Assembly (NCBI GenBank): GCA_017387565.1
Contig: JAFOEY010000011.1
Location: 46,024-110,023 of the forward strand
Length of the DNA: 64,000 bases
Reading direction: 5' to 3'
Source of the DNA: Lachnospiraceae bacterium
GTDB taxonomy: Bacteria; Bacillota; Clostridia; Lachnospirales; Lachnospiraceae
Part shown: positions 1 through 64,000 of the stretch, piece by piece
Layout: the number at the start of each line of letters is the position of its first letter
Numbering within the stretch: the stretch's first letter is position 1
The notes under the pieces: generated by a model
What the model was told of the DNA's origin: nothing
Database searches by the model: none
What the model saw: only the letters and a program-made list of their open reading frames with translations
Position numbers and translations under genes: made by a program

Positions 1-114
1 TCTACTATACTATTTTTTTGATATTTTTTCTATAAATTTGTGCAAAAAATACATACTTTTCTTATATGCACAGATTTATTGATGGGTTTTGTTCGTAACT
101 ATGGGAACATGATA

Positions 115-338
115 TGTCGTCCATATAGAAATAGATATCTTTTCCCGCTGGCTTTTACGAGGTTTTGTTTTTTTCTTAGCGACATGGCGAACAAAAAGAA
201 TGCCCGGTTTCAACTGTTTGAGGACGAAGTCTGAGTTTTGAAGCCGGACATTTAATAATTTTTTGCGAGCATGCCGCTTAGAAAAACTAAAAACCGAAGT
301 ATGAGGCGGAAAAGATGTCTATTTCTATATGGACGACA
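115..338. repeat. Long inverted-repeat element, family B copy 1
   Basis: Terminal arms at 115-143 and 310-338 are inverted copies of 29 bases with one mismatch. The interior also folds on itself: the segment around 175-205 pairs imperfectly with 260-285, and 200-216 pairs with 235-252, so the whole 224 bp can form one long imperfect hairpin. Related copies or halves lie at 18655-18794, 29601-29717 and 50090-50132. There is no credible protein in it. It may be a MITE-like sequence or a structured RNA; the sequence alone does not decide. Confidence 0.8.
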
Positions 339-430
339 CTTATTTCTCAAAGATTGCAAACTTTGCGAGAAATATATCTGAAAAGTAAAATTTTTAATAA
401 GACGTGTAAGATAAAATATGGTAAAATAAT

Positions 431-618
431 ATGATACCAGGGTCAAAAGGTCATACTTTTCATGCTCGCATGAAAAAGTATGACTTTAGGACCCGCAAAA
501 CATGAGAAAGTAGCCCGATTAGGGCGGATTTCGATTGTTTACGGATTGCGAGAGCACAAAGTGCGTAGCAATCCGTTGGTATCATGGGGTCAAAATACCT
601 TTTGACCCCAACATCATA
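431..618. repeat. Structured intergenic repeat, family A copy 1 (~190 bp)
   Basis: Nearly identical over its full length to 10388-10575, with a deletion derivative at 62263-62331. It contains several hairpins: one at 449-483 (TCATACTTTTCATGC with its complement), one at 542-575 (GGATTGC paired with GCAATCC around GCAC/GTGC) and a terminal one at 586-609 (GGGGTCAAAA, loop TACC, TTTTGACCCC). It carries no open frame of note. From 619 to 709 only the ribosome site of the next gene is recognisable. Confidence 0.85.
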
Positions 619-709
619 ATATTGTATTAAAGAAACTATAGATAAAAAAAGATTTCAAATATCAAGAATATCATTTATATCAAGAAATATTTATAAAAGG
701 ATAGATACC

Positions 710-1822
710 ATGAAAACATTTACAAAAGAACTTTCCATCGATTTGGAAATATATCCCTTAGACCGAATTGCACCGCTTGCTGACATTCTCTTTGTCGATA
801 TTGAATCTACCGGTTTTTCAGCCAAATCGTCTTCACTATATGAAATCGGATGCATTTATTTTGATGCTGACAAACCACAGCTCATTCAGTTTTTTGCCGA
901 AAACAGTTCTGAAGAAAAAGAAGTCCTTGCATCTTTCTTTGCACTGTGTTCAGACAGGAATACATTAATTCATTTTAACGGAAATACTTTTGATATTCCT
1001 TACATGAAAACAAAGGCCAAACAATACCATCTGGATGCTCCGTTTGATCAGATGGAAGGTGTTGATATTTATAAGCGCATCATGCCATATAAGGATATTT
1101 TAGGACTTGAAAACTGTAAACAGAAAACAGTCGAAGCATTCCTTGGAATTGAACGCAAAGACCAGTATCATGGTGGACAGCTGATTGAAATCTACAAGGA
1201 ATATTGCAAAAATCCCTCTGCAGAACTGGAAGAATTATTAATTCTGCATAACGAAGATGATATGAAAGGCATGCTAAAACTTCTTCCGATTTTAACTTAT
1301 TCTGATCTGTTTATGGCACCTTTCCGTGTTGTAAAAGTACAGGCAAATCACTTTACCAATGAGGATCAGACCGACGGCGATGAAATATTGATGAAACTTC
1401 GTTTTCAGGCCGCTTTCCCAAAACCGATTTCCATGCACAAGGCGGGATGTCATTTCAGTGCCCAGGATAATGAAGGATTTTTAAAGGTTCCTCTTTATAA
1501 AGGTGAATTAAAGTATTTTTATGCCAACTATAAAGACTATTACTATCTTCCCGAAGAAGATATTGCACTCCACAAAGCTGTTGCCGGTTTTGTCGATAAA
1601 AATCATCGCAAACAGGCCAAGGCATCCAATTGCTACACACGTAAAGAATCCGCTTATCTTCCTCAATGGGACATCATTTTTACACCTATCTTCAAACAGT
1701 CCTATGAGGATACACTCTGCTATTTTGAATTAACGGAAGAAATGAAAAAACAACCGGAGATTTTTCGCCAGTATGCCCTTCACATTTTAGACATGATTGC
1801 ACATGCACGCGATTTCAGTTAA
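710..1822 (+). CDS. RNase H-like (YprB-type) exonuclease-fold protein
   Basis: A 370-aa cytoplasmic protein of the YprB family (ribonuclease H-like domain, pfam RNase_H_2). The nuclease fold spans about residues 24-200. Likely metal ligands are D30 and E32 in VDIEST, D95 in GNTFDIPYM and D183/D184 in HNEDDMKGM, the usual DEDD layout. Residues 200-370 have no domain I recognise. The ATG follows an AAAGGA site at 696-702. It is one of only three complete plus-strand genes here and stands alone, with a bidirectional terminator behind it. Family members are presumed nucleic-acid exonucleases, but the substrate is unknown. The fold assignment is fairly sure; the activity is inferred. Confidence 0.8.
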   Translation: MKTFTKELSIDLEIYPLDRIAPLADILFVDIESTGFSAKSSSLYEIGCIYFDADKPQLIQFFAENSSEEKEVLASFFALCSDRNTLIHFNGNTFDIPYMKTKAKQYHLDAPFDQMEGVDIYKRIMPYKDILGLENCKQKTVEAFLGIERKDQYHGGQLIEIYKEYCKNPSAELEELLILHNEDDMKGMLKLLPILTYSDLFMAPFRVVKVQANHFTNEDQTDGDEILMKLRFQAAFPKPISMHKAGCHFSAQDNEGFLKVPLYKGELKYFYANYKDYYYLPEEDIALHKAVAGFVDKNHRKQAKASNCYTRKESAYLPQWDIIFTPIFKQSYEDTLCYFELTEEMKKQPEIFRQYALHILDMIAHARDFS

Positions 1823-1844
1823 CGAAAAAAACGTGACGGTACAT

Positions 1845-1874
1845 AAAAAAGACAACCATTTAGGTTGTCTTTTT
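1845..1874. terminator. Bidirectional intrinsic terminator
   Basis: A perfect stem AAAAAGACAACC / GGTTGTCTTTTT with loop ATTTA has an A-run on one side and a T-run on the other. It can terminate both the plus-strand nuclease gene (710-1822) and the minus-strand cheR operon (1899). Confidence 0.85.
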
Positions 1875-1898
1875 ACTTTCATATACAAATATCATCTA

Positions 1899-2678
1899 TC
1901 ACAATTTTTCATAATAAAAAGAATCTTTTCGTGCAAATCCCATCTGTTTATAAGAAATAATCTGCTCTGTACTTCCGATAAATAAGATACCCTTTCGAAC
2001 CAAAGAATTATAGAACTTTTGGAAAATCTCGTCCTTGGCTTCCTCGGTAAAATAAATCAGAACATTACGACATATGATATAGTGGTAATCCTTAGGATAT
2101 GGATCTAACAACAGATTATGCTTGCTAAACTTTACACGTGCTTTAATCTCATCACTGATCCGGTAAGAAGGTCCTACTTTTGTAAAGTACTTCTTTTTGA
2201 AATCTTCGGGAACTGCCGCAATACTTTTTTCATTGTATAAACCGGCCTGTGCTTTTTCAAGTACCTGATTATCAATATCCGTAGCAAATATGGTAATCTG
2301 ATTAAGTGGAAGATGTCTGGATAATGCCATAACAAGTGAATAAGGCTCATCACCCGTAGAACAGGCTGCACTCCATATCTTTAAATTGGTTCCAAAATCA
2401 TGTATCAACTGAGGAATAATTATTTTGTCCATATATTCCCACTGATCCGGATTTCGATAAAACTCAGAAACATTAATCGTAAGATAATTTACAAATTCAT
2501 CGAACTTCTCGTGATTTGTTTTGAGCAATTCCACATATTTAGCATATCCGTCAATACTGTTTTGGGCTATAAGTGTATCGATACGTCTTTTCATCTGCTT
2601 TTCTTTATAGCAGCTTAAATCGATATGTGTTAAATCATATACAGCTTTTTTAAACTGTTCATAATCGTATACAGCCAT
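1899..2678 (-). CDS. cheR: CheR-type protein-glutamate O-methyltransferase
   Basis: A 259-aa CheR: an all-helical N-terminal domain (about residues 1-75) followed by a SAM-dependent methyltransferase domain with the motif I region WSAACSTGDEPYSL and the CRNVLIYF strand typical of CheR. It methylates glutamates of chemoreceptors with SAM. Here it is the last gene of an ispH-S1-cheR run and starts 6 bases after the S1-like stop, far from the chemoreceptor at 62332-63685. No cheB is nearby. The ribosome site is weak, so translation may depend on coupling to the gene before it. The family is certain; the receptor partner is unknown. Confidence 0.93.
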   Translation of the reverse strand: MAVYDYEQFKKAVYDLTHIDLSCYKEKQMKRRIDTLIAQNSIDGYAKYVELLKTNHEKFDEFVNYLTINVSEFYRNPDQWEYMDKIIIPQLIHDFGTNLKIWSAACSTGDEPYSLVMALSRHLPLNQITIFATDIDNQVLEKAQAGLYNEKSIAAVPEDFKKKYFTKVGPSYRISDEIKARVKFSKHNLLLDPYPKDYHYIICRNVLIYFTEEAKDEIFQKFYNSLVRKGILFIGSTEQIISYKQMGFARKDSFYYEKL

Positions 2679-2684
2679 TAAGAA

Positions 2685-3809
2685 TTACGCTTCGCCTTCC
2701 TCTGAGATAACCTGCTCAACATCTACGGAAACAACATCTGCATCGTCATCAGCATCTGTTTCCAATAAAGCTTTCATGCTCAAACTAATCTTGTGATCAT
2801 TTTCATTGAAGTCAACAATTTTAGCTTCCACTTCCTGTCCGACAGATAATACATCGGAAGGTTTCTCAATGTGTTCTTTAGAAATCTGTGAAACATGTAA
2901 TAATGCGTCAACACCGGCTTCTAATTCAATAAACGCACCAAAATCTGTCATTCTGGCAACTTTACCTGATGCCACATTGCCAACAGCATATTTGCTTGTA
3001 GCATCTTTCCAAGGGTTGGTATCATCAAATTTCATACTCAGTGCAATCTTGGTTCCGTCAATATCTTTGATCAATACTTTTACGGCATCACCAACTTTGA
3101 AAACCTTTTTGGGATTTTCAACACGTCCCCATGACATCTCTGAAATATGAAGTAATCCGTCTGCACCACCTAAATCGATAAATGCACCAAAATCGGTAAC
3201 ATTTTTAACGACGCCGTCAACGATATCTCCGATATGGATTTTCTCAAATAATGCTTTCTGTTCTTCTGCCTTTTTTGCAACTAAAAGCTGTTTACGGTCA
3301 CCGATAAATCTTCTTCTCTTCGGATTGTACTCTGTAATTACAAATTCGATTTCCTGATCAGCATATTTGCCAAGGTCTTTTTCATACACATTGGAAACCA
3401 GACTTGCGGGAATAAAAATTCTGGCTTCATCAACGACAACACTTAATCCACCATCAAGTACCTGTGCAACTTTTGCTTTTAATACTTCTTTATTTTCAAA
3501 AGCATCCTGAATTCTCTTGTATCCTTTTTCAAGCGCAAGTCTCTTATAAGATAAAAGAACCTGTCCCTCTCCATCGTTTACTTTGATAACTTTAACGTCA
3601 ATTTTGTCATCGACTTTTAAAGCTGTTGTCAGATCAAAATTGGCTTCATTTGTATATTCATTTCTGGTAAGAACACCATCTGATTTATAACCGATATTTA
3701 ATACAGCAACATCCGGTTTAACATCGATGACAGTACCCTCTATAACCTCTCCGTTTCTGATTGTTTTTAATGATTGTTCCAGCATTTGTTCAAAAGATAA
3801 TTCTGACAT
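2685..3809 (-). CDS. rpsA: S1 RNA-binding-domain protein (ribosomal protein S1 homologue)
   Basis: A 374-aa protein with four S1 (OB-fold) repeats at about residues 13-82, 95-161, 182-250 and 267-336, then an acidic tail. Repeats 3 and 4 show the classic VKNVTDFGAFIDL and VARMTDFGAFIEL signatures. Clostridia carry this four-repeat form instead of the six-repeat S1 of Gram-negatives. It probably binds mRNA at the ribosome. I place the start at the ATG at 3809 because GAGGAGG lies 9 bases upstream; an in-frame start six codons earlier has no such site. The start lies inside the end of ispH, so the two are translationally coupled. Confidence 0.9.
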   Translation of the reverse strand: MSELSFEQMLEQSLKTIRNGEVIEGTVIDVKPDVAVLNIGYKSDGVLTRNEYTNEANFDLTTALKVDDKIDVKVIKVNDGEGQVLLSYKRLALEKGYKRIQDAFENKEVLKAKVAQVLDGGLSVVVDEARIFIPASLVSNVYEKDLGKYADQEIEFVITEYNPKRRRFIGDRKQLLVAKKAEEQKALFEKIHIGDIVDGVVKNVTDFGAFIDLGGADGLLHISEMSWGRVENPKKVFKVGDAVKVLIKDIDGTKIALSMKFDDTNPWKDATSKYAVGNVASGKVARMTDFGAFIELEAGVDALLHVSQISKEHIEKPSDVLSVGQEVEAKIVDFNENDHKISLSMKALLETDADDDADVVSVDVEQVISEEGEA

Positions 3810-4638
3810 AATTTTGAACCTCCTCAATTATATTGTTTGGGGTGGACGCCCCTGCGGTAATTCCTACCGGACCAACCGGCACGGTCAACTCTGATTGTAA
3901 GTCTTTCAGAGTCTGTATAAAAAAAGTGTTCTCACATTCCGCTTTGCAAATTTCATATAATTTACGTGAGTTGGAACTATGAGTACCGCCTATCACTATC
4001 ATGGTATTGACTTTACGGGCAACCTCTGCTGCCTCGGTTTGTCTCTCTTCCGTTGCGTTACATATCGTTTTTACAACATTTATATCATAACCTTTTTTAC
4101 AAATAATTTCAACCAATTCTTGAAATTTCTTGTAATTAAATGTCGTTTGCGATACAATGCATATTTTTTGATTTTGAGGTAGCTTAACCAATGCGGCCTG
4201 TTCTTTGGATTCAACCACAATGGCCGGTTTCTCGCACCACCCTTTAATTCCCTCTACTTCCGGATGCGAATCATTTCCGATAATGATAATCTGACTGCCT
4301 TCTTTGCTTTCTTTTTCTACAATTCTGTGTATCTTTTTTACAAAAGGACAAGTGGCATCCACGATTTCCAATCCCTGTCTTTGAATCAATTCATAAACAT
4401 CTTTTGATACTCCATGCGAACGGATCACAACGCTTCCTTCAGTTAGCGTTGCTAACTCATCAACAGTATCGATTACCTGAACACCCTTTTTTTCGAGATC
4501 CTCCACAACATTTTCATTATGAATAATCGGCCCGAATGTATATATTTTTTTTCCTGTCCTGATCTGCTCATAAACCTGATCTACCGCACGTTTCACACCA
4601 AAACAAAAACCTGCTGTTTCTGCCAAAATCACTTCCAT
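3790..4638 (-). CDS. ispH: 4-hydroxy-3-methylbut-2-enyl diphosphate reductase
   Basis: A 282-aa IspH/LytB, the last enzyme of the non-mevalonate isoprenoid pathway, which reduces HMBPP to IPP and DMAPP with a [4Fe-4S] cluster. The three cluster cysteines are C12 (FCFGVKRA), C97 (DATCPF) and C193 (TICNAT). The substrate residues H40, H75, H125 and E127 (NDSHPEVEG) are all present, so the enzyme should be active. Its 3' end overlaps the S1-like gene by 20 bases. An ispH-rpsA pairing, sometimes a true fusion, is common in Clostridia; here the two remain separate proteins. Confidence 0.96.
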   Translation of the reverse strand: MEVILAETAGFCFGVKRAVDQVYEQIRTGKKIYTFGPIIHNENVVEDLEKKGVQVIDTVDELATLTEGSVVIRSHGVSKDVYELIQRQGLEIVDATCPFVKKIHRIVEKESKEGSQIIIIGNDSHPEVEGIKGWCEKPAIVVESKEQAALVKLPQNQKICIVSQTTFNYKKFQELVEIICKKGYDINVVKTICNATEERQTEAAEVARKVNTMIVIGGTHSSNSRKLYEICKAECENTFFIQTLKDLQSELTVPVGPVGITAGASTPNNIIEEVQNYVRIIF

Positions 4639-4777
4639 CGTTCTATTTCCCTATTCATCAACTATGCCATTATAAAAACACAATAAGATATTAATTGCAT
4701 TTTCTATTTCAAAGACATTCCATTAACTGTTTATAATTCATAGATATTTCATTGATATTCCACTGATACAGCAAAAA

Positions 4778-5440
4778 TCAATTTTTGTTTATCAATGAAA
4801 TAATCTTTTCTGCCACTTCCTCAATGGTCATATAAGACGAATCCACCAATACGGCATCATACGCCTGTCTCAATGGTGAAATTTCACGGTTCATATCCCG
4901 CTCATCCCGCTCAATAATATCTTTTTCGATTTTTTGAAGATCACATTTTTCTCCTTTTGCAGTCAGTTCATCATAACGACGTTTTGCCCTCACATCACTG
5001 CCTGCGGTCAGATAGATTTTCACATCGGCATCCGGTAACACTACGGTTCCGATATCCCTTCCATCCATAATTACTTCTGCTGTTTTTGCAAGCTTTTGTT
5101 GCAACGATACCAGTTTTTTACGAACGTCACCGTTAGTAGAACTGGAAGATGCCATATTTCCGACTTCTTCGGTACGAATCAGTCCATTGACATTTTCCCC
5201 GTTTAATAATACAACCTGTTCTCCGTTTTGGTACTGGATTGTAATATCTGCATCCTCACAGGCTGCACTGATAGCTGCCGAATCAGTTGCCGGAATCCCC
5301 TTTCTCAAAAGATGAAGAGCCATGGCGCGATACATGGCTCCGGTATCAACATAAATAAATCCCAGCTTCTTTGCAACCATTTTGGCAATGGTACTTTTCC
5401 CTGCACCGGCAGGACCATCAATTGCTACTGAATAACTCAT
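4778..5440 (-). CDS. cmk: Cytidylate kinase
   Basis: A 220-aa (d)CMP kinase that makes CDP/dCDP from CMP/dCMP and ATP. The P-loop GPAGAGKS is at residues 9-16, YVDTGAMYRA follows at about 30-39 and GRDIGTVVLPDA at about 127-138, all diagnostic of Cmk. The length is normal. It precedes ispH by 139 bases on the same strand, a common clostridial order. Its upstream region is a 14-bp tandem repeat array (5475-5586), which is unusual. Confidence 0.95.
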   Translation of the reverse strand: MSYSVAIDGPAGAGKSTIAKMVAKKLGFIYVDTGAMYRAMALHLLRKGIPATDSAAISAACEDADITIQYQNGEQVVLLNGENVNGLIRTEEVGNMASSSSTNGDVRKKLVSLQQKLAKTAEVIMDGRDIGTVVLPDADVKIYLTAGSDVRAKRRYDELTAKGEKCDLQKIEKDIIERDERDMNREISPLRQAYDAVLVDSSYMTIEEVAEKIISLINKN

Positions 5441-5474
5441 ATTCTTCTTCCTTTTCTAATCCTAGTTTTTTTCA

Positions 5475-5586
5475 TTCTTTGTCTTTCATTCTTTGTCTAT
5501 TATTCTTTGTCTATTATTCTTTGTTTTTTATTCTTTGTTTTTTATTCTTTGTTTTTTATTCTTTGTTTTTTATTCTTTGTTTTTAA
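5475..5586. repeat. Tandem repeat, eight 14-bp units
   Basis: Eight consecutive units of ATTCTTTGTTTTTT (the first three vary at the last bases) start at 5475, 5489, 5503, 5517, 5531, 5545, 5559 and 5573. The array fills nearly the whole gap between the flavoprotein stop (5591) and the cmk start (5440), placing it 35-146 bases upstream of cmk in the leader or promoter zone. Confidence 0.95.
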
Positions 5587-5590
5587 ATCA

Positions 5591-6883
5591 TCACTCCACA
5601 GAGCTTCCCGCAAGATGCCCGGTTGACCAGGCAATCTGTAAATTATATCCGCCGGTTAGCGCATCCACGTCAATCATCTCACCGGCAAAATACAAGCCTT
5701 TTACAATCTTGGATTCCATGGTAGACGGATTAATATCTTTGACACTGACACCGCCTCTGGTAATAATCGCTTCCTTAAAATCTCTTGTTCCGACAATGGT
5801 TAACGGGAGCGCTTTGATACAGTTGCCAAATTTCTGCCGCTCAGCCTTGCTAATCTCACAGACCTTTTTATCCGGATGAATTTCGGAAAGAGAAATCATG
5901 ATGGGAATCAGTCTTGTGGGAAACAATCCGTTTAATGCGTTTTTAAACTGTTTCTGGCCATTTTCCTCAAATTCACGAATCAGTCTTTTTTGCAGCTGTT
6001 CTTCACTAAGTGCCGGTTTCAAATCAATAAACATCTGTAAATCCTGCTTCTTTAAAACCGTATTGATTATGGAACTGGCAGATAAAATCAAGGGGCCGCT
6101 GACGCCAAAATGTGTAAACAGCATCTCTCCGAATTCATCAAACAACACCTTTTTACCATTTTTTATCTTAACATTGACATTTTTTAGGGAAAGTCCCATT
6201 AAATCCCGACACCATGTCTCTTTGGTTTCCAATGGAACCAGTGCCGGACATAACTGTGAAATATGATGTCCGCATTTTTCAGACAGACGTATTCCCTCTC
6301 CCGTTGCGCCCGTCGTCTCATAAGATACACCTCCGGTTGCCAAAATAACTGCATCAGCTTCATATTTTTTCCCATGTTGGTCTACAATTCCTTTCACCAC
6401 CGAGTTATATCCTTTTTTTAGACTGTCACATTCTATTTCTTCGTTGTTTTCGACATTGTGACTTTCCTTGTCAATCATCAATTCTATTATTCTTGTGTTC
6501 AATCGAATTTCAACATGTAATGCGCGCAGACATTTTTCCAAGGTTTTAATCACGTCTGATGCGTGATCGGATACCGGAAACACCCTGTTTCCGCGTTCTA
6601 TCTTTATCTTCAATCCATTTTGCTCAAAAAAATCCATGGAAGACTGATTATCAAATCCATATATCGCACTGTATAAAAACTTGGGATTCGTCACAATATT
6701 GGAAAAAACATTTTCCAAATCAGAGGCATTGGTCAGATTGCATCTGCCTTTCCCTGTAATATAAATCTTTTTTCCCAATTTCTCATTTTGTTCCAACAAT
6801 GTTACTAAATGCCCACATTCAGCTGCGGCAATTGCCGCCATCATTCCGGCAGCACCTCCGCCGACTACTATGACTTTACTCAT
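5591..6883 (-). CDS. BaiN/HI0933-family FAD-dependent oxidoreductase
   Basis: A 430-aa flavoprotein of the HI0933/YhiN family. The N-terminal Rossmann motif VVGGGAAGMMAAI (residues 5-17) binds FAD, followed by the family signature GKGRCNLTNA (about 44-53). The C-terminal GLYFAGEMIDVDALTGGYN completes the FAD site. The family is often annotated as aminoacetone oxidase or BaiN; the true substrate is not known for most members. The start at 6883 has GAGGAAAGAAT before it and overlaps the RpiR regulator stop by 8 bases, so the two are co-translated. Confidence 0.88.
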   Translation of the reverse strand: MSKVIVVGGGAAGMMAAIAAAECGHLVTLLEQNEKLGKKIYITGKGRCNLTNASDLENVFSNIVTNPKFLYSAIYGFDNQSSMDFFEQNGLKIKIERGNRVFPVSDHASDVIKTLEKCLRALHVEIRLNTRIIELMIDKESHNVENNEEIECDSLKKGYNSVVKGIVDQHGKKYEADAVILATGGVSYETTGATGEGIRLSEKCGHHISQLCPALVPLETKETWCRDLMGLSLKNVNVKIKNGKKVLFDEFGEMLFTHFGVSGPLILSASSIINTVLKKQDLQMFIDLKPALSEEQLQKRLIREFEENGQKQFKNALNGLFPTRLIPIMISLSEIHPDKKVCEISKAERQKFGNCIKALPLTIVGTRDFKEAIITRGGVSVKDINPSTMESKIVKGLYFAGEMIDVDALTGGYNLQIAWSTGHLAGSSVE

Positions 6884-7817
6884 ATTCTTTCCTCGTTAAC
6901 GGATTTTTAAGCACCGGCTCATCATCCAGATAATTTAATTCATCATTGGAATATACCTGATAATTCGTCCATGCCTCCTCCAGTTTTTTCAGGTTATCGC
7001 TAACCTGTTGTGGAATTCTTAAGCACAACGCAACTACTAATGCATTGATTAAGCTAAGTGGTGCCACCAACGAATCTACGATGGAAACCATATCACTTCT
7101 GGCACAGAGATTGACAGAAGAATACATACACATCGGCGATCTTTCCGAATCAGTCAGTGCCACAATTTTTGCATTCCGGTCATTTGCAAATTCCATGGCT
7201 TTTAATGTGCGCATGGAATATCTGGGAAAACTTATTCCCACTACTGCGTCCGATGCATCAATCCGAATCATCTGCTCAAACAATTCCGTCATGGATGACG
7301 ATTTGACACAACTTACATCAGGTCGAATCATATTTAAATAAAAACTCAAAAAGTCTGCAAGTGGTTCACAACTGCGCAGACCAATGATGTATACATGTCT
7401 TGCTTTTAATATAATATCAACGGCAGCTTCAAAAGCTTCGACATTGATATTTTGGAGGGTATCTGCAATTTTGTCGATATCGGAATTAAGTACACTTGTC
7501 AAAATCTCAGATTGTGTACTTTTCCCATATTTCATACCGACTTTGGCAACACCGTTCCACTCATTTTTAACCCATTCTTCCAATGCATGCTGAAATTCAG
7601 GATATCCCTCAAATCCCAGGCCGGAAGCAAAACGCACCACCGTAGATTCACTGATATCAACTTTTTTTCCAAGCTCAGCCGCAGTCATAAACACTGCCTG
7701 GTCATAATTATCCAGAATATAAGTCGCAATTTTCTTATGACTTTTACTCAATCTGTCATAACGGGAATTAATTAATGCAATGATATCGGTATATTCCGCT
7801 TTCTTTTCTTCTTCCAT
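6876..7817 (-). CDS. MurR/RpiR-family transcriptional regulator
   Basis: A 313-aa regulator with an N-terminal RpiR-type helix-turn-helix (about residues 8-85, including ESTVVRFASGLGFEGYPEF) and a C-terminal SIS sugar-phosphate-binding domain (about 125-255, with YIIGLRSCEPLADF). Such proteins usually respond to phosphosugars. The neighbouring co-transcribed gene is a flavoprotein, not a sugar enzyme, so the effector cannot be guessed from context. The intergenic stretch 7818-7999 has an imperfect palindrome (7871-7909) and a second one (7918-7950) that could be operator or terminator structures; I do not assign them. Confidence 0.88.
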   Translation of the reverse strand: MEEEKKAEYTDIIALINSRYDRLSKSHKKIATYILDNYDQAVFMTAAELGKKVDISESTVVRFASGLGFEGYPEFQHALEEWVKNEWNGVAKVGMKYGKSTQSEILTSVLNSDIDKIADTLQNINVEAFEAAVDIILKARHVYIIGLRSCEPLADFLSFYLNMIRPDVSCVKSSSMTELFEQMIRIDASDAVVGISFPRYSMRTLKAMEFANDRNAKIVALTDSERSPMCMYSSVNLCARSDMVSIVDSLVAPLSLINALVVALCLRIPQQVSDNLKKLEEAWTNYQVYSNDELNYLDDEPVLKNPLTRKEYE

Positions 7818-7999
7818 AAAATATCTTACAACTATCCTTTATCTTAATCCTGTCACATCCATAAAATAACCGAACCAAGTACTTGTCCAATTATTCTTTG
7901 ATTCGGTCCTTTACATTGCCGGATACATCGTATCCAACTATGTCCGGTATAACGTTCCCTAAACAACAATTTAAAAATGTTTATTAAATAGTATCACAT

Positions 8000-8551
8000 T
8001 CATACGTTTGCAAAAGAATGATAAGCATTTTCCAACAAAGTACAGGTTTCTTCCATCGTCAAATCATAGTCACCGGTTATTACCATAGATGCGGCTCCAT
8101 GAATAAAAATCCACATCTTCATAAAAATATCACTTGGATTCTTGATTCCCATTGCACCGGCTTTCGCAATTTCTTTATGAAGTAAACTGTCTTTTCCGTT
8201 TAAAATGCCAAACAAAGTTGCATCGCATCGCTTTTCTTCCAAAAACAACAAACGGAATAACTGAGGTTCCTTAGCCGCATATTCAATATATGCCATTCCA
8301 AGATTCACAAACGGAACATCACTTTTAGCCGGGTACTTCTCATAAAAACCGGAAAAATCAGAAACCGCAAGCAAAAAAACTTCATCACATAAAACATCCA
8401 TTCCCGTATATACGCGAAAAATAGGTTGTGTAGAACACCCTGCTTTGGATGCAAGTTTTCTGGCTGTCACTTCCCGTAATCCTTCTTCTTTTGTAATCTC
8501 AAAAGCAGCATTCAATAACATCTCTTTTGTCACACTGATTTTTCTGGCCAT
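8000..8551 (-). CDS. TetR/AcrR-family transcriptional regulator
   Basis: A 183-aa TetR-type repressor. The N-terminal HTH is clear: LLNAAFEITKEEGLREVTAR leading to KLASKAGCSTQPIFRVYTGM (about residues 12-53). The C-terminal ligand domain resembles TetR_C_33-like families but has no identifiable ligand. It sits just downstream of a thioesterase gene on the same strand (38-base gap), so it may control it. The start ATG follows AAAAGGGG. The family is sure; the target is unknown. Confidence 0.87.
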   Translation of the reverse strand: MARKISVTKEMLLNAAFEITKEEGLREVTARKLASKAGCSTQPIFRVYTGMDVLCDEVFLLAVSDFSGFYEKYPAKSDVPFVNLGMAYIEYAAKEPQLFRLLFLEEKRCDATLFGILNGKDSLLHKEIAKAGAMGIKNPSDIFMKMWIFIHGAASMVITGDYDLTMEETCTLLENAYHSFANV

Positions 8552-8589
8552 TTTAGAAACCCCTTTTCTTTTGAAAAATTCGTATTTCT

Positions 8590-9018
8590 TTACTCTTTTT
8601 GCTCGACATACCTGATTAGTTTTTCATAAATATCCGGATGTTGTCGTTTCATCCTGAGCGGAACCAAATTCCGGTCGGTAAAGCAATGGGAAGACTCACC
8701 CGTAGCTTTGAGTTCTTTTGTATTTGCATCGTATACTTCATAAGTCAAATGCATACGTAATCCATTGAACTGATCCAGCTTTGGTACAATACTGAAAGTA
8801 TCTCCAAAACGAAATGCGATCTTATAGTTGCAGGATACAGCAAGCACGGGAATTAAGAATCCCCTCTTTTCCATTTCATCATAGGGAAGCCCCATTTGGT
8901 TTAAAAAATCAATTCGCGCTTCCTCAAACCAACGGATATAGTTGGAATGATGGACAATCTGCATCTGATCCGTTTCATAATAATATACCGGTCTGCTATA
9001 AGGTTTTAAATCACTCAT
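8590..9018 (-). CDS. Acyl-CoA thioesterase, YbgC/FadM hot-dog family
   Basis: A 142-aa single hot-dog-fold thioesterase. The signature YYETDQMQIVHHSNYIRWFE (about residues 13-32) contains the catalytic Asp of the 4-hydroxybenzoyl-CoA thioesterase/YbgC class. It should hydrolyse acyl-CoA (or acyl-ACP) to the free acid in the cytoplasm. The length is typical. It lies 46 bases downstream of the start-distal end of a FecR protein gene and upstream of a TetR gene; no pathway partner is visible. Confidence 0.88.
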   Translation of the reverse strand: MSDLKPYSRPVYYYETDQMQIVHHSNYIRWFEEARIDFLNQMGLPYDEMEKRGFLIPVLAVSCNYKIAFRFGDTFSIVPKLDQFNGLRMHLTYEVYDANTKELKATGESSHCFTDRNLVPLRMKRQHPDIYEKLIRYVEQKE

Positions 9019-9063
9019 TTTTATTTATCCCATCTGATAAGTAGTGGATTCATAGTATCATTT

Positions 9064-10338
9064 TTACTGCCATGTCAGTATGATATTTCCTATAATCGGA
9101 GTTGAAAAATCAAATACTGCCAACGAACCATTATCCGTGGTATAATACCAGTTTCCGCTTGCGGAAGGCTGCAATTTCGGTTTGCTTGCCGCCATACCAT
9201 ATGTAACATATTGTTCTGCAAAGGTTCCGCCATTGTACATAAAGGAAACTGTATAGGTTGCAGGATTTTCATTTGTTGTATTCGTATCTGAAGGTGTTGT
9301 AACGGTAGGCGTTGTTGTTGTCGGTGTAGTTAATGGAGTTGTTGCATTTTTGGAAGTCGTTGTTTTCTTTTTCGTCGTAGAAGATGTTGTCGTTTCTTCG
9401 GTTTCTTCGTCATCCGGAGCATTCTCTTCTGAATCATCTCCTTCATCCGCGTTTTTATTATTTGTTGTCAGATCTTCCTCTTCTTCATCTTCCGATGTTT
9501 TGTCTTCTTCGCGTTCCTTCAGGATTTCTATAACTTCATCAAAGGAAAAAGGAACTCGATCAGGCAATGTATTAACACCAATATAAATTGTTCTTCCCGA
9601 ATTTATAATCTCTTTTAAAATCTTCAATGTCTGTGTGGGTAAATCCTTATAATCAATCGGTGCAAGCTCTTTCTTTTTATTATTCACATTTTGCAAGATA
9701 ATCTCAGAAAAGTCCTCTCCACCACGTGTCAAAACCTGATATCCTTCCGGAATATCAATAGTTTTTCCAATCGGCGTACCATCAACCGTATGAAGCTGCA
9801 ACTCCGTTTTTCCTTCATAAACCTGGAAGTCTGAATGAATTTCTCCATCCGCCCCTTTATAAACATGTGCCCATGTAATCGTACCCCTGATTGCCATCGT
9901 AGCATTCGGCGTCTCAATTTCATAAGTGGAACTGTCACTCAATTTGCTATCCAGTTTATGTAAGGTTGCACCTTCCGATAAAAATATCCGTGTCCTGGAA
10001 TTGTCCGAATCCCCCTCTGCCTTTAAGGACATCTTGGTATTCTCTTCGACATAGACAAATTTATCATCATCCAGTTTTAAATCTAACTCGCTGGACGGTC
10101 CAACCGTAACTTCATCCCCTGCTTCCAAATTCATATCCACATAGGCATCTAATGTATCGTTGACACTTTCCCGATATACACTGACTGTACCAAGCGTATC
10201 AATTACCGTAATATTTCGAAAAGCCGTTTTTCCATCCAGATTTAGAAGAACTGCTACCACAATACCGCCAACCACTACAGCACCTGCAGAAATTGCAGCA
10301 ATTGCTCCTTTTGTAATTCCTTTATTGCCTAATTTCAT
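9064..10338 (-). CDS. Membrane-anchored FecR-domain protein with C-terminal InlB-type repeat
   Basis: A 424-aa protein. Residues 10-32 form one membrane segment; there is no cleavage site I trust, so the rest is probably outside. Residues 38-190 are a FecR domain (TLGTVSVYRE, METPNATMAIRGT-like core ending ATMAIRGTITW). Residues 270-345 are acidic then Thr/Lys-rich low complexity, a wall-spanning linker. The last 65 residues (YTVSFMYNGGTF onward) resemble one Listeria-Bacteroides/InlB B-repeat, shared with the protein at 14942-16882. AAGGAG lies 8 bases before the ATG. FecR domains outside iron signalling often accompany CHASE2 cyclases, as here (12978-14798). Function unknown. Confidence 0.8.
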   Translation of the reverse strand: MKLGNKGITKGAIAAISAGAVVVGGIVVAVLLNLDGKTAFRNITVIDTLGTVSVYRESVNDTLDAYVDMNLEAGDEVTVGPSSELDLKLDDDKFVYVEENTKMSLKAEGDSDNSRTRIFLSEGATLHKLDSKLSDSSTYEIETPNATMAIRGTITWAHVYKGADGEIHSDFQVYEGKTELQLHTVDGTPIGKTIDIPEGYQVLTRGGEDFSEIILQNVNNKKKELAPIDYKDLPTQTLKILKEIINSGRTIYIGVNTLPDRVPFSFDEVIEILKEREEDKTSEDEEEEDLTTNNKNADEGDDSEENAPDDEETEETTTSSTTKKKTTTSKNATTPLTTPTTTTPTVTTPSDTNTTNENPATYTVSFMYNGGTFAEQYVTYGMAASKPKLQPSASGNWYYTTDNGSLAVFDFSTPIIGNIILTWQ

Positions 10339-10387
10339 ATCGTTTTCTCCTTTTATCCTCGCATCAATATTTTACGCATAAAATATT

Positions 10388-10575
10388 ATGATACCAGGGT
10401 CAAAAGGTCATACTTTTCATGCTCGCATGAAAAAGTATGACTTTGGGACCCGCAAAACATGAGAAAGTAGCCCGATCAGGGCGGATTTCGAATGTTTTAG
10501 GATTGCGAGAGCACAAAGTGCGTAGCAATCCGTTGGTATCATGGGGGCAAAATACCTTTTGACCCCAACATCATA
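10388..10575. repeat. Structured intergenic repeat, family A copy 2
   Basis: The same ~188-bp sequence as 431-618 with few substitutions, for example the terminal hairpin begins GGGGGCAAAA here. Its right end abuts the stop codon of the HD-GYP gene (10576-10578), so it forms the 3' untranslated region of that minus-strand gene and separates it from the FecR gene. Confidence 0.88.
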
Positions 10576-12030
10576 TTATTTCAAAACACATTTTTTGAGT
10601 GCTCTTACAATTTTACCATCCAGCCGGCCATCATCAACCATAGACTGCAAAATATCAAGAGCTTTTTCTTTAGACATAGGCTTTTTATAAGGTCGATCGC
10701 TGATTAAAGCATCGTAAATATCCGCAACTGTCAGAATACGTGATTCGACTGACAAGTTTTCTGCCGTTAAATGTTTCGGATAACCGGTTCCGTTTAGCGT
10801 TTCATGATGTTGTCCCGCCCAAACAGGGCAATCCTTAAAATAGCGGTTAAAATGGACTTTTTCTAATATTTTCATTGTCATATTCACATGATCTTCCATC
10901 ACAGACCGCTCTTTATCTGTTAAAGTACCTTTTCTGATTTTTAAGCACTCCACTTCTTCTTCGGTCAAAAGCGGAATTTTTTTATCATCCGGTGTCACAC
11001 AAAATGCCTCAGCAATTTGTGCGACCTTTTCATAATCTTCGTCCGGCAAATATCCTTTTATATCAATCTCTTTAATATAAGATAAAGTATCTTCTAAATA
11101 TGTCTTCTCTTTTTCATATTCTTCTTTCGAAATCAGGTTTTCCAAAAAACGGATTTTCAAATAACATAGAAACAGTTCAAACCGGTCTTTTACGATATTT
11201 AATCGTTCACCCAGCCTGGTAGCTTTATTCATAACCTCGAGCGGAACAATCAATTTTCCAATATCATGCAAAAAAGCCCCCATGATTAATTGTTCTTTTC
11301 TCTGTGTATCAAAATATTCCGGATACTCTCCTGCTTCATATTCTCTATTCAGTTCATCTATCAAAAGACCGGAATAATCCGCAACATTCCTCGTATGCAA
11401 AGCATTATAGGGGGTACGCTCATCAATTGCAGTTGCCAGAGCTTCCGTAAAAGACCACATCTGCTCTTTAAGTTCTTCCGTATACCGCATATTTGAAATT
11501 GCAATAGCCGCCTGCGATGCCAAAGATAAAATAACAAATTCATATTCTTTGTTAAATACAATAATCTGACCATTCTCATCTAATGCATTAATCAACTGCA
11601 TGACACCAATTACTTCACCTTCATGATTGGCAAGCGGAATGACCAGTAAGGATTCGGTATGATATCCGGTCATTGCATCATAATTCTTGGGACCGGAAAA
11701 ATCAAAGGTATCATTGCACCAGACATCTTCAATATTTATTACTTTCCTATGAATTGCACTGTATGCACAGACATTTTCCTCTTTTAGCGGCACCGGTGGC
11801 AAGTCAATTTCTTCACCGTTTTCTCCTTGACTAATGTTCATGGACAAAGTTTTCATCACCTTGAATTTCAGTGCGTTGTCCTCTAAAACATACAGTGTCC
11901 CGGCATCACAATTGGTAACATCCATACTCTTTTTCAATATCTTGTCCAACAATTTATTTCGGTTCTTTTCTGTCGCCAATTCAATTCCTATTGATATTAT
12001 TTTTCGCAATTCCTGTTGTGTCAAATCCAT
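10576..12030 (-). CDS. GAF plus HD-GYP protein, probable c-di-GMP phosphodiesterase
   Basis: A cytoplasmic protein of 484 aa. A GAF sensor domain occupies about residues 20-185 (CDAGTLYVLED ... LVIPLANHEGEVIGVMQLIN). An HD-GYP domain follows: HD pair in AFLHDIGKLIVPLEVMNK, then VMEDHVNMT, and the GYP signature HHETLNGTGYP. About 75 extra residues sit between the two conserved halves of the HD-GYP domain, lengthening it. It should hydrolyse c-di-GMP. I choose the ATG at 12030: AAGAGG is 9 bases upstream, while two in-frame ATGs further up abut their AGAGG and are too close. Confidence 0.87.
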   Translation of the reverse strand: MDLTQQELRKIISIGIELATEKNRNKLLDKILKKSMDVTNCDAGTLYVLEDNALKFKVMKTLSMNISQGENGEEIDLPPVPLKEENVCAYSAIHRKVINIEDVWCNDTFDFSGPKNYDAMTGYHTESLLVIPLANHEGEVIGVMQLINALDENGQIIVFNKEYEFVILSLASQAAIAISNMRYTEELKEQMWSFTEALATAIDERTPYNALHTRNVADYSGLLIDELNREYEAGEYPEYFDTQRKEQLIMGAFLHDIGKLIVPLEVMNKATRLGERLNIVKDRFELFLCYLKIRFLENLISKEEYEKEKTYLEDTLSYIKEIDIKGYLPDEDYEKVAQIAEAFCVTPDDKKIPLLTEEEVECLKIRKGTLTDKERSVMEDHVNMTMKILEKVHFNRYFKDCPVWAGQHHETLNGTGYPKHLTAENLSVESRILTVADIYDALISDRPYKKPMSKEKALDILQSMVDDGRLDGKIVRALKKCVLK

Positions 12031-12043
12031 TCCTATCATCCTC

Positions 12044-12850
12044 TTAATCATCCTCTAAATCAAATAATTGTTGAAACAACAACATTGATTCCTCAAATGA
12101 TTCCAAACTCCTTAGTTCTAAAAGAATGCTTGGCATTTCCTTCATCTCTCCACTATCTAACAACAGCTCCAATTCGGATTTAAACTCCTGCCAGTCAATT
12201 TTGCCTTTTCCCAAAGTCAAGTGAAGATCATTTACAAAATCATTATCATTTATATGCATATGTTTAACAAAAGGCGCGAGTTTTTTCAGCCATTCGACCG
12301 GTTTGACATCGGATATGGCAGCATGTGCATAATCCAGACAAATTCCAAAATTCGGCACTTCCTTCATCTGACTGGCAAGCTGCCAGATTAATTCATAATC
12401 CCGATCAAACATATTTTCCATATATACCTGAATATCCGGGTAAGATGCACACAAGTCTCCAAAAAATTCTGTATTTTTTGCAATCCAGTTGGAGACATAA
12501 TGGCGCTCTTTAAATCCGGCAATCAATCCTGTATGAAAAACAACACCTTTTACTCCAAGTTTTTTTGCAATCTCCATAGATTTGCGAATACACTGTTTTG
12601 AATAATCTGCAATATTCGGATCGGAGCTATTAAGAGCAAGATCCAAAAAAGCACCGTGCATGGTATCCATACCTGCATCTCTTTTGCAGGAAAGATAACG
12701 CTCAACCCTCTTATCAATTTCCATCTGATTCAAATAAACCGCCGGAAGATAAAAATCATTATATTCAAAATGTGCATGATATTTTTCTGCAATTGCAACC
12801 GATTCTTCCAGACGATCATATTCCGGAATAATTGAAATCTCAACTTTCAA
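12044..12850 (-). CDS. Sugar phosphate isomerase/epimerase-like TIM-barrel protein
   Basis: A 268-aa protein of the AP-endonuclease-2/xylose-isomerase-like TIM-barrel superfamily. Conserved metal-site patches are visible: MHGAFLDLAL (about 64-73), VVFHTGL (103-109), YMENMF (about 142-147), ICLDYAHA (about 169-176) and HMHINDND (about 193-200). The substrate cannot be read from sequence. It sits in a run with HD-GYP, CHASE2-cyclase and FecR genes and is separated from the HD-GYP start by 13 bases. No sugar transporter or kinase is near, so its role here is unclear. Confidence 0.82.
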   Translation of the reverse strand: MKVEISIIPEYDRLEESVAIAEKYHAHFEYNDFYLPAVYLNQMEIDKRVERYLSCKRDAGMDTMHGAFLDLALNSSDPNIADYSKQCIRKSMEIAKKLGVKGVVFHTGLIAGFKERHYVSNWIAKNTEFFGDLCASYPDIQVYMENMFDRDYELIWQLASQMKEVPNFGICLDYAHAAISDVKPVEWLKKLAPFVKHMHINDNDFVNDLHLTLGKGKIDWQEFKSELELLLDSGEMKEMPSILLELRSLESFEESMLLFQQLFDLEDD

Positions 12851-12977
12851 ATTATTTCTCCTACCTCATATTATCTTAAATATCCAATCATTTTATAACT
12901 TCTGTATAAGCATTTTTCAAAAAATCTTCTCGAGACTTTTTATTTCACCTGCATTTTGTCAATAAAAATGCACGTCA

Positions 12978-14798
12978 TCAGCTTTTTGTATCCAGGATTT
13001 TGGGGTTTCCTTCTACTTGTTTTACTGAATAAACCATAACACCCTTGGTTTTTCCTTTTAACGGAATTTCACCGATGGGTTCTACCTCTATCCTGTCTTT
13101 AACCGCCTGATATACTTCATCACTGATTAAAATCTGCCCGCGTTTTGCATTCGCTTCCAGCCTTGCCGCCGTATTGACGGTATCTCCGATTGCCGTATAG
13201 TCCATACGGACCTCACATCCGATGTTGCCGACAACCGCCGGTCCACAGTTAACACCGACACCGAAACCGACCGTTTTGCCAAAACGCTCCATCATCTCAG
13301 CTTCAATTTCATCTGCACCTGCCGCAATATCATAAGCGGCACATACTGCCTTGAAAATATAGTCATCCAGATCAAACGGCGCATTAAAGACTGCCATGGT
13401 CGCATCACCGACAAACTTATCCAAAGTACCGGAATTATCAAAAATCGCCTTGGTTGTCAGACTAAGATAGCGATTTAAGATTTCAACAACCTGTTCCGGC
13501 TCTAAGCTTTCGGACATTGTGGTAAATCCACGAATATCCACAAACAATACTGCAATGTTTCGATTTTCTCCACCCAGCCTGATTTCCAGATTGTTCTTTT
13601 TGGATAACTCTTCCACAATCTGTGGTGCCACATACTTTTTAAATGCATTTAAAGTCCGTGTCCTATTAATTTTCTCAATCAGATACTGACTGAAAATCTT
13701 ATATACCAATATTAAAATCAAGACAATCGGCAGATAGATAATTGGTATGGTCCAGCCATTTTTGCGAAGTAAAACTCCCATTCCGATTTCACCTGCAATA
13801 AATATAATCAAACTGACCAGACTGATGACAATATTCTTTTTGCGAATCCATAAATAGAATAAAACCGCCACACAGGCAAAAATCAAACCGGTTAAAACCG
13901 AATTGGCCGGCTGTGAAAACCTGCCTTCGAGCAATGCTTCGATAATGTTGGCATGAACTTCAACTCCATACATCTGGCTGCCTTTTTCGATTGCGACATT
14001 AAACGAATCCATAAGTCCCGGTGCATATGCTCCGACTAAGACAATACAGTCCTTAAAGACACGTGAATCAACACTTCCCTCCAGTACATCGCACATGGAA
14101 ACAGCTTCATAATCCTCGATATTGCCGGAAAACGTAAACTCCGTCTGATTCAGTTCATCCAGTCGCGGAATGTCAATTTCGGCACCGTTTTGATTCTGAT
14201 ATGCTTTATAGCATGCAAATGCCAGACTGTCCATGGTTCCGTCCGGGGTTTCCACAAACAACTGCGCCTGACGAATATATCCGTCTTTATCCTGTACCGT
14301 ATTGGCAAAAGCAGTCGTCGCGCCCTCTGCCAATGCAGAATATGGGATTTCTATCTGTTCAATACTTCGGTTATTTACAAAAGTTACACCATCCACATAA
14401 CGATCCACACTGGTCTTATATACAATGTTTGCGGCCAGAACCACATCCCCTGCATCCGCACATGCCCTTGCAAACCGTGCATCACCTTTTTCATCCTTTT
14501 CTCCTATGTACATAACATCGAATGCTAAAACGGCGGGCTTTGTATCCTCTGACTGACAAAGTGCCTCCACGAGTTGTGCCGGAAGATCGCGGCTCCATTC
14601 CGTGGTCGGTCCATAAACACTCATCGTCTTTTCATCAATTTTAATGATTTTTATCTTTTTGTTGATAGCACTGGCTCTCTGATATACCCTGTCGGAAGCC
14701 ATGTGGTCCAATCCATAAAACGGCTGAAAAATACCAAGACATGCGGTAATGACAAAAATCAGAAAAACCGTAACAAATTCTTTTATATTTTTTTTCAT
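12978..14798 (-). CDS. CHASE2-domain class III adenylate cyclase
   Basis: A 606-aa membrane protein. One N-terminal membrane segment, then an extracellular CHASE2 sensor (about residues 30-290), then three membrane segments (about 300-375), then a class III cyclase domain (about 400-595). The metal aspartates are in VLFVDIRGFTTMSE and KFVGDATMAVF. The purine-specifying K (TLDKFVGD) and D (RMDYTAIGD) point to ATP as substrate, and the transition-state N and R are present (DTVNTAARLE). It should make cAMP in response to an outside signal. Start: ATG at 14798 with GAGGAAG just upstream; a GTG two codons earlier is too close to that site. Confidence 0.9.
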   Translation of the reverse strand: MKKNIKEFVTVFLIFVITACLGIFQPFYGLDHMASDRVYQRASAINKKIKIIKIDEKTMSVYGPTTEWSRDLPAQLVEALCQSEDTKPAVLAFDVMYIGEKDEKGDARFARACADAGDVVLAANIVYKTSVDRYVDGVTFVNNRSIEQIEIPYSALAEGATTAFANTVQDKDGYIRQAQLFVETPDGTMDSLAFACYKAYQNQNGAEIDIPRLDELNQTEFTFSGNIEDYEAVSMCDVLEGSVDSRVFKDCIVLVGAYAPGLMDSFNVAIEKGSQMYGVEVHANIIEALLEGRFSQPANSVLTGLIFACVAVLFYLWIRKKNIVISLVSLIIFIAGEIGMGVLLRKNGWTIPIIYLPIVLILILVYKIFSQYLIEKINRTRTLNAFKKYVAPQIVEELSKKNNLEIRLGGENRNIAVLFVDIRGFTTMSESLEPEQVVEILNRYLSLTTKAIFDNSGTLDKFVGDATMAVFNAPFDLDDYIFKAVCAAYDIAAGADEIEAEMMERFGKTVGFGVGVNCGPAVVGNIGCEVRMDYTAIGDTVNTAARLEANAKRGQILISDEVYQAVKDRIEVEPIGEIPLKGKTKGVMVYSVKQVEGNPKILDTKS

Positions 14799-14941
14799 AT
14801 GCACTTCCTCAGAATCACTTTTTGCATTTTCATAATATCAACCCACAAAATAGTAAAGCAATCCTGCTTTTACATTTGTTTTATCAGGGTTTTAACTATA
14901 ACAAAGAGCCGAAGTATGAATACTCCAGCTAATTGCCATAA

Positions 14942-16882
14942 CTATTGTACCGAAATCGTATAATACCCGCTTTCCGGAACATAGAATATCGTATTCATCG
15001 GATAGGCAGTCGGATCTCCATCAACTTTATAGACACCATCTCCGCCAAAAAAATACTCCTGTCCGGCAGTCAGATAAACCGTTCCTGCGCTAACTTGAAT
15101 TCTTTCAACATCACTTGCCTTTTCTTCCCAGATGGCATACAAAGTCACGGTTTCTCCTGCGATTTGCGGAGAATGGGTAAACGCATCTGCTGGCTGATAC
15201 TCTGCTGTTAAAGCATTTGGATTGGTTGACCATCCTTTAAATACGAAACCATCTCTTGTAAAAGCACATTCCGGCAGAGTTTGCGCAATTCCACCGATTC
15301 CGCTTGATGATGTTGCCATCGTTCCGATGCCATCGTTGGCATCAAAGGCAAGTTTATACATCTTAGTCCAGATTGCAAATAAATCCACAACCTGATTATT
15401 GGTGGATGCCTTGTAATCAAAGGAGGCACGGTCTGCATACTGTACCGTTCCGGTACCGGTTGTAGACCATCCGGCAAACATCTGGTCAATACTGGTAAAC
15501 TGATTGGAATTTAAAATCGTCGGCTCTGATGAAATTCCAGACTGATTGGCCATCTCTCCCGTTCCGCCGTTTCCGTTAAAGCGGATGGAATAAGCATTCG
15601 GTTCCCAGATTGCATACAATGTGATTACCTGATTATCTTTGGAAAAATCCAAAGTGTAATTATATCCTGCATTCATTATTTGAGATGAACCATCCGCACT
15701 TCCACACCATCCCTTAAAATAATATCCGTCTTTTGACAAACTGCCATTCGCATCAGGCAGTGAAATACCGGTGGTCGAACCATATTTGCTAACAGTCCCC
15801 TGAATACTTCCGGTCCCGCCATTTGCATCATAATTAATGGTAACCGTATTCGGTTCCCATTGAGCTTCAAATTGAATAGATTCTTCACTACGCCCCGGGA
15901 GATATTCAAATGTACTGCCTGCCGAATAAACGGTTCCCACATTCTCCCCTGGTGTATCTGGTATGCTCTCTTCAGGTTCCAAATATTTCCAACCGGCAAA
16001 ATGATAATTCGGTAGTGTGTAGGTACATTCCGGTAAAGTAATTACCTGACCGGTTACACGCTCCAATTTATTCATCAAATCACCGGAAGGAGTTGCCTGA
16101 TCTACACTTCCAATTCCTGGAATAAATTCCGCATAATAAGTATAAGGTTCCCATACTGCATATAAGGTTAATGAATCTCCGTCATTAACATTAGTAATCT
16201 CATCGTTTGGCAGAACAATATTTCCACCGGCCGTATAAGTAGTTCCTGAACCATCTTTAGAAAAAGACCAGCCGACAAATTTATAACCGGCTCTTGTCAG
16301 ATCTGATGGGTTTTCCAAACTATAGTTTTTCTCCATTTGCTGCTTTCTGGAAGATATAGCTGTTCCGTTGCCCGCATTGAGATCATAATTCAATGTATAT
16401 GTATCTGCCTTTACCCATTGAAGTTTGATACTATATAAAGGATAAGAATCACCAAATGTATCCCTAATAGGTGTCGATCCATCAGAATTATATAATACAC
16501 TAGCTGAGACAATTTGAATTGCTTTGTATTCAACCGGCAAATCAGCTTTTAAACTAGCTGATGTATAAAATGTAGTTTTTCCATCCGATGCAGGCTGATT
16601 ATATGCATTAAGATTAAGATAATTCACAATTCCCGAATCACTAGTCGCATCTATAGCAAAACATCCTCCCGAAGAAGAACGTTGCATTATATCTCCCACC
16701 TCAGATAATTGCAAACTTTCCGGAGCAATAGATGGAATATCTGATAATTTAATTTCACCAACATTATTTCCAAATCCAATAGTCGTTGCCGCAGATACAC
16801 GTATACCAGACATTTCAAATACCATGCATACAGCCAGCAATATTGCGATTAACCCATTTACTCTTTTTCTCAATTCTTTCAT
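14942..16882 (-). CDS. Secreted InlB B-repeat (Listeria-Bacteroides repeat) surface protein
   Basis: A 646-aa exported protein. The signal peptide covers residues 1-32, with likely cleavage after RVSA. From about residue 150 there are six copies of an InlB B-repeat-like unit of 65-80 residues, each with the pattern (Y/F)xxNGGTG ... GYxFxGWS ... LYAIWEP, for example at about 155, 250, 345, 430 and 510. Residues 595-646 form a distinct C-terminal piece without an LPXTG motif, LysM or SLH domain, so the anchoring is unknown. GAGGTG precedes the ATG. Its repeat type recurs at the C-terminus of the FecR protein at 9064, suggesting a shared surface role. Confidence 0.85.
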   Translation of the reverse strand: MKELRKRVNGLIAILLAVCMVFEMSGIRVSAATTIGFGNNVGEIKLSDIPSIAPESLQLSEVGDIMQRSSSGGCFAIDATSDSGIVNYLNLNAYNQPASDGKTTFYTSASLKADLPVEYKAIQIVSASVLYNSDGSTPIRDTFGDSYPLYSIKLQWVKADTYTLNYDLNAGNGTAISSRKQQMEKNYSLENPSDLTRAGYKFVGWSFSKDGSGTTYTAGGNIVLPNDEITNVNDGDSLTLYAVWEPYTYYAEFIPGIGSVDQATPSGDLMNKLERVTGQVITLPECTYTLPNYHFAGWKYLEPEESIPDTPGENVGTVYSAGSTFEYLPGRSEESIQFEAQWEPNTVTINYDANGGTGSIQGTVSKYGSTTGISLPDANGSLSKDGYYFKGWCGSADGSSQIMNAGYNYTLDFSKDNQVITLYAIWEPNAYSIRFNGNGGTGEMANQSGISSEPTILNSNQFTSIDQMFAGWSTTGTGTVQYADRASFDYKASTNNQVVDLFAIWTKMYKLAFDANDGIGTMATSSSGIGGIAQTLPECAFTRDGFVFKGWSTNPNALTAEYQPADAFTHSPQIAGETVTLYAIWEEKASDVERIQVSAGTVYLTAGQEYFFGGDGVYKVDGDPTAYPMNTIFYVPESGYYTISVQ

Positions 16883-17098
16883 GAATTCACCTCATTTGAT
16901 TTATGCAGATATGCTCCTGCATAAAATATAACACACCACAGTTATTGTATCAGAATAAATAACGCAATGCAACATCTTGTATTTTTCAGCATTTTTCAAT
17001 ATTTTTTGGTGTTTTTATCTTGCTTTCTTTAGTATTTTTACTGTTTTTATAAGTTCCTATTACATTTGTGATATTTTTGTTATTTTCTGCTTCAACGT

Positions 17099-18511
17099 TT
17101 ATTTTTCGTTTTTCTTTAAAAAATCAAACAAAAAACCGCCTGTTACATACAAAAGTACAACCACTCCCACCAAAAGAGCCCGGTAGGTAAAGAAAAAATG
17201 AATATAGGAATGATTGTTTAATACCAAAAATCGAAAAAATGGAAGTATACTGACCGCAAACAGCATTTTACCAAGACAACTCTCCTGCTTTTTTCGAAAC
17301 AGATACCATATACAAAATACAACAATTCCAATTAATGCCACATACAAAAACGTAGCTTTCAAAGTCATCTCATCTTTAAATGGGAAAATACATCCGATAT
17401 TTCTCCAGAGTGCACCGCTGATTCTCTCAAAATCTGATACCGTCTCTGCACCAATGACATTCCCCAGTGTTGCATCTCCATTCATACGTAAGGCTGCCTG
17501 ATTTAAAGCTGTAAAGAAAGCATCTTTTCCAAGGATAACCAGTGAGATCATCCACTTTAAAAGCACCATGAACGCATAGGAACCAAACCAGATCATACCA
17601 CTTTTAAAAAAACAGAGGCACTCTTCCTTTAAAGATTTCATCTGACAAAATCGCTCTTTTATGATGAGATACAATACATACGCCATCGTAAAAGTAATCG
17701 TTTCTGCTGTCAAAAAATCCACAAATGCCGTCACAATTCCGGCGCAGGATAAAACCGTCCACAATACAAGCTCCGGTCCTTGCACAGGCATTTTACCAAA
17801 TCCATTGAACGATTTGGTCAATAATAAAAACAGAGGCGGCAATTCCACAGACATAATAACAAAAGGCATGGCGTATTCTATACAGAAAGCACACATCCAT
17901 ATGGAAACCATCAACAGTCCAAATGCATAACAGATACCAAAATAAGAATAGTGGTTCTTGAATAAAAGTATTTCAAACCAGACTGTCATAATCAGGATTA
18001 CAATTCCAAGCACCAGACGCACACCTGTTATGTCAAAAAGCACAAACAACGGTCTCAACATCACCATAGAACCGTGCCAATATCGCGAATAATCGACATT
18101 TGCATTTACCTTATGACTGACGGCATATGAAAAACTTTCTGTAACACTCTCATCTTCCGGATTGTAATAGGCTGCCTGCAAAACCGAGTGTAATAAATCA
18201 CTTTGGTCAATGTGATAGATAATATTCGTCAAAATACAATCCGCATAGTTGTCCTGTCTGCTTAGAAACATAAAATCAGTGACATGGTCGAACAGCTGAT
18301 GATCACTATAATAATCAGCTGACTTTTCCATATTCTTTTGTAATGCACTTTGTGGAATGAATGATGTCAAAAATAATAACACAATACAGATTATGATGCT
18401 TGCAATTGAACATATGACAAGTTTTTTCATCGCGTTTTTTTCCGTACGGTCTGTGATCTTCTTCCCTGTTTCTTTTTCATGATTTACGATATTATTTACT
18501 ATATTTTCCAT
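17099..18511 (-). CDS. Polytopic membrane protein of unknown function
   Basis: A 470-aa protein with about ten membrane segments. A cytosolic N-terminus (30 residues) leads to a first segment at about 31-50, then a ~120-residue outside loop (SADYYSDHQLFDH ... HKVNANVDYSRYWHGSMVMLRP), then a dense membrane domain to the C-terminus. The layout of one early segment, a large extracytoplasmic loop and YWHG before segment 2 resembles GT-C glycosyltransferase-like or DUF6056-type proteins, but I see no certain catalytic motif. It ends near a T-rich, gene-free stretch (16883-17098) in which I see nothing else. Function unknown. Confidence 0.75.
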   Translation of the reverse strand: MENIVNNIVNHEKETGKKITDRTEKNAMKKLVICSIASIIICIVLLFLTSFIPQSALQKNMEKSADYYSDHQLFDHVTDFMFLSRQDNYADCILTNIIYHIDQSDLLHSVLQAAYYNPEDESVTESFSYAVSHKVNANVDYSRYWHGSMVMLRPLFVLFDITGVRLVLGIVILIMTVWFEILLFKNHYSYFGICYAFGLLMVSIWMCAFCIEYAMPFVIMSVELPPLFLLLTKSFNGFGKMPVQGPELVLWTVLSCAGIVTAFVDFLTAETITFTMAYVLYLIIKERFCQMKSLKEECLCFFKSGMIWFGSYAFMVLLKWMISLVILGKDAFFTALNQAALRMNGDATLGNVIGAETVSDFERISGALWRNIGCIFPFKDEMTLKATFLYVALIGIVVFCIWYLFRKKQESCLGKMLFAVSILPFFRFLVLNNHSYIHFFFTYRALLVGVVVLLYVTGGFLFDFLKKNEK

Positions 18512-18654
18512 TATTTTCCCTATGTGCTCATCTAAATATGGATAAAAGTGCCCCTAAGCATAATTTGCATGTACTTTTGAAACAAAACATTGTAAATACA
18601 ATGCCCTATAACTATAGTATTCTATTATCCAATTTTTTTCAAAATATTTTATTT

Positions 18655-18794
18655 CCTTTTCGGATTTGTGTTCCCAATATATATCTTTGTTCGCCGGATT
18701 TTACGTGGTTTCGTGTCTTTCTTAGCGTCATAAGCGAACAAAAGTAATGACCGGTTTCAACTGTCCGAAGACGATACACACAAATCCGAAAAGG
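18655..18794. repeat. Inverted-repeat element, family B copy 2
   Basis: Perfect 17-base inverted ends (CCTTTTCGGATTTGTGT at 18655-18671, complement at 18778-18794) enclose sequence related to the family B copy at 115-338. The first 43 bases match 50090-50132 with one difference. It lies in the 366-bp gap between the membrane-protein start and the decarboxylase operon end. Confidence 0.85.
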
Positions 18795-18807
18795 GATATA
18801 TTTTATA

Positions 18808-18842
18808 GAAAAGGCCGCCCATGTATCATGGGCGACCTTTGT
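18808..18842 (-). terminator. Intrinsic terminator of the decarboxylase operon
   Basis: Stem AAAGGTCGCCCATG / CATGGGCGGCCTTT read on the minus strand, with one G-T mismatch, followed by TTCTATAAAA. It lies 36 bases beyond the stop of the oadA-like gene. Confidence 0.8.
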
Positions 18843-18877
18843 CTCTTACGAGTAGTTTTTCATAATAAGCAATGAAC

Positions 18878-20317
18878 TTATACCGGATAAGCTCCGTTTG
18901 CTGTATCAGCTTTTGTTAAATCTACTTTTTCCTGCTGAGCTTTACGATATTTGAAGAAATCTGCAGCAACCTGAGGGAATAATGCATAAGATAATACATC
19001 TTCTTCCTGCTGAGGTTCAAATCCTTTTTCAATCATTTCAGCCTTGATTGATTCAAGCTCGGGCTCTGTATGTCCGGTAGCTTCTGCAGAACGTGCTGTA
19101 GAACGTTTTTCACCCGGAATAACTTTGTTGATAACTTCTTCGTTCATGGGTTTTACGGTCTGACCATAGTTACCGCGAAGTAAGTCTTTGAATTCTCCGG
19201 TAGCCATTTTGTATCTTTCACCCATCAATACGTTGAAGATAGCCTGTGTCCCAACGATCTGAGATGAAGGTGTAACAAGCGGAGGCTCACCACAGTCTTT
19301 ACGTACTCTCGGGATTTCTTCCAATACTTCCTGGAATTTATCTTCTGCATGCTGTTCTTTTAACTGGCTAACCATGTTAGAAAGCATACCACCGGGTACC
19401 TGATAAAGTAATGTCTTGATATTTACACCAAGAACTTTGGTAGATAATAATCCGTTTGCTAAACATTCTTCTCTGTAAGGTGCAAAGTAGTTAGCGATTT
19501 CAGCAAGTAAGTTCTGGTCATATCCTGTATCATAAGGAGTTCCGCGGAATGCTTCAACCATAACTTCTGTTGCAGGCTGTGATGTACCTAATGCTAAAGG
19601 TGACATTGCACAGTCGATAACATCAACACCGGCTTCTACTGCTTTTAAGTAAGTCATGGAAGCAACACCGGATGTATAATGTGTGTGTAACTGAATCGGA
19701 AGTTTTGTAGACTCTTTTAATGTCTTAACAAGCTCTTCTGCTTTGTAAGGAACCAAAAGGCCTGCCATATCTTTAATACAGATAGAATCGGCACCCATCT
19801 CTTCGATGTCTTTTGCCATTTTTGCCCAATACTCAAGTGTATAAGCATCACCTAATGTATAAGAAAGGGCGATCTGCGCATGTCCTCTTCCTTCACGCTG
19901 TTTAATCTTGTTTGTTGCATCAACTGCAGCCTGTAAGTTACGGATATCATTTAAGCAGTCAAAAATACGAATGATATCGATACCATTTGCAATTGATTTT
20001 TCAACGAATGCATATACAACATCATCAGCATAAGGTCTGTAACCTAAGATGTTCTGACCACGGAATAACATCTGAAGAGGTGTATTTTTACATTTGTCTT
20101 TGATTTTTCTCAATCTGTCCCAAGGATCTTCTTTTAAGAAACGAAGGGAAGCATCAAATGTAGCACCGCCCCAGCACTCTAATGAGTTATATCCGACCTG
20201 ATCCAGCTTATCCAGAATAGGAAGCATAAAATCGGTAGGCATTCTGGTTGCGATCAATGACTGATGTGCATCACGTAATATAGTTTCCGTAATTTTTACG
20301 GGTTTCTGTTCTGCCAT
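18878..20317 (-). CDS. oadA: Biotin-dependent 5S-type carboxyltransferase (oxaloacetate decarboxylase alpha-like)
   Basis: A 479-aa carboxyltransferase of the OadA/PycB/transcarboxylase-5S family, moving CO2 between biotin and pyruvate/oxaloacetate. Seen: ETILRDAHQSL with the catalytic Asp, GGATFDASLRFL, the carbamylated Lys region ICIKDMAGLL and metal histidines in LHTHYTSG. The length stops before a biotin domain, unlike classic ~590-aa OadA, so it must use the separate biotin protein at 21684-22052. Start: ATG at 20317 with GGAGG 8 bases upstream; a TTG five codons earlier overlaps that site. It is the last gene of the pump operon, separated from the beta subunit by a structured spacer. 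Confidence 0.9.
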   Translation of the reverse strand: MAEQKPVKITETILRDAHQSLIATRMPTDFMLPILDKLDQVGYNSLECWGGATFDASLRFLKEDPWDRLRKIKDKCKNTPLQMLFRGQNILGYRPYADDVVYAFVEKSIANGIDIIRIFDCLNDIRNLQAAVDATNKIKQREGRGHAQIALSYTLGDAYTLEYWAKMAKDIEEMGADSICIKDMAGLLVPYKAEELVKTLKESTKLPIQLHTHYTSGVASMTYLKAVEAGVDVIDCAMSPLALGTSQPATEVMVEAFRGTPYDTGYDQNLLAEIANYFAPYREECLANGLLSTKVLGVNIKTLLYQVPGGMLSNMVSQLKEQHAEDKFQEVLEEIPRVRKDCGEPPLVTPSSQIVGTQAIFNVLMGERYKMATGEFKDLLRGNYGQTVKPMNEEVINKVIPGEKRSTARSAEATGHTEPELESIKAEMIEKGFEPQQEEDVLSYALFPQVAADFFKYRKAQQEKVDLTKADTANGAYPV

Positions 20318-20359
20318 TATTTTTTCCTCCAATAATTATAATTAATATTTTGTATTTAT

Positions 20360-20492
20360 ATTTTAAAGATTTGAACTCATAGCCCTGCGGGCTATTTCGT
20401 CGCGCTTCGCGCTTTATATGATTTCATCTACAAAACAGCTTGTATGCGAACATACGCTGTTTTGTATCTTAAAACATGCAAATCTTTAAAAT
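20360..20492. repeat. Inverted-repeat spacer between beta subunit and oadA-like gene
   Basis: Perfect 14-base ends, ATTTTAAAGATTTG at 20360-20373 and its complement at 20479-20492, enclose three further hairpins: GCCCTGCGGGC, CGCGCTTCGCGC and ACAAAACAGC/GCTGTTTTGT (20430-20439 with 20456-20465). The right arm contains the beta-subunit stop codon (20486-20488). It could set the mRNA stoichiometry of the alpha-like gene or be an inserted repeat. Confidence 0.8.
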
Positions 20493-21637
20493 ACCCCGAA
20501 GATCGCCATAAAGGTTCCGGCTGCTACCGCTGTACCAACAACACCGGCAACGTTCGGTCCCATCGCATGCATCAATAAGAAGTTTGTCGGATCAGCCTCC
20601 GCACCTACCTTCTGGGATACACGGGCAGCCATCGGAACAGCTGATACACCGGCTGAACCAATCAAAGGATTTACCTGACCTTTTGTTGCCACACACATAA
20701 TCTTACCGAATATAACTCCGGCAAACGTACCAAATGCAAATGCAATCAAACCTAATGCAACGATTTTTAAGGTATCCCAGTTTAAGAAAGCTTCTGCAGA
20801 AGTTGTAGCACCTACAGAGGTTCCCAAAAGGATAACGACAATGTACATCAATGCATTGGATGCTGTTTCCTGTAACTGTCTTACTACACCGGACTCTTTG
20901 AACAGGTTACCAAGCATAAGCATACCAACCAAGGGAGCGGTTGTAGGAAGAATCATACATACAACGATTGTTACAATGATAGGGAATAAAATCTTCTCTA
21001 ATTTACTAACGGGACGTAACTGACCCATTTTGATTTTTCTTTCTTTTTCTGTTGTAAACAGCTTCATAATCGGGGGCTGTATAATCGGCACCAATGACAT
21101 ATAGGAATATGCCGCCACGGCAATCGGTCCCAATAAAGCCGTCTGTCCCAGCTTACCAGCTAAGAAGATGGATGTCGGGCCGTCCGCACCACCGATGATA
21201 GAGATTGCTGCGGCTGCTTTGTCGTTGAATCCCATTGCAATAGCGCCAAAATAAGCTGCAAAGATACCGAACTGAGCTGCTGCACCCAATAAGAAACTCT
21301 TAGGGTTTGCAATCAAAGGACCAAAGTCTGTCATCGCACCTACACCCATGAAAATCAGGGAAGGTAAGATCGACCATTCGTCCAAAACATAGAAATAATA
21401 CAGTAAACCGCCGGTCTGTCCGTCACCAAAAGGTGTCATGATACTCGGATAGATATTTACCAGAAGCATACCGAATGCGATAGGTGTTAAAAGCAATGGT
21501 TCAAAGCCTTTAGCAATCGCAAGATAAAGAAATACACATGCAATTAAAATCATGAAATAGTTTCCGACAGTCAGATTAAAGAATGCTGTCTGATGAAGTA
21601 AATTGCTTAATGTATTTGATACATATGATATATCCAT
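20486..21637 (-). CDS. oadB: Na+-translocating decarboxylase beta subunit
   Basis: A 383-aa integral membrane protein of the OadB/MmdB/GcdB family with about nine to eleven membrane segments. It decarboxylates carboxybiotin and couples this to Na+ export. The family hallmark IIGGADGPTSIFLAGKL (about residues 147-163), carrying the Na+-binding Asp, is intact, as is the N-x-G-rich C-terminal region VGAEADPTNFLLMHAMGPNVAG. The start is the ATG at 21637 after AGGAGG. It pairs with the biotin carrier and delta subunit genes directly upstream. Confidence 0.94.
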   Translation of the reverse strand: MDISYVSNTLSNLLHQTAFFNLTVGNYFMILIACVFLYLAIAKGFEPLLLTPIAFGMLLVNIYPSIMTPFGDGQTGGLLYYFYVLDEWSILPSLIFMGVGAMTDFGPLIANPKSFLLGAAAQFGIFAAYFGAIAMGFNDKAAAAISIIGGADGPTSIFLAGKLGQTALLGPIAVAAYSYMSLVPIIQPPIMKLFTTEKERKIKMGQLRPVSKLEKILFPIIVTIVVCMILPTTAPLVGMLMLGNLFKESGVVRQLQETASNALMYIVVILLGTSVGATTSAEAFLNWDTLKIVALGLIAFAFGTFAGVIFGKIMCVATKGQVNPLIGSAGVSAVPMAARVSQKVGAEADPTNFLLMHAMGPNVAGVVGTAVAAGTFMAIFGVF

Positions 21638-21683
21638 CAATTTAACCTCCTGTTTTAGTAAAAAACCAATTAATTCATTTTAA

Positions 21684-22052
21684 TTAGTTTAATGTAGCAA
21701 GAACGGTACCTGCATCAACGGCATCACCTACAGAAACATTGATACTTGCTACAGTACCATCTTCAGGAGCAACCTGAGGAATTTCCATCTTCATAGCTTC
21801 CAGGATTAATACGGTATCACCTTTTTTCACTGCCTGTCCGACAGAAGCTTCTACTTTAAATACTTTACCTGCTGCACCGGCTTCAATCTTGATTCCGCCT
21901 GCTGCACCACTTGCTGCAGGTGCTGCGGGAGCTGCCTTAGGTGCTGCTTTGGGAGCTGCCTTGGGTGCTACTGCGGGAGCGCCTGTAGAAGCGCCTTCTT
22001 CTACTACTACATCATATACGTTGCCATTAACGGTAATGGTATAATTTTTCAT
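21684..22052 (-). CDS. Biotin carboxyl carrier (gamma) subunit
   Basis: A 122-aa biotin carrier. Residues 1-20 are a short structured start, 22-50 an Ala/Pro/Lys-rich flexible hinge (repeated PKAA), and 53-122 a biotinyl domain with the acceptor Lys in EAMKM (about residue 88). It shuttles carboxyl groups between the carboxyltransferase(s) and the membrane beta subunit. It is the type found in glutaconyl-CoA and methylmalonyl-CoA decarboxylases and resembles transcarboxylase 1.3S. It starts 18 bases after the delta-subunit stop. Confidence 0.94.
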   Translation of the reverse strand: MKNYTITVNGNVYDVVVEEGASTGAPAVAPKAAPKAAPKAAPAAPAASGAAGGIKIEAGAAGKVFKVEASVGQAVKKGDTVLILEAMKMEIPQVAPEDGTVASINVSVGDAVDAGTVLATLN

Positions 22053-22070
22053 CTTATTTTCCTCCTATAA

Positions 22071-22847
22071 TTAGGCTCTCTGCCATTTGTTTGTGCTTGC
22101 TCTTCTGATACTTCTGATTACCACACCATCTGTGCTGGCAGCGCCTTCACTTGCTGCGATTGCTGCTGCAATTACGGCAACTAATTCTGTATCATCAGAA
22201 AGCTCTTCATTTTCGATAATCTGTGCAATTGTATTGTCTACAGCGGCACTGGTGTTGCTACTGGTTTTCTTAGCTTTTTTATCAGCAATGGATTTTTCGA
22301 TTTTCGGAATAATTCTAAATGCAGAAATAATCCACATGATAAGAATTAATACCGCAAATACGGTACCCATACCCATCAGTGTATTTAATGCTGCTTTTGA
22401 CATTTTCTCACCAAGTGTATAGTTTGGTGAAATCATCATATCCGGAAAGATTGTCTCAGCATCACAATATAATTCAACCTTTGCATTTCTCTGACTGCCG
22501 ACAATTTCTACAGAAACGGTATACTCTTCATCTGTTCCGGAAACTACAGCTGATTCAGGAATTACAGACTTATAAAGGCCAAATTCATCTGAAGCAGATG
22601 CAAAAATCTCACATGCGGAGGCAAAAGCTTTTCCTGCTTCATCTCCGTAAACAGAAGAAAACTGTTTTGCATACTCGTCTGTCTGCTCGGAAAGAACCAC
22701 TTCATTAATAAAGGACAAAGTACCTTCTGCCATGACTGCAGCGTCATCAGACGTCAAAGAAAGGGTTTCTTTTTCTGCATTGCCGCATGCTGTTAATCCG
22801 AATGCACACATTACTGTAAGAGCTAAGGTTAACAAGAATTTTTTCAT
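22071..22847 (-). CDS. OadG-like delta subunit with lipoprotein-type N-terminus
   Basis: A 258-aa protein. The N-terminus is a lipoprotein signal (LTACGN lipobox, C21), followed by an extracellular domain (about 25-155), one membrane segment (about 163-183, GTVFAVLILIMWIISAF) and a cytoplasmic tail whose LVAVIAAAIAASEG and RASTNKWQRA are typical of OadG/GcdD C-termini. Classic OadG is only ~100 aa, so this is an extended clostridial form with an outside domain of unknown purpose. It should assemble the carboxyltransferase onto the beta subunit. Confidence 0.85.
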   Translation of the reverse strand: MKKFLLTLALTVMCAFGLTACGNAEKETLSLTSDDAAVMAEGTLSFINEVVLSEQTDEYAKQFSSVYGDEAGKAFASACEIFASASDEFGLYKSVIPESAVVSGTDEEYTVSVEIVGSQRNAKVELYCDAETIFPDMMISPNYTLGEKMSKAALNTLMGMGTVFAVLILIMWIISAFRIIPKIEKSIADKKAKKTSSNTSAAVDNTIAQIIENEELSDDTELVAVIAAAIAASEGAASTDGVVIRSIRRASTNKWQRA

Positions 22848-22865
22848 ATCTTATATCATCCTTTC

Positions 22866-24296
22866 TTATACAGTTCCATGTTTTTTCGCCGGACGATCAT
22901 CTCTTTTTGTAAAAAGCATTTCAAAAGCACCGATTACATATTTTCTTGTATCAGCGGCATCGATGATCTGGTCTACATATCCTCTCTTAGCTGCACCGGC
23001 TGCGCTAGTCTGAGCTTTTTCATATTCTTTTGCTTTTTCTGCAATCACATCTGCGCCCTGTCCGTCATAAATGATCTGAGCAGCAGTCTTTGCATCCATG
23101 GCACCAATCTGTGCACCATCCCATGCAATAGTAAGGTCAGCACCGATTGCTTTTGAATTCATGGCAACATAAGCGCTTCCCATAGCCTGTCCGATAATGA
23201 CATTTACTTTCGGAACGGTTGCATTGGCAAATGCATAAGTAAGTTTTGCAACTGCTTTTGCAATCTTCTTTTCAGAGCACATGGTTGCTTCAAAACCTTT
23301 TACATTTGTTAATGATAATACCGGAATGCTGAATGCATCACAGAAATTAATAAAATCTGCAGCCTTTTCAGCACCTTTTGCTGTTAATACTGCATCAAAT
23401 TTTTCTGCAACTTTACCTTCTTCATCAACAACTTCACAACGATTTGCCACAGCACCAACAGTAACACCGTTTAATTTGATAAATCCGGTTACCATTTCTT
23501 TTGCATATGCAGCTTTTGTTTCAAAGAACATATTGTCATCAGCAATAATTGATAATGCAACAGATGTATCACCTACACAGTTTGCAAGCTCAGCAGATGC
23601 GCGATTTAAATCATCGGTGCAATCTACATAAGATGCATCATCTTCATTGTTGCCGGGTAATAAAGAAACCAATGTACGAATCTGTGAAAGTACTTCTGCT
23701 TCTTCTGCAACAACATCAACAATACCTGCTTCTGCGCTCTGGAAATCTGCAGCAGCTGTATCGTTTTTCTCTGCATAGTTGCCATCTAATGCATTAGGAG
23801 AATTTACAAACAATTTTGCTTTCTTTGATTCCATGAAAGTAAAATCAGTTAATGTAGGGAATAATGCAAGTCCGCCGCCACAGGTACCAAAGATAGCCGT
23901 AATCTGGGGAATTACACCGGAAGCCAATGTCTGTTTCATGTAGATTTCACCAAATGCATTTAATGCATCGGTAGCTTCCTGTAATCTAAGTCCGGCTGAA
24001 TCGATTAAACCGATCACAGGTGCACCTGTCTTTAAAGCCAGATCATAGAGGTTGGCAATTTTCTTTGCATGCATCTCACCAACGGTACCGTTTAATACGG
24101 AAGCGTCCTGGCTGTAAACATACACAAGATTGCCATCGATTACTCCATAGCCGGTAATAACACCGTCCGAAGGAGTTTCTGTTTGTTTCAGATCAAAATC
24201 AGTGGCTCTGGCTGTTACCATTGCACCGATTTCAACGAAACTGTTGTCATCGAGTAAAGCTGCAATTCTTTGACTCGCTTGTGAAGAATTACTCAT
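22866..24296 (-). CDS. mmdA: 12S-type acyl-CoA carboxyltransferase (methylmalonyl-CoA decarboxylase alpha-like)
   Basis: A 476-aa protein of the carboxyl_trans/MmdA family, which moves carboxyl groups between biotin and an acyl-CoA. The two crotonase-like halves are visible: N half with GVITGYGVIDG, LIDSAGLRLQEA and the oxyanion site FGTCGGGLALFP; C half with PVLSLTNVKGF and IGQAMGSAYVAMNSKAIGAD. It is slightly shorter than standard MmdA (~510). The substrate is probably methylmalonyl-CoA or a related malonyl/glutaconyl-CoA; sequence alone does not choose. First gene of the operon, with GGAGG 8 bases before ATG. Confidence 0.9.
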   Translation of the reverse strand: MSNSSQASQRIAALLDDNSFVEIGAMVTARATDFDLKQTETPSDGVITGYGVIDGNLVYVYSQDASVLNGTVGEMHAKKIANLYDLALKTGAPVIGLIDSAGLRLQEATDALNAFGEIYMKQTLASGVIPQITAIFGTCGGGLALFPTLTDFTFMESKKAKLFVNSPNALDGNYAEKNDTAAADFQSAEAGIVDVVAEEAEVLSQIRTLVSLLPGNNEDDASYVDCTDDLNRASAELANCVGDTSVALSIIADDNMFFETKAAYAKEMVTGFIKLNGVTVGAVANRCEVVDEEGKVAEKFDAVLTAKGAEKAADFINFCDAFSIPVLSLTNVKGFEATMCSEKKIAKAVAKLTYAFANATVPKVNVIIGQAMGSAYVAMNSKAIGADLTIAWDGAQIGAMDAKTAAQIIYDGQGADVIAEKAKEYEKAQTSAAGAAKRGYVDQIIDAADTRKYVIGAFEMLFTKRDDRPAKKHGTV

Positions 24297-24435
24297 TTTT
24301 CAGACCTCCATTTTATATTAATAAAAAAAACAACTAGATTTGCGAATGGGCAGAGTAAACCCACTGACGCATCGTTTAGAGTATAACATAGAATTTGTAG
24401 CACTTCTAGATATAAATTTTATTTTTTTCAACAAA

Positions 24436-25911
24436 TTATTGTGATAAAAACTCTTGTAAAATATAGCATTTCAAGACTTTATCCAGACAATACCGGTATG
24501 TATATTTTCCAACACTGTTTTTTACCTTGATTGGAAATACCTTATAGACTTCATCATTAATATAAATTTTTTCATATCCGACAATCTCGTTTTTTTGAAC
24601 CGGTGCAGTCAGACAATCCTTCATTTCACACTCTGCTTTCACCTTATCCCAGTCTGCTAACAGACAGGAAACATCCTCTTTTTCCATATATAGTTCCGTT
24701 TCATCTTCGATTCCGTCCAAAACCGCCAGACTTTCCGGGATCTCTTCCTGTTCAATTTCGCGATACCGGTAATTCTCTATCCCGTAATTCATCATAGCTT
24801 TTGTATCTACCCATTTATAATTTTTATGTGGCGGCCAGCCACTTGCAAGAACAACCGAAACCAGTTTCATACCGTCTCTTTCAACCGCACCTACAAAACA
24901 GTACCCCGCTTTATTGGTAAACCCGGTCTTAATTCCAATTGCTCCGGTCATCATATCCAAAAATCTGTCTTTATTATTCACTGTAAAGCTTCTTTGCGTA
25001 GTAAGTTCGCAAAAAGATGCACTTCTTGTAGCAATCAGTTCATCAAACTCCGGATTTTGAATGGCATAGGCAGCTATCTTTGCCAGTTCATATGCCGTCG
25101 TAGAATGTTGTTTTCCGTCCACTTCAGCGTCCAATCCGTTTGGGGTAATAAAAAAAGTCTGGCTGCACCCCAAATCCCTTGCCTTCTGATTCATCATCTG
25201 TGCAAAGCCTTCCACACTCTGTCCGATATGCTCTGCAATTGCAACAGCGGAATCATTGTGTGACTCCAACATAAGAGATTTCATTAAATCCTTTAAATAA
25301 TACTGTTCTCCTTCCCTCATGCCAAGATGAACCTTGGGCATGGATGCTGCTTTTTTGGATACGGTTACCACGTCATCCGGATTTCCGTTTTCCAGTGCTA
25401 TAATTGCTGTCATGATTTTAGTTGTGGATGCCATGGGCATAATCTGATCTGCGTTTTTTTCATATAAAATACGATTGTTGGTCGCATCCAATAAAACTGC
25501 GGAAAGTGCATATAGTTTTACTTCCGGTTGTTCCACTTCACTCTCTGTCTGCTCCGGTTCACTCTCCGTCTGTTTCATTTCTCCCTCTGTCTGCTCCGGT
25601 TCACTCTCTGCCAGCTCCGGTTCTGTCTCCGTCTGCTCTAGTTCTATCTCTGCCTGCTCGATATTACTCTCCGTCTGCTCCGGTTCTATCTCTGCCTGCT
25701 CGATATTACTCTCCGCCTGTCCCAATTCATACCCTGTCTGCTCAACATTCGTTAATTCCATCTTACTTTCCGCCACATAATCGTTTGCCCGGGCAGATAC
25801 CGATGCATAGAGCAAAAAAATAAGATTAAAAAAAAGAAAAAAGCTCAAAAAAAGAAGCAGCTTCTTTTCCTGACCTTTTTGTCTTTTCTGTCTTTGTTTG
25901 AAATCCATCAT
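24436..25911 (-). CDS. Serine D-alanyl-D-alanine carboxypeptidase with Glu-rich repeat arm
   Basis: A 491-aa PBP5/DacF-type peptidase trimming the terminal D-Ala of peptidoglycan peptides. A basic N-terminus and membrane segment (about 18-40) export it. Residues 50-135 are tandem 7-8-residue units of the form ESEPEQTE, probably an extended spacer. The catalytic domain (about 137-385) has SxxK in MASTTKIMTA, SxN in ESHNDSA and KTG in IKTGFTNKAG. A C-terminal beta domain follows (about 390-491). The start is the ATG at 25911 after GGAG; an upstream GTG overlaps that site. Last gene downstream of scpB. Confidence 0.9.
   Translation of the reverse strand: MMDFKQRQKRQKGQEKKLLLFLSFFLFFNLIFLLYASVSARANDYVAESKMELTNVEQTGYELGQAESNIEQAEIEPEQTESNIEQAEIELEQTETEPELAESEPEQTEGEMKQTESEPEQTESEVEQPEVKLYALSAVLLDATNNRILYEKNADQIMPMASTTKIMTAIIALENGNPDDVVTVSKKAASMPKVHLGMREGEQYYLKDLMKSLMLESHNDSAVAIAEHIGQSVEGFAQMMNQKARDLGCSQTFFITPNGLDAEVDGKQHSTTAYELAKIAAYAIQNPEFDELIATRSASFCELTTQRSFTVNNKDRFLDMMTGAIGIKTGFTNKAGYCFVGAVERDGMKLVSVVLASGWPPHKNYKWVDTKAMMNYGIENYRYREIEQEEIPESLAVLDGIEDETELYMEKEDVSCLLADWDKVKAECEMKDCLTAPVQKNEIVGYEKIYINDEVYKVFPIKVKNSVGKYTYRYCLDKVLKCYILQEFLSQ
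25523..25745. repeat. In-frame tandem repeat coding the Glu-rich arm
   Basis: Imperfect repeats built on TCTGCTCCGGTTC and CTCTGCCTGCTCGATATTA, with larger 42-bp copies around 25640-25720. Unit lengths are multiples of three, so copy-number change would alter the arm length of the carboxypeptidase without breaking the frame. Confidence 0.85.
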
Positions 25912-25953
25912 CCGAATCACTCCGTTTTTTGTAAAGTATATTCAGATAGTTTC

Positions 25954-26526
25954 CTAAATATCCAATTTTAACTGAACTTCCTTTTCCGCCTGCTCACGAA
26001 ATTCTTCCATGCGATCTGTATTCATTTGCGGAAGCTCTTCTATACTGGTAACGCCAAAGGAGCGTAAAAACTGTTCTGTTGTACCAAACAAAATCGGTTT
26101 TCCGGGTGCATCCATTCTTCCAACTTCCGTAATCAGATCAAATTCAATCAGCCTGTTAATCGCATGATCACAACTGACACCTCGTATTTTTTCGATTTCT
26201 ATACGGGTTACCGGCTGCTTATAAGCCACAATGGACAAGGTTTCCAATAACGAATCTGTCAAAGTATATTTCCTTGGTGTTGCAGCAATCTTAATCAGCC
26301 AGTCATACATCTCCGGTTTTGAACACATCTGATAAGAACCATCCAGTTCCATAATGGTAACGCCTTTGGTTTCATCCTGATCATAAGTTTCTTTCATTTC
26401 TTTCAAAAGTGTCTTTACAGCTTTTGGTTTTAACTCTAAAACCTGCGCCAGTCTCTCGACCTCTACCGATTCTCCCATCGTAAACAAAACCGACTCTAAA
26501 ATTGCTTTTTGTTTTTCTTTATTCAA
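25954..26526 (-). CDS. scpB: Segregation and condensation protein B
   Basis: A 190-aa ScpB, the winged-helix kleisin-partner of the SMC-ScpAB condensin complex. The conserved middle section LSIVAYKQPVTRIEIEKIRG (about residues 97-116) and VGRMDAPGKPILFGTT (about 138-153) are diagnostic. The gene starts 2 bases after the scpA stop, so they are translated together. Confidence 0.95.
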   Translation of the reverse strand: MNKEKQKAILESVLFTMGESVEVERLAQVLELKPKAVKTLLKEMKETYDQDETKGVTIMELDGSYQMCSKPEMYDWLIKIAATPRKYTLTDSLLETLSIVAYKQPVTRIEIEKIRGVSCDHAINRLIEFDLITEVGRMDAPGKPILFGTTEQFLRSFGVTSIEELPQMNTDRMEEFREQAEKEVQLKLDI

Positions 26527-26528
26527 AA

Positions 26529-27278
26529 TTACGCTGCCTCCCTTGAGGTAATATAGATATCCTCAAAAGCATCTTCCTGCTCAATCATAATCACACCGGT
26601 TTTCATCAATTCCAGAATAACCAGAAATGTCACAATCACTTCCATCTTAGAATTTTGTTTTTCCAATAAATTGCGAAAACTGCAATGCTTCTGTAACCGA
26701 ATCAAATCCTGCACATAGATCATTTTAGCATCCATATCCACTTCGTCTTTTTCGATTTTTCCAAATTTGGAACGGATAGGATCAATCTTATCCTCACGCT
26801 TTTTCATGACACTTTCAAAAATAGTGCGCAGTCCTGCAAGATTCTGTCCGCCAATTAATTCGTCGTAATCAAGCGGTGGAACATATTCAGATACTTCTTT
26901 TGGCAAGGTACGCTCTTTAAACCACACTTTCTGCGCATCATGATACTTGTCCTTTAATTCAAAAGACATATATTTGTACATTTTGTATTCCAACAGTTTC
27001 TGTACAAGCTCTGCCCTCGGATCTTCTTCATTCCCTTCTTCATCAACCTCTTTTGGAAGAAGCATTCTGCACTTAATATCAATAAGGGTTGCAGCCATAA
27101 CCAGAAATTCACTCATGATATTCATGTCTTCATGGTGCAGATTTCTGACGTACTCCAAATACTGGTCCGTAATCTGGACAATTGGAATATCATAGATATC
27201 AACTTTATTTTTTTCAATCAGATGAAGCAAAAGATCCAGAGGACCTTCAAATACCTGTAATTTCACCGCCAGACTCAT
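26529..27278 (-). CDS. scpA: Segregation and condensation protein A (kleisin)
   Basis: A 249-aa ScpA. The N-terminus VFEGPLDLLLHLIEKNKVDI (residues 9-28) is the diagnostic kleisin SMC-neck-binding sequence, and the C-terminal winged helix includes FLVILELMKTGVI. It bridges the SMC heads and works with ScpB in chromosome compaction and segregation. Confidence 0.96.
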   Translation of the reverse strand: MSLAVKLQVFEGPLDLLLHLIEKNKVDIYDIPIVQITDQYLEYVRNLHHEDMNIMSEFLVMAATLIDIKCRMLLPKEVDEEGNEEDPRAELVQKLLEYKMYKYMSFELKDKYHDAQKVWFKERTLPKEVSEYVPPLDYDELIGGQNLAGLRTIFESVMKKREDKIDPIRSKFGKIEKDEVDMDAKMIYVQDLIRLQKHCSFRNLLEKQNSKMEVIVTFLVILELMKTGVIMIEQEDAFEDIYITSREAA

Positions 27279-27392
27279 AGCATTACCTCTTTCCGCGTAT
27301 ACAATGTCATTTCGTATATGCGCCAGATAATAATACTACATATTGTGTCAGATTGCAAGCATTAAACTAGATATGGTTTGTTATGTAAATCA

Positions 27393-28265
27393 TTACTGTC
27401 CTTTTCCCTTATCGGGCTTCACCCAAACCTCCACCAGTTCTCCGGGATTTAAAAATCGGACAGGAATGGTATGGCATCCAAGTCCTCTGCTTAAAATCAT
27501 CGTAGTTTCCCGCTTTTTATACAATCCACCATCATACTTGGGAAAAAGTTTAAATTTAGGAGAGATAACTCCCCCCAGAAACGGTATTCTTGCAATTCCG
27601 CCGTGTACATGTCCGGAAAGAACCAGATCAACTCCTGTTTTGGCATAATTTTCAAAATAATCCGGATTATGCGCCAATAAAACAGTAAAACAATCCTGAT
27701 TTACCTTTCCGATTTTTTGAATAGAATAGTCTGATGGCATAACTACTTTCTTCCATTTCCGATAATACATCCGGTCAATCTCCAAGCCATAAACCTTCAC
27801 ATCCTTTCGGTGCGAATCAAAGCTTCCGGTATACAAACGAACAATTCCGAGATTTCGAATCGTCTCTTCAAATTCAGATGACATATTTCCATATTTTTCT
27901 GTATCAATCCGCATGCGGTATTCATGATTTCCACTACCGTAATAAACCGGATATTTTTCAGACAATGCTTTTAAAAAGGCAATCGTATCATCATATTGTT
28001 TTCCGGGAAGCGCGGTAATCATATCTCCGGCAATATAGACCGCCTCCGGTTTGATTTTATCAATGGCGTCAAGCAGCTTTTTATTTTGATATCCAAAGGC
28101 TTTATCATGCAGATCTGAAAGAACCACAAAATGATAGGGCGATTTTATTTTTGTGCTTTTTAACTCATATCTCTTTACCACAAAATGTGTCGTATCATAT
28201 AAAATATCCAGACAGGCCAATGCAGCCAGGCAGCCAAAGGCTTTCAGCAACCATTTCCTTTTCAT
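27393..28265 (-). CDS. Membrane-anchored calcineurin-like metallophosphoesterase
   Basis: A 290-aa protein with an N-terminal membrane segment (about 5-25) and a metallophosphoesterase domain. The five metal-binding blocks appear in order: VVLSDLHD, YIAGDMI, GSGNHEYR, LLAHNPDYF and LSGHVHGG. It is the YkuE/YaeI-like class; the substrate (a phosphoester, possibly UDP-linked lipid) is not determinable. Upstream of scpA on the same strand with a 114-base gap. Confidence 0.88.
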   Translation of the reverse strand: MKRKWLLKAFGCLAALACLDILYDTTHFVVKRYELKSTKIKSPYHFVVLSDLHDKAFGYQNKKLLDAIDKIKPEAVYIAGDMITALPGKQYDDTIAFLKALSEKYPVYYGSGNHEYRMRIDTEKYGNMSSEFEETIRNLGIVRLYTGSFDSHRKDVKVYGLEIDRMYYRKWKKVVMPSDYSIQKIGKVNQDCFTVLLAHNPDYFENYAKTGVDLVLSGHVHGGIARIPFLGGVISPKFKLFPKYDGGLYKKRETTMILSRGLGCHTIPVRFLNPGELVEVWVKPDKGKGQ

Positions 28266-28341
28266 CTTTTTTCCTCTTTTTTCCTGACATTACGGATGAA
28301 TCCTACAATAATATCAGTATAGCATGTGCATTATCCCATCG

Positions 28342-29496
28342 TCAAAAATAGAATTTTAATATCTGTTTTAAATAATCGCCATATTTTGCTTCTTTTACAT
28401 ACGAATTATATAAAATATTGACACTTCCTATCTTATTACCATTTAAAAAGTAAATCATTTCTCCCGCCTTTCCATCTTTTTCAATCGGTGCGTCATGCGT
28501 ATCGGAAAGGCGAAGCTCCTTTTGTACCCCGGATAAATCGTTTCCATGGACATCCAGATAAGAAAAATGATTTTCGTATCTCAAATCAACTGTCTTTTCA
28601 ATTCCGCCTCTAACCTCAACCTCAGGCAAATCATCCGTCTGGTCATCAGTATATACCTGACTGACAGAAAATCCATATTGAAACATTTTTATGGCATCTG
28701 CAAAGCGAACTTTGTGATCCGGTGCAGCCATGACCACCGCTATCAGATCAATCCCATCTTTTGTGGCCGTTCCGGAATAACAATATTTGGCACTTGACGT
28801 TGATCCCGTTTTTAATCCCGTTGAATACGGATATTGGCGTAAAAGCTTATTTGTACTTGTTAGTGTAAAGGTACTCGAACCCCTTGCCGTATTATGCACA
28901 ATATCTTCCATCCAGATTTTTGTATAATCATAAATCTGTGGATATTTGGTAATCAGTTCTCTTGACATGATGGCAACATCTCTGGCGCTGGTAATGTGAC
29001 TGTCCGAATCCGTCAATCCGCAACAATCTTCAAAATGCGTTGCGGTCATATTGAGTTCATTTGCTTTTTCATTCATCCATCCCACAAATGCTTCTTCACT
29101 CCCGGCAATATGCTCTGCCATGGCAACTGCCGCATCATTTCCGCTGGCAACGGCAATACATTTGATCAGTGTATCCACAGTCTGCACTTCTCCCGCTTCC
29201 AAAAAGACCTGACTGCCACCCATGGACTGGGCATAAGCACTGGTTACAACCTCATCCTCCAAATGAATTTGTCCTTTTTCCAAAGCCTCAAACGTCAGTA
29301 AAAGTGTCATGATCTTAGTGATACTTGCCGGTTTTAAGGGTTGATCAGCATTCTTTTCATAAATTACTTCACCGGTTGTTGCCTCCACTAAAATGGCAGA
29401 AGGCGAATCAATTTCAAGCTCTGCCGCATTCACATTCTCTGCCAAAAAAAGAAAACATATCATTCCACTTATCATACAGAAAATCAATCGTTTCAT
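28342..29496 (-). CDS. Serine D-alanyl-D-alanine carboxypeptidase (DacF-type)
   Basis: A 384-aa exported peptidase, paralogous to the product of 24436-25911. Signal peptide at residues 1-24 (cleavage near VNA-AE). Catalytic motifs: SxxK in PASITKIMT (S58 region), SxN in ASGNDAAVA, KTG in LKTGSTSSAK. A C-terminal beta-rich PBP5_C domain is present (about 285-384). It trims peptidoglycan stem peptides and in Firmicutes is often linked to sporulation or lateral wall control. No Glu-rich arm, unlike its paralogue. Confidence 0.92.
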   Translation of the reverse strand: MKRLIFCMISGMICFLFLAENVNAAELEIDSPSAILVEATTGEVIYEKNADQPLKPASITKIMTLLLTFEALEKGQIHLEDEVVTSAYAQSMGGSQVFLEAGEVQTVDTLIKCIAVASGNDAAVAMAEHIAGSEEAFVGWMNEKANELNMTATHFEDCCGLTDSDSHITSARDVAIMSRELITKYPQIYDYTKIWMEDIVHNTARGSSTFTLTSTNKLLRQYPYSTGLKTGSTSSAKYCYSGTATKDGIDLIAVVMAAPDHKVRFADAIKMFQYGFSVSQVYTDDQTDDLPEVEVRGGIEKTVDLRYENHFSYLDVHGNDLSGVQKELRLSDTHDAPIEKDGKAGEMIYFLNGNKIGSVNILYNSYVKEAKYGDYLKQILKFYF

Positions 29497-29561
29497 ATTT
29501 TCTAATCCGCATTTTATTTTGTTACTACTATCTTAATCTGCCGATAGGAAAAATATGCCCC

Positions 29562-29717
29562 TTTCTCATTTTTTATGATTCACAACTTTGAGAACATAGC
29601 AAACTGTCCGAAGACGAAGTCTGAGTTTTGAAACCGGGCATTTAATAATATTTTGTGAGCATGACGCTTAGAAAGTCTAAAAACCGAAGTATGAGGCGGC
29701 AAAGATATAAATTTCTG
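29562..29717. repeat. Composite intergenic repeat (short repeat E plus right half of family B)
   Basis: 29562-29601 (TTTCTCATTTTTTATGATT and following bases, ending ACATAGC) matches 47371-47409 closely. 29601-29717 matches the right half of the family B element at 115-338, from AACTGT through GAAGTATGAGGCGG, but the left half and left terminal arm are missing. The gap 29497-29792 otherwise holds only the rpsU terminator. Confidence 0.78.
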
Positions 29718-29749
29718 TAAGAACGACTTGCATCCAGCAAAGGGAATCA

Positions 29750-29783
29750 TAAAAAAGACACCCGGTCTTATACCGAGTGTCTC
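29750..29783 (-). terminator. rpsU intrinsic terminator
   Basis: On the minus strand the stem AGACACTCGGT / ACCGGGTGTCT with loop ATAAG (one mismatch) is followed by TTTTTTATG. It starts 10 bases after the rpsU stop. Confidence 0.9.
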
Positions 29784-29792
29784 TAACTTTAA

Positions 29793-29969
29793 TTAGTTAT
29801 ATTTGCGTTTGCGTGCGGCTTCAGATTTTTTCTTACGTTTTACGCTGGGTTTCTCATAATGCTCTCTTTTGCGGATTTCCTGCTGAATACCTGCTTTTGC
29901 ACAGCTTCTTTTGAAACGACGTAAAGCGCTATCTAAAGTCTCGTTCTCTTTTACGATTACGTTTGACAT
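29793..29969 (-). CDS. rpsU: 30S ribosomal protein S21
   Basis: A 58-aa basic protein beginning [19 protein letters not shown] and ending in a Lys/Arg-rich tail ([13 protein letters not shown]). The N-terminal [14 protein letters not shown] segment is the S21 signature. It is a component of the small ribosomal subunit near the anti-Shine-Dalgarno. GGGAGG lies upstream of the ATG, a consensus promoter at 30055-30082 and a terminator downstream, so it is a single-gene unit. Confidence 0.96.
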
Positions 29970-30054
29970 AAATCACACCTGACCTCCCTTCAGTCCCTTC
30001 AAGTATCACGACTGCTGGGTAATTATTATGCATATTCGCACATGCACAATAAAG

Positions 30055-30082
30055 ATTATAACACAATTCCCGTATCCGTCAA
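30055..30082 (-). promoter_or_regulatory. Sigma-A promoter of rpsU
   Basis: Read on the minus strand: -35 TTGACG (30077-30082), 16-bp spacer, -10 TATAAT (30055-30060). It lies about 90 bases upstream of the rpsU ATG. No other structure was seen in 30083-30241. Confidence 0.8.
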
Positions 30083-30241
30083 CTGTTTTTTCCGGTATAA
30101 CACGAAAAAATGTAGAAAAACTTGAAAAAAATCATCGTCACATCATGACAATCACTTACATTTCAATCCCTTCTCCGATTTGTATTTCCGGAAAGAGTAC
30201 ATGAAAATCATTGGAAACGCAAATAAAGCAAGTGATATATT

Positions 30242-32896
30242 TTATGCAATCTGTCCCTCTAACACTTCCACTGCTTTCTTTAAGGCATCCTCAATGCCTG
30301 CCGGATTTTTACCGCCGGCCTGTGCCATGTTGGGACGTCCGCCGCCGCCACCGCCAACCAAAGCAGCAACGCCTTTGATTAAGTTTCCTGCATGTGCTCC
30401 CTGTTTCATGGCGCCATCTGTAGCCATAGCTACCAGATTCACTTTTCCGTCTGTATCGGATGCCAGCAAAATAACGCCTTCGCCAAGCTTTTCTTTTAAC
30501 TGATCTCCCAAATCGCGTAAGCCGTTCATATCAACACCGCTCACCTTTGTGGCAAGTAATTTCACGCCTTTTACTTGCGTTACCTGATCCATAACATCGC
30601 CGAGAGCGTTCTGTGCAGCTTTGGCTTTTAAGGATTCGTTTTCACTCTGTAATTCCTTAATTTGGGCATGTAAGCTGTTAATCTTATTTACCAGCTCGGC
30701 AGGTGTTGTCTTTGCTGCCTTTGCCGCGTCGGAAAGCTGTTTTTCCAGATTTGCATAATATGCTGTAACATTTGCTCCGGTTATCGCCTCAATACGACGA
30801 ACGCCTGCAGCTGCAGAGCTTTCGGAAACAATCTTAAATGCCTGGATTTCACCTGTATGGGATACGTGTGTACCGCCACAGAATTCCTTTGAGAAATCAC
30901 CGACCGAAACAACGCGTACGCTGTCACCGTATTTTTCACCAAACAACGCCATAGCACCGGTCTTTTTTGCATCCTCAATACCCATAACCTGCGTATCAAC
31001 CGCAATATCTTCGGTAATCTTTTGATTAACAATTTCCTGAACCTTTTCAATTTCTTCTGCTGTCAGTGCCTGTCCGCAGCTAAAGTCAAATCTGGTTCTG
31101 TCGCTATCCTGATAAGAACCCTGCTGATGAACATCATCTCCCATAACCTCCTGTAACGCAGCCTGTAAAAGGTGTGTTGCGGTATGGTTACGGCATGTGC
31201 TCATACGGTTCTTTACATCAACCATAAGGGTTGCTGTATCGCCGGTTTTGATACTGCCGGATACAACATATCCAAGATGTGCAATTCTGCCTTCGGGAAT
31301 TTTAATCGTATCCGTTACCTTAAATTCACCGCCTGCAGTTTTAATAATACCGATATCTCCTTTTTGTCCACCCATGGTAGCATAGAAAGGTGTCTTTGGT
31401 GTAATCAAAGTACCGTTCTCACCTTCTGTCAGAGCATCTTTCACCTTATCTTCGTCTGCCAAAGCAGCAATCATGCTTTCTACAACTAATGTATCATAGC
31501 CGACAAACTCACTCGTAATATCAGCGGATAATTCATTAAACAAATCCGAATCGGCGCTCAGTTTTGCAGAGAAATTCTGATTTTCTCTTGCTTTCTGTTT
31601 CTGCTCTTCCATGGAAACCGCAAAGCCTTCTTCATCAACGCTTAAGCCTTCTTCAGCAGCCATTTCTACGGTCAACTCAATCGGAAAACCGAAAGTATCA
31701 TACAAATAAAATGCGGATTTACCGTCAATCATCTTCTGTCCGGCTTTTATCTTTTCATCCAAAATCTTTTTGAATTCCTTCATGCCGTTTTCAAGCGTAC
31801 TTTCAAAACGAACGATTTCCTTGTCCAACTCTTTTAAGATAAATTCACGATTTTTCACAAGCAACGGGAAACTATTGTGATATACCTGATCAATATAAAT
31901 CTTTGCAATCTCCAATAAGTTTTCTTTGGAAAGACCTAAAGTACGTCCATGTCTTACCGCACGGCGAATAAGACGTCTTAATACATATCCTGCTCCGGCA
32001 TTGGACGGCGTCAATCTGGCCTCGTCACCGATTAACATCACGCTTGTACGCATATGATCAGCCAGAATACGCATGGATCTGGTTAATTTCTCATCTTCTT
32101 CATATTTTGTTTTGGACTGTTCTTCCACATATGCAATAACAGGAGCAAACAAATCTGTACGATAAACATCCTTGGTACCGTTTAAGAAAGCCAGATTTCG
32201 CTCCAGTCCCCATCCGGTATCCACGTTTTTTTGCGCAAGAGGTGTTAAATGACCGTCTTTATGTTTTTCATACTGCATAAATACATCATTTCCAAGCTCG
32301 GTATATTTGCCACAACTACATCCGGGACCACAATTAGGACCACAGTCCGGAACATCAGCAATATAAAACATCTCACTGTCCGGACCACAGGGACCATATT
32401 CCAATCCCCACCAGTTATCTTCTGCAGGTAGATAGTATACATTTTCTTTTTTAAACCCGGATGCAATTCTACACTGTGCGCCTTCTTCATCACGGGGTGC
32501 ATTTTCATCACCGGCAAATACGGTTGCAGCCAGATGATCCCTGTCAAAACCATAAACCTGGGTTAAGAGCTCATAACTCCATTTACAACGGTCTTCTTTA
32601 AAATAATCACCAAGACTCCAGCTTCCCATCATTTCAAAGAATGTCACATGACTCTTATCACCGACAGAGTCAATATCGTTGGTGCGCACACAACCCTGTA
32701 CATTGCAAAGTCTCGTTCCCAAAGGGTGCTTCTGACCTAACAGATAAGGCATCAGAGGCTGCATACCTGCAACATTAAACAATACACCTGTAGAACCATC
32801 GGATACCAAAGAAACGGCTCCGACATCTACATGTCCACGTTCTTTGTAAAAATTGAGCCAATCGGTTCTTAATTCATCTGAAGTAAACTGCTTCAT
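30242..32896 (-). CDS. alaS: Alanyl-tRNA synthetase
   Basis: An 884-aa class II synthetase that charges tRNA-Ala. N-terminal catalytic domain with the typical start FTSDELRTDWLNFYKERGH and motif region HVTFFEMMGSWSLGDYF; editing domain with HTATHLLQAAL (HxxxH) and CGGTH zinc residues; coiled coil (about 730-770); C-terminal DHHA1 domain ending with a Gly-rich VGGGGGGRPNMAQAGG. Full length. GGAGG precedes ATG. No T-box leader is visible upstream. Confidence 0.97.
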   Translation of the reverse strand: MKQFTSDELRTDWLNFYKERGHVDVGAVSLVSDGSTGVLFNVAGMQPLMPYLLGQKHPLGTRLCNVQGCVRTNDIDSVGDKSHVTFFEMMGSWSLGDYFKEDRCKWSYELLTQVYGFDRDHLAATVFAGDENAPRDEEGAQCRIASGFKKENVYYLPAEDNWWGLEYGPCGPDSEMFYIADVPDCGPNCGPGCSCGKYTELGNDVFMQYEKHKDGHLTPLAQKNVDTGWGLERNLAFLNGTKDVYRTDLFAPVIAYVEEQSKTKYEEDEKLTRSMRILADHMRTSVMLIGDEARLTPSNAGAGYVLRRLIRRAVRHGRTLGLSKENLLEIAKIYIDQVYHNSFPLLVKNREFILKELDKEIVRFESTLENGMKEFKKILDEKIKAGQKMIDGKSAFYLYDTFGFPIELTVEMAAEEGLSVDEEGFAVSMEEQKQKARENQNFSAKLSADSDLFNELSADITSEFVGYDTLVVESMIAALADEDKVKDALTEGENGTLITPKTPFYATMGGQKGDIGIIKTAGGEFKVTDTIKIPEGRIAHLGYVVSGSIKTGDTATLMVDVKNRMSTCRNHTATHLLQAALQEVMGDDVHQQGSYQDSDRTRFDFSCGQALTAEEIEKVQEIVNQKITEDIAVDTQVMGIEDAKKTGAMALFGEKYGDSVRVVSVGDFSKEFCGGTHVSHTGEIQAFKIVSESSAAAGVRRIEAITGANVTAYYANLEKQLSDAAKAAKTTPAELVNKINSLHAQIKELQSENESLKAKAAQNALGDVMDQVTQVKGVKLLATKVSGVDMNGLRDLGDQLKEKLGEGVILLASDTDGKVNLVAMATDGAMKQGAHAGNLIKGVAALVGGGGGGRPNMAQAGGKNPAGIEDALKKAVEVLEGQIA

Positions 32897-32935
32897 TTAT
32901 TCTTCCTCCAAAACTTCAAAATAAGCTATCTTCTT

Positions 32936-32976
32936 GACGTGACACAAGCCACGCATAAAACGTGGCATGTGAAGTC
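32936..32976. repeat. Long hairpin between glyS and alaS
   Basis: An imperfect inverted repeat (GACTTCACATGCCACG with CGTGGCTTGTGTCACGTC on the minus strand, loop TTTTATG). It has no T-run after it, so it is a poor terminator; it may be an mRNA processing or stability structure in a glyS-alaS transcript. Confidence 0.55.
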
Positions 32977-32991
32977 ATTCATTTTTATTGA

Positions 32992-34392
32992 TTAAAATGT
33001 AAATTTATCTGCAAAATAAGCATCCAGATCTGCGATTGCAATTCTCTCCTGTTGCATGGTATCACGATCTCTGACCGTCACGCAACCATCGGTTTCCGAA
33101 TCAAAATCGTATGTAATACAGAAAGGAGTTCCAATCTCATCCTGTCTGCGGTATCTTTTACCAATGTTTCCTCTGTCATCAAATTCGCAGTTGTATTTTT
33201 TTGACAACTGTGTAAATACAGCTTCTGCACCCTCGTTTAATTTCTTTGACAAAGGCAGTACACCGATTTTAACCGGAGCAAGAGCCGGATGGAAATGCAG
33301 AACGGTACGAATATCAGGTGCCTCTTCTGTTCCGATGTTTTCCTCATCATAAGCAGCGCAAAGGAATGCTAAAACCACACGGTCTGCACCAAGAGAAGGC
33401 TCGATAACATAAGGAATATATTTTTCATTCTTTGTATCATCAAAATATGACATATCCTGACCGGATGTGTTTTGATGCTGTGTCAGATCGTAATCAGTAC
33501 GGTCTGCAATACCCCAAAGCTCACCCCAGCCGATAGACGGGAATAAATATTCAATATCAGTTGTTCCTTTAGAATAGAAACAAAGTTCTTCGGGAGCATG
33601 ATCACGAAGTCTCATCTCATCTTCTTTGATACCAAGACTTAATAACCAGTCACGGCAGAAACCTCTCCAATACTGGAACCACTCCATGTCTGTTCCGGGT
33701 TCACAGAAGAATTCTAACTCCATCTGCTCAAATTCTCTGGTACGGAAAGTAAAGTTACCGGGAGTAATTTCATTACGGAAGGATTTACCAATCTGTCCGA
33801 TACCGAACGGAATTTTCTTACGGGAAGTTCTCTGTACGTTTTTGAAGTTTACAAAGATACCCTGAGCAGTCTCAGGTCTTAAATAAACAGTATTTTTTGC
33901 ATCCTCGGTAACACCCTGGAATGTTTTAAACATCAGGTTGAACTGTCTGATATCCGTAAAATTGTGTTTGCCGCAGGTCGGACAAGGCACATTGTTATCT
34001 TCAATAAAAGCCTTCATCTCTTCCTGGCTGTATGCATCAATGGGTTTTTCGAGAGTAATTCCTTTTTCTTGTGCATAATCCTCAATCAGTTTATCTGCAC
34101 GGAAACGCTCATGACATTCTTTACAATCCATCAAAGGATCCGCAAAACCTGCTAAGTGTCCACTTGCCACCCATGTCTGGGGATTCATCAAAATAGCACA
34201 GTCTACGCCGACATTGTAGGGATTTTCCATAATAAATTTCTGCCACCATGCTTTTTTTACATTGTTTTTCAATTCAACACCAAGGTTACCGTAATCCCAT
34301 GTATTTGCCAATCCGCCATAGATTTCACTACCGGGATAAATAAATCCTCTGGATTTTGCCAAAGCCGAAATTTTCTCTAATGTTTTTTCCAT
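32992..34392 (-). CDS. glyS: Glycyl-tRNA synthetase, dimeric (single-chain) type
   Basis: A 466-aa class II synthetase of the alpha2 type (also called GlyQS), not the alpha2beta2 bacterial form. Seen: [18 protein letters not shown] at the N-terminus, the cysteine pairs CKECHERF and CPTCGKHNF of the inserted zinc module, motif 2 [15 protein letters not shown], motif 3 [14 protein letters not shown] and a C-terminal anticodon-binding domain ([15 protein letters not shown]). It is a stand-alone gene 95 bases before alaS. Confidence 0.96.
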
Positions 34393-34506
34393 TGTTATGC
34401 TCCTTATCTCTTATATCATCTGTCATCTTTCAATGAAAATCAGACAGTGTGTATCTTTTTATCATTACTACAATCGCTATGATTGTATACTTTGAATATT
34501 CCTATT

Positions 34507-35103
34507 TCACTTTTGATATACAATCACGGAATACGTATCGGATTCTCCCACCGTTGCCAGTCCGGATGACTTCAATGAGACATTGTCACTGACATATAAT
34601 ATATCACCCTTTACTTCCACATCCATTTCCTCTTCACAGATCACTACCATTTCTTCTGTCATCTGATCCACCGGTGCAAGTGTTTTAGCAGACTGTGCCC
34701 CGGCCGCATGTAATCCTTCTAAAACATATCCTGTCTCTCTTGCTTCTTTAACTGTTCCGACAAAAAATTCACAGTTATGAATGCTGCCATAGTCCTTTGC
34801 ACTTTTATATTTGATTCTGACATTCAGTTTAGCCGAATCGTCCGAAAGCTCATATTGATCCAAAACCACCAAATCGGAGGATCCGTTTTTTTCGTTGTAT
34901 TCCTGAATTGTCTGCTCCATATTCTGTTTTAATTCTTCTGTATTGTAATATGATTTATCAAAATCCTCTACGATATATTCGGATACTTCCTGATTCTTTC
35001 CGATATAAACCGTAGTCGTATCATAATCTTTGTTTGAACTGCCACAGGCGGTAAGCATAAGCAGTAAAGCACATGTTGCCATGAGCATTCTACATTTTTT
35101 CAT
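34507..35103 (-). CDS. Putative lipoprotein of unknown function
   Basis: A 198-aa protein with lipoprotein signal MKKCRMLMATCALLLMLTAC and lipobox LTAC-G (C20). After the acylated Cys is an alpha/beta domain with no family I recognise. The start at 35103 is the ATG preceded by CGGAGG; a more upstream ATG overlaps this site. It sits between recO and glyS on the same strand. Role unknown; outer face of the membrane. Confidence 0.78.
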   Translation of the reverse strand: MKKCRMLMATCALLLMLTACGSSNKDYDTTTVYIGKNQEVSEYIVEDFDKSYYNTEELKQNMEQTIQEYNEKNGSSDLVVLDQYELSDDSAKLNVRIKYKSAKDYGSIHNCEFFVGTVKEARETGYVLEGLHAAGAQSAKTLAPVDQMTEEMVVICEEEMDVEVKGDILYVSDNVSLKSSGLATVGESDTYSVIVYQK

Positions 35104-35258
35104 AATCAACCTCCGCATACTGTATCATATTATAACGAACCGTTTTCAGATTTTCAACCTTGTTTTATTGCGATTGTGTCTTTTATTGTTATATTATAGT
35201 CGTGTGTCTTACTTTTATTATAACCACAACTTATACTTCCATTTCCTCTATTGATGCT

Positions 35259-35921
35259 TTATTGCAAAAAGGAAATAGTGGAATTTAAAATCTCCAGACT
35301 GTGAAATTCATGTCCCATATACCGCTTCCGATATTCAGCCACGCACTCGGCAAGTTCCCTTAACACTTCATCCGAAACAACAAAGGTATATAAACGATCC
35401 AGACCGCTTTTTACCACATAATCAATGGTATAAAGCGTATCCGGTGACAACGATTTATTCGCCGGTATTCCGGGGAATTCCCCGTTTACCACAAGGGCTT
35501 TTATCTCAAATATGTATAAAATCAATTCATTTTTAATAGCAGGAAGAAGCAAAGCCCGCAAGGACTGATATACAAGCATTAACATTTCTTTTTCATCGTT
35601 ATTTTCCCGGGTATAGTAATCTACAACCTCCAGAAAATACATTCCATACATGGCACCTTCCAGATCATCCCTGAATTCATCAAAATAATTGCTGATTTCG
35701 GCATCAACCAGTGTGTAAGAACTTTTCCCCTCGTACATTTTAAAGGTTCCGAAACAAAAGGGATTTGTTCTTGCCATCAATTTGCTGTTGGGACGTCTGG
35801 CACCTCTTGCAAACGCAGCAATCTTACCACGCTCTTTTGTTAAAATTGTCACTCTTTTATCATATTCGCCCATCGGAAGGTTCTGTATCACCAATCCCGT
35901 TACTTCTATATATTCCTGCAT
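35259..35921 (-). CDS. recO: DNA repair protein RecO
   Basis: A 220-aa RecO. The N-terminal OB fold (about 1-80: VTGLVIQNLPMGEYDKRVTI, LTKERGKIAAFARGARRPNS) and the helical C-terminal domain fit the family; it loads RecA with RecR and anneals single strands. It is shorter than usual (~240-250) and lacks the paired zinc-finger cysteines. The first 62 bases overlap the end of the yqzL-like gene in another frame. The ATG has no strong site of its own, so coupling is likely. Confidence 0.9.
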   Translation of the reverse strand: MQEYIEVTGLVIQNLPMGEYDKRVTILTKERGKIAAFARGARRPNSKLMARTNPFCFGTFKMYEGKSSYTLVDAEISNYFDEFRDDLEGAMYGMYFLEVVDYYTRENNDEKEMLMLVYQSLRALLLPAIKNELILYIFEIKALVVNGEFPGIPANKSLSPDTLYTIDYVVKSGLDRLYTFVVSDEVLRELAECVAEYRKRYMGHEFHSLEILNSTISFLQ

Positions 35922-36066
35922 CTAAAGCTGTATCTTCCTTTTGCATCTGATAGATTCCATGCCGTTCCATGACCTGTTTCAGGCTGTCATCCGATTGGGC
36001 ACGATAATCCAGGTAATCTCTGATACTTCCTGTTACACAAAAATGCTGCCAGTAATTTTCTTTCAT
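35860..36066 (-). CDS. Small YqzL-like protein between era and recO
   Basis: A 68-aa protein. Residues 5-22 (YWQHFCVTGSIRDYLDYR) match the YqzL pattern W-x2-F-x2-TGSI-x2-YL, and the position between era and recO is that of B. subtilis yqzL. GGGAGG lies 8 bases before ATG, better than the site of recO. The conserved core is about 45 residues; the remainder overlaps recO by 62 bases. Function unknown in the family. Confidence 0.78.
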   Translation of the reverse strand: MKENYWQHFCVTGSIRDYLDYRAQSDDSLKQVMERHGIYQMQKEDTALDAGIYRSNGIGDTEPSDGRI

Positions 36067-36248
36067 AAAAGTATCCTCCCTTTGTATGCATCTTAACCGA
36101 TATCAAAAAATATCGTTGCAAATATTAGGTTCTTCTTTTGTGAAATTTCTATGCAGCATTTTGAAAAAATGAAACGGTAAAATTTACATATTATCATTTG
36201 CTCCCTTTTTAAAATAGTATGTCTACAAAATTTGTAAAAAGGAAATTA

Positions 36249-37157
36249 TTATATATCAATTTCTTTTTTATTATATCCAAAATTCTTCAGTAGATAATCA
36301 CTGTCCCGCCAGTCTTTTTTCACTTTGACCCAAAGTTTTAAATTGACCTTGCATTCCATCATATCTTCAATTCCATGACGGGCATTGGTACCGATACGTT
36401 TTAGCATCTGTCCGCCTTTGCCGATAATAATTCCCTTGTGCGAATCCTTTTCGCAGATAATGGTAGCCTCGATATCCACAAGTCCTTTTTTGACTTTCAT
36501 CTGTTCAATGGAAACTGCAATTCCATGGGGAATTTCATCATCTAAAATACGCAGTGCCTGTTCTCTGATCAACTCTGCCACAATCTGTCGCTGGGGCTGG
36601 TCAGTTACCGTATCCTCATCATAAAACATGGGACCATATGGGAGGAAGGAAAAGATAGCATCTAAAACCTCTTTTGTTCCCTCTCCTTTAAAAGCGCTGA
36701 TCGGAATAATCTGATCAAAATCCATCTCCTTGCGATAGGCATCGATAATTGGCAGTAATTCCTCTTTTTTAGCCAGCATATCCATTTTATTAATCAGTAA
36801 AATAACCGGAACCTTTGCTTTTTTCAACTGTTCGATAATATGCTTATCTCCTGCACCGATAAACGTATCCGGTTCCACCAAAAACAAAATGACATCGACT
36901 TCTTTTAAGGTATGTTCGGCAACGTTTACCATATAATCACCGAGTTTATTCTTAGCCTTGTGAATTCCGGGTGTATCCAGAAAAACAATCTGCCCACGCT
37001 CATCCGTATAAACCGTCTGAATCCTATTTCTGGTAGTCTGGGGTTTCTTGGATGTAATGGCAATTTTCTGACCAATCAGGCAGTTCATCAACGTCGACTT
37101 TCCAACGTTTGGTCTCCCGATTAATGTTACAAACCCACTTTTTGTCTGTTCTTCCAT
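36249..37157 (-). CDS. era: GTPase Era
   Basis: A 302-aa Era, a GTP-binding assembly factor for the 30S subunit and 16S rRNA 3' end. G motifs: GRPNVGKS, switch with TTRNRIQ, DTPGIHKAKN, NKMD and SAFKGEG. C-terminal KH domain with IIGKGGQMLKRIG. The ATG at 37157 has GGAG six bases upstream and gives the standard length; an alternative in-frame start 15 codons earlier would add a polar tail not seen in the family. Confidence 0.95.
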   Translation of the reverse strand: MEEQTKSGFVTLIGRPNVGKSTLMNCLIGQKIAITSKKPQTTRNRIQTVYTDERGQIVFLDTPGIHKAKNKLGDYMVNVAEHTLKEVDVILFLVEPDTFIGAGDKHIIEQLKKAKVPVILLINKMDMLAKKEELLPIIDAYRKEMDFDQIIPISAFKGEGTKEVLDAIFSFLPYGPMFYDEDTVTDQPQRQIVAELIREQALRILDDEIPHGIAVSIEQMKVKKGLVDIEATIICEKDSHKGIIIGKGGQMLKRIGTNARHGIEDMMECKVNLKLWVKVKKDWRDSDYLLKNFGYNKKEIDI

Positions 37158-37258
37158 CTTCTTCTCCGTTTTCTGATTTTTCATCTGTATCTGACAACTC
37201 ATATCCGCTTATTTTTCTACATCCGATACTATCGTTTGTATTCAATCTTTTTATACAT

Positions 37259-37355
37259 GCAGTATTCTCGTTTTGTATCCGATTTACTCATTCACACAGT
37301 ATTCTCGTTCTATATCCGATTTTATGATCCACACGATATTCTCGTTTTGTATACA
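37259..37355. repeat. Three tandem ~37-bp repeats upstream of era
   Basis: The core TATTCTCGTTTTGTAT (or TATTCTCGTTCTATAT) recurs at 37263, 37300 and 37337, exactly 37 bases apart, with CCGATTT...CACA between. A diverged partial copy is near 37220. The array fills the gap between the M16C protease stop (37378) and the era start. Confidence 0.85.
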
Positions 37356-37377
37356 GTCTACTTTTCAACAGCTTAAT

Positions 37378-40299
37378 TTAGACAATCAAATCATTAAGTG
37401 AATCAAACAAGTCAGCATTTTCCTTCATCTTTTCTTCGGCGCCAATGACACACAAAGCATCCTCGTCCATAAATGCTTCGATATAATCTCCCAATGCACG
37501 AATATCTTCCACATCGGTATTTAAGAGTTCATCCCGTTCTTTCTGCTCATCGCGAATGTCCCAGTTTGAAAAGTATGCCGACATGGAACGAACGCCTTTT
37601 GCCTGCGGCGTAAGCGGTGTGTCTTTATCACTGACAGCTCCGATGACATATTTTGTCATGGTCTTCTCATCAGCCGTAAAATTACGAATATAATCTGCCG
37701 CATTTTCATAAATATCAATGGTCTCTTTTAAATTCGGGTCACGATAAGAAACAAAGCTGCATTCACCGGTCTTGCGAAATCCACTCATGCATCCGTACGC
37801 ACCGCCTTTTACGCGGACATTTAACCACAGATAATCATATCCCATCATCACACGTAAAACCAGCAAAGAACCTGTATAGCGAAGTCCTTTTTTCTTGTAA
37901 TTTCCGCTTCTGCAGACATATTGAACAGTTCCTGAAGTCTTAAATCCCTCATTCTTTTTTACCGGGCAGATGACAAGTTCTTCTTTTTTGACCGGATCTG
38001 TATAAAGTTTATTACAAAAAGCCGGGATTCTTGCAGTCACTTCCGCGAGTCCTTCCTTTGTTCCCGTATAGTCGACCATAAAATTTTCAGGGCGACAGAT
38101 TTTGTGCATCAAAAGCTGCAAAGTACGAATCAACTCATCTGCCTGTTTATCATATTCCCGAATGAGTTCACAAAGATTCTGATAAAATGTAATACCGCTT
38201 AAGCATTCTTCCAGATAAGCCAGTTTTTCATAATAGGAGTTGGCACGAAGCTGCGCCGCCACGTGACCGGAGCTTAAAAGTCGCGCTTCCTGCTTAGACC
38301 TGGTTTCTTCCAATATCTCCAAAAGTCTTTTTTTATCCGAAAAGACAGTTTCAAAAAGCATTTCTTCCATTAAATCAAAAGCACAATCATTTTCACCATA
38401 GAGCGCTTTCGCCTTACATTCAAAATGCAGACGGTATTTTGAATCATCTTTTGAATCCGCATAGATATTGATGCATGGAACAATTCCGCCCGTCGTCCGG
38501 AAGATTTCATTAAAGAACTCACCGTAATCATGTTTTTTTGTATCCATTAGACCTAAAACAATCTTTAATATACCCAATGGAAACAGTTCTTTTTCGCAAA
38601 TGCTGTTAATGTTAAAAATCAACCGGGTATAAGAAACACCATTTGTAAAGGTATCGTGAAAGAGCACATCCGTCCCATTCACATTTATCATTTCATTTTG
38701 GAAAGGCTCTGCTTCTTTCTTTAAATCATTCCGGCTTAACATCGGAATTTTTAAAAGATCTTCTTTCCGATCCTCCGATTCCTGATATTCTCTTAGCTCT
38801 ATGGTTTCTTTAATCAGTAAATCCAGTTCTTCTTTGCTAAGAGATGCTTTATAGTCTGCAAGCTTTTTGGAAAGTTCCTTTTCTTTTTCCGTATTCAATC
38901 CCTTTTTGGGAACCACGCAGACATAAGCCTTATGCGGATTATCAAGCAGATAGGTCTGAATCAGCTTTTCGTAGTAATCCGTGTCAATGCGCTCTTTCAG
39001 CTTGCGATATGTCGCCCCTGCTTCCACATGAAGAAAAGGACTGCTTTCATCATAAATCCAGCTGTCAAGCATCCAAAGTCCGTACATCAGTCCTTTGGGA
39101 TAAGAACCAAAATCCGCTTCCCGATACCGGAATTCAAAGAGGTTGAGTGCTGCCCTTAAAGCATTTTTATCAAGACCCTCTTTTACAATTCTTTTTAATT
39201 CCTCTTCAATAACATCTAAAAATTCCTGTTTTTGGGACAGATTGGCATTTTTAGCAACAATGGAAAAGTATGGCTGGTACACACCGTTGTCAAAACTGCT
39301 GTAATTTTCCGTCCCGATTCCTCTGTTTAGTAAAGCCTTTTTGATCGGTGCACCGGGTGCGGAGCACAATGCATAATCCAATATTTGGAAAGCAACATAC
39401 AAATCGGCATCCAAAACATTACTAACTACGGCATTGTAGGATAAATACGTATTGTTCTTCTCTGATTCATTTTCTGCAATGGAATATTCCTTTGTCACAT
39501 CAAGCGGCTTTTCAAAAGCTTTTTGCGGCAAAATAGCCGAATCTACTTCTGTCTGTTCAAACGCAGACAGATACTCTGTATCAAGCCAGTCCAGCTTTTC
39601 TGCCATATCCATATCGCCATACAAATAAATATAACTGTTGGAAGGATGATAAAACTTACGGTGGAAATCTAAAAACTCCTCATAGGTAAGATTAGGGATA
39701 TCATCCGGATCTCCGCCTGATTCATTCGCATAGGTATTGTCCGGAAACAAAGAATTAAGAATGCTTCTCTCCAACACATCATCCGGCGAAGAAAAAGCGC
39801 CCTTCATTTCATTATAAACAACACCGTTTACTGCCAATGCATCATCAGCAGCTTCTAACTCATAATGCCAGCCTTCCTGCCAGAATATTTTTTTCTGTTT
39901 ATAGATATTCGGATAAAAAACCGCATCCATATAAACATCCATTAAATTCTGGAAATCTTTATCGTTGCAGCTTGCAACGGGATATATGGTTTTATCCGGG
40001 TATGTCATGGCGTTTAAAAAAGTATTTAAGGAACCCTTGACTAATTCCACAAAAGGATCTTTGACCGGAAACTTGCGGGAACCGCATAAAACCGAATGCT
40101 CCATAATATGAGCAACTCCGGTACTGTCTGCCGGGGTTGTCCGAAAACCGATATAAAAAACTTTATTGGGATCATCATTGGATAACAAAACGATTTTTGC
40201 ACCGCTTTTCTTATGAACCAGTATCGCTCCTTCGGAATTTAAATTGGGGATCATACGCTGTTCCAACACTTGATATTCATTGAGTGAATCTAATTTCAT
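37378..40299 (-). CDS. M16C insulinase-family zinc metallopeptidase (PreP/HypA-like)
   Basis: A 973-aa M16C protease with four M16 domains. The inverted zinc motif HIMEH is at residues 64-68 and the third ligand is probably E164 in VYNEMKG. The coiled linker in the middle (about 480-515) is typical. There is no signal peptide, so it is cytoplasmic and probably degrades short peptides. AAGGAG is 6 bases before ATG. It sits at the end of a run with an unknown gene and the sigma-like gene. Confidence 0.93.
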   Translation of the reverse strand: MKLDSLNEYQVLEQRMIPNLNSEGAILVHKKSGAKIVLLSNDDPNKVFYIGFRTTPADSTGVAHIMEHSVLCGSRKFPVKDPFVELVKGSLNTFLNAMTYPDKTIYPVASCNDKDFQNLMDVYMDAVFYPNIYKQKKIFWQEGWHYELEAADDALAVNGVVYNEMKGAFSSPDDVLERSILNSLFPDNTYANESGGDPDDIPNLTYEEFLDFHRKFYHPSNSYIYLYGDMDMAEKLDWLDTEYLSAFEQTEVDSAILPQKAFEKPLDVTKEYSIAENESEKNNTYLSYNAVVSNVLDADLYVAFQILDYALCSAPGAPIKKALLNRGIGTENYSSFDNGVYQPYFSIVAKNANLSQKQEFLDVIEEELKRIVKEGLDKNALRAALNLFEFRYREADFGSYPKGLMYGLWMLDSWIYDESSPFLHVEAGATYRKLKERIDTDYYEKLIQTYLLDNPHKAYVCVVPKKGLNTEKEKELSKKLADYKASLSKEELDLLIKETIELREYQESEDRKEDLLKIPMLSRNDLKKEAEPFQNEMINVNGTDVLFHDTFTNGVSYTRLIFNINSICEKELFPLGILKIVLGLMDTKKHDYGEFFNEIFRTTGGIVPCINIYADSKDDSKYRLHFECKAKALYGENDCAFDLMEEMLFETVFSDKKRLLEILEETRSKQEARLLSSGHVAAQLRANSYYEKLAYLEECLSGITFYQNLCELIREYDKQADELIRTLQLLMHKICRPENFMVDYTGTKEGLAEVTARIPAFCNKLYTDPVKKEELVICPVKKNEGFKTSGTVQYVCRSGNYKKKGLRYTGSLLVLRVMMGYDYLWLNVRVKGGAYGCMSGFRKTGECSFVSYRDPNLKETIDIYENAADYIRNFTADEKTMTKYVIGAVSDKDTPLTPQAKGVRSMSAYFSNWDIRDEQKERDELLNTDVEDIRALGDYIEAFMDEDALCVIGAEEKMKENADLFDSLNDLIV

Positions 40300-40308
40300 G
40301 CTAACTCC

Positions 40309-40731
40309 TTACAGATGCAAAAGCATCATATTTCTCTTTTTAAAACTGATTTCCTGAATCATAAACTGATCCGGATGCTTGTGGATGTCTTCATCGGCCA
40401 TAAAATCCTGCAGAGAATAATCCTTTATATCATAAGTTTCTTTTGTTTTTCCTTTTTTATCCGTCTTTAATACAAGAGAAATCACTTTTATGGCTACCCG
40501 CATCTGTTGATATGCCATAAAACTAACAGAATCCTCTTTTATCTGCATCAAATGATCGGCAATTGTCACATCAGGGGAAACTTCTTTTAAAAAAATGCGA
40601 TAAACGGCATCCTTGATTTTACAAGGTACACCGTCATAATCTGCCAAATCCTGGTATGTCATCCTGGCTCCAAGGTAAACATTGGAAAAATCCTGAATGG
40701 CATATTTATAATCTTCTTCATGAAACTCCAT
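40309..40731 (-). CDS. Conserved hypothetical protein
   Basis: A 140-aa protein of mixed alpha/beta composition with no signal or membrane segment and no family I recognise. It starts with AGGAG six bases upstream and overlaps the last 14 bases of the sigma-like gene, so it is translationally coupled to it. It ends 10 bases before the M16C protease start. The tight coupling suggests a partner role with the sigma-like protein; this is inference. Confidence 0.7.
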   Translation of the reverse strand: MEFHEEDYKYAIQDFSNVYLGARMTYQDLADYDGVPCKIKDAVYRIFLKEVSPDVTIADHLMQIKEDSVSFMAYQQMRVAIKVISLVLKTDKKGKTKETYDIKDYSLQDFMADEDIHKHPDQFMIQEISFKKRNMMLLHL

Positions 40732-41473
40732 CGTCTTCTCCTATTTCTACTGTATCAATCTGGTTTCCGCTCCATTTACAGGCCTGTCTGATTTCATCCT
40801 CGGTAAAATCCGTTTCCATGGCAAGCTCTTTTGGTGTCACTTTTCTGTGCAGATCCTGATATAGTTCCTCAGCAGCCTTTGCCACCTGAATAACTCTTTC
40901 CAAAATTTTTTCATCAACATCTTTATTATCTGCTTCTTCAGAAATCAGAACTTCCATTGCATCCATGACCATATTGGCAATATAAGCATCTGCTTCCTCC
41001 GGTTTTTCGATGCAACCGGCCATGGAAACTGCTGCCATTAAAGCTACATTACCTTCACCGATCAAATCCTCTAAAAAGACATTTTGTCCTACATACAGCT
41101 TGGCAATTTCTACCACCTTGGGAAGATATACTTCAACTAACTTTTGCTGTGCCTGCTTATCATCCTCCATCGCCCGAAGGATAAGTTCTTCCTTTTCCGT
41201 ATCCGAAATCTTTGGCAACAGCTTTAGTTCTTCCATAAACATTCCCAAAAAATCTCTGTCTTCACTACCCATTACTTCATCCGGATTAAATTCCTCGTCA
41301 ATCCGGATCTGATTTTTCTGAAGATACTCATAAATAAACGGCATCTTTTCATCCGATATTTCCGATTGCGTAAATGCCTCTTTAATCTGCTCAAAGGACA
41401 GTTGATTTCCCTGATTTTTCCCCAGTCGGACAAGTGCCGACAGCTCTTTTACAAAAATTTCTTCCTGATTCAT
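40718..41473 (-). CDS. Degenerate sigma70-like protein lacking region 4
   Basis: A 251-aa protein. Residues 1-65 resemble a sigma region 1.1-like head; 70-105 (DRDFLGMFMEELKLLPKISD) match region 1.2; 106-150 (LVEVYLPKVVEIAKLYVG, LEDLIGEGNVALM) match regions 2.1-2.2, the core-polymerase-binding part. The aromatic melting patch and -10 helix of 2.3-2.4 (normally FSTYATWWIRQAI) are replaced by YIANMVMDAMEVL. Residues 210-240 (LHRKVTPKELAMETDFTEDE) match region 3. Region 4 is absent. It could bind RNA polymerase without normal promoter recognition. A weak ribosome site precedes ATG. Confidence 0.8.
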   Translation of the reverse strand: MNQEEIFVKELSALVRLGKNQGNQLSFEQIKEAFTQSEISDEKMPFIYEYLQKNQIRIDEEFNPDEVMGSEDRDFLGMFMEELKLLPKISDTEKEELILRAMEDDKQAQQKLVEVYLPKVVEIAKLYVGQNVFLEDLIGEGNVALMAAVSMAGCIEKPEEADAYIANMVMDAMEVLISEEADNKDVDEKILERVIQVAKAAEELYQDLHRKVTPKELAMETDFTEDEIRQACKWSGNQIDTVEIGEDDGVS

Positions 41474-41634
41474 AATTATTATCCCGTTTTTCTATCATTT
41501 TAGTTTTAAAATATACCCACCGCATTTCCTGATACATCCTTAAATCTCTTTTATCATTTTGATAACTGTTAAAACGAATTATCAACACTTCGTTATCTTT
41601 TATCATTGAATTATCAGGAAGCTTTCAAAATGGT

Positions 41635-42555
41635 TTATCCTTCGTTTTTGACATGCGTATGCGTGTAAATATGCTTTGAGCAATATTCGTAGTTGCCATC
41701 GCATTTTGAACAGAAACGGAAGGTTTCATCCGGATCACTCTCTTCTGTTCTTCCACAGATGGCACATTTGTGTCTGGTAATATTTTTAGGGCGCATTGCG
41801 CGTTTCTGAAACTCTCTCTGCCGCTTTATCTGTGTGGGTGTCCTAAAGCTCTTCCTTGTCACAATAAAGAACACCAGCACATTAAACAGGGAGAACAAAA
41901 TAACCGTTGCTGTCACAATTCCATAAAATACATTGGCTGCAAACGCGGAAAAAATCGTATATGCCATGATTGCGACATAGAATATTCCCAAAACCTTTGC
42001 TTTAATCGGAATGACAAACATAAATAACATCTGTGAATCCGGAAATGTCATGGCAAATGCCAAAAAAATCGACATACTAATGTAATACGTGCTGAACATT
42101 GGGGAATAACCTGCCGAAACGGTCTTTAATAGCTCGGCTCCTTCCAGAATACCTGCACCGAATGACTGACCAAAAATCCAGATAAACAAATACAGAATAA
42201 CAGCACCGATAACCGTAAAGATAAATCCCATAAACATGAATACATTGTAGCGGAAGGTTCCCCATGTCCGCTCTAATAACGTACCGATACTGAAATAACA
42301 ATACAACATCACAAGTGTAAATAAATCAAAACCTCCCGGCGGTATTAAAAGCCAGGTAAATAGTCTCCAGATTTGTCCGTGCAAAATGGCATAAATATCC
42401 AATGTCATATAATTCATCAGACTACTCATGGAAGGATTGTAAAGTGACGCAAGCTGAAGCAGATACCCAATGGCATAACATATGATTAAATAGAATGTCA
42501 GATTTGGTATCGCATATTTTCCGTATTTTTGTTCTAATTTTGCAAACCACAACAT
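41635..42555 (-). CDS. Rhomboid-like membrane protein with C-terminal zinc ribbon
   Basis: A 306-aa protein with about six to seven membrane segments and a cytoplasmic tail. The loop GQIWRLFTWLLIPPGG is typical of rhomboid/Derlin loop 1. The catalytic GxSG serine and the TM6 histidine are missing, so it is a pseudo-rhomboid. The tail (about 263-300) has CAICG, CSKC and CSKH, a small zinc-binding module. GAGG precedes ATG. Function is unknown; Derlin-like membrane-protein handling is only a guess. Confidence 0.78.
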   Translation of the reverse strand: MLWFAKLEQKYGKYAIPNLTFYLIICYAIGYLLQLASLYNPSMSSLMNYMTLDIYAILHGQIWRLFTWLLIPPGGFDLFTLVMLYCYFSIGTLLERTWGTFRYNVFMFMGFIFTVIGAVILYLFIWIFGQSFGAGILEGAELLKTVSAGYSPMFSTYYISMSIFLAFAMTFPDSQMLFMFVIPIKAKVLGIFYVAIMAYTIFSAFAANVFYGIVTATVILFSLFNVLVFFIVTRKSFRTPTQIKRQREFQKRAMRPKNITRHKCAICGRTEESDPDETFRFCSKCDGNYEYCSKHIYTHTHVKNEG

Positions 42556-42675
42556 ATAACTACCTCGATATATCCATTTTTTACATACTGCTTTATTTTA
42601 TCATGCCCTTTTTTTTGTGTAAACAATGGACGAAAATTTTTCATTTTCTTTATAATTTATTAAGACTTTGCACAA

Positions 42676-42704
42676 TTGAACTTTTATTTTTCCTGTCGTA
42701 TAAT
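42676..42704 (+). promoter_or_regulatory. Sigma-A promoter of the activase gene
   Basis: -35 TTGAAC (42676-42681), 17-bp spacer, perfect -10 TATAAT (42699-42704), about 98 bases before the ATG. Confidence 0.82.
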
Positions 42705-42801
42705 ATCAAAGTGTGTCAATAAACATTATAAATAAGTAATAACAACCTGTTGTATTCGCAACAATTTGTATCTTTCAAGAGAGTTTAAGGAGAGACTTAA
42801 C

Positions 42802-45800
42802 ATGAGTGAGCAAACATATACCTTGGGAATCGATATCGGTTCCACAACCGTAAAAATTGCGATCTTAGATGAACAAAAAAACATTATTTTTTCAGATTAT
42901 AAAAGACATTTTGCAAATATCCAGGAAACCCTTTCGGATTTATTAAAAGAAGCTGTTTCACTACATGGCAATCTGACCGTCCATCCCATGATTACCGGTT
43001 CGGGCGGTCTGACTTTGGCAAATCATTTGGGTATTCCTTTTACACAGGAAGTCATTGCCGTATCTTCTGCCCTGCAAAAAGAAGCTCCCCAGACAGATGT
43101 TGCTATCGAACTTGGCGGTGAAGATGCCAAAATCATTTATTTTGAAGGCGGCAATATCGAACAGAGAATGAACGGAATTTGTGCAGGCGGTACCGGTTCC
43201 TTTATCGATCAGATGGCTTCTTTATTACAGACGGATGCCACCGGATTGAATGAGTATGCCAAAAATTATCAGTCCCTTTATACCATTGCAGCACGTTGTG
43301 GTGTTTTTGCCAAAACAGATATCCAGCCGTTAATCAACGACGGTGCTACACGAGAAGATTTAGCAGCATCCATTTTTCAGGCGGTTGTCAACCAGACCAT
43401 ATCCGGTTTGGCTTGCGGCAAGCCGATTCGCGGTCATGTTGCCTTTTTAGGCGGTCCTTTACATTTCTTATCCGAATTAAAGGCGGCTTTTATCCGCACC
43501 CTGAAACTGGACGATGAGCATATCATCGCCCCCTCCCATTCCCATCTGTTTGCGGCCATCGGCTCTGCTCTCAACGCAAAGCCGGATGTTTCTTTTTCTT
43601 TAGAAGATATGGCAAAAAAACTGTCCAATGGAATCAAAATGGAATTTGAAGTAGAGCGTTTAGATCCCTTATTCGAAGATGAAGATGATTATCGTGCTTT
43701 TGTTACCCGCCATCAACGCGATCAGGTAGGCACCGGCAATTTAAAGGATTATCATGGAAACTGCTATCTTGGTATTGATGCAGGCTCTACCACCACTAAG
43801 CTTGCCTTAATTGGCGAAAACGGACAACTCCTCGATTCCTTTTACAGCAGTAATAACGGCAATCCGTTAGCAACCGCTATCTCTGCAATCTGCGGTATTT
43901 ATCAAAAACTGCCGGCGGGCACCAAGATTGTTCATTCCTGCTCAACCGGTTACGGAGAAGCTCTCATGAAAGCCGCTTTTTTATTGGATGAAGGAGAAGT
44001 TGAAACCGTTGCCCATTATTATGCTGCTGCATTCTTTTCTCCTGACGTGGATTGCATTCTGGATATCGGCGGCCAGGATATGAAATGCATCAAAATTAAA
44101 AATCATACGGTAGACAGCGTGCAGTTAAATGAAGCATGTTCATCCGGATGCGGTTCTTTTATCGAAACTTTTGCACATTCTTTAAACTTCAGTGTTCAGG
44201 ATTTTGCAAAAGAAGCGCTTTTTGCAAAGCATCCCATTGATTTAGGCACACGTTGTACCGTTTTTATGAATTCAAAAGTAAAACAGGCGCAAAAAGAAGG
44301 TGCATCCGTAGCTGATATCTCAGCCGGACTTGCATATTCTGTCATTAAAAATGCGCTGTTTAAGGTTATCAAAGTATCCGATGCCTCTGAACTTGGCAAA
44401 AAAATCGTGGTTCAGGGCGGAACCTTTTACAATGATGCCGTTCTCCGCAGTTTTGAAAAAATCGCGGATTGTGAGGCTGTCAGACCGGATATTGCCGGTA
44501 TTATGGGAGCTTTTGGTGCTGCCTTGATTGCAAAAGAACGCTATCATGAAAAGAAAACAAAAATGTGCGGCAATCTCGAAAAGGAGACCACAATGCTCTC
44601 CTACGAGAAAATCCGGTCTTTAGAGTACACAACACGCATGGCAAAATGTCGTGGATGTACCAACAACTGCCGTCTGACCATCAACCAGTTTTCCGGTGGT
44701 CGACAGTACATATCCGGTAACCGTTGTGAAAAAGGGATCGGCAAAGAAAAGAATGCTAACCATTTGCCAAACCTTTTTGAATATAAAAACCAGAGATATT
44801 TTGACTACGAACCGCTTCCCGCCGATATGGCAAAACGCGGTGAGGTCGGAATCCCCCGTGTACTGAATATGTATGAAAACTATCCTTTCTGGTTTACGTT
44901 TTTTACCAAATTAAAGTACAGGGTTATTCTATCCCCTCAATCAACACATAAAATATATGAACTTGGAATCGAATCCATCCCGAGCGAATCCGAATGTTAT
45001 CCTGCTAAATTAGCACATGGTCATGTCACATGGTTAATCAGACAAGGAGTCAAATACATCTTCTATCCTGCCCTTTTCTATGAGCGTGATGAGGTAGAGG
45101 GAGCAACTAATCATTACAATTGTCCGATTGTAACATCTTATTCGGAAAACATTAAAAACAATGTTGAGGAAATTGGAAACGGGGATATTAAATTCCAAAA
45201 TCCTTTTATGAGTTTTAAAAATGAAGAAACCATTTTGCAGGGACTTATAAAATCCTTCCCCGATATTCCGCTATCCGAATTAAAAGAAGCCATTCATGCA
45301 GGTTTTACGGAACTCTCCTCTGCCCGCGAAGATATGCGTAAAAAGGGAGAAGAAACTTTAAAATATCTGGAGGAAACCGGACGACGCGGCATTGTTTTAG
45401 CTGGCCGGCCTTACCATATTGATCCCGAGATTAATCACGGCATTCCGGAATTAATTAATTCTTACGATATTGCCGTTTTGACGGAAGACAGCATTTCGCA
45501 TCTCGGAAAACCGGAGCGTCCGCTCATTGTTTCCGATCAGTGGATGTATCACTCCAGATTATATGCCGCAGCCGCCTTTGTCCGTACCCGTGATAATTTG
45601 GATTTAATACAATTAAACTCCTTTGGCTGTGGTCTTGATGCCGTTACCACCGATCAGGTTAATGATATCCTTTCCGGTTCGGGCAAGATTTATACCTGTT
45701 TAAAAATTGACGAAGTCAACAATTTAGGTGCAGCACGTATCCGTGTCAGATCATTAATTGCCGCCCTTCGTGTCAAAGAACAGAAAAAAGAAAAACGTGA

Positions 45801-47058
45801 AATTCATTCAACTGCCATGAATCGTGTTATTTTTACCGAGGAAATGCGTAAGGACTATACCATTCTTTGTCCGCAGATGTCTCCGATTCATTTTGATGTC
45901 ATGCAGTCCGCATTTGCCTCAGCCGGATATCATTTTGAGGTCATTCCTGAAAATAACCGACATGCCGTGGATACCGGTTTAAAATATGTCAATAATGATG
46001 CCTGCTATCCTTCTTTAATTGTCGTTGGTCAGATTATGAATGCTTTAAATTCCGGCCGCTATGATCTCAATAAGGTTGCTGTTATGATTACACAGACAGG
46101 TGGTGGTTGCCGTGCAACTAACTACATTGGTTTCATACGCCGTGCGTTAGCAAAAGCTAACTTGGAACAAATTCCCGTTATCTCATTAAATCTTGGTGGT
46201 ATTGAAACAAATCCCGGATTTAAAATTGATGCAAATCTGGCACTTCGTGTGGCATATGCTGCTGTTTTCGGCGATCTGTTCATGCGATGCTTATATCGGA
46301 TGCGCCCGTATGAAAAAGTAAAAGGAGAAGCAAATGCTGTTCATGAGAAATGGCTGAAAAGATGTCAGAGTTTTGTTTCGAAAAAGCATCCTTCTTTCTT
46401 TACATTCCAAAAAATGTGTAAAGAAATCGTAGAAGAATTTGATCAAATTCCGATTACGGACGAAAAGAAACCCCGTGTCGGCATTGTCGGGGAAATCCTG
46501 GTTAAATTCTTACCGGAGGCCAACAACCACCTCGCAGAACTTTTGGAAGCAGAAGGAGCCGAAGCTGTATGCCCCGACTTAATTGACTTTTTAATGTACT
46601 GCTTCTACAACCAGATTTATAAGGCGGATAACCTTGGAACCTCCAAAAAATCAGCCCGTAACGCCAGACTTGGTATTTATGCCGTCAACTTCTTTCGAAG
46701 TGCCGGTGCAAAAGCGCTTAAACAAAGTAAGCACTTTTATCCGCCTGCCAATATTTTTGATCTGGTTGATTACGCAAAAGATATTGTATCCATCGGTAAC
46801 CAAACCGGTGAAGGCTGGTTTTTAACCGGTGAAATGCTGGAACTGATTCATTCCGGCACTCCCAATATTGTGTGTACACAACCCTTTGGCTGTCTTCCCA
46901 ATCACATCGTCGGCAAAGGTGTTATCAAAGCTCTTCGCAAGCAATATCCGGACAGCAACATTGTTGCCATCGATTACGATCCCGGTGCCAGCGAAGTCAA
47001 TCAGTTAAACCGTATTAAGCTCATGCTCTCAACGGCTTTCAAAAATCTTGAGCAATAG
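42802..47058 (+). CDS. 2-hydroxyacyl-CoA dehydratase activase fusion (two BadF/HgdC domains, DUF2229, HgdB-like part)
   Basis: A 1418-aa cytoplasmic protein. Two tandem ASKHA-fold ATPase domains: the first from [14 protein letters not shown] with [10 protein letters not shown], the second from [16 protein letters not shown] (about residue 325) with [10 protein letters not shown]. The cysteines there bind the bridging [4Fe-4S] cluster in HgdC-type activators. A Cys-rich segment [10 protein letters not shown] and a DUF2229-type domain follow, then a region resembling the dehydratase beta subunit. Such proteins use ATP for low-potential electron transfer; the acceptor is unknown. Start: ATG at 42802 after AAGGAGAG. 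It stands alone with its own promoter, unlike the minus-strand genes around it. Confidence 0.88.
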
Positions 47059-47069
47059 TCTGGTTTTTC

Positions 47070-47395
47070 GTTGCAAATAATGCAAATAATGTGGCAAATA
47101 TAATTGTGGACTATATGATGCTAACATTGTTAAGGATATCTAAATATTCCGAGCAACCATATTCATCAACTGACGCAAATGGCGCATAATCGGCATCCTG
47201 CCTCAAATGCGCCGTTCGCAACATCCATGTTGCGAATTGCTGATACAGGTTCGGAATATTAAGATATCCTAAACAATATCGCAAAATCATATAGTCCACA
47301 ATTATATTTGCCACATTATTTTTTGTTAATAGTATTAGTGAAATAAGATGCAGTTTTTTCTCTGCCATAGTTTCTCACTTTTTATTATTTGCAAC
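47070..47395. repeat. Large hairpin element, family C, with 36-bp perfect inverted ends
   Basis: 47084-47119 and 47286-47321 are perfect inverted copies of 36 bases. Inside, AGGATATCTAAATATTCCGA pairs with its complement near 47249-47270, and ATGGCGCAT with ATGCGCC near 47197-47213, so the stem continues almost to the middle. Outside, 47070-47081 and 47384-47395 are a further 12-base inverted pair. It fills the 371-bp gap after the activase stop. An 85-codon open frame inside it is a by-product of the palindrome. Confidence 0.9.
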
Positions 47396-47409
47396 TTTGG
47401 GGACATAGC
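47371..47409. repeat. Short repeat E, copy 2
   Basis: Matches 29562-29601 (TTTCTCA-TTTTTAT-ATT-CAACTTTGRGRACATAGC). A diverged trace (AACTATGGGAACATGAT) also lies at 97-113, directly left of the family B element. It seems to mark element edges. Confidence 0.6.
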
Positions 47410-47429
47410 CAGTCACCCTTACAGAAATA

Positions 47430-48053
47430 TTATTCGATTACAACTTTAGTAAATACCAAAGGATACTCTATACCATCAATCATTTCAACTTCTGCACCTT
47501 CAGGTAAATCAATTGTCAAAGTATCACCTTCAATTGTAAAAACTTCATATCCTTTTTCTCCATCCAAAAACAATTTGTTTTTCTTTGCTTTGAAAACACC
47601 ATCTGACTTCGACTCTGATAAATAATCATCAGGATTTACTTCTGAACGTATTTCATTCCACTTGTACTCTTCCAAACTGCATCCATACTGAGCCTGGATG
47701 GCAGCATCTGCTTCCTCTCGAGACACACCTTTTTTTTCGAATTGCTTATACATTACTTCCACTGAATAAGGAACAAAAGCATTTATCCAATTGTCAATCG
47801 TCTCTTTTGTGGATTCTTCATCAGCATACATGCTGTATGTACCATCTTCTTTAAATTCAAACATCATTCTTATCTCAAAACTTTGATGGAAATCTTCATA
47901 TCCGGATCCCAGATCCTCTTCCATTGCAGCAGAGTAATCAATGGTTGTCTCCCATGTTCCATACAACATCTCTGATGTATCTTCACACCCGCATAATGAA
48001 ATGGCGAGCACAATCATCAAAAACACTGCTATAATTCTTTTTCCTTTTTTCAT
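47430..48053 (-). CDS. Putative lipoprotein of unknown function
   Basis: A 207-aa protein beginning MKKGKRIIAVFLMIVLAISL with lipobox LCGC-E. The mature part has a lipocalin-like alternation (GTWETTIDYSAA, MMFEFKEDGTYSM, GVFKAKKNKLFLDGEKGYEV, TLTIDLPEG) similar to DUF-type small lipoproteins that test for GTW...DGTY patterns. No definite family. The ATG at 48053 follows AAAGGG; earlier in-frame starts would bury the signal peptide. It overlaps no gene but begins 32 bases after the galE stop. Confidence 0.78.
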   Translation of the reverse strand: MKKGKRIIAVFLMIVLAISLCGCEDTSEMLYGTWETTIDYSAAMEEDLGSGYEDFHQSFEIRMMFEFKEDGTYSMYADEESTKETIDNWINAFVPYSVEVMYKQFEKKGVSREEADAAIQAQYGCSLEEYKWNEIRSEVNPDDYLSESKSDGVFKAKKNKLFLDGEKGYEVFTIEGDTLTIDLPEGAEVEMIDGIEYPLVFTKVVIE

Positions 48054-48084
48054 TTTCCCTTTCTCTCCCACACATAAGTTTATC

Positions 48085-49092
48085 CTAATGATTTCCAAAT
48101 GCCATCTGGGTAAAGTGCCATGAATCTTTGCACATACGCTCTAAATCATATTGTGCTTCCCAGCCAAGCTCGTCTTTTGCTTTTTGAGGATTTGCATAGC
48201 AGGTTGCTATATCTCCGGCACGGCGGGGTTTAATCTCATACGGAATTTTCACACCATTGGCAGCTTCAAAAGCCTTTACAATATCTAATACGGAATATCC
48301 GTTACCGGTACCTAAATTATAAATATTTACACCGGTTGTACTGGTAACCTTGTCAATTGCATTTACATGTCCTCTTGCCAGATCCACAACATGAATATAA
48401 TCTCTGACACCGGTTCCGTCAGGTGTATCATAATCATTTCCAAATACACCGAGTTTTTCCAGTTTGCCGATTGCAACCTGTGTAATATAAGGCATCAGAT
48501 TATTGGGGATACCGTTGGGAACTTCACCAATCAAACCGCTCTCATGTGCACCAATCGGATTAAAGTAACGAAGTAATACCACACTCCATTCCGGATCCGG
48601 AACACATAGATCACTTAGTATACGCTCTAAAAACAATTTAGTTGTTCCGTATGGATTGGTCGTACTGAGCGGAAAGTCCTCTGTGATCGGCACAGTTTTG
48701 GGCGAACCGTATACCGTTGCCGAAGAACTGAATATAATTCTTTTACAATGATATTCAGCCATTAATTCGCATAAATTCATGGTTCCCGTCAGATTATTCT
48801 GATAATAAAGCAGAGGCTTTTGAACCGATTCGCCAACGGCTTTTAATCCTGCAAAATGAATCACCGCATCAAATTTGTGAGATTCAAAAATAGGTCTCAT
48901 CTCTTCTTTATTCAGCATATCAGCCTGATAAAACACTACTTTTTTACCGGATATTTTCTCAATTTTATCCACAACTTCAATTTGGGAATTGTAGAGATTA
49001 TCAAAAATCACTACCTCATGTCCTTTTGCCAAAAGTTCTACACATGTATGAGAACCGATAAAACCGGTTCCGCCTGTAACTAAAATCTTCAT
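48085..49092 (-). CDS. galE: UDP-glucose 4-epimerase
   Basis: A 335-aa short-chain dehydrogenase-type epimerase interconverting UDP-glucose and UDP-galactose. NAD+ motif GGTGFIGS at residues 7-14, catalytic S in SSSATVYG and YxxxK in NPYGTTK, and the family motif RYFNPIGAHESGLIGE. AAGGAG precedes ATG. No other Leloir genes are adjacent, so it probably serves cell-surface glycan precursors. Confidence 0.96.
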   Translation of the reverse strand: MKILVTGGTGFIGSHTCVELLAKGHEVVIFDNLYNSQIEVVDKIEKISGKKVVFYQADMLNKEEMRPIFESHKFDAVIHFAGLKAVGESVQKPLLYYQNNLTGTMNLCELMAEYHCKRIIFSSSATVYGSPKTVPITEDFPLSTTNPYGTTKLFLERILSDLCVPDPEWSVVLLRYFNPIGAHESGLIGEVPNGIPNNLMPYITQVAIGKLEKLGVFGNDYDTPDGTGVRDYIHVVDLARGHVNAIDKVTSTTGVNIYNLGTGNGYSVLDIVKAFEAANGVKIPYEIKPRRAGDIATCYANPQKAKDELGWEAQYDLERMCKDSWHFTQMAFGNH

Positions 49093-49173
49093 TTAAATTG
49101 CTCCTTATGATCGTTTTGTATAATTTAAGTTTAAAACTTCATAAATACCATTTCTCTTGATTTCATAGTTTTA

Positions 49174-49848
49174 TTAGTTCATTTCCTTATTTTTCACAGC
49201 ATCCTGTAAAACATCTTCGACCCGATAGCATTTTTTATCACGCTCTTTAGCCTTTTGTACCTGAAACTCACAGATAGCCTGATCCTTGGAATCTTCAAAT
49301 TCACAATTTTTTGCAAAGGATAAAACCTCATCATACATCCCCGTTCTTCGCAAAATATCCAGAATACGAAGCATAAAATCCGGCAGTTCTCGTTTAGAAA
49401 GTTTTGAGCCATTTACCTCATTATAATACTTTAATGCCCTTTTTCTGCAGACAATGGCAATCGCATCTAACCCCGCATCATCACACGACCATGCCGCATA
49501 AAGAAAATGATCACCTGCTTTTTTATACTCTTTACAATGCTTGTAAATCAAAGCAATTTTTACAAATCGTTTTGCCTGCTCCGGAAGTCCGGCTATGTTG
49601 CCACAATTGACATATTCTTTGGAATCGATATATTTTTCTTCATATTCCGGCATTTCTTCCGATGTTGAAAAAACATTTCTGCAATAATCACATTTTCGTA
49701 CCCACAAAGGCATGGCACTTCGACGCACTTCAGCCGGTCTGAAATCCAGATCCGGACCTCCCTGCTGTGACCCCATAGCTAAGTATGTCACTTCATTTAC
49801 CCGTCCGCATATATTGCACTTCATGTTCTTTACAGCAAATTTCGACAC
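49174..49848 (-). CDS. DUF2225-like cysteine-rich protein
   Basis: A 224-aa cytoplasmic protein. It begins with a zinc-binding module (CNICGRVNEV ... CDYCRNVFS) and continues as TPR-like helical repeats (about 80-200: FVKIALIYKHCKEYKKAGDH, AIAIVCRKRALKYYNEV). This matches DUF2225 proteins. I place the start at the GTG at 49848 because GGAGG lies 8 bases upstream; a TTG five codons earlier overlaps that site. Function unknown. Confidence 0.8.
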   Translation of the reverse strand: MSKFAVKNMKCNICGRVNEVTYLAMGSQQGGPDLDFRPAEVRRSAMPLWVRKCDYCRNVFSTSEEMPEYEEKYIDSKEYVNCGNIAGLPEQAKRFVKIALIYKHCKEYKKAGDHFLYAAWSCDDAGLDAIAIVCRKRALKYYNEVNGSKLSKRELPDFMLRILDILRRTGMYDEVLSFAKNCEFEDSKDQAICEFQVQKAKERDKKCYRVEDVLQDAVKNKEMN

Positions 49849-50089
49849 TCTTTTGTCCTCCAAAAATACAAATCGTCCTGATATTACATTCGTTTACATC
49901 TCCAATATATATAATTCACAATGCCTCGTACAATGATTTTATTTTTAACCAGATCATAACACCTGACCATTTTCTCATAAACTATTCATTGCATCGGAAA
50001 TGCAAACCAGCAAAAATATTATAGCATTTTTCCATTCTTTAATCTACTGAATTTCACACGAATCTTTCCACTACATTTTTAATATATTT

Positions 50090-50132
50090 CCTTTTCGGAT
50101 TTGTGTTCCTAATATATATCTTTGTTCGCCGG
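50090..50132. repeat. Family B element, left-half fragment
   Basis: Identical to 18655-18697 except for one base. Read on the minus strand it enters the 3' end of the YolD-like gene and provides its last seven sense codons or so and its stop. Confidence 0.88.
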
Positions 50133-50459
50133 CTTTTCAAACGCATTTCTTCTCTCTTCAGTAATGTCATAAATATCATCAAATGGGATCTTGGTATTGA
50201 CAACCTTAAGGTATCGCACATTCGTATCAATCCCGGACACCATTCCACACATCTTAAGATATTCATCTTTTGCATAATACGTAACGGTTATTATATCGTT
50301 TTTTTGTATAGAACGCATTTTATCATCCAGTTCCGCTTTTCGTTCTTCCGAAAGTTCTATTTTGGGGACAATCATTTTTTCCTTCTCGGCCAGTAATTCT
50401 TCAAATCCTTTTAGTGCCGCAAACGGCATAAACTGTTTGGCTCTCTCGCTTCGGTCCAT
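50109..50459 (-). CDS. YolD-like protein
   Basis: A 116-aa protein of the YolD-like family: MDRSERAKQFMPFAALKGFE is the family's conserved head, followed by a basic/acidic helix and an OB/SH3-like end (DIITVTYYAKDEYLKMCGMV). YolD proteins accompany Y-family polymerases and may resemble UmuD. The start at 50459 follows AGAGGG and lies 7 bases after the polymerase stop. The C-terminal residues PANKDIY and stop come from a repeat element (50090-50132), so the ancestral end was probably replaced. Confidence 0.85.
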   Translation of the reverse strand: MDRSERAKQFMPFAALKGFEELLAEKEKMIVPKIELSEERKAELDDKMRSIQKNDIITVTYYAKDEYLKMCGMVSGIDTNVRYLKVVNTKIPFDDIYDITEERRNAFEKPANKDIY

Positions 50460-50466
50460 TTTCCCT

Positions 50467-51744
50467 CTATTCACCGCTTTTATGCCCTCCAATCTGCTGA
50501 TTGCGTTCCCGCATCGTTGCACCTTCCTCAAAATTCATTCCCTTTAATACAGCATTTTTCCCATACTTTTTCTTAATAGACAGCATCGCCTGTTGTATAC
50601 GACGTTCTTTTTCTACTTTTTGTGGGTCAGTGAATAAATCATATTGTAAAAACTCTTCCCCAACGACACGGTTACACGTCAGATGAATTCTTCGGATAGA
50701 CAGATTCGGATCTTTTATACGATCATATAACCGCTCTACTTCCGGAATGATTTTACTCGGCAAATTCGTTGGTGATAAAAAAGATACCGTCCCATGTGCC
50801 GGCTCTAAATGCAATGCATTCGAATATCCCATATGAAGTGTCAGCGAATCGGTTACCAGACCTTTATCAAGCATATCCAGACACAGCTCGTCTGCCATTT
50901 CTTTTACCACCAACCTTCCCTCCTCATGTCCATAGTCTCTGGATAGAACCTGCCCGCTTGTCAGGCTGTTGGATTTTGCATGAAAATTCTTGATATCGGC
51001 CATTGTTGTCGGTTCTTTTCCCCATGCATGGTCAATAAGCAATTCTGCATCCACACCAAAAAGCTGATATAATAAATCTTCATCCGCCTCTGTAATTTCC
51101 CGCATGGTAGTAATCCCAAATCTTTGCAGCTTTCTGGCTATTCCCGGACCAATCCGCCAGAAATCCGTCAATGGTCTGTGATCCCACAAAGTCTTTTGAT
51201 AGGTTTCTATCGTCAATTCTCCAATATGATCCTCAACGTGCTTGGCTGTCACATCCAATGCAATTTTAGCCAGGTAAAGATTGCTGCCGATACCACAAGT
51301 TGCCGTTAGTCCCTTTTCTTCATAAATATCCTGCATCATACGGATACTGAGTTCTTTTGCACTCATTCCATACATGGACAGATATTCGGTCACATCCATA
51401 AAAGCTTCATCAATGGAATACACATGGATATCTTCTTTAGCGATATACTTCAGATAAATCGCATAAATATCTGCGGCATACTCCATATATAATTTCATTC
51501 GCGGAGTTGCCATGATATAATCAATATCCGCGGGTATCTCAAAAACACGACACCGGTTGGCAACTCCCAATGCTTTCATAGATGGAGAAACCGCCAGGCA
51601 GATTGTTTTTTCCGTCCTCTCTTTATCTGCCACAACCAGATTGGTTGTCAGCGGATCTAACTGACGCTCAACGCACTCTACCGATGCATAGAAGGATTTT
51701 AAATCAATACAGATATAAGTTCTTTCTTCACGTTCCTTCTTCAT
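50467..51744 (-). CDS. Y-family DNA polymerase (DinB/UmuC-UvrX type)
   Basis: A 425-aa translesion polymerase. Palm motifs YICIDLKSFYASVE with the first metal Asp and YSIDEAFMDVT with the second Asp/Glu pair; steric and thumb region GLTATCGIGSNLYLAKIA; HhH segment FWRIGPGIARKLQRFGI; little-finger domain to about 400. This is the UvrX/YqjW-like branch, which in Firmicutes is usually DNA-damage induced and paired with YolD. No LexA box was identified. It starts 10 bases after the copA stop, so it may be read through from the copper operon. Confidence 0.93.
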   Translation of the reverse strand: MKKEREERTYICIDLKSFYASVECVERQLDPLTTNLVVADKERTEKTICLAVSPSMKALGVANRCRVFEIPADIDYIMATPRMKLYMEYAADIYAIYLKYIAKEDIHVYSIDEAFMDVTEYLSMYGMSAKELSIRMMQDIYEEKGLTATCGIGSNLYLAKIALDVTAKHVEDHIGELTIETYQKTLWDHRPLTDFWRIGPGIARKLQRFGITTMREITEADEDLLYQLFGVDAELLIDHAWGKEPTTMADIKNFHAKSNSLTSGQVLSRDYGHEEGRLVVKEMADELCLDMLDKGLVTDSLTLHMGYSNALHLEPAHGTVSFLSPTNLPSKIIPEVERLYDRIKDPNLSIRRIHLTCNRVVGEEFLQYDLFTDPQKVEKERRIQQAMLSIKKKYGKNAVLKGMNFEEGATMRERNQQIGGHKSGE

Positions 51745-51753
51745 ATTCCTTCT

Positions 51754-51966
51754 TCACTCACAAGATCCCCCAAATTGGTATCCCTGTTCTTCCACAACTT
51801 TTTTAATCAGTGCTTCATCCGTTGCATCATGTAAGGTAAGGGTAACCGTATTCGTATTGTGATCTGCAACTGCCATTTCAACCGTTTCCAGTTCTTCCAA
51901 TGCCTTTTTTACCCTTGCTTCGCAATGTTCACACATCATACCCTCTACTTTTATTTTTTTCGTCAT
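51754..51966 (-). CDS. copZ: CopZ-like copper chaperone from internal start within copA
   Basis: A 70-aa HMA domain with metal site MCEHC. AAGGAG (51976-51981) followed after nine bases by ATG (51966) in the copA frame is as good as any ribosome site in the window. It sits inside the linker of CopA, where a perfect site is not needed for the ATPase. Internal initiation would give free CopZ plus the fused copy. Production of the short form is inference; sequence evidence for the site is direct. Confidence 0.65.
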   Translation of the reverse strand: MTKKIKVEGMMCEHCEARVKKALEELETVEMAVADHNTNTVTLTLHDATDEALIKKVVEEQGYQFGGSCE

Positions 51967-54399
51967 GTTTATATGCTCCTTTCGCTCTGTTATATTTTCT
52001 GCATCCGATTTCTTTTCTTCTTCTGCTTTTCGATTTAATTTCTGATTCATATCCACGTCTGGTTTTTGATTTAGTTTCTGATCCGTTTCATCATCTATAA
52101 TCAGATCTTTGTTTTGACTTCTTGTATATCTCCTCTTTATTTTATCATGTCTTGTATCATACATCCTGCATAAATTCAGTCTTAATGCATTGGTTACAAC
52201 ACAAAAGCTCGACAAACTCATAGCGGCTGCCGCAAACATAGGATTCAATTCCCAATGCAAAAACGGAATAAATAACCCCGCCGCAAGCGGAATTCCAAAT
52301 GTGTTGTAAATAAATGCCCAGAATAAATTTTGATGAATATTGCGAAGTGTTGCTTTACTCAATCGAATAGCAGCAGGAACATCCAAGAGACTGCTCTTCA
52401 TCAAAACCACATCTGCCGCATCCATTGCAACATCCGTTCCGGTTTTTATGGCAATCCCAATATCTGCCACGGTAAGAGCAGGTGCATCATTGATACCGTC
52501 TCCTACCATGATCACAGTTCCTTCGTCCTGATACTTTCGTACCACCTTTTCTTTTTGATCCGGTAACACACCGGCAATTACTTCATCCACACCGGACTGC
52601 TTTGCGATCGCACGGGCTGTTTGTTCGTGATCTCCGGTTAACATTATGACCTTTATTCCCATGTTTCTTAATTCTTCTACTGCCTGTGCACTGTCCTCCT
52701 TTATGACATCAGCAACTGCGATCATTCCAAGAAAATCCGATTCCTTCGCGAAAAACAACGGTGTTTTTCCTTCACTTGCCAATATCTTTGATTGATCAAT
52801 TATCTCCTTTGGAACAGAAATATACTGCGTGATAAACTTTAAATTACCGCCTAATGACCTCACTCCATCAACAAGTGCGCATACGCCATATCCGGGCTTT
52901 ATTTCAAATTCGGTCACAGGTAACGCTTTTGTCTGTTGCATTTTTGCATATTCTTTGATTGCATCAGCAAGCGGATGCTCACTATATTGTTCAAGCGCAT
53001 AAGCATATGTCAGCAATTTGTCAGCACTTCCATCCTCTTTAGCAACAACATCCGTCACTTTCGGCTTCCCCTGTGTAATGGTTCCTGTCTTATCCAGAAT
53101 AACAACATCTGCTTTTCCTGTATTTTCCAATGAAGTGGCCGTTTTAAATAAAATTCCGTTTTTTGCGCCTACTCCATTGCCAACCATAATGGCAACCGGA
53201 GTAGCCAGCCCCAGTGCACATGGACAACTGATGACCAATACCGAAATTCCCCTTGCCAGAGCATAACCAAAACTATTTCCCAACAGGAGCCAGATTATGG
53301 TTGTAATAAAAGCGATAACTAATACCGTCGGAACAAATACACTGGAAACAACATCCGCAATTTTGGCAATTGGAGCCTTTGTTGCGGCCGCATCGGAAAC
53401 CATCTGCACAATCTTTGAAAATGTCGTATCTTCAAATTCATTTATTACCTCACATTTTAAAAAACCGGATTGATTCAGCGTTGCGGCAGAAATCAAATCT
53501 CCTGCATTTTTATCTACCGGAATACTCTCTCCTGTTAAAGAAGCTTCATTTACTGCACTGTTTCCTTCTATGATTCTTCCATCAGCCGGAATATTCTCGC
53601 CCGGTCTTACAACAAAAATGTCACCTTTTTTCAACTCTTTAGCCGGGATTATACATTCTTTTCCGTCTTTTATTATAACAGCCGTCGTGGGAGCCAGATT
53701 CATCAGACTTTTTAACGCATCTGTTGTTCTGCCTTTTGAATATGCCTCTAACATTTTTCCCACTGTTATCAAAGTTAATATCGTCGCTCCGGATTCAAAA
53801 TAAAAATCATCCATCTGATGCATGTTCATATTGCTGTCATATCCCATTGAAGCCATGGCAAACAAGGCAACTGTACTATATGCAAATGCCGCTCCCGCTC
53901 CCAAAGCAACCAAGGTATCCATATTAGGTGATTTATGAAACAACGCCCGAAAACCACTGATGAAGAACTTCTGATTGATTACCATGATGGCAATTGTCAA
54001 TAACATCTGCAAAAGTCCCATAGAAACAGAATTTGACAAAAAATCCGGTATTGGCCAGCGAAACATCATATGTCCCATGGAAAAATACATCAGCACAATC
54101 CAGAACAATAATGATGCAACAAGCCGCTTTTTTAATCTTTGCATCTCTTCATCCAAAGACAGCTCCTGTTTTAATCCTGTTTTCTGTTGCTGTCTGCCAT
54201 CCTCTTGTAAATACGCCTTATAACCGGCCTTCTCAACTGCCCGGATAATATCCTTGCTTTCGGCATTACCGGAAACCGCCATTGAATTGGTCAAAAGGCT
54301 GACATTGCAGTTTTCTACTCCGGAAACATGCGCGACTGCCTTTTCAATGCGGGTAGCACATGCTGCACAACTCATTCCGGCTATCTTATACTGCTCCAT
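51754..54399 (-). CDS. copA: Cu+-exporting P1B-type ATPase fused to a CopZ-like domain
   Basis: An 881-aa copper exporter. N-terminal HMA domain with GMSCAACAT; eight membrane segments; transport site SCPCALGLATP with CPC; phosphorylation DKTGT; MVGDGINDAPAL; and late-membrane YNTFG and MSLSS residues of Cu-type pumps. After about residue 745 comes a charged, low-complexity linker with QKLNQK-type repeats, then a second complete HMA domain (MTKKIKVEGMMCEHCEARVK, last 70 residues). A C-terminal HMA domain is unusual for CopA. That domain has its own ribosome site (51966). Start ATG 54399 with GGAG. Operon partner: csoR upstream. Confidence 0.95.
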   Translation of the reverse strand: MEQYKIAGMSCAACATRIEKAVAHVSGVENCNVSLLTNSMAVSGNAESKDIIRAVEKAGYKAYLQEDGRQQQKTGLKQELSLDEEMQRLKKRLVASLLFWIVLMYFSMGHMMFRWPIPDFLSNSVSMGLLQMLLTIAIMVINQKFFISGFRALFHKSPNMDTLVALGAGAAFAYSTVALFAMASMGYDSNMNMHQMDDFYFESGATILTLITVGKMLEAYSKGRTTDALKSLMNLAPTTAVIIKDGKECIIPAKELKKGDIFVVRPGENIPADGRIIEGNSAVNEASLTGESIPVDKNAGDLISAATLNQSGFLKCEVINEFEDTTFSKIVQMVSDAAATKAPIAKIADVVSSVFVPTVLVIAFITTIIWLLLGNSFGYALARGISVLVISCPCALGLATPVAIMVGNGVGAKNGILFKTATSLENTGKADVVILDKTGTITQGKPKVTDVVAKEDGSADKLLTYAYALEQYSEHPLADAIKEYAKMQQTKALPVTEFEIKPGYGVCALVDGVRSLGGNLKFITQYISVPKEIIDQSKILASEGKTPLFFAKESDFLGMIAVADVIKEDSAQAVEELRNMGIKVIMLTGDHEQTARAIAKQSGVDEVIAGVLPDQKEKVVRKYQDEGTVIMVGDGINDAPALTVADIGIAIKTGTDVAMDAADVVLMKSSLLDVPAAIRLSKATLRNIHQNLFWAFIYNTFGIPLAAGLFIPFLHWELNPMFAAAAMSLSSFCVVTNALRLNLCRMYDTRHDKIKRRYTRSQNKDLIIDDETDQKLNQKPDVDMNQKLNRKAEEEKKSDAENITERKEHINMTKKIKVEGMMCEHCEARVKKALEELETVEMAVADHNTNTVTLTLHDATDEALIKKVVEEQGYQFGGSCE

Positions 54400-54505
54400 A
54401 ATCTGTTTCACTCCATTTCCATTATAACTACGTCAAACATAGTGTCTGTTTTTTAAGAATACTTATTCGGATCATTTTCCTGCACTCTATAAAAGCATAC
54501 TCTGC

Positions 54506-54808
54506 CTACTTCATTAATTTTTGTAATGTTTCGAGCAATTCATCCACTGTTTCGTTTTTACCGTTTCGTATATCCTCTGTCACACATGTTTTGATATGAT
54601 TTTCCAGAAGAACTCGATTAAAACTGTTCAAGGCAGCACGAACGGCTGAAACCTGTATCATGATATCCGTGCAATATGCATCCCGTTCAACCATTCCTTT
54701 AATTCCCCTAATTTGTCCTTCAATCCGATTTAACCGACTGATATATTCTTTATGCTCAATGTCACTTCGTTCTTTCTTTTTTTGTGTACAACAAGTTTTG
54801 TTTTCCAA
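54506..54808 (-). CDS. csoR: Copper-sensing transcriptional repressor
   Basis: A 100-aa CsoR/DUF156 protein. The Cu(I) ligands C46, H71 and C75 (AYCTDI, ENHIKTC) identify the copper-sensing class rather than FrmR or RcnR. An additional N-terminal CC pair at 6-7 is present. The start codon is TTG at 54808, with GAGGAG 8 bases upstream. It precedes copA by 107 bases on the same strand and its own promoter contains a matching operator (54879-54895), so it autoregulates the csoR-copA(Z) operon. Confidence 0.93.
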   Translation of the reverse strand: MENKTCCTQKKKERSDIEHKEYISRLNRIEGQIRGIKGMVERDAYCTDIMIQVSAVRAALNSFNRVLLENHIKTCVTEDIRNGKNETVDELLETLQKLMK

Positions 54809-54873
54809 AATTAAATCTCCTCTTCTTTCGAAACAAGTCCGCTCATCTCACAGTTTTAAATAAAACTATCCGC

Positions 54874-54902
54874 ATTATATACCCCCTAGGGGTATGCGTC
54901 AA
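54874..54902 (-). promoter_or_regulatory. csoR-copA promoter with CsoR operator in the spacer
   Basis: On the minus strand: -35 TTGACG (54897-54902), 17-bp spacer, -10 TATAAT (54874-54879). The spacer is the near-palindrome ATACCCCTAGGGGGTAT (54879-54895), closely resembling the B. subtilis copZA CsoR site (known). CsoR bound here would block RNA polymerase until copper binds. Confidence 0.88.
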
Positions 54903-55065
54903 GTGTTCTTTTTAATTTGTTTTCCATTTTCAGTTTCGTATGTAATTTGCAATAAATCCAAAGCAAAAATAAAATCGTAATAAAATTTCAATTTCTTATA
55001 GCACGCAATTCATAAAACATGTATAATGGAATAAATTACAAAATTCTTGATACGAGGTTACAAAT

Positions 55066-55269
55066 ATGGAGAAAATCAAATTATCTGACTTAATTGGTGC
55101 CGGAACCGTCTCTGTTGCTCAAAAGGTTACTATCAATATGGAAAGTTTTTCCAGAGAACCTGCCTTTGAGGGTTGTGCGGCAGATATTCCGGATGGTTAT
55201 AAAAACTTTGTTGTAAATGGCGTTGCCGCAGAAAATGATACATTAAAAATACGTGTTACTGTTTTTTAG
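55066..55269 (+). CDS. Small orphan protein of unknown function
   Basis: A 67-aa protein, soluble-looking, slightly acidic, with one Cys (FEGCAADI) and a beta-rich end (NDTLKIRVTVF). No family recognised. Support for a real gene: ACGAGG 8 bases before ATG, a TATAAT at 55022-55027 and a strong terminator immediately after. It is one of the few plus-strand genes, between two minus-strand units. Confidence 0.7.
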   Translation: MEKIKLSDLIGAGTVSVAQKVTINMESFSREPAFEGCAADIPDGYKNFVVNGVAAENDTLKIRVTVF

Positions 55270-55276
55270 TATACAA

Positions 55277-55311
55277 AAATCGCTTAAGCCTTATCGGCCT
55301 AAGCGATTTTC
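55277..55311. terminator. Bidirectional intrinsic terminator
   Basis: AAAATCGCTTAAGCC / GGCCTAAGCGATTTT, loop TTATC, with A and T flanks. It serves the plus-strand orphan gene and probably the minus-strand diguanylate cyclase (55358). Confidence 0.88.
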
Positions 55312-55357
55312 AATTTCAAAACCTTGCAAAAAACCCTTCTGTTTACCTAAACTTCAT

Positions 55358-56467
55358 TTACAAATCACTACATACTGTCCGATTTCTTCCTCCCTGCTTT
55401 GCCTGATACATTGCCTTATCCGCTTTTTCAAAGATTTCTTCAGTGCTCATATCCTCACCACTGTATTGGAAAATTCCGGCGCTGATACTGCAATGTCTAT
55501 CCGGCATAAAAGAAAACCTTTCCTGATAAATCATATGGCGAATTCTTTCGATCAGCTCAAACGTTGTTTCCTTTGTATAACCATGTAGAATAACGCCAAA
55601 TTCTTCGCCGCCATAACGAAAAGCCTTAGCTTTTGCAGGACATTGATTCCTTAAGATCTCTGCAATTCTGATTAAGACAAGGTCCCCTTTATCATGACCA
55701 TAGTTATCATTCACTGACTTAAAGAAATCCACATCAATTACTACAACACTAATCATTTTGTCATTGTCGTGACACCATCTGATTTCCTCTTCAAGACAAT
55801 GATAAAACTCAGAATGATTATACAGACCTGTCATAGAATCCATCTTTAAGGCATTGTGCATTCTTTCCTGTGTAAGAGAAGTCTGAAAAATGATATCATT
55901 TTTATCTCTGGTATATGAACATAAAAACTGACAAATATAGTATACAACCAATAATAGCACTAATCCTGCAATTACATTGAACCATCTTTGCGAAGAATTC
56001 CATGAATTATCAAAAATGGGTGCCAGAAATGCCGTAACAATCAACAAAATCGCTGAAGCAATTCCGCTTATCTTCGTCATATTGACATCATCCAGAATAC
56101 AGGAAACCACAATGGGAACAACAAAAGCCGCTGATGAAATCAGAAAATAACTGTGTATTGTAGATATTACAGAACATATAATCAAAAGACTGCATACCAC
56201 CGCATAGTTTTTAACCATTTCAGATTCGGAATGATTTTGAATAAATTGTGCGCAGCCAACACTGATTAAATTAATCGTTGTCGGAGTGATAACATATATA
56301 AAAGCAAACTTTACCGGAGTATACTGAAATGCCCCCGTTAAAATATACATAAACAGAAACATAACCAGTTCTGCCAGAAAAATAATGCAGACAACAACAT
56401 AATAAGATGACAGTATTTTGTTTCGCCAGTAATTTTTTAATTGTAAGTATTCTTCTTGTGCGTTCAT
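55358..56467 (-). CDS. Membrane diguanylate cyclase (GGDEF)
   Basis: A 369-aa protein. Six membrane segments (about residues 22-184) without a large outside domain, a short helix, then a GGDEF domain from about 205. Active motif GGEEF at 286-290, metal site VIDVDFFKSVND at 243-254. The allosteric inhibition site RxxD five residues before GGEEF is absent, so product inhibition through it is unlikely. It makes c-di-GMP from two GTP. Instead of protein feedback, a c-di-GMP-I riboswitch with terminator sits in its leader (56531-56645), offering feedback at the mRNA level. AGAGGA precedes ATG. Confidence 0.93.
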   Translation of the reverse strand: MNAQEEYLQLKNYWRNKILSSYYVVVCIIFLAELVMFLFMYILTGAFQYTPVKFAFIYVITPTTINLISVGCAQFIQNHSESEMVKNYAVVCSLLIICSVISTIHSYFLISSAAFVVPIVVSCILDDVNMTKISGIASAILLIVTAFLAPIFDNSWNSSQRWFNVIAGLVLLLVVYYICQFLCSYTRDKNDIIFQTSLTQERMHNALKMDSMTGLYNHSEFYHCLEEEIRWCHDNDKMISVVVIDVDFFKSVNDNYGHDKGDLVLIRIAEILRNQCPAKAKAFRYGGEEFGVILHGYTKETTFELIERIRHMIYQERFSFMPDRHCSISAGIFQYSGEDMSTEEIFEKADKAMYQAKQGGRNRTVCSDL

Positions 56468-56530
56468 AATATTATCCTCTGACCGAAAATATCAGCGCGC
56501 ATCAAAAAAAAGAATACCTTTTGATTCTTG

Positions 56531-56572
56531 CTTTAAAAAATAAAAAACATCATAAAAGGAGCTTATGATGTC
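56531..56572 (-). terminator. Riboswitch-linked intrinsic terminator
   Basis: On the minus strand ACATCATAA / TTATGATGT with loop GCTCCTT is followed by TTTTTATTTTTT. It begins 7 bases after the c-di-GMP aptamer and about 65 bases before the cyclase ATG, the expected position of the expression platform. Confidence 0.88.
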
Positions 56573-56577
56573 TAAAA

Positions 56578-56645
56578 ATGCAACTGGCTGACATTTTACA
56601 GTCCCTATAGCTTTGCGTCACAGACTTTCGTCTGCTTTGCCCAAT
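56578..56645 (-). ncRNA. Cyclic di-GMP-I (GEMM-I) riboswitch aptamer
   Basis: The minus strand reads GGGCAAAGCAGAC-GAAA-GTCTG, GACGCAAAGC, then AGCCAGTTGCA. These are the three conserved blocks of GEMM-I: the helix with GNRA tetraloop, the GACGCAAAGC junction and the tetraloop-receptor/AGCCAG-TTGC end. It sits in the leader of the diguanylate cyclase gene, with promoter and terminator well placed. Whether ligand turns the gene on or off depends on pairing between the 3' aptamer strand and the terminator, which I could not compute. Confidence 0.93.
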
Positions 56646-56662
56646 ATTTATTTTGTAAAAAA

Positions 56663-56691
56663 ATTGTAGCATACATAATAGGTAATTGCAA
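56663..56691 (-). promoter_or_regulatory. Promoter of the riboswitch-cyclase transcript
   Basis: On the minus strand -35 TTGCAA (56686-56691), 17-bp spacer, -10 TACAAT (56663-56668). Transcription would begin about 10 bases before the aptamer. The -35 lies in one arm of a 13-bp inverted repeat (56684-56696 with 56769-56781). Confidence 0.72.
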
Positions 56692-56811
56692 CAACAATTT
56701 ATAGCAAAAATGACATTTGTCTGCAAAAACGACATTTTTTTACATGATCATAAAAAGATGCCAAAAACTGTTGTTGCAATTATGGAATATAAAAGACACC
56801 GGTTACATTAT

Positions 56812-59487
56812 TTATTTTTTAAAATAAGACAGACCAAAAGCTCCAAGCCCTACACTGCAGGCCACGGAAAAAGATGCCTTGTTTAGATACAATTGTTCAA
56901 ATGAGACACAACTGTTTATGGTATCTTTTAATTCATTCTGTTCTTTTATACTTAAGTTCACATGGGACGCAAACACAGCCCCCTCATCAATTTTATTCTT
57001 ATGAGATAGAGTATAGCGCACCAGCTGTTTCCTCACCTTTTTCATATCTCCCAGCATCACTCCGGTAATCGTAATCCGGCTCTTTCTCATCTGTAAAACA
57101 GGATGCACACGGAACCATTTACAAAGTTGCATAACAAACTTTCCGGTATAACCATTTTGGTAAAAAATGCCGACAGAAGGTATAATATATCGTGAAACCA
57201 CTCTGCTCTTTTCCCGATTGACCGTTCTGATAATTTCTTCTGTTGTTTTTCCCTGCATCGCAAGTTGGGCGGCATGCAATACCAATATACCTTCCCCACC
57301 ACAAACCTGTCCGGAATCAATAATATGAACATGATCAAAAGATTTTGCAGCCTCTACAGCAGTTCCGTAGCTTTTTCCCGAATTGGACGCTAAGGAAATA
57401 TAAATAATTTCATCTGCTTTGGTTAACTGCTCCGCAAAAAATTCCTCATACTCTTCCACAGATACATTGTCTGCAAAAGCAGTCGTTGCATTATCTGTGA
57501 CATAGTATTCAAGTGCATCTGAGTTAATCTCAATTGTATCTGCAAAACGTCCTTTTTCGGTTCGGATATATAAATACATAACACCAATATCATATTTATC
57601 AATCAAAGCATCCGGTATTTCCGCAACACAATCTGTCGTAATCAACACTTTCTTTTTCCGTTTTGTTAATGATCTGTGAATATTCAATTCTCCATTATCA
57701 ATATCTGTATTTCGATATTCAATCAAATCCTCCGTCAGATAAGATAATAATGTTTTCTCTAATGTTGCAGAATCAATTGGCTTTTCCAGATAAGAATCAA
57801 ATCCCTGATTCAGATAAAACTCTTCCATATCAGAACCGCTATTGGCTGATAATGCAATTACGACACTGTCTTTGCAAAGTCCGTTGGCTTGTTTGCGTAA
57901 TTCTCTTAATGTCTCAACACCATCCATCTCAGGCATCAGATGATCTAACAGGATAATATGGTAAGCCTTTGTTTTGGTAAGCTCGAGACACTCCTTTCCG
58001 CTGTTTGCGCAGTCAATGGAAACCTTGGTTTTTTCCAACAGTTTTTTGATTACCATACAGTTGGTCCGGATATCATCAACCACCAGAATTTTGACTTCAG
58101 GAGCTTCAAATAGCTGCCGGTATTTTCCTTCTGTCTGTGGATTACGGCGCATATTCTGTATCATATCTCCAATGGGTGTTTCATCAATAATCCCCTGCTT
58201 TAAAGAAACCGTGAATACGGAGCCTCTTTTATAAATACTGTCGACCGAAATCGTTCCGCCCATCAGATCTACCAATTGCTTGGTAATATTTAATCCCAGA
58301 CCGCTACCTTCAATTCTTTGATTTTGCTTCTGATCAATTCTCTTAAAAATGCTATAGATATTATCAATATCTTCTTTTTTAATACCAATACCGGTATCAC
58401 GGATTGCAATTTTCAGAATGACTTCATCATCTTCCATTTTTTCTGTGGCAGCATCCATGGTTATGGTTCCGGTTTCCGTATACTTTATGGCATTCGTCAG
58501 AAGATTGAGCATAATCTGCTGAATACGTTTTTTATCACCATGCATCTGGCTTGGAATATTTTCATCAATATGTATCAGAAACTCCAGATTTTTTTCATCA
58601 ATTCTGTTTCTGACCATATCAATAACTTCTTCAAACAACTCGGTTGTCTGATAAGTATTCCTGACAATCGTCATCTTCTGTGTTTCCATCTGGGAAACAT
58701 CCAGAATGTCATTGACGAGACTTAACAGCATCTTTCCTGCATTCTTTACATTTTTAGCATAAGCAAGTGTTTCCTCTTCCCTGCTTTCACGCAAAATCAT
58801 CTCATTTAATCCGATTATGGTATTAATAGGTGAACGAATTTCATGACTCATACTGGCAAAAAAGCTCACCCTTGAATCACTGAGCTGTTCAAGCTCTATT
58901 TTCTGCTGTTCTACCATTTGCTGCTTTTCGGAATAAGTCTGGATGTTAAATTTAATCATAATACCGATAGCAAATCCCGTTGCGATTATAGAAAAAGCCG
59001 AATCAAACATAATAGCTTCTCTACTTGGTAAAGGCATCACAATTTCCGGAATATAATATGCAATCAGATAGCAGCCGGCATCAACTAAAACATCCAGGAT
59101 GATAAATACATTCCTTATTTTTCCCTCAAACATCAGAAATGTATAAATCAGATTGGCACATAACCAGATACTGGCACCACCATAAACGCCACCATTCAGG
59201 AAAAAAATATTTGGAAATATAATTACTAATAAAACCAACCCAAACAAAACACTCGCAAGTTCTACCCTTCGAAATTGAACAGACATTACCAGTGTAATAA
59301 ATGTTATAATCAGCAAAAGAAAAAAGGTTTCTACCATCAGTGGTTCCTTTGAAAATGGAATCGTCTCAAGCAACCCTAAAAAGGCAGAGAACAAAACGAT
59401 TAAACTGATTACACAAAAAAACCGTTCTCTGATGTCACTTCTTCCGCCTAATAAAACTTTACGTAACTCGTTAAAGAAAGCTTTCAT
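56812..59487 (-). CDS. Hybrid histidine kinase-receiver-DegV fusion
   Basis: An 891-aa membrane protein. Six membrane segments (about 22-180) without an outside sensor; coiled linker 185-205; HisKA with H215 in MSHEIRSP; HATPase with N332, DTGIG (364-368) and GSGLGL; receiver domain 465-585 with D471/D472, phospho-acceptor D515 and K569. The last ~280 residues (612-891) are a full DegV/FakB-like domain: ITTDCVAEIPDALIDKYDIG, ISLASNSGKSYGTAVEAA, VHIIDSGQVCGGEGILVLHA. DegV proteins bind fatty acids. No HPt domain. AAAGGAGG lies in the end of the preceding kinase gene, three bases after its stop, so the two are coupled. Confidence 0.92.
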   Translation of the reverse strand: MKAFFNELRKVLLGGRSDIRERFFCVISLIVLFSAFLGLLETIPFSKEPLMVETFFLLLIITFITLVMSVQFRRVELASVLFGLVLLVIIFPNIFFLNGGVYGGASIWLCANLIYTFLMFEGKIRNVFIILDVLVDAGCYLIAYYIPEIVMPLPSREAIMFDSAFSIIATGFAIGIMIKFNIQTYSEKQQMVEQQKIELEQLSDSRVSFFASMSHEIRSPINTIIGLNEMILRESREEETLAYAKNVKNAGKMLLSLVNDILDVSQMETQKMTIVRNTYQTTELFEEVIDMVRNRIDEKNLEFLIHIDENIPSQMHGDKKRIQQIMLNLLTNAIKYTETGTITMDAATEKMEDDEVILKIAIRDTGIGIKKEDIDNIYSIFKRIDQKQNQRIEGSGLGLNITKQLVDLMGGTISVDSIYKRGSVFTVSLKQGIIDETPIGDMIQNMRRNPQTEGKYRQLFEAPEVKILVVDDIRTNCMVIKKLLEKTKVSIDCANSGKECLELTKTKAYHIILLDHLMPEMDGVETLRELRKQANGLCKDSVVIALSANSGSDMEEFYLNQGFDSYLEKPIDSATLEKTLLSYLTEDLIEYRNTDIDNGELNIHRSLTKRKKKVLITTDCVAEIPDALIDKYDIGVMYLYIRTEKGRFADTIEINSDALEYYVTDNATTAFADNVSVEEYEEFFAEQLTKADEIIYISLASNSGKSYGTAVEAAKSFDHVHIIDSGQVCGGEGILVLHAAQLAMQGKTTEEIIRTVNREKSRVVSRYIIPSVGIFYQNGYTGKFVMQLCKWFRVHPVLQMRKSRITITGVMLGDMKKVRKQLVRYTLSHKNKIDEGAVFASHVNLSIKEQNELKDTINSCVSFEQLYLNKASFSVACSVGLGAFGLSYFKK

Positions 59488-59490
59488 AAG

Positions 59491-62237
59491 TTAATTGCCT
59501 CCTTTCAGGTCATTACGTAATACTTCCAAATCAGAACCTGCCGCAAAATAGTCATCCTGATTAATCTTTCTGCGAATTTTGTCCAACTCACTTTTTTTCG
59601 TATCTTTACCAATTTTATACCGGCTAAGTTCATCAACAATTGCAAGCATTTCGTCTTTTCTCAGACTATACATCGCATCTTCAAATTTTGCATATAAAGC
59701 ATCAAAGTTTTCCATCGTCAAGGACATTTTTTCCGAAGCATCCGTTGATTCGCTAACTGCCACAACATCACCTGAATCATTTGCCAGAATTATATTCACG
59801 CGTTCCTGTTTTTTAAGCTGTTCCATCAAGCTTTCATATTCGCTAAGAACACTGTCATGATTTTTTAGGATAATATCAAATCGTCCCTCTTTTCCGGCAA
59901 ACTCCAGTTCCCTTGCACGATCAGATAAATGCATGGCGCCGATACTCTTCATGGTACTCTTCAACGCATGAATCTTAATAATATAATTTTCCCAATCTTT
60001 ATTTTGAAACAGCTCAGACAATAATGCAGCATTTTCTTCATAATTCAGGACACATTCTGCCAAAATCATATAGAATCCTTCTTCGCCGCCACAATATAGC
60101 ATTCCTGTTTCTTTATCGATATCTGTAAGTTCAAGGCTATCTGTTGTTTCCTGCTGTTTCATAGTATCCTCAGCATCTTCAAATATCATTTTTTCCGGAG
60201 GAAGGGTCCTTCTTAATACTCTCTCAAGTACTGATAATTCAACCGGCTTTTCCAAAAAATCAGAAAAACCTTCTGATAAAAACAACTTACGGCTTCCCGC
60301 AACTGCATTGGCAGTCAGTGCAATAATCGGCACACGCTGGTAATAGCTTCCGACTTTTTCACGAATTCGATGTGTAGTTTCCACACCATCCATATCCGGC
60401 ATCATATGGTCCATAAAAATAAAATCAAAATCCATACTTTCCACTTTTTCCAATGCTTCCGACCCGCTTAATGCTTTCGTCACACTGATTTTAAATTGGG
60501 AAAGAATATTTTCGATGACACGGATATTCATAACATTGTCATCGACAACCAGTACATGTGCACTGGGAGCGCTAAAGCGCTTACTCTTAATCGGCTTTTC
60601 AGCATGTTCACTGTCATATTCCTCATTCAAGGCCGCTACAACGGACAAAGAATATACCGGTCGGTACATAAGCAGTGCATTTTCGTATTTCCGGTCTATC
60701 TTTGCATTTCTCGGAACCGAAATCATAAGTTTTGTCCGTAGGGCTATTGCATCAAAATACTTCGGATCTTCCTCATATTCAACGTCCGTAATAAAAACGT
60801 GAGTATAGCGTTTTCCTTTCATACGCCTTTTCATCTCATCCAGATTTTTACATAATTGCCAGGAAACCGGAATGTTCTTTACCATGTTTTCAATTTGCGC
60901 GGTAAAAGCATCGCGTGACCCCGGTCTTGCCTGACGTTCAACATTAAAATAACATGCAATGCTGATTTCTTCCGGATTATTCAATACCGCAACGGGTTGA
61001 TCTTTTACAATTTTTTGTGGAACAACAAAGGTAAATACACTTCCCTTACCTTCCTTACTGTTAACAGTAATGACACCACCTAATTTTTTGGCAAGCAGAT
61101 TACTGATTGCCAATCCAAGACCAACACCGCCTTCCTGACGGTTGCGACGGGTATCCAGCTGTCCAAAACCGGTAAACAGATTCTCCATGTAGTTCTCACG
61201 CATTCCAATTCCGGTATCCGTAATGGAAACAGACAGATTAATTCCATAACTCTCTCTTCTTCCGCTGACTTTAATTCCAATATAACCGGAATGGGTAAAT
61301 TTAACTGCATTACTGACCATATTCATGATAATACGGCGTATTTTCTTTTCATCACCTTCTAACAATGCCGGAATAGATGTGTCAAAATCTACAACAACAT
61401 CCAGATCTTTTTCGGCAACCGCGGCCATTGTCATATTAATAACATCGTTAATCGTGGAAGAAATATTATATACTTCTTCTTCCAAATCCATTTCACCGGC
61501 CTGAAGCTCTGAAAAATCCAGAATATCATTTACCATTGACATTAATTTTTTACTTGCCACCTGAATGTTATAAATTTCTTCTTTTATGACATTCAGGTCT
61601 GTCTGTTTTTGTGCCATTTCACTCATGCCGTAGATAGTGTTTAAAGGAGTGCGTATTTCATGACTGATATTCGCCAAAAATCATCCTTGATGCGCTCTGC
61701 CTTTGTCATATCCTGAATGATCTGCATGGATTTTGCCGCACTTTCATTTCTCTGCCTTACCCATACCTGTAATAAAATAATATAAATAAGTATATTTGCA
61801 ATCTGTGGCAGAGCCTGATGAAAATCACCCATCATCATGTTCTGCTTTCCTTCCACAATGAAAATAACAAGCAACAATATCTGGGTAATATTGACAATAA
61901 CAACCAGATCGGTTATCGCATACATAGAAATTACGGAACCGATAATAAAAAACGGTGGAATGATATCAACATAATTGTCAGAATACAGGGCATAGAGAAA
62001 AAAACATAACTGTATAAGCAGAGTTGTAAACAATGCCCGCATAGAATATGTTTTATATCGCATGATAAACAAAGCCCATGCCGTTGCAAGACTAAACCCG
62101 ATAATTACAATAATCCAGGCATCCCACTTTTTGGTAATCCCCACGTAACCCATCATGATCCCGTAGATGGTAAAGAAAATCAGAACAAATTTTTCAATTT
62201 TTCTTTCCTGCTTTTCAGTTGCAATATAATGCTCCAA
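59491..62237 (-). pseudogene. Hybrid histidine kinase with HPt domain, interrupted by a frameshift
   Basis: Two frames make one kinase. 62237-61680 encodes the start (TTG at 62237 after GAGGGG), six membrane segments and the linker up to ERIKDDF. 61677-59491 continues with LANISHEIRTPLNTIYGM (HisKA), HATPase (DTGIGM, GVGLGL), a degenerate receiver-like stretch (about 237-340), a true receiver (VLVVDDN, MDHMMPDMDG, LEKPVE) and an HPt domain (IHALKSTMKSIGA). At 61676-61680 the run of five A (plus strand) breaks the frame; six would restore FLANISHE. Mutation, slippage or sequence error are possible. Confidence 0.88.
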
Positions 62238-62262
62238 ATTAAAACCCCTCAATTGAATTAAT

Positions 62263-62331
62263 ATGATACCAGAATCAATTGTAGTATTCCATTGGCATCA
62301 TAGGGCAAAATATCTTTTGCTCCCAACATAA
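62263..62331. repeat. Family A element, internally deleted copy
   Basis: Starts ATGATACCAG and ends TTGCTCCCAACATA like the full copies at 431 and 10388, but lacks the central ~115 bases with two hairpins. The right end abuts the chemoreceptor stop codon (62332), as copy 2 abuts the HD-GYP stop. Confidence 0.75.
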
Positions 62332-63685
62332 TTAATATTTTCCAAATCCTTCACCGAGCGAAATAATCTGCTCATTCCGATGAGATGTTGAAGAATAATT
62401 TGTTTTACTGTATCCGCTTTGGGATGTTCTATTGCTTCCATCCAACTGATATACGGAAAGCAAGTCTCTCATACGCTTTGCCTGTCCGGACAGCTCCAGA
62501 CTTGCTGCTGCACACTCTTCACTCGTTGCAGAATTGTTGGATACTACCTGGGATACCTGCGATACAGCCTGATCAATCTGCTCGATTGCGGTAGCCTGAT
62601 AATTGGATGCCTCTGCAATTCCATTGATGATGTTTTCACTCTCCGAAACCACGGTTGAAATCTCTTCGATGGATTTCATCGTATCATCTGCGATGGTAGT
62701 GCCCATATGTATCTTTTTAATTGAATCTTCAATCATCTCGGCGGTTTCTGCCGCTGCTGCAGAACTCTTTGCTGCCAGATTGCGGACTTCCTCAGCAACT
62801 ACGGCAAATCCCATTCCGGCATCACCGGCTCTTGCTGCTTCCACTGCTGCATTTAATGCTAAAATATTGGTCTGGAATGCAATATCATCGATGACTTTGA
62901 TAATCTTTGAAATATTTTCAGATGAAACATTGATTTCATTCATGGCTGAAACCATTTCTTCCATTTGTTCATTTCCTTTTTTCATGCTTATGATTGCTTT
63001 GGAAACAAGATCTGCAGCTTCATCCGCTTTTTTTGCATTATTTTTTGTTTTTTCTGCAATATCATCAATGGAAGCGGTAATCTGTTCAATGGCACTTGCC
63101 TGTTCGGTAGATCCTTGTGCCAATGCTTCGCTGGCAGATGCAACTTCACCGGCTGAAATCTCTACCTGTACGGCACCTTCCCGAATCTGAAGAAGAGAAT
63201 CTTTGTTACGTTCAACCAGTTGTTTTAATGAATTTCCCAAGAGGTCTCTGTCACTTTTCGGTTTCACATCAACCATCAGATTTCCGTCAGCCACTTCTTC
63301 CATAATGGCAGCTTCTTCTTTAATTATTATGAATCAATCGATTAAATTCATCAATGACAATACCAAACTCATCATTATTTATCTTATCCAGCTTTTCAGT
63401 AGCGCTTCCGTTGGCAAGATCTTTGCTGGCAGACGCAATCATAGCCAGATTAACGCGTACCGAACGCAGTACAAAAGTAACAATTGCCGTCATAAATATG
63501 ACTACTAAAACCATTTCAAACAATATAAACCCTGTGCACACTTTACTAAATGCAACTGCCTCTGAGCCATCCAGCCCGGCCGCATGTGAAATGGAATACA
63601 TTGCACCGCCCAGCATAGCTATAATTGCAACATCAATAGCCAAAAAACAAGCCATCAGTTTTTTACGAAATGAAATATCTTTCAT
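62332..63685 (-). pseudogene. Methyl-accepting chemotaxis protein, interrupted by a frameshift
   Basis: 63685-63320 encodes two membrane segments with only a ~20-residue outside loop and the start of HAMP, ending in a stop after FNRLIHNN. The frame resumes as [16 protein letters not shown] from about 63318 and covers the rest of HAMP and the signalling domain, with the hairpin tip [22 protein letters not shown]-type sequence intact ([12 protein letters not shown]). Removing one A near 63322-63328 restores the frame. AAGGAGG precedes ATG. The receptor lacks a sensor domain, so it would sense in or at the membrane. Two open halves, no complete product. Confidence 0.85.
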
Positions 63686-63697
63686 GATTTATCCTCC

Positions 63698-63861
63698 TTA
63701 CTCTTCTGTGTCATCGGCTTCACTCTCGCCGCTTACCTGTTCTAAAATAACCATATCATCATGCAACAATTTATCCGGATCCAACAGTAATTTCACCGAA
63801 TCTCCAACCTTTCCGATTGCATATACATAGCGGTCCTGTTGTGATTTGACCTGTTTTGCTA
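63698..63861 (-). pseudogene. cheW: cheW remnant, 5' part removed by IS insertion
   Basis: The last ~54 residues of a CheW-like adaptor: AKQVKSQQDRYVYAIGKVGD then LLLDPDKLLHDDM, the usual strand-helix end of CheW, followed by an acidic tail. Upstream the homology stops at about 63861, where IS-like sequence begins. It lies 12 bases before the chemoreceptor start, so cheW and the receptor were one operon. Confidence 0.75.
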
Positions 63862-64000
63862 TGTTAATCACGGTGATAAAATGTACAAAAAACACGTTCA
63901 AAAAATGTACAATCAACCTCCAATAAACTAATATCAGTTTGATGGAGGAATAAGAATGATTGGAGATAAATGGTTGAGCATAAGAAACGACAGAAAAAAA
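63862..64000 (+). mobile_element. Left end of an IS21-like insertion sequence (continues beyond window)
   Basis: From TGTTAATCACGG at 63862 the sequence no longer fits CheW. Two copies of AAAATGTACAA at 63878 and 63902, 24 bases apart, resemble the multiple subterminal repeats at IS21-family ends. A transposase-like reading frame starts at 63956. The family assignment rests on these repeats and the start of the gene; the rest is outside the window. Confidence 0.6.
63956..64000 (+). CDS. Transposase start, IstA-like (partial)
   Basis: Fifteen codons, MIGDKWLSIRNDRKK, after GGAGGA. The pattern of a short acidic start followed by W-x-I/L and basic residues fits the IstA N-terminus before its helix-turn-helix. 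The gene runs off the window. Confidence 0.55.
   Translation, partial: MIGDKWLSIRNDRKK

Follow-up and report, generated by a model that had tools for sequence, protein, structure and literature searches.

The kinase-DegV locus

The window, a stretch of 64,000 nucleotides from a Lachnospiraceae bacterium (contig JAFOEY010000011.1, positions 46,024 to 110,023), carries on its minus strand a gene for a hybrid histidine kinase that continues into a complete DegV domain, here called HK2-DegV. A second hybrid kinase, HK1, is encoded immediately upstream, and a methyl-accepting chemotaxis protein (MCP) adjoins HK1. Residue numbers below are those of HK2-DegV unless another protein is named.

56812..59487, minus strand: HK2-DegV, hybrid histidine kinase with DegV domain, 891 aa, one open frame with an ATG start
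58948..59433, minus strand: six predicted membrane helices (residues 19-180), extracytoplasmic domain absent (hydropathy and AlphaFold2)
58681..58872, minus strand: HisKA, residues 206-269, phospho-acceptor His215 (Pfam PF00512, 54.9 bits)
58195..58539, minus strand: HATPase_c, residues 317-431 (Pfam PF02518, 88.5 bits)
57751..58089, minus strand: receiver domain with Asp515 and Lys569, Response_reg at residues 467-579 (Pfam PF00072, 81.2 bits)
56815..57651, minus strand: complete DegV domain, residues 613-891 (Pfam PF02645)
59491..61677, minus strand: main part of HK1, HisKA-HATPase-receiver with a weak Hpt match, 728 aa, ending 3 nt before the HK2 start (Pfam)
61641..62252, minus strand: membrane part of HK1 in another frame, 85.0% identical to residues 1-187 of the HK1 of locus L009
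62332..63303, minus strand: signalling part of an MCP, upstream of HK1 (Pfam MCPsignal)

An earlier note on this DNA had the position, strand, and length of the fusion gene right, and its description of the HisKA, HATPase, and receiver motifs as intact is borne out by the Pfam matches and by an alignment of 81 members. Of the 13 kinase and receiver positions scored in that alignment, 11 are invariant, with H215, N332, G366, G394, G396, D471, D472, D515, and K569 each found in 81/81; D364 occurs in 80, and position 547 is occupied by Thr (73 members) or Ser (8). With its HisKA histidine, ATP-binding motifs, and receiver Asp and Lys, HK2 is a hybrid histidine kinase. The remaining 280 or so residues constitute a whole DegV domain, as the note had also proposed. 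They cover profile positions 1-280 of 280 in PF02645 (117.3 bits against a cut-off of 27) and exceed the cut-off of the NCBIfam DegV model TIGR00762 as well (122.6 against 99.7). The fold anticipated for this region is retained in the predicted structure, which aligns by VIA-align over 254-277 residues to 29 listed DegV/FakB entries; the tunnel-less C-terminal domain of FakA (6w6b) aligns over 215 residues, from a chain only 233 long. Full-length profile and fold together place the domain in the DegV family. Among its structural relatives are Staphylococcus aureus FakB1 (5uto) and FakB2 (4x9x), which resemble it in the whole fold at 20% identity over 274 and 264 residues, respectively.

The AlphaFold2 model of full-length HK2 (mean pLDDT 85.4, pTM 0.49) agrees with a rough hydropathy scan in the membrane part and has the last predicted membrane helix continuous with the kinase dimerization helix. 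An extracytoplasmic domain is predicted to have no room in this arrangement, which fits the earlier proposal that HK2 lacks an outside sensor. The linker that precedes the DegV domain (residues 598-609) is modeled at low confidence, and the placement of the domain relative to the kinase is not fixed by the full-length model.

Distribution of the fusion

A profile scan of contigs gave at least 595 pattern matches, at least 580 of them confirmed relatives, and the best 80 of these loci, therefore selected for similarity, were kept. All 80 share the domain order of HK2-DegV (871-975 aa, median 899), and they include Schaedlerella arabinosiphila DSM 106076 (L030) and Acetatifactor muris DSM 23669 (L060), strains identified by record title. 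Because every kept locus carries the fusion, it is not an assembly artefact, and misassembly, the explanation that the earlier note had proposed to check by a search for homologues with the same order, is ruled out. Record titles are mostly Lachnospiraceae, with Oscillospiraceae or its genera, Eubacteriaceae, and one Treponema MAG also represented; some of these may be misnamed.

Less selected figures come from an even draw of 299 genomes of the window's family. Among the matches listed, a hand count of open frames gives at least 59 of 700 aa or more in at least 46 genomes. Pfam was run on six of these frames (L116, L121, L124, L125, L126, and L128), and L126 has DegV and HATPase only. At E <= 1e-20 the domain profile matches 288 of the same 299 genomes, mostly with lower scores and in frames as long as an ordinary DegV protein. 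Across the class, a draw of 391 genomes contains 24 with a match at E <= 1e-60, and nine of these have frames of at least 700 aa; six of the nine belong to the window's family and three to one genus of one other family. By frame length alone, those three genomes also have an 850-863-aa frame directly upstream of the long frame.

A conserved two-kinase cassette

The HK2-DegV gene is half of a conserved two-kinase cassette, a feature absent from the earlier note. An HK1-cluster hybrid kinase lies upstream on the same strand in 77 of the best 80 loci, at a median gap of 3 nt by first start codon and with a 4-nt overlap in 15 of the 77. The three loci that lack an HK1 assignment comprise two contig edges (L031, L074) and one locus with HK1 in split frames (L081). 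Five further sequences (from L121, L122, L131, L132, and L139) bring the HK1-type rows to 82. The receiver Asp is found in all of them and the Hpt His in 79, the exceptions being the short HK1 of L021 and two rows from the long variants described below. In the N-box, the second Asn is present in 82/82 rows and the first in only 17/82. By Pfam, the Hpt match of HK1 passes the cut-off in L010 and L030 but falls short of it in L009.

The copy in the window is split. In L009, the window's nearest kin, HK1 is intact at 921 aa, and the main part of the window's copy matches its residues 187-921 at 89.7% identity. Inspection of the sequence puts the break in frame near 61677, where five T stand in a row. 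The Hpt match reaches 20.6 bits, under the Pfam cut-off of 24.6. The MCP, 98.5% identical to residues 122-450 of its L009 counterpart, is also divided; the splits in HK1 (61621-61740) and MCP (63271-63390) each run over two frames, and both genes are intact in L009. Either sequencing error or real decay may account for these breaks, and, with HK1 split, the assembled form of this strain may lack a working relay.

Candidate outputs are encoded on the upstream side of the cassette. Within 60 nt of HK1, BLAST assigns a lone receiver in 47 of 77 loci and a REC-HD-GYP protein in 12, with Pfam checks of the former on L023 and of the latter on L010, L028, and L037. Six loci (L009 and L016-L020) instead have the order CheA-CheW-MCP-HK1-HK2, assigned by cluster with Pfam on one representative of each. 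In the window the MCP adjoins HK1 and the contig ends at the window's end; CheA and CheW upstream of this MCP were not found in the assembly, where CheW hits elsewhere do not match the L009 DNA.

The putative ligand site of the DegV domain

In S. aureus FakB1, the fatty-acid carboxylate is held by a Thr62-Ser95-His270 network (PMC8892158); Arg205 is described as acting in FakA and membrane binding, and Arg173 as needed for phosphorylation by FakA (PMC8892158, PMC9136124). None of these carrier residues is found in the window's domain. The network positions are occupied by Ala672, Gly704, and Ser878, a replacement of all three FakB residues, and Tyr780 stands at the position of Arg173.

Family-wide substitutions were counted over 118 fusion rows, a set in which L130, encoded in two overlapping frames, is taken as fused and from which the duplicates L106 and L110, the DAK2-DegV protein L129, three unfused rows, and seven sister rows are excluded. 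The commonest residues at positions 62, 95, and 270 are Ser (93 rows), Ser (90), and Asn (114), with Ser in the window, Thr in L045, His in L105, and Leu in L128 as the exceptions to Asn270. His270 is found in 7/7 sister stand-alone DegVs and 9/11 canonical DegVs. Arg173 is kept in 62/118 fusion rows against 11/11 canonical rows, and Lys188 is replaced by His in 109/118. The position of Arg205 is Gly in 116/118 fusion rows and Arg in 10/11 canonical rows; depending on the alignment, the Gly of the fusions falls at Arg205 or one residue later, and the Arg is lost in both registers, being absent, neighboring register included, in 117/118. When L148-L150 were added later to give 121 fused rows, Asn270 was found in 117 of them, and ten more DegV columns were held at 85% or above with an identity rare in other DegVs. 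A very divergent HK-REC-DegV frame (L128:4001-6709) has most of its DegV site residues unlike both FakB and the main fusion family.

By these alignments, the DegV fold is systematically changed at the residues for holding fatty acid and for working with FakA. With the carboxylate network remodeled across the family and none of its three residues left in the window, the ligand should not be presumed to be free fatty acid. The earlier note had proposed that the kinase reads the fatty-acid or lipid state of the cell; a lipid-like ligand in the cell or at the membrane is still the best reading, but the note's description of the domain as fatty-acid-binding does not hold as it stands, given the Ala/Gly/Ser network of the window. 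Most members combine the exchange of His for Asn with Ser62 and Ser95, which would be compatible with an altered head group. Asn270 also occurs outside the fusions, however, in own_L006, L129, and one or two canonical rows depending on alignment, and it is therefore not necessarily the sign of a new ligand. The window's subgroup comprises 17 rows, hand-picked by their place in the tree and by identity to the window. In it the network is replaced by Ala (14 rows), Gly (16), and Asn (16), a site so altered that it may take a quite different ligand or none. Mean entropy near the former carboxylate is 1.49 bits, compared with 1.77 elsewhere (permutation 0.03, at sites chosen after viewing the alignments).

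Variants of the fusion and a probable recruitment series

Four long forms (L121-L124, 1138-1152 aa) have the order HK-REC-DegV followed by Hpt, as seen by Pfam in L121 and L124 and by motif in all four tails. Their upstream kinases have no Hpt motif in 4/4 cases, and Pfam on L121 and L122 agrees. Hpt is thus moved, not lost, in these variants, and because Hpt sits on HK2 where the upstream kinase has none, DegV is not a simple stand-in for it; the idea of DegV as a general Hpt substitute is ruled out by the HK-REC-DegV-Hpt forms. Among the matches listed, frames that reach 1100 aa number at least ten and come from at least 9 of the 299 genomes of the window's family.

At the other end of the range, three stand-alone DegVs (L131, L132, L139) directly follow an HK-REC-Hpt gene, with Hpt over the Pfam cut-off in all three kinases, and carry fusion-type residues at 188, 205, and 270. 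Degenerate fusions exist as well: L126 and L127 have decayed H-box and receiver motifs, intact ATP-site residues, and most of the DegV residues. Separately, a 594-aa frame (L129:3083-4864) combines Dak2, the FakA middle domain, and a full DegV over cut-off in a FakA-FakB-like fusion.

A tree of 87 rows, including 28 of the 80 contig loci and the window, places fused and unfused members in one group (support 100/99). The three unfused DegVs branch below a group (100/100) of 65 fused rows plus L130, although the step that separates L139 is weaker (89/74), and the next group out is a stand-alone DegV subfamily (94/97). Because the tree is rooted at its midpoint, the branching order is likely but not proven.

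Role of the DegV domain

The most likely role of the DegV domain is to regulate the two-kinase phosphorelay as the receptor of a hydrophobic ligand, a reading to which a probability of roughly one half is assigned. A FakB-fold carrier domain would have been recruited to bind an intracellular or membrane-derived molecule, most likely an acyl lipid or something similar and not plain free fatty acid. Occupancy of the DegV pocket would alter the activity of HK2 and, via HK2, that of HK1. Phosphate from the receiver of either kinase would then pass to Hpt, on HK1 in most members and on HK2 in the long variants, and from there to a separate output, the lone receiver or REC-HD-GYP protein encoded just upstream, in place of which the window's subgroup would use the CheA-CheW-MCP set in six loci. 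Conservation of the kinase and receiver residues and of the HK1 cassette is consistent with this scheme, as is retention of the fold through changes at His270, Lys188, and Arg205 in nearly all fusion rows. The receptor reading is further favored by L126 and L127, which keep most DegV residues despite their decayed H-box and receiver, by the fusion-type residues of the unfused DegVs that follow HK-REC-Hpt genes, and by the precedent of fatty-acid control of the hybrid kinase RpfC. Against it, loss of the network in the window's subgroup would also fit a ligand-free domain, the former carboxylate sites are only slightly more conserved than the rest, Asn270 is shared with one or two canonical rows, and output domains usually stand where DegV does, behind the receiver. 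The window's split HK1 with its sub-threshold Hpt match, the seldom-kept first N-box Asn, and the unplaced DegV domain in the full-length model also weigh on this side.

A more specific version of the receptor reading is put forward tentatively. The FakB fold may have been converted stepwise, from stand-alone protein to operon neighbor, fusion, and fusion with Hpt, into a dedicated receptor for something other than free fatty acid, for instance an acyl-phosphate, some neutral lipid, or an amphiphile of host or dietary origin. In a widespread gut-bacterial family it would control a two-kinase phosphorelay with interchangeable outputs (receiver, HD-GYP, or chemosensory array).

The reverse direction of control, in which the HK2 receiver governs the binding or release of fatty acid or lipid by the DegV domain and thereby the supply of lipid, would account for the place of DegV directly after the receiver on a flexible-looking linker. 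The genome encodes one FakA-type kinase (TIGR03599, 631 bits) and seven stand-alone DegV proteins, and a Fak pathway therefore probably exists. Loss of Arg205, however, argues against a carrier for FakA, and Arg173 survives in little more than half of the fusion rows and is Tyr in the window; control of lipid delivery by the receiver, as the earlier note had put it, does not hold in that form. Hpt follows DegV in the long variants, which adds a further step beyond DegV, and unfused relatives have a DegV without an attached receiver. On balance this direction of control is unlikely.

Similarly doubtful is a DegV domain that has lost ligand binding and serves for docking or dimerization, joining HK2 to HK1. 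Such a module could tolerate the loss of the whole carboxylate network seen in the window's subgroup and would explain the near-constant pairing with HK1, which extends to the three unfused DegVs. It sits poorly with the family-wide hold on Asn270 and ten further columns, and with a fold that matches DegV/FakB entries over a greater length than the tunnel-less FakA domain. That the domain is still a canonical FakB feeding FakA, merely tethered to the membrane by a chance fusion, is very improbable: Pfam and fold do assign it to the DegV/FakB family, but the defining FakB residues are replaced family-wide and the fusion recurs over many genera in a signalling cassette.

The receptor reading, if true, would constitute a direct physical link from a lipid-carrier fold to phosphorelay signalling in Lachnospiraceae, a major gut family, and the comparisons made here suggest that a carrier fold has been turned into a built-in sensor in gut bacteria. 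The unfused, fused, and extended forms are natural comparisons for how a metabolic carrier becomes a sensor. Because some loci are named for cultured strains, as with L030 and L060, a search for the ligand is feasible now.

Relation to known systems

HK2-DegV bears some resemblance to several characterized systems. The FakB proteins share its fold, but here the DegV domain is fused to a hybrid kinase, with His270 and Arg205 replaced nearly throughout and Arg173, Thr62, and Ser95 in part. RpfC is a hybrid histidine kinase that is bound and activated by a fatty acid, DSF (PMC5391125). In contrast to RpfC, HK2 has its candidate receptor at the C-terminus, in a FakB-fold domain, and shares the relay with a second kinase. 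RpfC is not known to have a DegV domain. In S. aureus, the Fak pathway and the pool of free fatty acids affect the SaeRS two-component system (PMC5539427); Fak and Sae components are distinct proteins there, whereas in HK2 the FakB-type domain is part of the kinase. The co-activator DhaQ (2iu4) has a related DhaK fold but is not known to lie within a histidine kinase. Hybrid kinases of the HK-REC-Hpt type are like HK2 in kinase, receiver, and relay logic, although the best NCBIfam matches, BarA and TorS, fall far under their cut-offs and Hpt is here found on the partner kinase or after DegV. DhaQ, for its part, acts with a transcription factor.

Streptococcus pyogenes FakB4 has been suggested to function outside exogenous fatty-acid incorporation (PMC10138225), and DegV genes are reported beside hemolysin III genes in an account whose relevant passages do not mention a kinase fusion (PMC3146951). 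No account of a histidine kinase-DegV fusion was found among the papers listed by searches of open-licence literature. A hybrid kinase with an added domain is known as a kind; within the reach of these searches, no description turned up of DegV as the added domain, of the two-kinase cassette and its conservation, or of the recruitment that can be traced here.

Genes downstream of the fusion

A membrane GGDEF protein is encoded in the window at 55358-56467, on the same strand and 344 nt past the fusion gene. A GGDEF motif scan over the 80 loci returned one ORF and is too strict, because it missed the Pfam-positive GGDEF protein of L033, whose cluster is present in five loci. GGDEF genes also lie 3' of L121, L126, and L131. 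Together with the REC-HD-GYP proteins upstream of HK1, these genes make a link of the family as a whole to c-di-GMP possible. Behind the decayed fusions at L126:2252-4837 and L127:2228-4837 lies in each case a frame of 459 aa, identified by Pfam in L126 as a Cache-GGDEF protein. By cluster, an extracellular solute-binding protein (SBP_bac_3) is encoded 3' of the fusion in 9 of the 80 loci, with Pfam tests at L040:9864-10664 and L074:3477-4307.
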